Shown: positions 1-31,020 of the stretch, piece after piece
Layout of the letters: the number at the start of each line of letters is the position of its first letter
How positions within the stretch are numbered: position 1 is the stretch's first letter
Origin: a virus
IMG/VR virus record: IMGVR_UViG_3300047557_000172
Span: 1 to 31,020 of that record
DNA: 31,020 nucleotides
Direction: 5' to 3' (one strand)
Notes under the pieces: generated by a model
Database searches by the model: none
What the model saw: the letters and a program-made list of their open reading frames with translations, nothing else
What the model was told of the DNA's origin: nothing
Position numbers and translations under genes: made by a program

Positions 1-1697
1 ACTTCACCAAGCTTGTACAAATTCACCATCGCCTGCTTAATCATGTCTGCTGATGACCCTTGAATCACTGCATTCATGGCTTTGTGCACGAAGTATCGTT
101 TCAAAGGCAAGCCATACTTTTCCTCAGCCAAGTCCTTACGCAGCGGAATCAGTCCTGGGCTGTACTTAGGTGGCCCAAACAACTGAAACCGTCTACGACG
201 GCCTAGCAGCGTCTTTACGTATCCGCGGTTTGTGGCGATCCGTGTGCACTCCTCACCCAATGCCTTGATAAATGGCACGTTCTGGTGATACTGCTCGTAG
301 ACCTTCTTTGCTTCTGCAGGAGCCAGTCCTAGCTGACTTGCTGCCTTAGCTGCTCCCATACCGTAGGCCAAACCTAGATTCAGGGTCTTGGCGTTTTTAC
401 GCGTGATGCCCGCCATGTCCGCCACCAATTGATGGTAGTCCGTATTCGGGTTGTCAACATATCTCGTACGAGCTGTGTCAGACCCAGGAAAACCGCGCAA
501 ATAGGCATAGTGAACCGTGACACGCGGCTCCTGCTGCGAATAGTCGAAGACTCCCCATTGGCAACCATCTTCAGGTATGAAGATACTTCGTATAAGAGGA
601 GCCAGTACCGGATCTCTCGCTGGCACCTGTTGCATGTTCGGATTAGCCGACGCAAAACGCCCTGACCGTGTACCGCCTTTGTCATTTCTTAACTGTCTCC
701 ATTCTGGGTAGATCCGCCCGTTATTTTCCATCTGAATGATCTTCGAGTCGATAAATACTCCGCCAGCCCGATCAAGCTTACGGGCTTTAGAAACTAAGGA
801 GAAAAACTCATGATCAGCACTTTCAAGAAACTCAGCCGCAAAACTAGCATTCCCCTTTTCAGTCTTTGGGTAATCCAGCTTCAAAGCATCACAGGCTGCC
901 TGTATATCATCACCAGACCAGATGTCTATGGACCTGTCTGCCACCTTCTTCAGCTGCTCCATGATCTGATCTTGCTCGTTAAGTAGCTGCGTCTTAACGC
1001 GCTTAGCAAGGTCAATGTCAACACGAACGCCCTTCTGACGCATGGCAACTAGCACATCAATGATCTGACTCTCAAGCAAAAACAGGTCCCATAGCTTTTC
1101 GTCTTTTAGCAGCACCTCTTGTTGCGCAAAGATTCTGATGGGTAGATCAGCGTCCTTGCGGCCGTAATGCGCCACTTCAGCAGCATGCAGCCGCCAGATG
1201 TTGCCTTTAATTTCAGACGGTTTGATGCCCCTACGAATGCCCGCTTCAATCATTTGAGCTTCGTCTTTATGTTCGCCTAGGTAGTACTCAGCGAGCGCGT
1301 CTAGCTTGTACGTAATGCGATCCTCGTCAAGCAATGGCTCAGCTACTTGTACGTCGTACTTGAGACCACCAAGCTTCACGTTTTCAGTAAGCAGCCACTC
1401 CATGTCGTATGGAAGGTTTGCACCGACCTTTGGGATGTCGGTCTTCATCTGATCACGCAGCCAGTCAAAGACATTTTGCGGATTCAGGTTGCCGCCAGCC
1501 TCATGACGCACTGGGTAGTACTCAGCGAAGCCGTCATCAGTAGCTACCGAGACGCCAACGATGTAGCCATCGCGACGAACGCCGCCAGGTCCCTTTGTCA
1601 AGAGATTGGGATCTCTGGTTTCGCAGTCGATAGCGATCTTGCCTGCTCTTGTTAGATCAGGAAAGTGCTTCGGCGGTTGATAAGATGATGCGTCCAT
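1..1697 (-). CDS. Family A DNA polymerase with 3'-5' exonuclease (C-terminus cut by window edge)
   Basis: Replicative phage DNA polymerase. I read 565 codons from ATG at 1697, preceded by GGAAG at normal spacing, with no stop before the window edge. The exonuclease domain is N-terminal: motif IAIDCET (D24, E26), a second motif around VGANLPYD, and HYGRKDAD giving the Tyr-x3-Asp of DEDDy exonucleases. Polymerase motif A is FDYSQQEPR with the metal-binding Asp at residue 385. Motif B is RKNAKTLNLGLAYGM (R433, K437, Y445). Motif C (HDE) would lie beyond base 1. The residue equivalent to E. coli Pol I Phe762 is Leu441, a variant reported as common in virioplankton PolA. The gene overlaps the dCMP deaminase gene by 41 bases and closes the nucleotide-metabolism cassette. 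Family assignment is firm. Confidence 0.95.
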   Translation of the reverse strand, partial: MDASSYQPPKHFPDLTRAGKIAIDCETRDPNLLTKGPGGVRRDGYIVGVSVATDDGFAEYYPVRHEAGGNLNPQNVFDWLRDQMKTDIPKVGANLPYDMEWLLTENVKLGGLKYDVQVAEPLLDEDRITYKLDALAEYYLGEHKDEAQMIEAGIRRGIKPSEIKGNIWRLHAAEVAHYGRKDADLPIRIFAQQEVLLKDEKLWDLFLLESQIIDVLVAMRQKGVRVDIDLAKRVKTQLLNEQDQIMEQLKKVADRSIDIWSGDDIQAACDALKLDYPKTEKGNASFAAEFLESADHEFFSLVSKARKLDRAGGVFIDSKIIQMENNGRIYPEWRQLRNDKGGTRSGRFASANPNMQQVPARDPVLAPLIRSIFIPEDGCQWGVFDYSQQEPRVTVHYAYLRGFPGSDTARTRYVDNPNTDYHQLVADMAGITRKNAKTLNLGLAYGMGAAKAASQLGLAPAEAKKVYEQYHQNVPFIKALGEECTRIATNRGYVKTLLGRRRRFQLFGPPKYSPGLIPLRKDLAEEKYGLPLKRYFVHKAMNAVIQGSSADMIKQAMVNLYKLGE

Positions 1698-2100
1698 TTT
1701 TCTTCCAAAATTCTTTTGCTTCTTGTTGTGGGTACTCTTCGCCGTACACGATGCGTTGGCAGCCGGTGTTCATCAGCAACTTGACGCAAGTCATGCAAGG
1801 CATTGTCGTAACGTAGGCCGTGTGAATCAAGCTTACATCTCGACATTGGAGGAGCGCGTTTTGTTCCGCGTGAATAGCTTCGCAATGATCCAGTCCAGTG
1901 CCTGAAGGATACTGAGCCCCAGGACAAGGTATGTCAATGCAATGAGTCCCACCAGCAGGCACACCGTTATAGCCGGTAGCAAGCACGTGGCCAGCAGCAG
2001 ATACAAGGACACAGCCCACAGACCGCCTTTTACATGTAGCTCGTTGAGATACGAGATCAGCCATTCGCGAGAAGTATTCATCTTTGCTTAACCTTTCCAT
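1657..2100 (-). CDS. Deoxycytidylate (dCMP) deaminase
   Basis: A 147-aa zinc-dependent deaminase converting dCMP to dUMP, the precursor of dTMP. The zinc/catalytic motif HAEQNA (H77, E79) and PCMTC (C102, C105) are intact, and the TGYNGVPAG stretch is typical of dCMP deaminases. I chose ATG at 2100: it overlaps the upstream gene's end by only 13 bases and has GGAAGAG upstream. An in-frame ATG at 2154 would add 18 untypical residues and a 67-base overlap. The 3' end overlaps the polymerase start. In context it feeds either thymidylate synthesis or, with the unusual neighbouring thymidylate-synthase-family enzyme, balances dCMP use. Family is firm; the flow of substrate in infected cells is inference. 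Confidence 0.94.
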   Translation of the reverse strand: MERLSKDEYFSRMADLVSQRATCKRRSVGCVLVSAAGHVLATGYNGVPAGGTHCIDIPCPGAQYPSGTGLDHCEAIHAEQNALLQCRDVSLIHTAYVTTMPCMTCVKLLMNTGCQRIVYGEEYPQQEAKEFWKKNGRIILSTAEALS

Positions 2101-2882
2101 GATTGCAGCTCTTCCATAAAACCGGTAATAGGTTGACCATCTGCTACGCACCACAAATGCCTTACAAGGTGGTCATAGCTTGGAAAGTCGTCCATGTTCA
2201 AAGGTTTGATGTCGCCAAGGATCGCACCGTCTTGGCACTTCTCGGCTCCTTCGTAATTGGTTTCATAGAGATGCTGACTTGCAGCGTAGAAGTGAAGTGT
2301 GCCAGGAGTGACGTTGACGCCCTTTTGACGTAGCAGCAAGCAGACGCCGTAGCTTAGCATGCTGAAGTTAAACCAGTCATAAGGAACACCTAGCCAAACA
2401 TCAGAAGATCTCATATTCATGAAGCAATGCAGCTTGCCGCCACGAATCATGAACTGACAGCTAACAGTGCAAGGAATGTCTTTTGATGCCCGTGGATTAG
2501 ATCTCCAAATGGTAATGACGGCTTGGCGTGAATCTGAATCTGATGTCAATGCTTGCAGCACGTGACCTAACTGATCACGGATACGTGGACCATAGGCACC
2601 AAAAAACAAGAGGCCGTCATCACTGAAATTCTTGATCGCCTTGCTGTATGGGCTGATCGTCTCAACACGGTTGTCGCCACTCATGATCCAAGCAGCTTCT
2701 GCTGCCATGAACCGGTAGCCGAGCCGGCGCTCTGCAATCGTGATGACGGGCTGCGTCATGTCAATCATTGTCTTGACACCAAGCAGCTCCTTGGTCTTTT
2801 GCCCTCGTGGGCTGGTCTCATGACCATGTGTCGTGACAAGGTGCAATAGGCCTTGCCAATTCATGTTAGTGGTGTTTGGCAT
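2088..2882 (-). CDS. Thymidylate-synthase-family enzyme, predicted dCMP hydroxymethylase (or dCMP methylase)
   Basis: A 264-aa protein of the ThyA fold. The catalytic Cys is C138 in DIPCTVSCQF, followed by RSSDVWLG (R158, D161, G165). The dUMP-selecting residue of E. coli ThyA, Asn177, lies 31 residues after the catalytic Cys146 and 11 after Arg166; here the same spacings lead to Asp169 in GVPYDWFNF. Asp at this place is the known hallmark of T4-type dCMP hydroxymethylase, and N177D ThyA variants turn to dCMP, so the likely substrate is dCMP rather than dUMP. The stretch GAYGPRIRDQL around residues 95-105 also departs from bacterial ThyA. Start ATG at 2882 has AGGAG 8 bases upstream and lies inside the kinase gene's end. 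Ordinary thymidylate synthase remains the alternative. Confidence 0.9.
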   Translation of the reverse strand: MPNTTNMNWQGLLHLVTTHGHETSPRGQKTKELLGVKTMIDMTQPVITIAERRLGYRFMAAEAAWIMSGDNRVETISPYSKAIKNFSDDGLLFFGAYGPRIRDQLGHVLQALTSDSDSRQAVITIWRSNPRASKDIPCTVSCQFMIRGGKLHCFMNMRSSDVWLGVPYDWFNFSMLSYGVCLLLRQKGVNVTPGTLHFYAASQHLYETNYEGAEKCQDGAILGDIKPLNMDDFPSYDHLVRHLWCVADGQPITGFMEELQSWKG

Positions 2883-3870
2883 TCAGGGTCTCCTTTAATT
2901 CGTTGATGAACTCATCACGCTTCTGAAAACGTTTTGCGTAAGACGGATGCATGATCTTCTTAGCTTTCTTGAGGCTGTAGTAGCTCAAAGTATCCGCAGC
3001 GTTTGCGCCAAGTGCAACGACATTCATGTATGGCTTGATGCGTAAGCAGTCATTGATGTACAAGCCGCCAGCAGCAGAGTTTGCATTCACATAGACTGCA
3101 CGAGTCTCGTCAAACAAGATGTCATGCAAGCAAGAAGCAAAGAATTCACTGCTGTTGCCGAAGTCATACCAAGGCCATTCAATTGCTCTGAACTTGCTGT
3201 TTGTTGCATCGCCAACGATGATGGTATCAGCATCACCAAGGTGACCAGCAAAGTTAGTGTGTCGTAACGACAAAGCTTCAGGTAACTGGGTGAACATGCG
3301 ATGCTGCAATGTGCTATAGACAATGTCGCAGAAGGTATTTAGATCTTGACCTTCAACGTCAAAGCGATAAGGCAGCACATCATTGCGATGACGCATACCA
3401 TGCACAGACAATTGCTGCACGTAGTCACGGTCGTGGCCAGTGAAGCCGCCATCGAATAGCTGGTCATACCTGACACGAACAGCGTCGACGTCGTCGTACA
3501 TCTCTTCGCGTTCTGTCTTTAGCTTTTCAAAGCGTTCTTTGTGACCATCAGGCGATTGCGTGATGATGTAGAGACCAGCAAAGCGACGAACAATGCGATC
3601 AATAGTCCTGCCCATGTGAGGCCAAGGACTACCACCACGATACACGTCAGCATAGATGGCTTCACTCATCCAAAGGCGATCGATGACAACTAGCTTGTGA
3701 CGAGCCAGCTTCAATGCGTAATGCAGCGAAGCAGTGTGATACAGGGGCATCTTGTTTTTCCACCTGTATGTGTTGTGCAAGTAGTGTCCATCGAAGCGCT
3801 TGCAGATAGCTTCGGCAAGAGTAGTCTTACCTGTTCCATCGCAGCCATCAATGACAATTAAACCCTTCAT
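2866..3870 (-). CDS. P-loop nucleotide kinase fused to a uracil-DNA-glycosylase-like domain
   Basis: A 334-aa two-domain protein. Residues 1 to about 190 are a thymidylate-kinase-like P-loop domain: Walker A GCDGTGKTT at 9-17, and VVIDRLWMSEAIYADVYRGG at 61-80, the DR and RG pattern of dNMP kinases. Residues about 205-325 look like the uracil-DNA-glycosylase superfamily: IIVGDATN at 217-224 (where families 4/5 have GEAPG), VVALGANAADTL at 284-295, and MHPSYAKRF at 307-315 (the HPS motif). The Asp or Asn that activates water in true glycosylases is not obvious, so activity may differ. ATG at 3870 overlaps the upstream stop as ATGA. It probably phosphorylates the product of the ThyA-family neighbour. 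Kinase call firm; glycosylase-like call moderate, from motif order only. Confidence 0.78.
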   Translation of the reverse strand: MKGLIVIDGCDGTGKTTLAEAICKRFDGHYLHNTYRWKNKMPLYHTASLHYALKLARHKLVVIDRLWMSEAIYADVYRGGSPWPHMGRTIDRIVRRFAGLYIITQSPDGHKERFEKLKTEREEMYDDVDAVRVRYDQLFDGGFTGHDRDYVQQLSVHGMRHRNDVLPYRFDVEGQDLNTFCDIVYSTLQHRMFTQLPEALSLRHTNFAGHLGDADTIIVGDATNSKFRAIEWPWYDFGNSSEFFASCLHDILFDETRAVYVNANSAAGGLYINDCLRIKPYMNVVALGANAADTLSYYSLKKAKKIMHPSYAKRFQKRDEFINELKETLNAKHH

Positions 3871-4259
3871 GCTTTCTCCTTTCTAAGCAGATCATCAAGC
3901 GAAGGAGCTTGCCAACCTGCAGGTTTAACTATATCATAGGTAGATCCTCTTTTGCTATCTTCTGCAGTTACTGCCCTCACTTTTTTCATGTTGGCTTCGT
4001 GCACACGTTTGAAGCCTTCATCAAAGGGCAGACCTGCTAAATAGGCTGCACCAAGTGCAACGTATACAAGGTCAATGATACCGTCAAAATACTGCTCAAG
4101 ATCTCCTGTCAGGCAAGCTGCTCGAATCTCATTGAGCTCCTCTTGCAAGTGGAGATTCTTTAATTTCCAAATCTCTTCGTTAGGAAAGTCTGGCTGTGGC
4201 GTAGGCTCAAGGCCAAACTTCTGATGAAATGCTGCGACGTCTTCAAATAGATTCGGCAT
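3867..4259 (-). CDS. MazG/HisE-like all-alpha NTP pyrophosphohydrolase
   Basis: A 130-aa all-alpha nucleotide pyrophosphatase. It carries LQEELNEI (E40, E41, E44), the EExxE half of the metal site, and DGIIDLVYVALG (D59, D63), the second acidic half, then FKRVHEANMKKV, typical of phage phosphoribosyl-ATP-diphosphatase-like proteins. Such enzymes hydrolyse (d)NTPs to (d)NMPs and pyrophosphate; T4 dCTPase belongs to the same broad superfamily. Here that could supply dCMP to the downstream ThyA-family enzyme, which is inference. I prefer ATG at 4259, which has GGAG at good spacing; an in-frame GTG at 4265 overlaps the methyltransferase stop as GTGA. Superfamily firm, substrate unknown. Confidence 0.85.
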   Translation of the reverse strand: MPNLFEDVAAFHQKFGLEPTPQPDFPNEEIWKLKNLHLQEELNEIRAACLTGDLEQYFDGIIDLVYVALGAAYLAGLPFDEGFKRVHEANMKKVRAVTAEDSKRGSTYDIVKPAGWQAPSLDDLLRKEKA

Positions 4260-4261
4260 GT

Positions 4262-5113
4262 TCACTCTCCGACGTAGTCAAAGAGAGGCTGCCACTCATT
4301 ACTGCTTGACAGCGGCTGGGGCAATTCTTTGAATTTCGGTAGGAACATTTCCTGGCTAGTAGACTTCCTAAGTCGCCACAGCACATTACGTGCATGTCTC
4401 GGATAGAGCGGGGCAAAGATAGTTGCCAGGTAGTTGCTGTCGTAGTAAGCACGGAGACGATTGAACACTCCATCGATGTCTTCTTTTTCAAGGACTTCCT
4501 TGTAGTCTTTAATTGAGGCAAAAGTGCCAAAGTGATCGTCGATTTCAAAGCCGGCATGTTTAATCATGGCCTGCATGGCTTCGTAGCTCATCTCGTTCAC
4601 GTGGTTGTCTGCTGCGCCAACCTTCTCGTCGTACACTGGGGTTGACACAAACACGATGCCGTCATCGGCCAAGAACTTATTCATGCCTTGCAGCATCTTC
4701 AAAGCATGCAGCGGCTCTACGTGCTCTAAGACTTCAAAGCTTGTGATGACGTCAAACTTCTCGACTGGCAGCTGGCAGTCTGGGAAGGCCACATTGCCAA
4801 TCAGAGTGGGCTTGAACTTGGTATTCTCGAACGCCTTCGGCATCTCGAGCTTGTTGTAGTCAATACCGATATACTGCAGGCCATCTGAAGCCATGCGGCT
4901 GGTCATCAACATCTTAGCCAGCGGCACATCTTTTCCGCAGCCAATGTCGAGCAGCTTGCAGTCTTTGCGGTTCTCAGGTTTGCCCATCCACTTGGCCACG
5001 TGCGTCCAGCGTAGACAGTGAGCGATGTAGTCTCGGTGAATAAACCCCCGTTCTTCAGCCTGATCGATGCTGAGATGGGTGTTGTCAATATGCTTACCTC
5101 TGGCATTTGCCAT
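4262..5113 (-). CDS. Class I SAM-dependent methyltransferase
   Basis: A 283-aa protein with a Rossmann-type methyltransferase core: motif I LLDIGCG at 54-60, the acidic residue after strand 2 in YIGIDYN at 81-87, and FDVITSFEVLEHV at 120-132, the pattern of small-molecule and sugar/lipid O- or N-methyltransferases. It lacks the DPPY/NPPY motif of adenine-N6 or cytosine-N4 DNA methylases and the PC motif of C5 methylases, so it is not an ordinary restriction-type DNA methylase. Start ATG at 5113 has AGGAG 7 bases upstream. Placed between the DUF932 gene and the nucleotide enzymes, it may modify a nucleotide or base, but its substrate cannot be read from the sequence. Confidence 0.82.
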   Translation of the reverse strand: MANARGKHIDNTHLSIDQAEERGFIHRDYIAHCLRWTHVAKWMGKPENRKDCKLLDIGCGKDVPLAKMLMTSRMASDGLQYIGIDYNKLEMPKAFENTKFKPTLIGNVAFPDCQLPVEKFDVITSFEVLEHVEPLHALKMLQGMNKFLADDGIVFVSTPVYDEKVGAADNHVNEMSYEAMQAMIKHAGFEIDDHFGTFASIKDYKEVLEKEDIDGVFNRLRAYYDSNYLATIFAPLYPRHARNVLWRLRKSTSQEMFLPKFKELPQPLSSSNEWQPLFDYVGE

Positions 5114-5139
5114 GATTTTCTCCTGTAGAAGTGAAAGAT

Positions 5140-5157
5140 TGGGGGCCGAAGCCCCCA
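5140..5157 (-). terminator. Stem-loop with UUCG tetraloop between DUF932 gene and methyltransferase gene
   Basis: In the transcript, GGGGGC and GCCCCC pair around a UUCG loop closed by C-G, an exceptionally stable tetraloop hairpin, with one more A-U pair at the base. It starts 5 bases after the DUF932 stop codon. The bases after it (AATCTTTCAC) are only weakly T-rich, so it may be a leaky terminator or a transcript-end stabiliser rather than a full stop. It would lower expression of the methyltransferase and downstream genes relative to DUF932. Confidence 0.6.
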
Positions 5158-5161
5158 GGGG

Positions 5162-6148
5162 TTAGGCTGCTTCTGCAAATTCCACGGCTAACTCGAGAGC
5201 TTCGCGCTTACGGTTAGCTGCAGAACCAAACCATGCAGAAGTCAAACGCTTGTCTTGATCGTTACCGGCTACGTGGTCGTAGTAGTAAGTCACAGCGTTG
5301 AACGCGCCCCACCAAGTACCTGCTGAAGTCTTCAGATCAGCGCCTGGTTGGGTATCGACAAGCTCGTATAAGCGGTTCACAACGCGGCCAAGATCTGCGC
5401 GGTTGACGAGGCCGTCTTCGCTTTGCTCTTGAGCTGTCTGGAACAGTGTTGGGTTGACAAGCTTGCTGAAGAACTCAAGAACCTTCTGGTCCTTAGCACG
5501 CTTAGATGCCAAGAATTCAGACTTGTCTTTGAATACGTCAAGAGCTTTCATTGCCAAGCCAACTTTTTCTGCAGCCTGTTGCTTGATCTGATCGTCAAAA
5601 GCGCGATCATGAGACATGCGGAAAGTGTTCTCTTGGTTGTGGTTGTTGCGCAGCGCAGCAGTCAATGTGTTGTTGCAAACCACGCGGATTGGTGTGAAGA
5701 GGATCTGCAAAGACTTGCCCCAGATGTGTGGGTTGTCAAGCAAGATGTAGCCTTCGACTTCGTCTTTGCCACCGAGCATGAAGCCGCCGTTGATCTTGGC
5801 CAAGCCCCATACGCGCTTACCGCCGTGCAAGCTGCCAGCTGTTTCCATCTTCATGTCGCCAGCTTTGCAGAACTTGTCAAAGAACTCAAAAACTTCCTGA
5901 TTCTGAGTTGGTGTGTATTCGTTGCCGCAGATGCCAAGGATACGGTGATCCGTGTTGCGAACCAAGGCATAGTGACTGTTGATCTGTGTGTCTAGCTCGT
6001 CGACAAACAGAGCTTTCTTTTCAACCCTCCAGTCAAGTTGCGCAGCTTGCAACATTTGTGCAGGTGTTAGATCTGCAGAGACTGGGGTACCAAGACCGTG
6101 CCAAGGAACTTCGTTAGCGTAGGCCATCGTTTCGACTTCGTGTGACAT
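5162..6148 (-). CDS. DUF932 phage/plasmid-like protein
   Basis: A 328-aa protein of the DUF932 (phage/plasmid-like, TIGR03299) family. It shows the family's N-terminal pattern, with MSHEVETM followed by VPWHGLGTPV, central repeated ALVRNTDHRILGICG and YTPTQNQEVFEFFD, and a C-terminal WGAFNAVTYYYDHVAG. The molecular role of the family is not established; members are found on phages and plasmids among replication genes. Start ATG at 6148 has AAAGGA 6 bases upstream. It is the first gene after the only sizeable intergenic region, so it is probably the first product of the early/middle transcript, and it is followed by a strong hairpin that could make it the most abundant one. Family call firm, function unknown. 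Confidence 0.88.
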   Translation of the reverse strand: MSHEVETMAYANEVPWHGLGTPVSADLTPAQMLQAAQLDWRVEKKALFVDELDTQINSHYALVRNTDHRILGICGNEYTPTQNQEVFEFFDKFCKAGDMKMETAGSLHGGKRVWGLAKINGGFMLGGKDEVEGYILLDNPHIWGKSLQILFTPIRVVCNNTLTAALRNNHNQENTFRMSHDRAFDDQIKQQAAEKVGLAMKALDVFKDKSEFLASKRAKDQKVLEFFSKLVNPTLFQTAQEQSEDGLVNRADLGRVVNRLYELVDTQPGADLKTSAGTWWGAFNAVTYYYDHVAGNDQDKRLTSAWFGSAANRKREALELAVEFAEAA

Positions 6149-6211
6149 GGTGATTCCTTTCTTCTTTCTAGGCTGAACAACGAAATGTTGTCCATGGGTA
6201 GATTCTACAGT

Positions 6212-6240
6212 GAAAAACCGCGAACTGCGCGACTTTTTTC
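6212..6240 (-). terminator. Terminator hairpin, possibly bidirectional
   Basis: On the minus strand, CGCG and CGCG pair around a CAGTT loop. The stem extends through two G-U wobbles into an A-tract pairing with the trailing T-tract, and GTTTTTC follows. On the plus strand the same core is followed by six T residues. It sits between the last virion gene and DUF932, where it could stop late transcripts made by host polymerase. It also lies inside the leader that would be made from the promoter-like block at 6288-6315. Confidence 0.55.
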
Positions 6241-6287
6241 AAATATTTTTAGCCTGGGACATTTACTAGCCTCGGAGGGTCAAAAAT

Positions 6288-6315
6288 CCTATAGGAGGAT
6301 TCTAGAGCGTTAACT
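6288..6315 (-). promoter_or_regulatory. T7-class (single-subunit RNA polymerase) promoter-like block, leftward
   Basis: Read on the minus strand: AGTTA, three bases, CTCTAGAATC, three bases, CTATAGG. If the first G of the final GG (6289) is +1, the CTCTAGAATC block covers about -18 to -9 and CTATA covers -5 to -1, the same layout as T7 promoters, which end CACTATAGGG. Transcription would run into DUF932 through a leader of about 141 bases. No single-subunit RNA polymerase gene is in this window, so the assignment rests on pattern alone. Confidence 0.5.
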
Positions 6316-6408
6316 GGTTAAATTCAGTCATTTAACACCAATATTTGAGTCGTTCGCTCGATTTCATAAGGCTCCGCGAGACCAAAAACTGGTTGGACTG
6401 ATTCTCTT

Positions 6409-6436
6409 AGTTATGCCTCTAGAATCTCTCTATAGG
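6409..6436 (+). promoter_or_regulatory. T7-class promoter-like block, rightward
   Basis: Second copy of the same block on the plus strand, ending CTATAGGGA with predicted +1 at 6435. This copy is the closer match to the T7 core (CTCxCTATAGGGA pattern). It points into the 3' end of the 1399-residue virion gene, antisense to every gene in the window. Possible roles are an antisense transcript, a replication primer transcript, or simply the mirrored half of a protein-binding structure. Confidence 0.45.
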
Positions 6437-6439
6437 GAT

Positions 6440-6475
6440 TTTGGTCCGGAAGTGCCCTCGATCGGTTAGACCAAA
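6440..6475 (-). other. Stem-loop overlapping the stop of the last virion gene
   Basis: TTTGGTC and GACCAAA (6440-6446 and 6469-6475) form a 7-bp stem with a 22-base loop that includes the last codons and TAA of the 1399-residue gene. The minus-strand copy is followed by AATCC, not a T-run, so a terminator role is doubtful. The GACCAAA word recurs nearby at about 6379. Confidence 0.35.
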
Positions 6476-9400
6476 CCGCCGCGTTTCTTGGCCTTTTTCA
6501 GCTCTTCTGGCTCGGTAACCCGGAACCATTGACCTTTGCCCACGGCTCCGGTATTAGGCCTCTCGTACCCCGCGAAGCCACCGGCCTTGGCCAGACCTTC
6601 CATGATCACGTCCCGGCCTTGCGCTGCGTCCCAGATCTCGTCGCCCTTCATAGCTTGCCCTTGGGGTAGCTTGTTGAAGTACCGACGCATCAGAGCCACG
6701 TCTTCAGGGCTATACTGCTCTTCAAACCGCAAGAGACGGCCTTCTGGAATGTCAAATCGATTGACCATCGGAGGACCTTCTTTGCCCAGCATCTTGTCAG
6801 CCCCACGTTTTACCGCGTAGCCAGACTCTGTCGTCACGTCGATAGATCTACCGGCTTCAGGAACGATGTTGCTAGGACTTCCGTGGAGGACCCGTAGGAG
6901 CCTCTCTGCTGCTTCCCTAGTCTTCCCTACTTTGCCACCACTTTCGAAGCCCACGGGACCCCCAGATGAGAAAGGAAGGGTATATCCTACCTGATAACGG
7001 GTATCCTGACGGCGATCCTTAGGCAGCATGACCTGGGCGTCGATGTAGCCAGGACCTGCCTTGCCAGAATAGCCTACGTTGTAGCCCGTCACTCCAGTCT
7101 TTTCAGGGGTCTTCATACCGCGAACCCCAGCCATCACGCGGCCTTCACCAACCGGGTAGGAGGCTTGAACGTCACCCATGTAGACGCCCCTGGTTTGGTC
7201 AGGCTTCATGACGTTTGCCATGATGTTGCCACGACCGTACTTCTCAGCGAGCCTTGCAAAGTCAGCTTGGGCATTCATGTATTCGTTGCTGCCGGGGTCG
7301 CGCATATTGACCATTTGGCGGCCAACGGTCACAGGGCCTTTGCTGACACCAAAGACACCTGACTCGATGTCCTTGCCCTGAACGTACTGCTTCGCAGCGT
7401 CACGCACAATCCGAACCATTGGCTCTTCTTCAATTAGGCCGCGGTATTCGTCTTCTTTTTGTGCTCTGCCGCCAGACTGGTAGGGAACAGGCATTTCCTC
7501 AGGTTCTGGTGCGGCCTCAGGTTCACTAGAAGGCTCTGCTTGAGGAATTACTTGAGGTGCACCCACAGCTACGGGAGCCGCCACGCTAAACAATGGCTGC
7601 CCTTGGCTCGTGATCTTCTCTCTCATCTGAGGAGTCACTGGAACCGCAAATGCTTTTAATGATCCGCCTTTGTCTTTGGCAGCAAGTTCTTTCGCCTTTT
7701 CCTCGTAAAATTCTTGCTCAACTTCGGCCCAAAGATCGTCTCCGGCGCTGGTGTTCCTATTCATAATGTCGTCAATGACCTGCTCGTCGTCAAGGTCATA
7801 ACCTCTTTGAATGGCCCTTTCACCAACGCGCTGATGTACAACATCAAAATATTCGTCTTCATCCATGTACCTAGCAGGATCTTCATAGATCTCGTCTAGG
7901 TATTGCTTATAAGTTTTTCCTTGGCCTCCAAGACTAATTTCAATCTCGACAGGTTCTGCACCAAACTCCTTCTTGGCGTACTTACGGACAAAGTTAGGAA
8001 TGATCTCGTCGTAGATCTTTTTCTTGCCTGCACCTTCGGCAGTAGTCAGTTCAAGATCGTCGCCTACCAGAATGGCCTGCTTTTGGATCTTTTCACCTTG
8101 AGGACGGTATTGCTTATCCCATGCACGGCTCTCAGAAAGTAGGGTATCCCATTCAGCCTGTTCTTCTGGAGTCAGTTTTTGCTTCAGGGTTACAGGGAAG
8201 TCGTCGCCATATTGTTCAGACCATTGAGCTACTTTGCCTCTGAGCTTTTCAGATGCTTCATTCACCGGAGTCGGCTTTCTCAGCTGCTCCATGATGTTCT
8301 CGGCTTTTTCCTTGCCGATGTAGTCAGGAAGGTCTTCTGCGTCTACTTTTCTATCGACGACCGTTTTTCCTTCCTTTGTACCAACTAGTCTGATTTGGCC
8401 ATTAGGCTCTTTAGTTGCAGTCAACGCGTCAAATACTTCTCCCATGCCGTAACGCTTGACGTGCTCTGATCCTGGGCTAAAGGCCACGGTATCGTAACCC
8501 TCTTTTGCTGCGATGTCTAAGATCTGCTTAACGGCCAGCTCATTAGATGTATTCTTCCAAGGAACATCTGGAATGCCTTTGAATGAATTGCTTCTGAGCC
8601 ATGTTTCATATTCATCAGACAATTGCTGCTGAGCAGCTTGACCGGCAGGTGAGCCATCTACGTCCATCTCCCAACGCTCAATAAAGTCACGCAGCCATGA
8701 TTTTTGTGACTCATCCAAACGACCTCCGTATTCCCAAAGAACGTCATCAGCAGACAATCCTTCAAGTTCAGAAAGTGACTTAGAGTAACCCTCATCTTTA
8801 GGAACTTCTTTGGCAATCTGCGCTCTGCGTTCGCGGGCTAATTTATTGAATATGCCTTCACGCATGGCAGCATTTTCACGGGTCATTTCAGACCTTCCAA
8901 TGCTTTCCATGATTTCACGACTTTGCTTTTCAAGAGCCTCTTTTTCATTTTCTAGCTTATCGTCAATGATCTGATCTCTCTTTTTACGTGCCGCTTGGTG
9001 CCAGTCAGACTGGATCTCTTCAACATACAAGACTTTCTCACCGTTAGGGCCTGTTCTATCAGTAACCCGAGCGTGAACAACAACGTTTGACTCATCAAAA
9101 TGACCACCTCGATAAGTTGGAGTCAATGTATTGAGTCTGTTGACCATGTTTCTATCAAGTTCAGGCGCCATGGCACTGGCTAAAAAGTCTTCTACCTCTT
9201 CAAGATTTCTATTTGAGATGTCTCTGTTTTCAACAACGGTTGAAAAATATCCGTTAGGAGATCGCTCAATATAAAAACCAGTTGGGTAATAAAGAACCGT
9301 GGAATCAGGAGCAAAATCTGTAGGATCCATGCCGATTCTTTCTGCGGCTGCGGCAGGAGTTAATTCTTCAGGATCTCCACCAAGCAAAGATCTAGATGAA

Positions 9401-10665
9401 GACGGCCTGTCAACCTGCAACAAGATCTCTCGGTAGTTTTGACCACCGGGGGTTGTGTACTTTTCAAATTTAGGTTCCCTGGCGGACATTCCAGCAGAAC
9501 TAGCATCTCTAAATTGCTTGTCTACCATTTCAGCCACGCCCTGCATTACCTCAACACGACGTGCTTTATTTGCTGGAAGACCAAAATCATCAGCCGTCAT
9601 CGACTTCAAAGTGTTAATGTCAACTATGTCACCAGTTTCTTCAATCAAGAAGCCCAGCATTCTGGTGTCATCTGGATTGACTAAAGGCTGAACACCAAAT
9701 TCTTCAAGATAGCCCTTGTTCAGATTGCTTAATTGTGGCTGCCAATCAGGGCTTACTGGAGTCGGTTTTCTATCTCTTATGACGGTTTTAATGCCAGGAG
9801 CTGGGGTCTCAGAAGCAAGCTTCTTGACTTCTTCCTGGGTAATCGACTTCTTGTCTTTTAGCTTCTCAGCAATCTTACGAAGCTCAAGTTCTTCTTTCTT
9901 GACGCCAGGAGCCTTCTCAATTTCCTTGAGGATCTGCTCACCAGTGCCTTTCTTCTGCTTCAAGGTATCAATAGCCTTGTCAATAGCAGAGAAGAAGGAC
10001 TTGACGTTGCCGACCTTGCCGCCGCCTTCGTACTTCTGAATCAGGCCACCAAGAGCTTTCTTAGTAGGCTCTTCTTCCAGCATCTCGCCAACGGTACCGA
10101 TAGTTCCACCAAAGCCAGTACCCACACCATAGTTGATCTTCTTAGGATCAACGATCGGGCTTAGATACTCGATAGGAGAGGTGGCTACCTTGCCTGCAAT
10201 ACCTGCACTTTTAACAGGAGTCAGAACCCGGTTTAGCCAAGCTCCTGGGATCGGCAGCTGAGCCAGCATCTCACCACCGGCGTTAGCAAAATGTTCAAGG
10301 GCACCCTTAGGAGCCTCGATACCCATGTCTTTACGAACGGCTTCCCTGATCTTGCCGGCCTTCTTATCGGCCTCTACTGCAAAGTCAGGAGCGTATTTGT
10401 CATCAACGACGCCAGCCAAAGCAGGAATAGCGACAGTGTTGTAGTATATGCCAGGTGTTCCCTTGCCGACTCCAACATTGCCTTTTTCGTCGATACCAGA
10501 CCATTGGCTTCTGAAACCAGAGATTGCTTGCTTAGCAGCACGAACAGGAGCCGAATCCTTCTTGGACTCAAGCTCCTTGGTCAATGACTTTGCACTCTTG
10601 ATTGTTTCAGACGACTTTGATTCTTTCTTGTCGTATTTGTCTTTGAGTTTGTCTAGATCGCTCAT
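6466..10665 (-). CDS. Giant polyvalent virion-associated protein (EIQSDWHQ motif, ADP-ribosyltransferase-like C-terminus)
   Basis: A 1399-aa protein. Residues 1-300 are charged and helix-rich with a Gly/Ala-rich membrane-active-looking stretch at about 130-195. Residues 525-560 hold VVVHARVTDRT and VEEIQSDWHQ, and 709-740 hold VKQILDIAAKEGYDTVAFSPGS and KRYG; these plus FVRKYAKKEFGAE (892-904) and GQPLFS (1022-1027) are a recurring domain of phage polyvalent proteins, believed to be injected with DNA. A Pro/Glu linker (1030-1062) leads to a beta-strand-rich part (about 1103-1232). The C-terminus starts VLHGSPSNI (1259) and ends with GGFAGYER (1362) and a WFRVTEPEELK strand, resembling ADP-ribosyltransferase-like domains, though catalytic residues are not clear. 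The start overlaps the upstream stop as ATGA, with GGGAG upstream. Domain calls are from motifs alone. Confidence 0.8.
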   Translation of the reverse strand: MSDLDKLKDKYDKKESKSSETIKSAKSLTKELESKKDSAPVRAAKQAISGFRSQWSGIDEKGNVGVGKGTPGIYYNTVAIPALAGVVDDKYAPDFAVEADKKAGKIREAVRKDMGIEAPKGALEHFANAGGEMLAQLPIPGAWLNRVLTPVKSAGIAGKVATSPIEYLSPIVDPKKINYGVGTGFGGTIGTVGEMLEEEPTKKALGGLIQKYEGGGKVGNVKSFFSAIDKAIDTLKQKKGTGEQILKEIEKAPGVKKEELELRKIAEKLKDKKSITQEEVKKLASETPAPGIKTVIRDRKPTPVSPDWQPQLSNLNKGYLEEFGVQPLVNPDDTRMLGFLIEETGDIVDINTLKSMTADDFGLPANKARRVEVMQGVAEMVDKQFRDASSAGMSAREPKFEKYTTPGGQNYREILLQVDRPSSSRSLLGGDPEELTPAAAAERIGMDPTDFAPDSTVLYYPTGFYIERSPNGYFSTVVENRDISNRNLEEVEDFLASAMAPELDRNMVNRLNTLTPTYRGGHFDESNVVVHARVTDRTGPNGEKVLYVEEIQSDWHQAARKKRDQIIDDKLENEKEALEKQSREIMESIGRSEMTRENAAMREGIFNKLARERRAQIAKEVPKDEGYSKSLSELEGLSADDVLWEYGGRLDESQKSWLRDFIERWEMDVDGSPAGQAAQQQLSDEYETWLRSNSFKGIPDVPWKNTSNELAVKQILDIAAKEGYDTVAFSPGSEHVKRYGMGEVFDALTATKEPNGQIRLVGTKEGKTVVDRKVDAEDLPDYIGKEKAENIMEQLRKPTPVNEASEKLRGKVAQWSEQYGDDFPVTLKQKLTPEEQAEWDTLLSESRAWDKQYRPQGEKIQKQAILVGDDLELTTAEGAGKKKIYDEIIPNFVRKYAKKEFGAEPVEIEISLGGQGKTYKQYLDEIYEDPARYMDEDEYFDVVHQRVGERAIQRGYDLDDEQVIDDIMNRNTSAGDDLWAEVEQEFYEEKAKELAAKDKGGSLKAFAVPVTPQMREKITSQGQPLFSVAAPVAVGAPQVIPQAEPSSEPEAAPEPEEMPVPYQSGGRAQKEDEYRGLIEEEPMVRIVRDAAKQYVQGKDIESGVFGVSKGPVTVGRQMVNMRDPGSNEYMNAQADFARLAEKYGRGNIMANVMKPDQTRGVYMGDVQASYPVGEGRVMAGVRGMKTPEKTGVTGYNVGYSGKAGPGYIDAQVMLPKDRRQDTRYQVGYTLPFSSGGPVGFESGGKVGKTREAAERLLRVLHGSPSNIVPEAGRSIDVTTESGYAVKRGADKMLGKEGPPMVNRFDIPEGRLLRFEEQYSPEDVALMRRYFNKLPQGQAMKGDEIWDAAQGRDVIMEGLAKAGGFAGYERPNTGAVGKGQWFRVTEPEELKKAKKRGGLV

Positions 10666-13600
10666 TCCTTAGACTCCCTGTTGAGGCGTTCGATAATGGC
10701 GTCGACGTCCTCCTCAGGGGCTTCTTCCTCGGTTTCCTTAGGAAGCTTCTCGGATTCGGGCAGAACTCGGCCGGTCGTTCCTGCAATTCCTTGCAGACGT
10801 TTAGCAGTGCGTTCCTTATCTTGTACAAACTTCTGGCTGCTTCTTTCGAGGCGGCTCAGAGTATCATCAATCTCTTGTGGCGTTGCTGACTTCAGCATCT
10901 TAGCGATTTCGCCTGCGCTCTGTTCATCAAGTGTCGTTCTTGCTTGCAAGTATTTCAAGACGCGGCCAACCACAGAACCTGGGGTTCCCATGGCTACGTC
11001 AACGGCTTCACCTGCAATGTCGATCACGCCGCTGCCAGACTTAAGGTCCTTGACTGCTTCTGCCTTAGGCTGGGTACGGCTGCCACGAACCACTTCTTGA
11101 GCATTCCTAAACAGCTCGGCTTCACGCTTGAGAGCCGCTTCGAAGATCTCATATTCTTGAGGATTCTCAAAGAGGGCTTCAAGACGTTTACGAGTTGCCG
11201 GGGCTCCAATAACACGCTGGGCAGCGTTGATCTGCTGAGGAGCATCCTGAATCTTAGACAAGATCGACTGAGCAGCTCCTGTACGAAGAGCGTCACGTTC
11301 GGCTTCAGACATGCCAGAGACAATCTTCTTAGCCTGGTCAGGCAACGTCTTAGGTGACAGATACTCTTCACGGCCAAGACGGAGGGCGTCCAAGACTTCC
11401 ATGTCGCCAGCATACTTAGCACGGGCTGTTGCATACTCGGGCACGTTCTCGTCAATGACACTGACAAATGCTCGTTTGAGATCTTTGAGGGCATTGGCTT
11501 CTGCCTTAGACATGCCTTCGCCTTTGTAGCCCTTGTCAATGATTGCATCGATACCGCGCTTGATGTAGTCCAAGGTCCGCACATCGGGGATCTTGCCAAC
11601 CTTGATCATCTCACCTGCTTCGTCTAGGTCGTAGATGTCTTTCAAGATGAAGCGGCTTGGATCTTCGCCACGGAGTTCGGCTGCACGTGCTTCCTTACCA
11701 GCAATGTTCTGAGCTTCTTTGAAGGCTCTCTTGAAGGTATCGTCTTCGAGTACCTTGAGCAGGCGGGTATCGTCCACAGAACCGTGGGCATAGGCTGCAT
11801 CATAGAGGTTGCTTGCATTGGCTCTTAGTTTGCCGACCAAGCTGTCCTCGCTGGCTACGTAGTTCTTGCCCTTGGCCAGGTCTTGAACAACACGCTGACC
11901 AATAACGTCACGGCCTTCTTCAATTCGTTCTTCCAAGGCTCCACCAAGAATCTTGCGGCCTTTACCAGGTACTGTAACCACGGCTTCACCAAGAGTTTTA
12001 GTCGATGGAGTAACGTCCATGAGCATCGGATTGACCCCCATGGCGCGGTCTTTTTCAAGTTTGATACGAGCAGACACCGGATCGATCTCGTCACGGGCCA
12101 TGGCTTCAAGCACCTTATTGGTGGCTCGTTCTTCAACGGCACCAGGTGACGGGGCAATCTTGTTCTTGACTGCTTTGGCGCCTGCACCAACACCCTGAGC
12201 TGTTTTAGCGATCACAGGGCCGGCGACTGCAGAAGTCAAACCACCCTGAAGGGCTCCTGATCCGCGCTCACCTTCGGTTGCGGTTCCTGCACCAGCGACT
12301 GCTCCCTGAACGCCAGCGGTTCCTGCCATACGAGCCGTTGGTCCTTTCAGAACCTTAGGCAAGACAGATGACAGACGTTGAGCAGCTTGAGCTGTTCTTG
12401 TGGCTCCTACAGCGGTTGCTGCTTGACCGCCAGGGACAAATGCGGCTGCTACGCTAGGAACGGCACCTGATACGATTTCAGTGCCTAGAGCGATCATCGG
12501 GTTCTTTTCTACGAAGCGCTCATAAGCTTCACGCTCTTCACGCAGCACATCTTCATAAGGACGGCCTTCCATCTTAGCTCTGACACGAGCAATTGCTTCG
12601 TCACCGAAACCAAAACCAAGGCCTTGGCCGACAGCACGCCCGATATTCGCTAGGCTAACTTCGCCGCCGTTGGCCATCTTGATGAGACCGCCTTCAGCAT
12701 TTTCATCGGCCTCGTCACCAGACACAGACTTGCGTGAATAGGCTCCACTAGAGATCTCACCAAGACGTTTTTGATTATCTGCGATCCTGCGAGCAGCTGC
12801 CTTCTGGGCACGTTCCCAAATAGCTTTACGAGTCGCTGCTGGTTTATTGATAGAACCTTGAACGTCGATCAAGATCTTACGTTCGCCTTCAGTTGGTGCT
12901 GCACCGAATATCGCTTTTAATTGGGTCAGTGCGGTACCAAGCACAATGTTCTCAAGATCAGCGGTTGCCGTTTGTGCTTCAGACTGGCGGACACCAGGAA
13001 TGACTGATCCTACAGACTCACGAATACCTGCTGTCTTGCCTTCGTAAGCTACATCGTTGAGCTTCAGCGCTTGACCAAATGCGGTCACAACTTCTCTACC
13101 TGCACTAATCTTGTCTTGCAACTCGTCTTTGAGTTTGATCTCAGCAGGAGACAGCTTAACAGACGTGCCTTCCTTGACAATGGTCTGAACGCGGTTATTG
13201 AATTCAGGGGTGCCAGGTTTGTAGCCTTCGTCTGCTGCAATCTTACCTGCAGGAGATTGCGGCTTGCCACTCACGCCCTCTGCACCACCGGTTTCTGGCT
13301 TAATGTAAGTCAGGCGCTTGATACGAGCTTCTGCGATGCGCTTGGCATCAGGAGTTGCCTTAGGGTCGTTGATGACTTCAGTCAGTTTCTCGACTTCAGT
13401 CAAGCGATCTTTAGGCACAGATTTAGCAAGAGTCGACAGAGCAGACACCTTGGTCTTGAGACCTTCGCCCTTCTGGTCGATGGCCGCCAAGTCATACTTC
13501 ATCTGCAGATCTTCAAGTTCTGCTTTGGCCTTGCGCTTCTGACCAAGTACGTCAGCGGCAACATCAGTCACGCCACTCAGGCCTTCAAAGAAGCTACCTG

Positions 13601-13856
13601 TACGGGTAGGTTTGCCAAAGGCAGCGGCCAAACGGAAAGCGGTCTCTGCATCAGAAGGACCTGCTTGACGAGTCAAAAGACGCTCACGCGCCTTGTCTAA
13701 GATCTGTTGTTTTTCAGTGGCTTGCTTATCAGTTTGCTCTAAGTATTTGCCGAGCAATTCTTGCAGCTGGGAAGTATAGGGGTTCACGCCCCGAGACGAG
13801 GTGAATCCCGTTTGTACAACCTGCTGGTCTTGCGAATCTTCGTCATCGAATGGCAT
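10662..13856 (-). CDS. Large internal virion (core/ejection) protein
   Basis: A 1064-aa protein, no named family recognised. The N-terminus (about 1-200) is predicted helical and charged, like core-forming phage internal proteins. GGLIKMANGGEV at 389-400 matches a motif in two neighbouring virion proteins. Residues about 400-580 are Gly/Ala-rich with hydrophobic runs (GTEIVSGAVPSVAAAFVPGG) suited to a membrane-spanning channel. The rest (580-1064) is long alpha-helix with many Lys/Glu/Arg, ending in an acidic tail. In T7-like phages, proteins of this size and makeup next to a gp13-like gene form the ejected internal core, which is my inference here. Start ATG at 13856 has AGGA 7 bases upstream. 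Confidence 0.75.
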   Translation of the reverse strand: MPFDDEDSQDQQVVQTGFTSSRGVNPYTSQLQELLGKYLEQTDKQATEKQQILDKARERLLTRQAGPSDAETAFRLAAAFGKPTRTGSFFEGLSGVTDVAADVLGQKRKAKAELEDLQMKYDLAAIDQKGEGLKTKVSALSTLAKSVPKDRLTEVEKLTEVINDPKATPDAKRIAEARIKRLTYIKPETGGAEGVSGKPQSPAGKIAADEGYKPGTPEFNNRVQTIVKEGTSVKLSPAEIKLKDELQDKISAGREVVTAFGQALKLNDVAYEGKTAGIRESVGSVIPGVRQSEAQTATADLENIVLGTALTQLKAIFGAAPTEGERKILIDVQGSINKPAATRKAIWERAQKAAARRIADNQKRLGEISSGAYSRKSVSGDEADENAEGGLIKMANGGEVSLANIGRAVGQGLGFGFGDEAIARVRAKMEGRPYEDVLREEREAYERFVEKNPMIALGTEIVSGAVPSVAAAFVPGGQAATAVGATRTAQAAQRLSSVLPKVLKGPTARMAGTAGVQGAVAGAGTATEGERGSGALQGGLTSAVAGPVIAKTAQGVGAGAKAVKNKIAPSPGAVEERATNKVLEAMARDEIDPVSARIKLEKDRAMGVNPMLMDVTPSTKTLGEAVVTVPGKGRKILGGALEERIEEGRDVIGQRVVQDLAKGKNYVASEDSLVGKLRANASNLYDAAYAHGSVDDTRLLKVLEDDTFKRAFKEAQNIAGKEARAAELRGEDPSRFILKDIYDLDEAGEMIKVGKIPDVRTLDYIKRGIDAIIDKGYKGEGMSKAEANALKDLKRAFVSVIDENVPEYATARAKYAGDMEVLDALRLGREEYLSPKTLPDQAKKIVSGMSEAERDALRTGAAQSILSKIQDAPQQINAAQRVIGAPATRKRLEALFENPQEYEIFEAALKREAELFRNAQEVVRGSRTQPKAEAVKDLKSGSGVIDIAGEAVDVAMGTPGSVVGRVLKYLQARTTLDEQSAGEIAKMLKSATPQEIDDTLSRLERSSQKFVQDKERTAKRLQGIAGTTGRVLPESEKLPKETEEEAPEEDVDAIIERLNRESKE

Positions 13857-13870
13857 GTTCTATCCTTTTA

Positions 13871-15148
13871 TTACTTACCAAACAGCTTATTGAAGCCGTA
13901 AATTGTCGCAGCACCTTGTGCCAATTGCGACAGTGGTGAAGGCTGGTAAACGCTAGCAGGTCCTGTCGACGTAGTAGAAGTCGAGGTCGGAATCTCAAGG
14001 CCACGGATGGCGGCGTTAAGGAACGCAATATTGTTGCGGTCGTATTCGCGTTGACCCAAGAAGTCGGCGTAAGCCTGATCCAAGGATCTCTGAGCTTGTT
14101 GTTGCTGCATTGCGCCAGCTGCTTCCAAGGCCCCAATATTTTGGAGACCAAGTTGCTGCTGTGATTGACCAAGAGCACCCAGCTGTTGAGCTGCTTGCAA
14201 TTGGCGTGTAAGATCTTGACCTGCCAAAGCGCCTGTTTGCTGACCGACTTGCAGGGCTTGTGTTCCTGCTGCACCGGCCAATTGTCCTGTTGATTGACCA
14301 AGGGCACCCAATTGAGTACCTGCTTGAGCGTATCTTGCAAGGTCTGCGCTTTCCAAACCAGCTTGTGCTTGTCCAAGAGCCGCTGTTTGACCGGCAGCCT
14401 GAAGTTGACGCGTACGATCTGCAGCCAGTTGCTGAGCAGCCTGACCATAACCGGCTTGCAAAGCCTGAGCTTGTTGAGCCAATGCAGATTCTTGAGTGTC
14501 ACGCAAGGCACGGCCAATAGCTTCACCTTGACGGCTACCACCAAACTGGCCCGATTGAATGGCTTTGTCCTGAATCGTAGGCAGTAGATTCTCACGGAGG
14601 TTACGTTCTGCCAAAGATCCAATACGATTGACCACTTGCTCCTGATAAGGATTCATGTAGTCTTGAATGCCAGCCAAACCAGTTTGACCGGCTTGTCCAG
14701 TCATCTGAGCTGCTTGTTGCAAATACGGTTGGGCCAAGGCACTAGTGTCGCCAACTTGTTGACGAATATTCTGAGCCGCTTCACCAAGCAATGGGCTTGC
14801 AGACGTAAATGGGTTGTAGCCCAGAGCCTGCTGGAAATAAGGATCAGCAGACTGAAGAGCACTGCCTTGACCGCCTTGCTGAGCAAACTGTAGAGCTGAA
14901 TTGATTGTCGGGGCGTACTGTTGTTCTAGCCCAAGTGCCGATCGGTATGCTGCATTCTGCGCCGGGTCTAGGGCCGCGATCCTAGGATTGGTGTAAGCTT
15001 GATAGGGCTCAGCAGCAATCGCGTTAGCGCGGCTAATCAGACCTTGAGTATAGTCAGAATACCAAGTCGGCAAGTCCTGAGTCGTCTCACCATAAGTGGT
15101 GACAGACGAAGGAGGACTGCCTTGGAATAGAAAGTCTAGGATTCCCAT
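13871..15148 (-). CDS. Gln/Ala-rich virion protein
   Basis: A 425-aa protein, strikingly rich in Gln, Ala, Gly and Leu from about residue 75 to 365, with repeated short units such as LGALGQS, QQLGALGQSQQQ and AGTQALQ that suggest a long helical rod or coiled coil. The N-terminus MGILDFLFQG and the segment PYQAYTNPRIAALDPAQNAAYRSALG (about 48-73) resemble uncharacterised virion proteins of aquatic phages. It lies between two internal virion proteins and has GAGG 8 bases before its ATG, so a core, needle or tail-interior role is plausible. Exact function unknown. Confidence 0.72.
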   Translation of the reverse strand: MGILDFLFQGSPPSSVTTYGETTQDLPTWYSDYTQGLISRANAIAAEPYQAYTNPRIAALDPAQNAAYRSALGLEQQYAPTINSALQFAQQGGQGSALQSADPYFQQALGYNPFTSASPLLGEAAQNIRQQVGDTSALAQPYLQQAAQMTGQAGQTGLAGIQDYMNPYQEQVVNRIGSLAERNLRENLLPTIQDKAIQSGQFGGSRQGEAIGRALRDTQESALAQQAQALQAGYGQAAQQLAADRTRQLQAAGQTAALGQAQAGLESADLARYAQAGTQLGALGQSTGQLAGAAGTQALQVGQQTGALAGQDLTRQLQAAQQLGALGQSQQQLGLQNIGALEAAGAMQQQQAQRSLDQAYADFLGQREYDRNNIAFLNAAIRGLEIPTSTSTTSTGPASVYQPSPLSQLAQGAATIYGFNKLFGK

Positions 15149-15149
15149 A

Positions 15150-17030
15150 TTAGGACCTCTTCAAATAGCTTAGGGGGCTCTTGGCATCAGGGCTAATCTT
15201 TCCTTTGGCCAAGCTTTGTCCCTTTTGTTTGCGGATTTCCTCTCTCATCTGATCTAAGCGATCTGCACCTGCTTCAGATGAACCATTGCCCAAGAGAGCA
15301 ACTGTCTCAGCATCAAATACATATTCGCCATCAGAGAGTACGGCATTCACATCATCTGAACGACCGTCAGCACCTCCGCCTACGTTGTAGCTGCGGACCA
15401 TGTTTAATGCCCCACCGTTTGCCATCTTTGTAGGAGGCGCGCCGTATTGGTAGTAGGAAGTCTTAGGATTGCGGTTCACTGGTTGAGGACGACCTTGCGG
15501 CATGTTGCCCTGAGGCATCATTTGTCCACGCATACCGCCGCCTGCAGGAGGCATATTGCCAGTCTGCATTGCTTGTGCAAGACCACCCATAGGAGGACGA
15601 CGCATTGGCATCTGACCACCGTTTGCAAACTTCATCAAACCACCGTTACGTGCATTTGCAGGAGGATTGACTAGATCAAAACGAGCAGGCGTAAAGAACT
15701 GGAATTCACCACCTGTTTGTCCGTACTTTGAAAAATCATCGCCGTACTGATTCTGTTGACGAACATAGTTGTAGATGTCCATCGGGCGAGTGAAGCTAGG
15801 ATCACGGGTGCTGCCAGGTTGTGGCTGAGCACTAGGAGGTGCTCCTTGGCTCAATGCCCCAGTTGCAAGTGTAATACCTGCAAGTGTGGTCAACGGATTT
15901 TCAATGGCGTAGTCAACTACCTTACCAGCCAAGCCCGTCACGTCTTGCTTGTTGATGTCACCAAGTTCAAAGCTCTTAAGTTTGTCTGCAAGACTCTTAG
16001 GAGCAACAGACGGCGTAGAAGCGTACTGAATTGTTTCGGGTGCAGGAGTAAAGCCATACTGGTTAATAGTGCCTGCAGGGCTTCCCATGCCATAGAGCTT
16101 ACCGCTCTCACCAGTCCAAACATCGCCCATACCTCTGATCGATGGATCTAGGCTGTTCATGCTGTAGGTGAAATCAGGAATTGCTTCTTGAGCAATGCTT
16201 AAACCAGGGCCTCCCGTTGTGCTAGGGAACTGCAAACCAGGGCCTGTGCTCTGCATACCTGCAGTCAAGCTGTAGTCAATATTGCCTGACAGATCTCTTG
16301 GCAATGAAGCCATCGGATCAAACTTAGGCACTCTCAAACCAACGTTTGATTGAGCGCTGGTGTTCAGGTAGTCAGGTGTTGATACTTGTGCCAGAGGGCT
16401 TGGAGGAGGTGCAGAAGTGCTTGCAGTCGCAATGTCGTCTACCGTATTGGCTGCTGCATCATCAACAAAATCTAATGGAGTAGGATTTAATGGAGGCGGC
16501 GGAGGTACGGCCGCTGTTGTAGCTCCTCCAGGAATATTGTCAGGAACTGCATCAGACAATAGAGTCAGATCATTACTAGGAAGCGAAATCGCTTCATCAG
16601 GTAGTGTAGCTAGTCCTGTTTCAGTTCTTCCACTAAAAGCACTGTCACCGCCACCAAAATAATCAAATGCTCCCTTAGTAGCTCCTGCAGTAACACCTGC
16701 AATTAAACCACCTTTAAGAGCTTCATCAAAATCTTCACCTTGAACAAGGCCTGCCGTCGTGTTAGCAGCAGCTGCACCAAGACCTGCGCCAACGGCACCG
16801 GCAGCCGCTCCAAACCCGCTGAGTGCAGGGGCAATTGCAGGACCTAAAAATGCAGCACCGGCAACCGTAGCAACTGCCGTTAGAGGGTCATCTAGAATTG
16901 GCTGAATAACATAATCATCGATGGCTTCACCAACGTCACTAAGAACATCACCTACGCCCTCGACAACATCACCAACAGCTTCTACAACGCCGCCAATTGC
17001 GTTACCTATTGCTGAAACAACTGCGCTCAT
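15150..17030 (-). CDS. Internal virion protein with Gly-rich motifs and a conserved C-terminal module
   Basis: A 626-aa protein. Residues 1-40 have a heptad-like VVEAVGDVVEGVGDVL pattern, followed by a Gly/Ala hydrophobic stretch (52-95, GAAFLGPAIAPALSGFG) that could enter a membrane. The middle is Pro/Ser/Thr-rich and probably extended, with a proline run near 176-180. Motifs GGLMKFANGG (463-472) and KMANGG (535-540) match the 1064-residue protein. The C-terminus, about 548-620 (ADGRSDDVNAVLSDGEYVFD and LLGNGSSEAGADRLDQM), is a module I recognise from many aquatic-phage structural proteins, function unknown. ATG shares its A with the upstream stop (TAATG); GGAG lies 8 bases upstream. Confidence 0.75.
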   Translation of the reverse strand: MSAVVSAIGNAIGGVVEAVGDVVEGVGDVLSDVGEAIDDYVIQPILDDPLTAVATVAGAAFLGPAIAPALSGFGAAAGAVGAGLGAAAANTTAGLVQGEDFDEALKGGLIAGVTAGATKGAFDYFGGGDSAFSGRTETGLATLPDEAISLPSNDLTLLSDAVPDNIPGGATTAAVPPPPPLNPTPLDFVDDAAANTVDDIATASTSAPPPSPLAQVSTPDYLNTSAQSNVGLRVPKFDPMASLPRDLSGNIDYSLTAGMQSTGPGLQFPSTTGGPGLSIAQEAIPDFTYSMNSLDPSIRGMGDVWTGESGKLYGMGSPAGTINQYGFTPAPETIQYASTPSVAPKSLADKLKSFELGDINKQDVTGLAGKVVDYAIENPLTTLAGITLATGALSQGAPPSAQPQPGSTRDPSFTRPMDIYNYVRQQNQYGDDFSKYGQTGGEFQFFTPARFDLVNPPANARNGGLMKFANGGQMPMRRPPMGGLAQAMQTGNMPPAGGGMRGQMMPQGNMPQGRPQPVNRNPKTSYYQYGAPPTKMANGGALNMVRSYNVGGGADGRSDDVNAVLSDGEYVFDAETVALLGNGSSEAGADRLDQMREEIRKQKGQSLAKGKISPDAKSPLSYLKRS

Positions 17031-17485
17031 TATCTAGCTCCTTGACGTGGTGTCCCAAGTTGCAGAGTGACCCTGTATTGATTTTGTGGGGTCATCTCCA
17101 CTTGATAACCCATGCCAGGGTTTGGAGGATTCTTGGAAACATTACGGAAAATATTTAGAAGGCTTTGATCTTTGAATTCTGTAACCAAAACATCAAAGCC
17201 CGCTTTGTAGGCGTCAATCACGAATTGAAATCCTGATTGAGCAAAATTTTGTGCGGTGTCTGCGTTCAGTGCTCTGAATTGACCCTTACGAGGATCCTTA
17301 GGTGAGCCGTGAATGATGTAGATGACGTTGCCGTATCGATAGAATTTGCTGTCGGGCATCTGTACCTCCTTGACGAAGGTGGCATACAGGAATTCAGGTG
17401 GATATTCTGACTCTGTATTTTCGGCGGCAATTTTTAGAATCTCGCCGACCTGAAGCATTTGTTGTCTGCTATCGACTAATGGCAT
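17030..17485 (-). CDS. gp13-like internal virion protein (small)
   Basis: A 151-aa protein. The central part, GNVIYIIHGSP, FRALNADTAQNFAQSGFQFV and GFDVLVTEFKDQSLLNIFRNVSKNPP, then GMGYQV, matches the conserved pattern of small virion proteins of cyanophages and pelagiphages usually annotated as T7 gp13-like internal protein A, with a GNAT-like strand-helix order. I chose ATG at 17485, two bases after the upstream TGA and with GAGG upstream. A longer in-frame start at 17539 would lie inside the ketoacyl synthase gene and adds unrelated residues. It begins the internal virion block. Homology is judged by eye. Confidence 0.72.
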   Translation of the reverse strand: MPLVDSRQQMLQVGEILKIAAENTESEYPPEFLYATFVKEVQMPDSKFYRYGNVIYIIHGSPKDPRKGQFRALNADTAQNFAQSGFQFVIDAYKAGFDVLVTEFKDQSLLNIFRNVSKNPPNPGMGYQVEMTPQNQYRVTLQLGTPRQGAR

Positions 17486-17486
17486 A

Positions 17487-18608
17487 TCAAATCCTCTTAT
17501 CAAACAGTGCTGCGCTGAACACGTTGCCCATGCCTGCACTCAAGCTCATCACTATGCCATTAGGAGCTTCAACCGGATGCGAGAGGAACACATGATCCTC
17601 TTCTGTCCTATTCAAGATCTCAGGCACAGTGCCCAAATTCAAATCATTGAACAGCAAGAGGGTCTCTAAAAGTCCGCTCGCTCCCATCGTATGGCCGATT
17701 CGTTGCTTATACGATGTCGCTACAAACCCACTCAGGTTCTGTTCTAAACAAGCCTTTTCTGCAGCATTGTTAGACTTAGTCCCAGTACCATGAGTCTTAA
17801 CGATTTTAATTTGTTCTGGACGAATTTGACAAACTTCTATGGCACCTTTTATGGCTCTTGTAAAACCCTGGCCATCTTCTCGTTGACCGATGGCATTGCT
17901 CAGGATTTCAGTGGCCGTATAAGCCCCTAGAAGTTCGGCTTGTGGCTGTAGTCCAGACTTTTCCATAGCCTTTTCAGACTCAAATACGGCAAAGGCAGCG
18001 CCCTGGCCAATATAGAACCCAAAATTCTTAGAATCGAAGGCCGAGGGTACCACCTGGTGCTCCGCAGCCATCTTTTCAGTTAGTGTTGCTCCAGCTTCAC
18101 CGAAGAACTGGAGGGTCATATTGTTCACCTGGTCCTCAACGGCTAAGACAATGACTCGATCGAAGCCATAGAACCTGATCAGAGTCTGGACATCCATCAA
18201 CACCTTGAGGCTAGAGGTGCACGCGGTTGCATCCGTGGCTGTGTGATCTATTTCCCCGCACTGCGCAGCAATACGGCCGGCATAGATCTGGGTCAGAGAC
18301 AACGGAAGGACCTTATAGTTGAAGGTCATACTGTTCTCTTTGCCCATTTTGCGGCCTTCATTGGCAAAGTTACTATTGCCAGAGGCCAAAAGGAACGCGG
18401 TTTTGCCAGTCTGTGTCTGGCGAATCAGGTTCAAGAGATCTGGATCTAGGACCTTTTCTGCTATCACATGAGCAGGGTGAAACAGGCCTGTCTTGACCCT
18501 TGCGTAAGAGTCAGGGAACCAGTGGACTTTTTGTGGGAAATTGTGATCTTCGTAGACTTGCGTCTCTGTCGTGCAGACGTGACGGCTTTCGGTCAAGAAG
18601 ATTCTCAT
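17487..18608 (-). CDS. Beta-ketoacyl-ACP synthase (FabF/KAS II-like)
   Basis: A 373-aa thiolase-fold condensing enzyme that would join an acyl group to malonyl-ACP. All three catalytic residues are in place: Cys130 in DATACTSSL, His273 in KTHGTGTKSNN and His306 in KQRIGHTMGASG, with the conserved Lys301 five residues before His306. It is shorter than typical FabF (about 410), and the C-terminal gating loop is GMGN (in SAGMGNVFSAALF) instead of the usual GFGG, and the Asp after HGTGT is Asn, so it is a divergent member. The ATG at 18608 overlaps the ACP stop as ATGA, implying translational coupling; a GTG nine bases earlier is possible. Flanked by virion genes on both sides. Family is firm; pathway is unknown. 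Confidence 0.93.
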   Translation of the reverse strand: MRIFLTESRHVCTTETQVYEDHNFPQKVHWFPDSYARVKTGLFHPAHVIAEKVLDPDLLNLIRQTQTGKTAFLLASGNSNFANEGRKMGKENSMTFNYKVLPLSLTQIYAGRIAAQCGEIDHTATDATACTSSLKVLMDVQTLIRFYGFDRVIVLAVEDQVNNMTLQFFGEAGATLTEKMAAEHQVVPSAFDSKNFGFYIGQGAAFAVFESEKAMEKSGLQPQAELLGAYTATEILSNAIGQREDGQGFTRAIKGAIEVCQIRPEQIKIVKTHGTGTKSNNAAEKACLEQNLSGFVATSYKQRIGHTMGASGLLETLLLFNDLNLGTVPEILNRTEEDHVFLSHPVEAPNGIVMSLSAGMGNVFSAALFDKRI

Positions 18609-18895
18609 TGGATCCACCCAAATGCTTGTTCAAAAGATTCAGGTTGACGTCTACCATTAGCGACTAAGAAGTCAAAAGCTTCTTGTGGAGTTTTGGCTTG
18701 CATCTCCTTGCTCTTTTCATCTTCAACGTCGTAGATCTCGCACAAGTAAACTGTGCACATCAGCATGTCAAGGCTATCTAGACCAACATCGGTAAAGACT
18801 ACATCCATGCTGTCAATCGGTAAAAGCTCGTTGTGAAACGGCTTTGCTTTTTTAGCTACTTCGTGCAGCAGCTTGAGAAAATCTTGTTCTGTCAT
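18605..18895 (-). CDS. Acyl carrier protein
   Basis: A 96-aa acidic helical protein with the phosphopantetheine attachment motif DVGLDSLDMLM; Ser41 would carry the 4'-phosphopantetheine arm. Helix III, with LCEIYDVEDEKSKEM, and the following TPQEAFDFLV match the ACP fold. A 15-residue C-terminal tail, ending in FGWIQ, extends past the usual ACP end. No phosphopantetheinyl transferase or malonyl transferase is seen in the window, so host enzymes would have to charge it. Its ATG directly follows the stop of the 75-aa gene, and its own stop overlaps the synthase start, so the two are surely made together. Specific partner-substrate is unknown. Confidence 0.93.
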   Translation of the reverse strand: MTEQDFLKLLHEVAKKAKPFHNELLPIDSMDVVFTDVGLDSLDMLMCTVYLCEIYDVEDEKSKEMQAKTPQEAFDFLVANGRRQPESFEQAFGWIQ

Positions 18896-19123
18896 TTAGT
18901 CCACCATTTGTACGAACCGCTCAGCCCAGGAACGCCAGTCGTCAAAGAAAAATGGATTGGGGATATTCTTTTGGCTCAATCCCGAGATAACGCAGAATTG
19001 CAAACCCCACTGTCTCCAGTCTTCTTCATTTTCTAGCCTCGCTAGTGGACCATAGTTATCCAGATCGAGTACGATCTGATCAGCCCAATCGCGCAACTCA
19101 ATTATAACAGGCTGCGTGATCAC
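18896..19123 (-). CDS. Small conserved phage protein (75 aa), unknown function
   Basis: A 75-aa protein with two Trp-rich segments, ELRDWADQIV near the N-terminus and FFDDWRSWAERFVQMV at the C-terminus, the latter a pattern seen in many small phage proteins near tail genes. Its only in-frame start is GTG at 19123, overlapping the upstream TGA as GTGA, so translation depends on the tail-hub gene. It is followed without a gap by the ACP gene. It may belong with the tail genes before it or the ACP/synthase unit after it; no function is assigned. Confidence 0.72.
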   Translation of the reverse strand: MITQPVIIELRDWADQIVLDLDNYGPLARLENEEDWRQWGLQFCVISGLSQKNIPNPFFFDDWRSWAERFVQMVD

Positions 19124-20763
19124 GTGGAACCCCCTGCAACAGCCCCAAGCACGTTTCCGTCTGCAGGTTCGACGTGGGCAATGACCTGTCCCATCTGGTA
19201 GTCGCCATTGATCGTGTTCGAAGTGAATTTGAAGCGCAACTCTCGACGCTCTTCTTTGAACCAGACGACCTGCTGATAAGGATCTGCTGGTGTGGCGTAG
19301 ATGATACGCTCAGGACCTGCAACCTCACCTGCCTTGGCGTTGGTGCGACCAGTCAATTGGACGGTCATATTTTCAGACTGCACAAAGTCAGGCTCAATCA
19401 TCTCGACTCGGATCCACTTGCTCTGTGGTTGATTGCCAACTAAGAAGCTCATGTCAGCCGTCTCGAAGAATGAAGGGACTGCCGTGATGTTTTGACCATC
19501 AATCTCGTTGACACCGCTTTCATGCTGCCAGACCTTAAAGCCTTCTTCTGGTTGCACGATCCTGGTATTGCCGTCTTCTGTGATTCGAATGTCGTCGTTT
19601 TCAGTGATTCGAATGTTTGGCACAAAGTCAGATTGGGTGATGCCACACAACAAGGGAGCTGCATAAACAGGTGACCATTCACCAGCAGAACGACCGCCAT
19701 TAGGCAGTTCGGTGTCATACCAGGTGTTCTCTTTGATGTTGTAGATGACTGCGTGGGTGCATTCGGTAGCATCTCCACGGGGGTAGCACCACCAGATCTC
19801 ACCATACCGAGGCACTTTGTAGGCAAACACCTTTTGAGCAGCTGCCCTGTTTAGACCGTCAAAGAAGTAGTTGATGTTCAGGTTGTTAGGCACTTCCCTG
19901 ACCACGCCGTTAAACATCAAAAAGCGGTCAGTACCGCACCAGAAGTAGATGCCGTCATATTCGATGACAGAAGCTGCTGACAAGATGCTTGACTGACTGC
20001 TGATTGTGTCAAACTGGAAGATCTGGGTGCCACCAACAAACGAAGCGCGAATGACCGCATCTGCGGACCAGTAGAGGCCAGCAGGTGCATTTCCGGGTCC
20101 TCCTCTAAGGGGAAGTCCACGAACAATCTTTTGGGCGGCTATTCTGGCATTTCCTGAACCCACGCCTGTCAGGTCTGCAGGATCCCCAGCGACTGACCAG
20201 CCTAGAAAACCGTCATGGCCAAAGTAGGTCAGGTAGGGGTGCAAGACGCAGACGCCACCCGTCACGTTAGCTCCGGTGGGGAAAGTTGTCACTTCAGTTA
20301 GTAGGTTTGTGCCAATCAAATTGCCTACGAATAACTGACCGCCATCCGTGTTGCAAATACAGTTAGCATTAGGTGCTACCTGAGCCACCAATAGGTTCAC
20401 AGGAGGAACCCCTTGGCTGTCATAGATCACATCAAACTGCCAAAGGTTTGCGTCACTGACTTGCAGGCTCAATGGGGTTCTGTTGGTGATCAGACTAGAA
20501 ACACCGTTTCCATTGATCCTGAAGCGTTCTACGGTGCCAGCCGATCCTGAATGGAAGTAGGTGTAATTGTTTTCAGTGTACGTCTTAACCCCTCGGCTGA
20601 TCTCAGAGAGGTAACGGTTGATGACCCGGTAACCGCCGATCTTACGAGGAAGACCACGCTGCCAACGGACCCATTGACCGTCTACGTAAAAATCGCCTTC
20701 AAACCTGGTACCGTCACGCTTGATACCCGGTTGAGACCTAATGATAACCGGGGTTGTTGCCAT
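19120..20763 (-). CDS. Tail hub / DNA-stabilisation-like protein (predicted beta-propeller)
   Basis: A 547-aa protein rich in beta strands and aromatic residues. N-terminal GIKRDGTRFEGDFYVDGQWVRWQRGLPRKIGGY is the typical opening of phage tail/stabilisation proteins that sit below the portal. Repeated segments such as GIYFWCGTDRFLMFNG and EIWWCYPRG fit propeller blades. A small tandem repeat, RITENDDI then RITEDGNT, is visible also in the DNA (GTGATTCGAATGT at 19580-19592 and 19604-19616). It lies next to the adaptor and fibre genes. Its ATG shares one base with the upstream TGA. It may correspond to P22 gp10 or T7 gp12 in place, but homology is judged from pattern only. Confidence 0.7.
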   Translation of the reverse strand: MATTPVIIRSQPGIKRDGTRFEGDFYVDGQWVRWQRGLPRKIGGYRVINRYLSEISRGVKTYTENNYTYFHSGSAGTVERFRINGNGVSSLITNRTPLSLQVSDANLWQFDVIYDSQGVPPVNLLVAQVAPNANCICNTDGGQLFVGNLIGTNLLTEVTTFPTGANVTGGVCVLHPYLTYFGHDGFLGWSVAGDPADLTGVGSGNARIAAQKIVRGLPLRGGPGNAPAGLYWSADAVIRASFVGGTQIFQFDTISSQSSILSAASVIEYDGIYFWCGTDRFLMFNGVVREVPNNLNINYFFDGLNRAAAQKVFAYKVPRYGEIWWCYPRGDATECTHAVIYNIKENTWYDTELPNGGRSAGEWSPVYAAPLLCGITQSDFVPNIRITENDDIRITEDGNTRIVQPEEGFKVWQHESGVNEIDGQNITAVPSFFETADMSFLVGNQPQSKWIRVEMIEPDFVQSENMTVQLTGRTNAKAGEVAGPERIIYATPADPYQQVVWFKEERRELRFKFTSNTINGDYQMGQVIAHVEPADGNVLGAVAGGST

Positions 20764-21953
20764 CAGTATGTACCGCCTTGAATAGGATCTAGTCCGATTG
20801 CTACCTGAGCAGCCCCTTGAGAAGCTGCCGTAAAGATCGCAATACCCGTTGCCGTGCCACCTAGGTTGATCAGGGCGTTACCAGCAGTCGTGGCTCCAGT
20901 ACCGCCTTGGCTGATCGGAATCGGCAAGGCAAGACCGCCAGTATCCGCTGCCACCACATTGGTGCCGTCACAATAGAGGATCGTACGAGATCCGGTTGCA
21001 ATTGCCACACCGGTTCCTGCGGCAGTCTTAACAGTGAATGTGTAAGAGCCTGTCGTATCATTGGTCACCCAGTATTGCTGTACTGTGTTTGGCACAATGA
21101 TGTTTCTGTTGCCAGTCAAGACACCGGTAAACTGGTAAGCAATTCGATTCAGCTCTGAACCAGACAAGGTGTAGTTGCCTGATCCTGCAACGTCAATCGA
21201 TGTGTAGTCAAAGGCGAATACAGGAGCTTGGCCATAGCCAATCGTGTAAAACTGAACACCGTCTGTACAGATGACTGCTGAGTCTCCTGGCTGGAATGTC
21301 AAGGCAGATGATCCGTTGATCGTCTCTGATCCTGCAGGGTCTACAACAATGGCGCCTGTTCCTTCGTTTCTGAAGTTGATGAACCAGTTATCGCCAAGTG
21401 TGCCGGCTGCAGTCAGGGTTAATACACCAGCTCCACCGTTCCAGATCAATGTCTTTGCACGGTCGTTGCCGTTGGTTATGTAGTTTGTGCTGAATGACGT
21501 TACAGGCATGGACTGTGATAACACAGAGCCAATTGCTATTAAACCGGTGCCTGCAAGAGAAGCTGCGTTTGCAGATGAAACAGCAGCTCCAAATTGATAG
21601 GCTTGCCAGGTGCCAGCAGCTGTTGTATTGTTTGTCAAGTACAACTGCCATACAGTACCAGGCGATGCATTGAGTACCTGAACACCGGCATTGTTCTTGA
21701 CCACAAAGGCATTAGAGCCTACGTTGCTGAATAGGATTGTCTGGCCTGTCGATGCTTCTAATGCTGATGGCAAGATGATCGCAAAAGGGCCTGCAGAAGC
21801 AGTCACGTCCATGATCGAGGCAATCAGGTTTGTAGAAGGTGCAGTTTCAAGTGGCCAATCAAACGCCTTATCTGCCGTCAAGGTGACAGCAACATAGCTG
21901 ACGTCTGATGGGCTGATGTTATCGCCACCGAAGATGTTTGTGAAGACAGTCAT
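20763..21953 (-). CDS. Tail-fibre-like structural protein
   Basis: A 396-aa protein low in Lys and Arg and rich in Thr, Gly, Ala, Ser and Asn, with alternating beta patterns throughout, typical of trimeric tail fibres or appendages. It contains ISQGGTGATTAGNALINLGG (about 350-369), a motif common in phage fibre proteins, and ends in QGGTY. The similar final GGTY also ends the large fibre at 28566. It sits apart from the main fibre array, between the adaptor and the hub, so it may be the fibre or plug attached to the tail base. Start ATG at 21953 has GAGG upstream. Confidence 0.72.
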   Translation of the reverse strand: MTVFTNIFGGDNISPSDVSYVAVTLTADKAFDWPLETAPSTNLIASIMDVTASAGPFAIILPSALEASTGQTILFSNVGSNAFVVKNNAGVQVLNASPGTVWQLYLTNNTTAAGTWQAYQFGAAVSSANAASLAGTGLIAIGSVLSQSMPVTSFSTNYITNGNDRAKTLIWNGGAGVLTLTAAGTLGDNWFINFRNEGTGAIVVDPAGSETINGSSALTFQPGDSAVICTDGVQFYTIGYGQAPVFAFDYTSIDVAGSGNYTLSGSELNRIAYQFTGVLTGNRNIIVPNTVQQYWVTNDTTGSYTFTVKTAAGTGVAIATGSRTILYCDGTNVVAADTGGLALPIPISQGGTGATTAGNALINLGGTATGIAIFTAASQGAAQVAIGLDPIQGGTY

Positions 21954-21954
21954 A

Positions 21955-22608
21955 TTAAGCCTCGTTTCTCACGGCGCCACGGTCCAAGATCTTCTTAAGG
22001 TCTTCACCGTTAAGGGCTTGGGCTGCCATAGCGTACATGTTAGTCCATACAGGGATGCGCTCGTCATTCTTCAGGAATGGAGTCGCTTCTAAAAGAGTTG
22101 CGTAGAGCAACAAGTTTGGTGCAAATTCTGTTAGCCAGTTTGTCTGGTTGGCATCGTCTAGCAATGCTGGCAGCTCGTAATAGACAATCTCAACAGGGTA
22201 AGCAGCATCAGGTGTTGGTGCAAAGATCCAGTTTGTGTAGTTGTAGTCTGCATAAAACACAGGCTGAGCTACTTGAGTCTGATCGGGCCAATAGCTTCTG
22301 ATGTACTCATAGGCTCTTGTGAAGATCTGGACTCGTGTGTTGTTGCCTGTACCAGTTCCGATGTTCATGCTGATGGTTTCACGCCAGCGGTCTGGTTTAG
22401 GCATGACAGGAACACCAGCTTGCATATTCGTCACTACGACAGACTGAAAGCCTTGAATCTTCAGGTCACGACTGATACGACGCTCTGCCAACGTAATGAG
22501 GTTGGGTATTTGCGCAAATACAATAGGGTCAGTGGAGGCAGAACCACCACGTTCTAAGTAGCTTCGGACATCGTCCTTCAGCGTCGTAAAGGTCATTGCT
22601 GCTGGCAT
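21955..22608 (-). CDS. Head-tail adaptor / tail tubular protein
   Basis: A 217-aa protein. The pattern TLKDDVRSYLERG, IPNLITLAERRISRDLKI, a beta middle, then YYELPALLDDANQTNWLTEFAPNLLLYATLLEATPFLKNDERIPVW is the hallmark of phage adaptor proteins that link portal and tail, often annotated tail tubular protein A or gp4-like. A helix-rich start and end with a beta sandwich between fit. Start ATG at 22608 has AAGGA upstream. It adjoins the endolysin gene on one side and the fibre-like gene on the other. Family call by pattern. Confidence 0.8.
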   Translation of the reverse strand: MPAAMTFTTLKDDVRSYLERGGSASTDPIVFAQIPNLITLAERRISRDLKIQGFQSVVVTNMQAGVPVMPKPDRWRETISMNIGTGTGNNTRVQIFTRAYEYIRSYWPDQTQVAQPVFYADYNYTNWIFAPTPDAAYPVEIVYYELPALLDDANQTNWLTEFAPNLLLYATLLEATPFLKNDERIPVWTNMYAMAAQALNGEDLKKILDRGAVRNEA

Positions 22609-22617
22609 ATTCGTTCC

Positions 22618-23082
22618 TTAAGCAACCAAACCAGGCAAATAGACTGTCTTGCCATCACGCTTGACTGCTGTCAATTCTTGTTTTTTCAAATCAGCTGGGT
22701 CATAAGACACATGAACCCAACCACTGTCAGGAACACCTTGAGTATAAAACTCCAAGATGACCTGTGTAAACTGCAAATTCTCACTGATCCACTTAGCCAG
22801 CTCATGGTTAGGGACACCAGGAATCTCGATGTCAGCTGCCATGCCTTTGCAGTGGTCTGAAGTCTTAGAGCCGCCGACCTTGGCATTCACCTCAGGATGA
22901 CGGTAGCCAGAATTCACTTTCACGCCTTTCTGGTAATGATCGCGAACAGGCTGCAATACTTTTTCACAGAGAGCAACCATATTGGCAATCTCAGCTGTTC
23001 CTGGAGTGTTGTCCATGTCATGACGCAAAGCCGTCTCTGACTTGATCATCTCTTGCAAACTGAAGTTTTTACTTAGTTGCAT
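22618..23082 (-). CDS. M15-family peptidoglycan endopeptidase (endolysin)
   Basis: A 154-aa zinc peptidase that would cut peptide cross-links of the cell wall. It shows SGYRHPEVNAKVGG, then SDHCKGMAADIE (His77, Asp84) and WVHVSY (His124), the three zinc ligands of the M15A/M15_3 group. There is no signal peptide, so it would need the adjacent holin to leave the cell. Its ATG at 23082 has AAGGAG 8 bases upstream and overlaps the holin gene's end by 14 bases, so the two are co-expressed. Assignment is firm. Confidence 0.92.
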   Translation of the reverse strand: MQLSKNFSLQEMIKSETALRHDMDNTPGTAEIANMVALCEKVLQPVRDHYQKGVKVNSGYRHPEVNAKVGGSKTSDHCKGMAADIEIPGVPNHELAKWISENLQFTQVILEFYTQGVPDSGWVHVSYDPADLKKQELTAVKRDGKTVYLPGLVA

Positions 23083-23485
23083 CAGACTTCTCCTTGAACT
23101 TCATGTCCATGATCTTCTCAAGTGTGCGTCCGCCGAAGTAGAAGCTCATGATGAGCATGCCCCACTGGCCTAGCAGCTCGACGTACTTTTCATTGGCATT
23201 GTTGCCAAAGGCAGACATCATCGCAAATAAGAAGTAAGCGAACAAGATGAAGATCAACGTCATCGGGCGAATGTTCTTACTCAGCCAAGAATCACTGATC
23301 ATGTCAGCTTGTTGGCGCTTCGTCAGTTCCTGAGCTTCTACGTTGTCTGCATTCAATTCAGCCAAACGGCCTTCTTGCTGCATCTTCAGTAGTTCTGCTT
23401 GGGCCTTAGCCTTTGCTTCTGGATCAGGAATAAACTTGTCTAGGACCTTCATCCCGACATCGACGAGTGCTGTTAATGGAAACAT
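23069..23485 (-). CDS. Holin (GTA-holin 3TM-like)
   Basis: A 138-aa membrane protein. An N-terminal helical part (KAKAQAELLKMQQEGRLAEL) is followed by LSKNIRPMTLIFILFAYFLF (about 68-87) and, after a short loop, YVELLGQWGMLIMSFYFGGRTLEKI (about 101-125), the conserved arrangement of the 3TM holin family first named from gene transfer agents. It lies directly upstream of the endolysin, fitting a lysis pair. Two hydrophobic segments are clear; the third is amphipathic at most. The ribosome-binding site is weak (GGTGGG). Confidence 0.82.
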   Translation of the reverse strand: MFPLTALVDVGMKVLDKFIPDPEAKAKAQAELLKMQQEGRLAELNADNVEAQELTKRQQADMISDSWLSKNIRPMTLIFILFAYFLFAMMSAFGNNANEKYVELLGQWGMLIMSFYFGGRTLEKIMDMKFKEKSDATK

Positions 23486-23487
23486 GG

Positions 23488-23904
23488 TTATCGGCCCACC
23501 GTTGTCTCATGATCGCCTTTCTTGACGACCACCTTATCACCTTCAACCTGGACGGACATAGCATCACGGTCTGCCATCGTCTCAAGCTTAGAGATCAACT
23601 CTTTCATGATCTCAAACTCTGGCTTTTCTTGTTTTGGAGTGGCTCCTGCAACACCGTTTAGCATGCTAATCAAGGCAGTTAACGAGGCACCCAGCAAGCC
23701 CATGACAGCAGCCATCTTAGACTCTTCTAGCACAATCGATGCGCCAACACCCATGGCAACAATAATGGTGATGTAGATCAAACCATGCTTGCCAATGGCC
23801 TTGCCGGCAATTTCCTTAGCAGGGGCCTGAGTTTCTAGCTCCTTGAGCTTGACTTCGGCTTCGGCCTGGATGACCGCAATCTTTTGTGCGAATGTCTCGT
23901 CCAC
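23488..23904 (-). CDS. Two-helix membrane protein, possible second holin or lysis regulator
   Basis: A 138-aa protein starting with GTG (GAGGAA upstream). An N-terminal helix (about 1-32) leads to two hydrophobic segments at about 40-60 (HGLIYITIIVAMGVGASIVL) and 65-88, then a helical tail with KELISKLETM and a C-terminal strand pair (VQVEGDKVVVKKGD). It ends two bases before the holin start. Its place suggests a lysis role, for example an antiholin or pinholin, but I do not recognise the family. Confidence 0.68.
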   Translation of the reverse strand: MDETFAQKIAVIQAEAEVKLKELETQAPAKEIAGKAIGKHGLIYITIIVAMGVGASIVLEESKMAAVMGLLGASLTALISMLNGVAGATPKQEKPEFEIMKELISKLETMADRDAMSVQVEGDKVVVKKGDHETTVGR

Positions 23905-23911
23905 TACTTCC

Positions 23912-24112
23912 TCACTTCGTTATTAGTTGAATCAACAGCATACAAACTGCACCAGATGCTCCGATGATGGCAGCAGCTGCAGAGATCATGATCGTCTCCA
24001 TCCTTTTCAGGCGAGAGTTGCTAGATCTAAACTGCAGCTCGATGTTTTTATAGCGTTCTGCACACACGGCCTCGTGAGTCGATAGGGCAGCTGCTACTTC
24101 ATTTGCTTCCAT
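23912..24112 (-). CDS. Small protein with C-terminal membrane helix (XhlA-like layout)
   Basis: A 66-aa protein: a charged helix with HEAVCAERYKNIELQF and SNSRLKRMETIMI, then one hydrophobic segment, AAAAIIGASGAVCMLLIQL. This helix-then-anchor layout resembles XhlA-type lysis accessory proteins. ATG at 24112 has AGGAG 10 bases upstream; a GTG at 24121 overlapping the previous stop is possible. No firm family. Confidence 0.65.
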   Translation of the reverse strand: MEANEVAAALSTHEAVCAERYKNIELQFRSSNSRLKRMETIMISAAAAIIGASGAVCMLLIQLITK

Positions 24113-24117
24113 ACCTA

Positions 24118-24273
24118 TCACTCTCCTGGTCGTTCTTCTTGCTCAGCTTGTGGCTGATTCTTTGCTTCGGCTTGAAGGGCTTCAACAAGTTGAAACACCT
24201 CGGAGTATGGACGATTGCCCAAGTAACCAAGGATCTGATTGAGTAGCTTTACGCTGATCTGCATGTTTTCCAT
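24118..24273 (-). CDS. Small conserved phage protein (51 aa)
   Basis: A short gene with a strong ribosome site, AAGGAG 6 bases before ATG at 24273. The product has VKLLNQILGYLGNRPYSEVFQLVEAL, a helical pattern I associate with small phage proteins next to lysis genes, and an acidic Gln/Glu tail. Its TGA lies 5 bases before the ATG of the 66-aa membrane protein. Function unknown; possibly a lysis or tail-fibre helper. Confidence 0.68.
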   Translation of the reverse strand: MENMQISVKLLNQILGYLGNRPYSEVFQLVEALQAEAKNQPQAEQEERPGE

Positions 24274-24282
24274 GTGTTCTCC

Positions 24283-24447
24283 TTATTCGTCTGCAGGCAA
24301 AGGCTGGTTGCCTTCGGCAAGCCACTTTAGGTAGGCTTGGTAGTCGGTGTTGGCTGGATCAAAAGGGATAAAGGCGTTGTCTGATAGACGCTTTACTTGA
24401 TTAACCTGACCACTAATTAAGTTTTTAATTTCTTTATACATAATCAT
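24283..24447 (-). CDS. Small tail-fibre-associated protein (54 aa)
   Basis: A 54-aa protein whose C-terminal half, [31 protein letters not shown], is a pattern recurrent after phage tail-fibre genes and thought to act with fibre proteins as an assembly or capping element. ATG at 24447 overlaps the upstream fibre stop as ATGA; a second ATG at 24441 is possible. Role is inferred from position. Confidence 0.7.
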
Positions 24448-25559
24448 AGCTCCGCAGAAGCAGTCCAAAATCCATAAGCCCAGTTATTGCCGGTGTTAAA
24501 ATATACTGAACCAATCGCATTTTCATTTACAATTGAACCGTTTACAGCGGTTGATGTTTCAGTTTGTCCAGCCGCGCCACACATCCAACTTCCAGAAACT
24601 CCGTTGTAATCCCAAAATGCTAATGTAGGAGAAGCTCTTTTGCTAACTTTAAATGGGATGCTGTTTGAATATCTAATAGAAATAGCTCCACTTAAACTAC
24701 TAAACCAACTTTTCTGGTCATTTGCAAAATCAAACCCTACCGGAGTGGCTAACTCATACTGCTTCTCATAATACCGCTGACACAAAGCCAATTCAGTGCC
24801 AATTGAACGGAAGTCCCAAGATGTGGCTACAGTGCCGACTTCGAGTTGGACGCCTGTGACATAGAAGGTGGCTGCATTGGTTCCAACCAACGATGTTTGA
24901 CCAGTGATACCGTACTTTGTAGAAGCGCCAGACCAACCTGTTGACGCCGAGGTAAGAAAGTTTGAACCGACAGAAAGTTGGAAAGAGGCATATAAGCCAG
25001 TATTATTGTCGGTCAACCATGTTCCGCTAGTATCACCTGGAACGGTGATTGTCTTGAACTCCCAAGTGTCTGCGGTACTAATCGTGTACGGGGCAAGATA
25101 CCAACGAGTTTGACCAGAATTTGCAAAAAATGCAGAGAAAGTTCCAGTGAGACTAGACCTTACCCAAAAAGAGAAGGTGAAAGACTTTGCATTCGCCGTT
25201 CCAAAATTAAGGTCAGCAATGTTGTAGCCTTCGATGAGGTGGTTCATCGTGCATATCTCGCCCGCTCCGATTGAGTAAGCAGACAAGGATGTGCATAGCA
25301 ATGACTTTGTGAACCCAGCAGGGGCCGTACTTGATTGCTGAACAGAGAATTTAGACGTCGCGGATGGCGAACAAAAACCCAACCAGCGATCAAGCGTGTA
25401 CTGGCTTCCAGTAATAGTAAAACTTGCGCCGGCATTCCGCTGGTCGATACGCATATCGCCATTGATAATCCGATTCTTGAACGACGACGCATTACCAGCA
25501 CCGAGCGAGTAGCCCGATTCTGTGGTCATCTTTTCTGCTTGTACGGTTCCGTAGCTCAT
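24444..25559 (-). CDS. Receptor-binding tail fibre with carbohydrate-binding-like domain
   Basis: A 371-aa protein. After a short N-terminal anchor ([16 protein letters not shown]) comes [18 protein letters not shown] and YTLDRW, a well-known signature of phage fibre tips, followed by a jelly-roll-like beta region ([38 protein letters not shown]) and [11 protein letters not shown]. The signature is usual in host-recognition proteins that bind surface glycans. Start MSYG at 25559 overlaps the upstream stop as ATGA and has GGAGC upstream; an earlier ATG at 25571 is less likely. Binding target unknown. Confidence 0.82.
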
Positions 25560-25897
25560 GATTGGCTCCATTGTTCAGTGGGCTTGTCAGGGAACACTGG
25601 GTTTGCCACGGGGTTCACTGCAAGTTGGCGGACCGCGTTGCGATAAGCAATGAAGTCTGCCTGGTTCATCAAATAAGGCGTGTTGGCAGGGTTTGCAACA
25701 TCAGGAATGGTTGTCCAATCAGTTGCGTAGAGAAGAGCTGATGCCAACTGCTTGCACGTAATTTTACTTGCTTGCTCTTGAACCGCAGTAAGGTCAATTT
25801 GAACTTGATTTCCATCGACATCAAATGCCTCATCACCGCGAATGACAACGACCTGAGGATAAAGTTGGTAAACCGCTGGAATAAAATTTTCTCTCAT
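25556..25897 (-). CDS. Tail-fibre assembly / XkdW-like protein
   Basis: A 113-aa protein whose second half, ALLYATDWTTIPDVANPANTPYLMNQADFIAYRNAVRQLAVNP and FPDKPTEQW, is the conserved pattern of XkdW-like phage proteins (tail fibre assembly). It overlaps the genes on both sides as ATGA. It sits between two fibre genes and may assist one of them. Family by pattern, role by context. Confidence 0.78.
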   Translation of the reverse strand: MRENFIPAVYQLYPQVVVIRGDEAFDVDGNQVQIDLTAVQEQASKITCKQLASALLYATDWTTIPDVANPANTPYLMNQADFIAYRNAVRQLAVNPVANPVFPDKPTEQWSQS

Positions 25898-26478
25898 GCT
25901 GCAATCTCCATAAGAATGAGGGTCGAAACAGCATTACCGTGTTGAACAATTGCTTGACCCCCTTGACCTGCGATAAGCTGAGATTTATATGTAACCGACG
26001 AAGCTGTGCCAGGACTATCAAGGATTCCTGCGCTTACAGAACCAACTCCATTTTCTGAGCCAATTCCGGCGCCTTGCCAAGCTGCACCGTAGATGCCGGC
26101 ATATTCACTAAGAATAGTTGCTCCTCTAAGCAATCTAACTCTTACGCCACCAGGATTAGTTTGACGATTAACTCCGTTTTGGCTAAGCAATATGAGAATT
26201 TTGCTACTTGAACTTGTAGGAGTAATAGACGCGGTAAGAGTCGTATCAGCCCAAACGCTTGTTGATAAATTGCTTGTCTCTATATCGGTCGTTGCGTTCA
26301 CAACTTGAAGCACAGAGCCAGTTGGCAGTGCGCTCTTTGGAATGCCCTGAGCAGAACTGCTTAACAGAGTACCAGTTTGGTCTGGCAACGTTAACGTGCG
26401 GTCGGTATTGCTGTTCGGGCTGGCAATCGTGAAGACGCCTGTGCCTGAGGCATTACCTTGTAGTTGGACTTTAGACAT
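25894..26478 (-). CDS. Tail-fibre protein (194 aa)
   Basis: A 194-aa protein opening with MSKVQLQGNASGTGVFTIAS and NTDRTLTLPDQTGTLL, a common N-terminal segment of phage tail fibres. The rest is beta-rich with VLQVVNATTDIETS and a Gly/Ser-rich tip ending in STLILMEIAA. Likely a short fibre or appendage carrying a jelly-roll tip. AAGGAG before its ATG overlaps the end of the upstream gene. No enzymatic motif seen. Confidence 0.75.
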   Translation of the reverse strand: MSKVQLQGNASGTGVFTIASPNSNTDRTLTLPDQTGTLLSSSAQGIPKSALPTGSVLQVVNATTDIETSNLSTSVWADTTLTASITPTSSSSKILILLSQNGVNRQTNPGGVRVRLLRGATILSEYAGIYGAAWQGAGIGSENGVGSVSAGILDSPGTASSVTYKSQLIAGQGGQAIVQHGNAVSTLILMEIAA

Positions 26479-26480
26479 GG

Positions 26481-26765
26481 TTAAGCTCCTTGTTGAGCGT
26501 CTCTTGCGGCTTGCTCAGCTTCCATACGAGCATTGCGTTCGGCGGCGGACTCAATATTGGCCGCCATCACGATGTCGTCTTTAGAGCCTGTAATTGCCTC
26601 ACCAGCGGCTAGTTTGCGCTGAACTTCAGCATTAACTATTTCATCAATAGCGATTCTGCAACGCTCATGGACTGCGTTATCAATCCAGTCTTGTGCTGAT
26701 AGTGCTACAACATGTAATGCCTTATCTTCGGCATCGCTAAGTGTGATTGTGTAAGTTTTTGACAT
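26481..26765 (-). CDS. Small helical fibre-associated protein (94 aa)
   Basis: A 94-aa protein: SKTYTITLSDAEDKALHVVA, then WIDNAVHERCRIAIDEIVNAEVQRKL and NIESAAERNARMEAEQAAR. This pattern recurs between fibre genes in aquatic phages. It is mostly helical and acidic, as expected of a chaperone or assembly factor. I start at ATG 26765 with AAAGGA upstream; an upstream TTG in frame at 26780 is not needed. Function is inferred from context. Confidence 0.72.
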   Translation of the reverse strand: MSKTYTITLSDAEDKALHVVALSAQDWIDNAVHERCRIAIDEIVNAEVQRKLAAGEAITGSKDDIVMAANIESAAERNARMEAEQAARDAQQGA

Positions 26766-26780
26766 GATTGTTCCTTTCAA

Positions 26781-27413
26781 TTAGCCGAGCAGATAACCTG
26801 AGAAGTTACCCTGTAAAAAGGTACCATTTGCTTGAAAAGATGCAGTATCTCCTGCAGCCATATTCATAACAATAGACCCCGTTACAAAATTACGAAATGT
26901 TCCGTCCTGAGTGCGCCCCGGTGAGCCCCATATATCTAAAAAATACATTGTGCCGTTTCTAAGAATTCTTGCTGATACAGAGTCTGCATCTGAGCTACCA
27001 TCGTTTCCTCTATAGCTAAATGAAAACAAATAATTGCCTGCTACAGGGGCCGTAAATACACCTGTAGTCGTATTCAAATGACCGCCTGTATTAAAATAAG
27101 GAGTTAAAGAACCAATCGTAGTAAAGGTTCCTCCAATAACTACGCTGCTTGTGCGCACAGCACTAAACCCCGGTTGACGTGGAGCAGTCACCTGACCAGC
27201 GCCGTCAACACGCATACTTTCCGCTGGAGTTGAACCAGTCCTAAGCACTATGGAACCCCCCGAAATAGTGGGACCAATAAACGCTTGGTCATATATTGAG
27301 GCTGTTGGGCCAGTTGGATTGGTGCCGTTTCCAATAAAATTGTAAGTAGTAGTTGTAAAAGCACTTCCGCTGTTAGCGGTAATACCCGAACTTCCGTTAA
27401 TTGTTACAGGCAT
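26781..27413 (-). CDS. Tail fibre with C1q-like C-terminal domain
   Basis: A 210-aa protein. Residues 1-80 form a Ser/Thr/Gly-rich stalk (TINGSSGITANSGS). From about residue 82 it follows the C1q/TNF-like jelly roll: FSAVRTSSVVIGG, LTPYFNTGGHLNTTTGVFTAPVAGNYLFSFSYRG, SARILRNGTMYF, AAGDTASFQANG and a final SGYLLG strand. In phages such domains sit at fibre tips and bind host surfaces as trimers. ATG at 27413 has AAGGAGA upstream. Assignment rests on strand order and the key Gly/Pro/Phe positions. Confidence 0.8.
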   Translation of the reverse strand: MPVTINGSSGITANSGSAFTTTTYNFIGNGTNPTGPTASIYDQAFIGPTISGGSIVLRTGSTPAESMRVDGAGQVTAPRQPGFSAVRTSSVVIGGTFTTIGSLTPYFNTGGHLNTTTGVFTAPVAGNYLFSFSYRGNDGSSDADSVSARILRNGTMYFLDIWGSPGRTQDGTFRNFVTGSIVMNMAAGDTASFQANGTFLQGNFSGYLLG

Positions 27414-27423
27414 TGTTCTCTCC

Positions 27424-28566
27424 TTAAATCACAGTCCAGACCGAGCCGTCAGACACAGTCACGGTTATTCCATCAGCCACGGTCACAGGGCCAGACGACA
27501 TGGCGTTTGATCCTGAGGGCACGGTATAGTTTGCGCTTACAGTCTTTGAATTCACAAAGATACCATTGCCTGCCACAATCTCGCTTGACTGGAATTCACC
27601 TGTGCTTGGCTTATAAAGCAATTTCGCGTTGCTAGTATAAACCGTCGCGGCAGTTCCTGACGTAGCATTTGCAAGCAACGGATAAATATTGCTTGACGTA
27701 CTGGTGTCGTTGACGATGGCTGCACCACCTACAGAAGCCCAAGCCGTGCCGTTATAGCCTTCAAACTCGTTGGTCTGCGTATTGAAACGCAGCATGCCGC
27801 TGACAGGTGATCCTGGGCGAGCAGCCGTGTTACCCTTACTGATCGTCAAGGCGCCAGTCGAACTGAATGTCGAGTCTGCAGTAGCAGTCAAAGCTCCTGT
27901 AATTGCTAGCGTGCTGCCGTTCCAAGTCAGATTAGACGAGTCGTTGAGGTTGCCGCCAGTGCCTGCAAAAATTACACGGCCAGAAGTCAACGAGGAATCG
28001 GTAATGTCGTTGGCAGTTAAAGTCGTGCCGTTAAAAGTCAAGTTTGCAGAATCAGACAGAAGTCCGCCAGAGCCTGCAAAAGTCACACGACCAGATGTTA
28101 GTCCACCGACCGTGGCGTTACCGGCCAAGAAAATGCTGCGTGGACGGGTCGCTCCAGAGGCCCCAATGTCATACGTATTGTCAGTGAAAATCAAGTTTGA
28201 CGTGATCGTGCTATTGACTGTCAGCGTATCAGCAGGAGAATCACCGATTGTGATGTTGCCGTCAAACTGAATGCCGCCGGTCACCTGCAACTTCGAAATG
28301 ACCACAGACCCAGTGCCGTTAGGCGTCAGGTTGATGTTGCCATTCGTGTTCGTAGAGACGATCGTATTGCCATTGAAGTAGAGGTTATCGACCTGAAGCT
28401 CAGTGGGATTTGTTCCCATCTCGACGACAGTGCCAGAACCATTCTTGGCATACATGCGTTTGTCTGCTACGTTCAGGGCTAGTTCGGCGCCTCCCGCAGC
28501 ATTGGTAAGATCACCAGCTGCCGGAACAGCAGAGGTGTTCTTATTCTTTAGAAGAATAGTGGTCAT
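27424..28566 (-). CDS. Repeat-containing tail fibre
   Basis: A 380-aa fibre protein. The N-terminus (MTTILLKNKNTSAVPAAGDL, GGAELALNVADKRMYAKNGSG) is a known phage fibre opening. Residues 155-183 and 192-220 are two copies of an LTSGRV-FAG-GG-L-DS-NLT-NG-TL unit. RPGSPVSGMLRFNTQTNEFEGYNGTAW (250-276) is another widespread fibre motif. It ends in a strand-rich VTVADGITVTVSDGSVWTVI. The ATG shares a base with the upstream TAA (TAATG), with GGAGG 10 bases before. Likely forms a trimeric shaft. Confidence 0.8.
   Translation of the reverse strand: MTTILLKNKNTSAVPAAGDLTNAAGGAELALNVADKRMYAKNGSGTVVEMGTNPTELQVDNLYFNGNTIVSTNTNGNINLTPNGTGSVVISKLQVTGGIQFDGNITIGDSPADTLTVNSTITSNLIFTDNTYDIGASGATRPRSIFLAGNATVGGLTSGRVTFAGSGGLLSDSANLTFNGTTLTANDITDSSLTSGRVIFAGTGGNLNDSSNLTWNGSTLAITGALTATADSTFSSTGALTISKGNTAARPGSPVSGMLRFNTQTNEFEGYNGTAWASVGGAAIVNDTSTSSNIYPLLANATSGTAATVYTSNAKLLYKPSTGEFQSSEIVAGNGIFVNSKTVSANYTVPSGSNAMSSGPVTVADGITVTVSDGSVWTVI
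27907..28104 (-). repeat. Tandem protein repeat in the 380-aa fibre
   Basis: Two units of about 29 residues share LTSGRV, FAG, DS and NLT with a spacer of about 8 residues. The shared word GTCGTGTAA-type codons differ at third positions, so the copies are not recent. A building-block repeat of the fibre shaft. Confidence 0.6.
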
Positions 28567-30629
28567 TAGTATGTACCTCCAGAGATCGTGTCAGTCCAGG
28601 TAGGTGAACCAGTACCACCTGAGATTAAAAATTCGCCTGCAACACCAGCGGCTGAGAATGAGGTTGCTCCCACACTAGACTGGTAAGGCACGGCTCCTGC
28701 CACTCCTCCGGCAAGGTTCGTTGCACTTGTTGCACTTACGGCGTTGGTTGCGTTGCCGACCGTGATGCTTGCAGGATCAGTCCAAGCAGGAGCAGATCCA
28801 GAAGACGTCAAGATACGGTTCGCTGCCCCAATGGTCAAGCGGTCTAGTGTTGTGGACGTGTTGGCATACAACAGGTCGCCAGCTGCATAGCTAGAGATGC
28901 CTGTGCCGCCGTAGATCGCCGCAATCGTGCTAGCAGTCCATGTGCCTGCTGTCAGGGTACCTACGCCAGTGATGCCTGTGTAAGAACCAGAGATGTAAGC
29001 AGAGCCCACGGTGCCAGACGTAATCTGGTTGCCGTTGATGGCGATCGGGGTATTGGTAACTGTGGTCAACTGACCTTGAGCATTGACTGCAAATACAGGC
29101 ACAGATGAAGCTGACCCGTAGGTGCTTGCAGAAACCCCTGTATTGGTAATGCTGAAGGTTGTATTGGTCAGAGTCAATCCGGTGCCCGCAGAGTACACCT
29201 GGGCCGCCGAAACTTGAGCAAACGTGATGGCAGTCGTGCCAAACGTAATCACACCAACCGTGTTGCAGACGTAGGTCTCGCCAGCTCCTGTATTGCCGCT
29301 AGACACAAAGAATGCATCGCCGTTACCAAGACCGTTAGGATCTTTGATAGCGTAAGAATCAGCATCAGTGGCTCGTGTTAACACCCATGGAGTCGATCCA
29401 TCACCAACAGTCGTGACGGTATAAACACCATTCTCAAACTGGTTAGTCTGGTTGTAAATCAGGATGCGGTCATTGACAGAAGCCACAATACCGTCAGGAG
29501 TAAAGGCTCCCAAAGTACCCGCATTTGTCAATGTAGCACCAACACCCGCCGTGCCGTTGTTGTAGGTTGCGTTAAGGTTTCCTGTGCTGTTAGGCACCTC
29601 ATACTTGACTGGCGTATGGTAGGTGATACCAGAAGAAACTAGGGTGTCGACGTACTGCTTAGTGGCCAGCTGCAAGGCAGACACAGGATCTTGAGTAACC
29701 GCAACGGACGTCAAACCGCCAAGCGTCAATGAAGAACCGCCCAACGAAATGGCTGTCGTGCCGATCGTGACAGATGAATTTGTCAAGGCTGCATTAGGAA
29801 TGTTCTGCAGCGTATTAGTCCCACCATCAATCGTCTTGTTTGTCAGCGTTTGAGTACCAGACAAGGTAGCTACGGTCGAATCAATTGCGATCGTAACCGC
29901 AGAGGATCCGTTGAAGCTTGTGCCTTGCAAGCCAGTTCCAATGGTTAGTGCATTGGTTGTGTTTGCCGTGATGGTACCAGAAGCTCCAAGAGCCACCGTG
30001 ACACCGTTAAACGTCGTCGACGAGTTAGTCAACGAAGAATTGCCGATGTTACTGAGCGTGTTGTTGCTGCCGCTGATTGTCTTGTTTGTCAGCGTCTGGC
30101 TGCCACTGTTTGTCGTGACAGAGCTGTCGATGCTGATCGTCTTAGCGGTCAAACCGTCAAACGTAGAGCCACTGTTGTACTGCAGACCGGTACCTGCAGT
30201 CAATGCTGCATCGGTTCCTGCTGTGATCGTACCAGTACCTCCAAGAGCAACGTTGACGCCGTTGAAGGTAACCGAGCTGAAATCAAGCGACGCATTCGGA
30301 ATAGCCGTAAAGGTATTCAAGGCTCCTGACATGGACTTGCCTGTCAAGGTAGACGGAATATCGGCGTTCACCAATAAGCGGAAAGACGTAGGTGCCGAAC
30401 CGCCAGCTGTAGGTCCTGCATAAACAAAGTTTGCAGGTTGATTTGATACGATCAGAGCAGATCCCCATGAAGGAGCGCCTGATCCATTTGAAACTAATAC
30501 TTGACCGATTGCACCTTGCACGGTTTGCAAGAAGCCGTTCGTGCCGTCGTTGTACCAGACAGCCCCTGGAGTCAAGTTCAAGACTTGCTCGCCAGTACCG
30601 CCGTTGGCCAATGACAAGAGACCGGTCAC
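28566..30629 (-). CDS. Large tail fibre, C-terminal part (after in-frame TAG)
   Basis: A 687-codon reading frame beginning with GTG directly after an in-frame TAG at 30630-30632. Its first residues, TGLLSLANGGTGEQVL, complete the upstream HTHPAIDLADSN in the way seen in intact phage fibres, so it reads as the C-terminal part of one protein. Residues 112-196 and 197-278 are two long repeats, with a partial third. GITYHTPVKYEV and NDRILIYNQTNQFENGVYTVT (about 350-410) form a recurrent fibre domain, and GSASSVPVFAVNAQGQL repeats a phrase found upstream of the TAG. It ends in ISGGTY. The GTG has no good ribosome site, so readthrough, a recoded TAG, or a real break are the options. Confidence 0.78.
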   Translation of the reverse strand: MTGLLSLANGGTGEQVLNLTPGAVWYNDGTNGFLQTVQGAIGQVLVSNGSGAPSWGSALIVSNQPANFVYAGPTAGGSAPTSFRLLVNADIPSTLTGKSMSGALNTFTAIPNASLDFSSVTFNGVNVALGGTGTITAGTDAALTAGTGLQYNSGSTFDGLTAKTISIDSSVTTNSGSQTLTNKTISGSNNTLSNIGNSSLTNSSTTFNGVTVALGASGTITANTTNALTIGTGLQGTSFNGSSAVTIAIDSTVATLSGTQTLTNKTIDGGTNTLQNIPNAALTNSSVTIGTTAISLGGSSLTLGGLTSVAVTQDPVSALQLATKQYVDTLVSSGITYHTPVKYEVPNSTGNLNATYNNGTAGVGATLTNAGTLGAFTPDGIVASVNDRILIYNQTNQFENGVYTVTTVGDGSTPWVLTRATDADSYAIKDPNGLGNGDAFFVSSGNTGAGETYVCNTVGVITFGTTAITFAQVSAAQVYSAGTGLTLTNTTFSITNTGVSASTYGSASSVPVFAVNAQGQLTTVTNTPIAINGNQITSGTVGSAYISGSYTGITGVGTLTAGTWTASTIAAIYGGTGISSYAAGDLLYANTSTTLDRLTIGAANRILTSSGSAPAWTDPASITVGNATNAVSATSATNLAGGVAGAVPYQSSVGATSFSAAGVAGEFLISGGTGSPTWTDTISGGTY
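29715..30296 (-). repeat. Long repeats in the fibre shaft
   Basis: Two units of about 82-85 residues plus a partial third share FNGV-VALG-GTITA, GTGLQ, SGTQTLTNKTI and NTL-NI in order. The DNA of the two full copies is similar but clearly diverged. Such repeats set fibre length and could support recombination between fibre genes. Confidence 0.7.
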
Positions 30630-30632
30630 CTA
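30630..30632 (-). other. In-frame TAG in the tail-fibre gene
   Basis: The reading frame is open on both sides: at least 129 codons before it to the window edge, and 687 after. The context is DSN-TAG-VTG; intact relatives that I know of typically read Gln here (a CAG-to-TAG single change). No other supported gene in the window contains an in-frame TAG or ends in TAG. Confidence 0.85.
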
Positions 30633-31020
30633 ATTTGAATCTGCCAGATCAATGGCAGGGTGAGTATGGTCTGAACGCGAAACGGTATTTGCTACGCCAG
30701 GACTTGCCACTCCAACCGGGTTAGGATTAGAGACGCCAAAGTCAACAGACAGGGTACGGTTAGCTTGTAAATTGCCGCCACCAGTAAGACCAGGGCCTGC
30801 AATAATCTGACGTGTATCTGGTACAAAGCCACTCAAACTAATGGCAGCCGTTCCCATGCTAGTGATCTGACCTTGTGCATTGACAGTCACGATAGGTATT
30901 TCAGATGCTGATCCATAGGTACCAGCAACGACACCCGTAGGAGCAATCTTGTCAGTCGTAACACCAGCACTTGCAATGCTCAGGGTACGATCTTGGCTTA
31001 AATTGCCACCACCTTGAAGA
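30630..31020 (-). CDS. Large tail fibre, N-terminal part (runs off window; ends at TAG)
   Basis: A frame open from the window edge to TAG at 30630. It reads LQGGGNLSQDRTLSIASAG, then TYGSASEIPIVTVNAQGQI, LTGGGNLQANRTLSVDFG and SRSDHTHPAIDLADSN. The two GGGNL-RTLS units are tandem fibre repeats, and GSASxxPxxxVNAQGQ recurs in the part after the TAG, supporting one original protein. The true start lies outside the window; a GTG at 30890 is internal. It is the most upstream piece of the fibre array seen here. Confidence 0.78.
   Translation of the reverse strand, partial: LQGGGNLSQDRTLSIASAGVTTDKIAPTGVVAGTYGSASEIPIVTVNAQGQITSMGTAAISLSGFVPDTRQIIAGPGLTGGGNLQANRTLSVDFGVSNPNPVGVASPGVANTVSRSDHTHPAIDLADSN

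Follow-up and report, generated by a model that had tools for sequence, protein, structure and literature searches.

An acyl carrier protein-ketosynthase gene pair in aquatic phages, next to a predicted GNAT-fold acyltransferase gene in the virion module, and its possible part in acylating a virion protein

Gene content of the locus

The window, by which we mean the whole stretch of DNA analysed, is a 31,020-base IMG/VR virus record in which a series of minus-strand genes runs from a tail hub protein through a 75-residue gene, an acyl carrier protein (ACP), a ketosynthase (KS) and a 151-residue gene to a 626-residue virion-module protein (Table 1). An earlier note on this DNA had claimed that both halves of a condensing system lie intact inside a virion module, and this description held, with Cys130, His273 and His306 of the KS and Ser41 of the ACP all confirmed and Lys301 added to the KS active site (numbering from the ATG). 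The KS reading frame spans 17487-18617 when read from a GTG codon, and the conserved start is an internal ATG at 18608. The resulting ATGA junction (18608-18605) recurs in 176 of the 187 full-length viral KS genes with an ATG start, in agreement with the translational coupling that the note had put forward. The 151-residue gene likewise starts at an ATG (17485) and not at the GTG at 17539. Among close relatives, dN/dS was 0.07-0.09 for the KS, 0.09 for the ACP and 0.04-0.08 for the 151-residue gene, values (0.04-0.09 overall) that place all three under purifying selection.

Table 1. Coordinates of the features at the ACP-KS locus of the window
Feature	Position	Strand	Remark
P22 gp10-like stabilization/tail hub protein	19120..20763	-	phrog_3287, 1.8e-30; upstream edge of the module
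Small conserved virion-module gene, 75 aa	18896..19123	-	
ACP, 96 aa, phosphopantetheine site Ser41 (DSLD)	18605..18895	-	
KS (condensing enzyme), 373 aa from ATG, SAGMGN loop	17487..18608	-	
ATGA shared by the end of the ACP gene and the start of the KS gene (translational coupling)	18605..18608	-	176/187 relatives
Predicted GNAT-fold acyltransferase-like protein, 151 aa, without R/QxxGxG/A CoA loop	17030..17485	-	
Virion-module protein, 626 aa, candidate acyl acceptor	15150..17030	-	putative acceptor role

Elsewhere in the window, positions 5162-6148 encode a TIGR03299 phage/plasmid-like protein near nucleotide-metabolism genes (thyA, tmk-like, MazG), and positions 3-1697 encode a DNA polymerase whose top NCBIfam match, under the cut-off, was DpoZ of the aminoadenine phages. 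The idea of a Z-DNA (aminoadenine) phage raised by this polymerase was rejected, as a PurZ-type gene was found in none of 16 relatives.

The ketosynthase and the acyl carrier protein

The KS matched the Pfam families PF02801 (3e-15) and PF00109 (1e-8), which together make up FabF/KAS II, and its structural model (pLDDT 92.7) could be superposed on FabF 1ox0 over 355 residues with a Z score of 41.9 and an rmsd of 2.9. It resembles FabF/KAS II in its predicted thiolase fold (Z ~42, 22% identity to S. pneumoniae FabF), in the adjacent gene for a partner ACP and in its Cys-His-Lys-His active site, the residues of which were invariant in 43 diverse viral KSs. By modelled fold and active site the window enzyme is a ketosynthase, and condensing activity is predicted for it. 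In contrast to FabF, however, it has 373 rather than ~410 residues, contains GMGN where FabF has GFGGTN, belongs to a separate clade on a very long stem and has no FabG or FabD genes nearby, and its match to the FabF model TIGR03150 (3e-31) reached 108 bits against a cut-off of 493.75. The name FabF-like given to it earlier is thus apt as far as fold and active site go, but the shortfall from the equivalog cut-off and the separate clade indicate that the viral KS is not FabF proper. The SAGMGN loop proved to be a signature of the whole viral KS family, and the suggestion that the loop goes with a specialised substrate is probably right.

The window ACP itself had no Pfam match, including to PF00550, and only 2 of 22 members of its family matched PF00550 at E<=0.01, whereas the family profile reached solved ACP structures at E=0.001. 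The serine of the DS[LM]D phosphopantetheine motif was kept in all 164 relatives examined. This serine (DSLD in the window), the profile match to solved structures and the pairing with a KS are shared with known acyl carrier proteins; a conserved C-terminal extension, a sequence that in the window falls below Pfam detection and retention after loss of the KS in one clade set the phage ACP apart.

Spread and ancestry of the viral family

Relatives of the KS were found in at least 579 viral stretches by profile scan. A KS scan of viral contigs gave 34 loci, to which a phage collection added the circular record MW202545 (Caudoviricetes sp. ctpbd312, Manatee Spring), whose KS and ACP are 56% and 43% identical to those of the window. 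In that record the hub homologue is annotated as 'phage stabilization protein', the ACP and GNAT genes are listed as hypothetical, and the record makes no mention of the system. The search for the pair in other phages, which the earlier note had proposed, placed an ACP immediately upstream of 205 of 213 distinct viral KS genes, the other 8 being cut by contig ends; at every sufficiently long locus the ACP directly precedes the KS, and the virion genes on either side are almost always the same. Judged from these sequences, the ACP-KS pair is present in uncultured aquatic phages by the hundred. As the pattern-based scans favour members that carry the family motifs, there may be further viral KSs of greater divergence.

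The proposed KS tree, built from 43 KSs of viruses and 32 of cells (the latter mostly from Bacteroidota and E. coli), united the viral sequences in one clade with 100/100 support, apart from the cellular enzymes and at the end of a stem of several changes per site. Among 84,980 cellular species genomes there was a single close relative (53%), located on JAGYJQ010000016.1, a contig with the ACP-KS-GNAT order, a major head protein and tail genes. This phage contig is binned with a Balneolaceae MAG, which may be either a host clue or a binning error. On the tree evidence we concluded that the viral KS is an old viral lineage and not a recent capture.

Genomic contexts and mobility

In most loci the gene downstream of the KS belongs to the 151-residue GNAT family, but in 41 of 153 non-redundant loci (about a quarter) it is of another class, a family of ~100 residues with the motif RLSDEE...TEKYWRYHY (for example L161 7403-7699), which has no PHROG name and looks like a helix-turn-helix protein. 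In one such second-context locus, for which every gene was inspected, the neighbours of the pair are helicase, primase and exonuclease genes. The earlier statement that the position of the pair implies late expression does not, therefore, apply in general. The two placements require two changes on the KS tree, so that a single fixed genomic place was rejected and the ACP-KS pair is, from its sequence contexts, a movable two-gene cassette. In some loci lacking the pair, a small gene similar to that at 18896-19123 abuts the GNAT gene directly, an arrangement that looks like an empty site.

The GNAT-fold neighbour

The 151-residue family has no Pfam or PHROG name. Its model, built with 47 diverse sequences (pLDDT 92.3), showed the strand and helix order aa-bbb-a-b-a-bb of a GNAT, and the best 50 Foldseek PDB matches were all GNATs, with Z scores up to 11.3 (RimI); the top viral fold match was an unnamed phage protein (TM 0.91). 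We therefore predict that the product of this gene is a GNAT-fold acyltransferase. S6, E40, N53, D76 and N80 are invariant polar residues, N74 is present in 46 of 47 sequences, and a conserved His is found in 41 of 47. The R/QxxGxG/A loop for CoA is absent from 43 of the 47 rows, the region there reading ALNADTAxNF. The model would also allow the protein to be a structural pseudo-enzyme. T7 gp13 was considered as a relative of the GNAT gene, and profile comparison gave this no support.

A GNAT fold without CoA-contacting elements is known from ApxIC, an RtxC protein that uses acyl-ACP, and in the related case of HlyC the acyl group comes from acyl-ACP (review, PMC8339906). The phage protein resembles these toxin-activating acyltransferases in its predicted fold, its missing CoA loop and the position of its gene directly upstream of that for a membrane-active protein. 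It differs in lying in a phage virion module rather than a toxin operon and in that its conserved His varies in some members (kept in 41 of 47), and no sequence relation was detected: the HlyC Pfam did not match the 151-residue protein at E<=1, and ApxIC and HlyC are absent among the 50 fold matches listed, which does not argue against kinship. The parallel with RtxC/HlyC, including the roles of donor and acceptor, is drawn by analogy only.

Linkage and loss of the three genes

The GNAT genes were sampled from best-80 search lists. There were 179 distinct copies: 160 with a KS adjacent, 5 with an ACP but no KS, 1 cut, and 13 with neither gene adjacent, although in 3 of these 13 cases the virus has the pair elsewhere in its genome. 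Where a second-context contig included the virion hub, the GNAT gene was present as well (4 of 4); in 7 second-context contigs without a hub, no GNAT gene was found where sought (2 of the 7 were checked for the hub only). When the GNAT of a replication-type genome served as the single query protein, the search gave 3 loci only. A strictly obligate linkage of GNAT and ACP-KS was rejected in view of divergent GNAT copies without an adjacent pair, several of them on partial contigs. One counter-case is a 40.7-kb contig that has a divergent GNAT gene but lacks a KS.

Most of the KS is deleted and the ACP intact in six contigs (L127, L128, L130, L131, L297 and L328; also in L303), with a remnant of KS residues ~254-288 where one was detected. 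The ACP of this KS-less clade keeps its DSLD motif and has a dN/dS of 0.04-0.16, and this constraint suggests a function for the ACP that does not depend on the phage KS. In L434 and L435 a KS remnant (residues 289-323) lies directly upstream of the GNAT gene and there is no ACP, which from the sequences is another, separate loss of the pair. The combinations are nested: GNAT alone, GNAT with ACP, and GNAT with ACP and KS all occur, and a KS without an ACP was not seen. Such nested loss would be expected if the GNAT protein performs the last step, the ACP is the donor carrier and the KS is a specialised chain supplier. The main alternative is that the linkage could reflect shared ancestry of the virion module, because the GNAT gene is part of the core of that module and is found without the pair in some contigs.

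A candidate acceptor and a proposed function

Members of the 626-residue protein family begin M-S/G-A-V-V, and 80 of 91 distinct members carry Ser or Gly as the second residue. Bacterial proteins often have small residues at the N-terminus, which weakens any argument from this start. A long amphipathic N-terminal stretch (VVEAVGDVVESVVDVV) is followed by a hydrophobic segment, and the protein and its relatives share a conserved C-terminal region, GRSDDVNAVLSDGEYV...LGNGSS..AG. The amphipathic and hydrophobic N-terminal part fits a membrane-active role.

Each of 16 viral genomes (54-67 kb) contains one KS, and no phosphopantetheinyl transferase, malonyl-type (FabD-type) acyltransferase or short-chain reductase/ketoreductase was found in these 16, some of which may be incomplete records. 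A complete phage-encoded fatty acid pathway was rejected on this count (0 of 16), and since these enzymes were not found the pair cannot run fatty acid synthesis alone and must use that of the host.

The reading that we favour, with a probability of roughly 0.4, is that ACP and KS form a virus-specific acyl supply cassette that feeds the GNAT-fold protein, with a virion protein as the likeliest acceptor; chemistry, donor, acceptor and purpose are all putative. A host phosphopantetheinyl transferase would arm the phage ACP at Ser41, after which the phage KS, with malonyl-ACP and reductases of the host, would set or extend the acyl chain on this ACP. From acyl-ACP, rather than acyl-CoA, the GNAT-fold protein would then pass the acyl group to an amine. 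The likeliest target is the 626-residue protein, either at its N-terminal Ser or Gly (after removal of Met) or at a lysine, and the acyl group may help this protein into the host membrane as the genome is ejected. The invariant active sites, the GNAT fold without a CoA loop, the adjacency of GNAT and KS genes, the nested loss and the M-S/G start argue for acylation, while the occurrence of the pair in a replication module suggests a function independent of assembly. The earlier note had listed three options, and the acylation of a virion protein is the one that gained strength, from the GNAT-fold neighbour and the amphipathic virion protein that follows it; the other two are weighed below. The larger proposition, that tailed phages own a protein-lipidation pathway in which ACP and KS make a specific chain and an ACP-dependent GNAT lipidates a virion protein that enters membranes, is put forward tentatively and is rather unlikely as a whole.

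Remodelling of host lipids, in which the acyl chains of membrane lipids or lipopolysaccharide are altered and the GNAT gene is an unrelated neighbour, is a less likely alternative. KS and ACP with intact residues are the classic FAS-II pair, the remaining enzymes would be supplied by the host, the two genes travel together and may lie beside replication genes, and fabF-type genes in viral contigs have been interpreted in this way (PMC10653327, PMC7029224). Bulk lipid synthesis, however, would need no dedicated and strongly diverged ACP, one clade has kept the ACP after losing the KS, and the association with the GNAT gene is strong.

LuxI and FeeM are GNAT-fold proteins that use acyl-ACP, and this precedent, together with a GNAT fold without a CoA loop next to ACP-KS, is what commends the idea that the three proteins make a diffusible N-acyl compound as a signal or inhibitor. 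We consider this quite improbable, as the GNAT gene stays beside the amphipathic protein in the virion module even when ACP-KS is elsewhere, and no transporter or receptor gene was identified. There is little to be expected, too, from a non-condensing KS that would act as an acyl transferase, or as a decoy binding host ACP or inhibiting host FAS: the AmcF acyltransferase subunit, a non-condensing relative, is among the profile matches (94.5 bits) and the gate loop is altered to GMGN, but no variation is seen in the second His or the Lys, both typical of decarboxylative condensation. An assembly artefact, host contamination or the recent uptake of a fab operon from a host can be dismissed, as dozens of independent assemblies show the same junctions (34 contigs and the circular MW202545 share the gene order), the viral KSs form their single fully supported clade, no near-identical bacterial chromosome locus turned up among the 84,980 cellular genomes and the sole close cellular match sits in a phage contig.

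Relation to earlier reports and significance

In the open-access literature searched we found no description of the ACP-KS(-GNAT) system and no paper on phages that lipidate their particles from an acyl supply of their own. Published accounts of fabF in viral contigs (PMC7029224, PMC10653327, PMC8224337) describe no such arrangement; a pelagimyophage gene among them may belong to this family. The fabG-acpP-fabF genes of Roseobacter prophages (PMC8224337) are similar in that acpP and fabF were reported in phage regions, but they follow the gene order of the host fab operon and are probably host genes rather than members of this viral family. What is new here is the predicted GNAT without a CoA loop beside the pair, followed by an amphipathic virion protein.

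For two PHROG families that had no known function the analysis supplies names, ketosynthase for 35856 and ACP for 28189, and it assigns a predicted GNAT fold to a widespread virion-module gene. KS, ACP and GNAT are conserved, virus-specific parts and not stray host genes. With this gene set, these phages may furnish some component of their particles with a fatty chain. If the linkage of the genes reflects chemistry, these phages would make lipidated particles using their own acyl supply, which, if true, would bear on how virion proteins cross membranes.

Follow-up and report, generated by a model that had tools for sequence, protein, structure and literature searches.

An in-frame TAG private to one tailed-phage fibre gene, very probably a fibre-truncating allele or a consensus error near the contig end

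A private stop codon in a fibre gene

The tail-fibre gene at the end of a phage contig is split by a single in-frame TAG at 30630..30632 on the minus strand, and none of the relatives spanning this site carries a stop there. The TAG is very probably a private nonsense codon in one tailed-phage fibre gene, either a fibre-truncating allele or a consensus error near the contig end. The somewhat probable reading of this codon is a real mutation that arose recently in the population sampled, and a consensus error close to the contig end is a possible but less probable one. The single stop, the otherwise intact frame and the presence of a sense codon in all relatives point to a private nonsense allele.

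Organization of the fibre gene

The window, that is the whole stretch of DNA which was analysed, comprises a linear virus record with a length of 31020 b. The phage contig is incomplete and probably represents a fragment. The fibre gene is the last minus-strand gene of the window. Its 5' end is situated beyond the contig edge, and the TAG lies about 0.4 kb from the contig end. The minus strand around the stop reads ...DHTHPAIDLADSN-TAG-VTGLLSLANGGTG..., where the TAG occupies 30632..30630. Upstream of it, the N-terminal part of the fibre (30633..31019, minus strand) forms an open frame of 129 codons with PHROG tail and tail-fibre matches and 86% identity to the nearest relative, L001. Downstream, the remaining gene (28566..30629, minus strand) is an open frame of 687 codons which runs up to the natural TAA, ending at 28566.

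L001 is an IMG/VR contig of 9475 b and possesses a single fibre gene of 880 codons. A tblastn search against it gave one alignment through the stop, covering window residues 6-817 with 89% identity. As this alignment is unbroken across the TAG, the two parts belong to a single gene, rather than to two separate genes or a chimera. The two parts are also joined in L012 and L013. Judged against L001, about 60 N-terminal residues of the fibre are missing from the window, and the TAG, window residue 130, takes the place of L001 residue 190. Direct reading and the L001 alignment thus bear out an earlier note on this DNA, which had described a single in-frame TAG in an otherwise intact tail-fibre gene. 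The note had also seen matching repeats on both sides of the TAG, and the upstream module was indeed found again downstream, at 28944-29162, with 48% identity.

Many relatives align through the TAG up to about window residue 345, where the match ends. The TAG is thus positioned within the conserved N-terminal region and not at a natural joint or divergence point. A structure predicted for residues 1-354 of L001 was of low confidence, with a mean pLDDT of 56, and the TAG site fell in a segment below 50.

The TAG site in relatives

Relatives were gathered with the upstream piece, the downstream piece, the region alignment, a genome collection, the neighbouring gene and a virion gene. Rows were dropped when the alignment fell short of 10 residues before or 15 residues after the site, or when the letters HP were absent. 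The TAG site is spanned by 122 of the 331 fetched loci, which represent fewer contigs as some contigs were fetched repeatedly. After merging of identical contexts, 72 distinct local sequences were obtained, all with a sense codon at the site: Glu in 42, Gln in 29 and Gly in one (L176, whose alignment is weak and unsure). None of the 122 site-spanning loci has a stop at this codon or in the 300 codons that follow; six of them run off the contig before that distance is covered. The smaller set available before the neighbour- and virion-gene searches likewise showed no stop (101 of 171 loci spanning the site, 71 distinct sequences). The TAG is therefore private to the window sequence. Two weak alignments which contain stops, L154 and L155, show 27% identity over window residues 508-808.

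No in-frame stop was found inside the other listed minus-strand genes of the window. Together with the sense codons of all site-spanning relatives, this marks the TAG as more than a chance stop. Same-species copies of the site were sought by an exact pattern in which the first base of the stop codon was free to vary, and none turned up. The relatives recovered with the fibre, its neighbour and a virion protein as queries had at most about 90% protein identity across the query, a level to be read with the possible absence of records very near the window from the search set. The genome collection contributed two relatives, one from a bin of Methylomonas and a weak one from a bin of Planctomycetota, and annotated phage records gave partial matches only.

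The window was placed on a tree together with 71 relatives, 72 rows in total. Its partner there is L001, and it falls in a supported group of eight rows, the other seven of which all possess Glu. The position of the window in a Glu clade makes Glu an expected residue at least as much as Gln, and the Gln expected in the earlier note was not upheld by these neighbours or by the residue counts. At least eight switches between Glu and Gln were found on the tree, so Gln is still possible as the expected residue. The almost exclusive occurrence of Glu or Gln among the 72 distinct sequences, together with these switches, points to a constrained contact of the fibre at this position.

Constraint and divergence across the TAG

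Against L001, the dN/dS of the 129 upstream codons was 0.104 and that of the 687 downstream codons 0.102. Equal constraint on both sides of the TAG indicates that the reading frame was interrupted recently or that the TAG is an error. Since most of the divergence between the window and L001 may predate the stop, these values are compatible with a young interruption, with one that is not real and with one that translation tolerates, and show no more than that. Decay of the fibre gene is not visible. The fallback of the earlier note, a population variant or a sequencing error, is supported. The 687 intact downstream codons would equally fit a gene which is still translated in full, and this is a point against a private nonsense codon.

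Amino-acid changes in the upstream piece were in excess in the window. With L012 as outgroup, 20 such changes fell to the window and 3 to L001 (P 0.006), with 20 synonymous changes in each. With L097 as outgroup, the amino-acid changes were 14 and 6 (P 0.09) and the synonymous changes 14 and 19, respectively. This excess, a small number, is explained neither by a brand-new stop in a normal gene nor by an error. Identity to L001 is lowest near the TAG (0.76 for residues 101-125 and 0.71 for residues 126-150), and the same two segments are also variable among eight relatives, which give 0.63 and 0.65 between one another. Mosaic origin or locally relaxed constraint is possible for this segment. 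When the segment was scanned for a recombination origin in 14 pieces of 150 nt, the closest sequence was L001 for 12 of them and L012 for the other two, with no clear donor.

Expected consequence of the stop

In an ordinary host, translation would end at the TAG. The truncated product would comprise about the first 190 residues and would be devoid of the distal shaft and tip. Such a loss-of-function allele, if real, can persist where some of the hosts can be infected without the fibre. This has been reported for the lateral fibres of a T5-like phage, DT571/2, of whose clones grown on a permissive strain about 30% had become unable to infect a fibre-dependent host (PMC4728585). Real fibre-loss alleles are ordinary on this precedent. 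If the window allele is real, a fibre-truncated variant was abundant enough to assemble from an environmental sample, which hints that some hosts in that sample can be infected without it. If it is an error, it is a warning against annotating split fibre genes close to contig ends.

Readthrough of the TAG

The earlier note had proposed readthrough or an amber-suppressing host as a source of short and long fibres and thereby of varied host binding. We consider this improbable, be the readthrough leaky or programmed. It fits the intact and constrained downstream frame and the Gln found at the site in 29 of the 72 distinct relatives, and many bacterial in-frame stops have been argued to be compatible with continued function (PMC7918605). 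Against it, the stop is private to one sequence and is not placed where the relatives start to diverge, and neither a suppressor tRNA, in the window or in 16 related records, nor an unusual downstream structure was found.

A suppressor tRNA, which the earlier note had proposed to look for, was found neither in the window nor in the related records. ARAGORN detected no tRNA and Rfam no RNA family in the window, which is a fragment, and no amber-suppressor tRNA was present in the 16 related records, which range from 21 to 58 kb. Only one of these 16 has a tRNA, and it reads Pro.

Programmed readthrough is accompanied by a stimulating structure downstream of the stop, though not in every case. 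The 101 bases examined around and after the TAG showed no unusual fold compared with shuffled sequences (z -0.43). In a further test for structure, an 80-base piece fell within the lowest 8% of the pieces of the gene, a weak signal. The case described in PMC3091744 is one of frameshifting and is not relevant to the fibre TAG.

A narrower form of the same idea is that the natural host reads through the TAG often enough to be of use, through a natural suppressor or a leaky context, as a bet on host surface variation with mixed truncated and full-length fibres in this lineage only. This is less probable still, and a lineage-specific readthrough system is favoured by nothing found.

Translation restart and genetic code

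A fibre made naturally of two proteins, with an N-terminal piece up to the TAG and a C-terminal piece restarting at GTG, is very unlikely. A GTG codon does follow immediately 3' of the TAG, and two-protein fibres exist in T5-like phages (PMC4728585). Against this, every site-spanning relative has one unbroken frame, and the GTG is devoid of a ribosome site: the pairing before it is -2.6 kcal/mol, compared with a median of -6.4 for the gene starts of the window (25 starts, of which 24 are sound and one, 26763, is slightly misplaced and read GTC) and -2.2 for random positions. Restart at this GTG was therefore rejected. Among the 42 in-frame start codons 3' of the TAG, the strongest pairing is found 646 codons in, near the end of the gene.

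Reassignment of TAG to Gln throughout the phage (code 15) has a negligible probability, as only the fibre among the listed minus-strand window genes gains a TAG under this code and the relatives use TAG as a terminator. In the relatives, TAG terminates 40 of the 786 called ORFs, and the closer clade has 16 such ends among 207 ORFs. Both totals include contigs fetched more than once. Several of these TAG-ended ORFs have the next stop just one or two codons on. Two points fit code 15: Gln is, with Glu, usual at the site, and TAG ends none of the 27 terminated frames of the window; these frames were hand-picked and include one doubtful ORF (1833-2081, within 1657-2154). At the 5% share seen in relatives, such an absence has a chance probability of 0.24, and it was rejected as a code signal because it is not significant. 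Re-annotation of code-15 phages is described as giving longer genes and greatly increased coding capacity (PMC11210395), and this was not the case when code 15 was applied to the window.

Other genes of the window

Several other genes of the window were recorded as separate observations. The gene at 17487-18895 (minus strand) is beta-ketoacyl synthase-like, with N and C ketoacyl-synt domains in Pfam and NCBIfam matches all below cut-off. The small ORF directly before it has no Pfam match and resembles an acyl carrier protein by its DSL motif. This pair is located among virion genes, and the relative L261 possesses two ORFs of equal lengths and order (96 and 376 aa, 11820-13228).

In the region 3-3870 (minus strand), the DNA polymerase has as its best NCBIfam match the aminoadenine-incorporating DpoZ, below cut-off (292 vs 500 bits). 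Near it are a thymidylate synthase-like gene, below cut-off, and a thymidylate kinase-like gene, just below cut-off. A modified-base genome is possible.

In the tail region, two different tail-type proteins, with gene ends at 28566 and 20763 (minus strand), both terminate in -GGTY, and at both positions the codons GGxGGTACATACT also provide the next gene with its ribosome-binding region. A C1q-like domain (Pfam) is present in a small protein which is encoded at 26781-27413 (minus strand) within the tail-gene cluster.

Comparison with known systems

A private nonsense codon in the fibre gene was compared with the systems in which similar stops or losses are known. It resembles the spontaneous fibre-loss variants of DT571/2, in which a small change disables the fibre gene and the rest of the genome is seemingly intact; unlike those variants, whose loss was shown by plating, the window allele is known from its sequence and could be an error (PMC4728585). 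The study of short-lived in-frame stops in bacteria centres on stops shared by orthologues (PMC7918605), whereas the window TAG is common to no fetched relative. Like code-15 phages, the window has an in-frame TAG in a structural gene; unlike them, it has one such TAG only, a suppressor tRNA was not found, and its relatives terminate genes at TAG. It differs from programmed readthrough in that the stop is not conserved, being present in none of the site-spanning loci.
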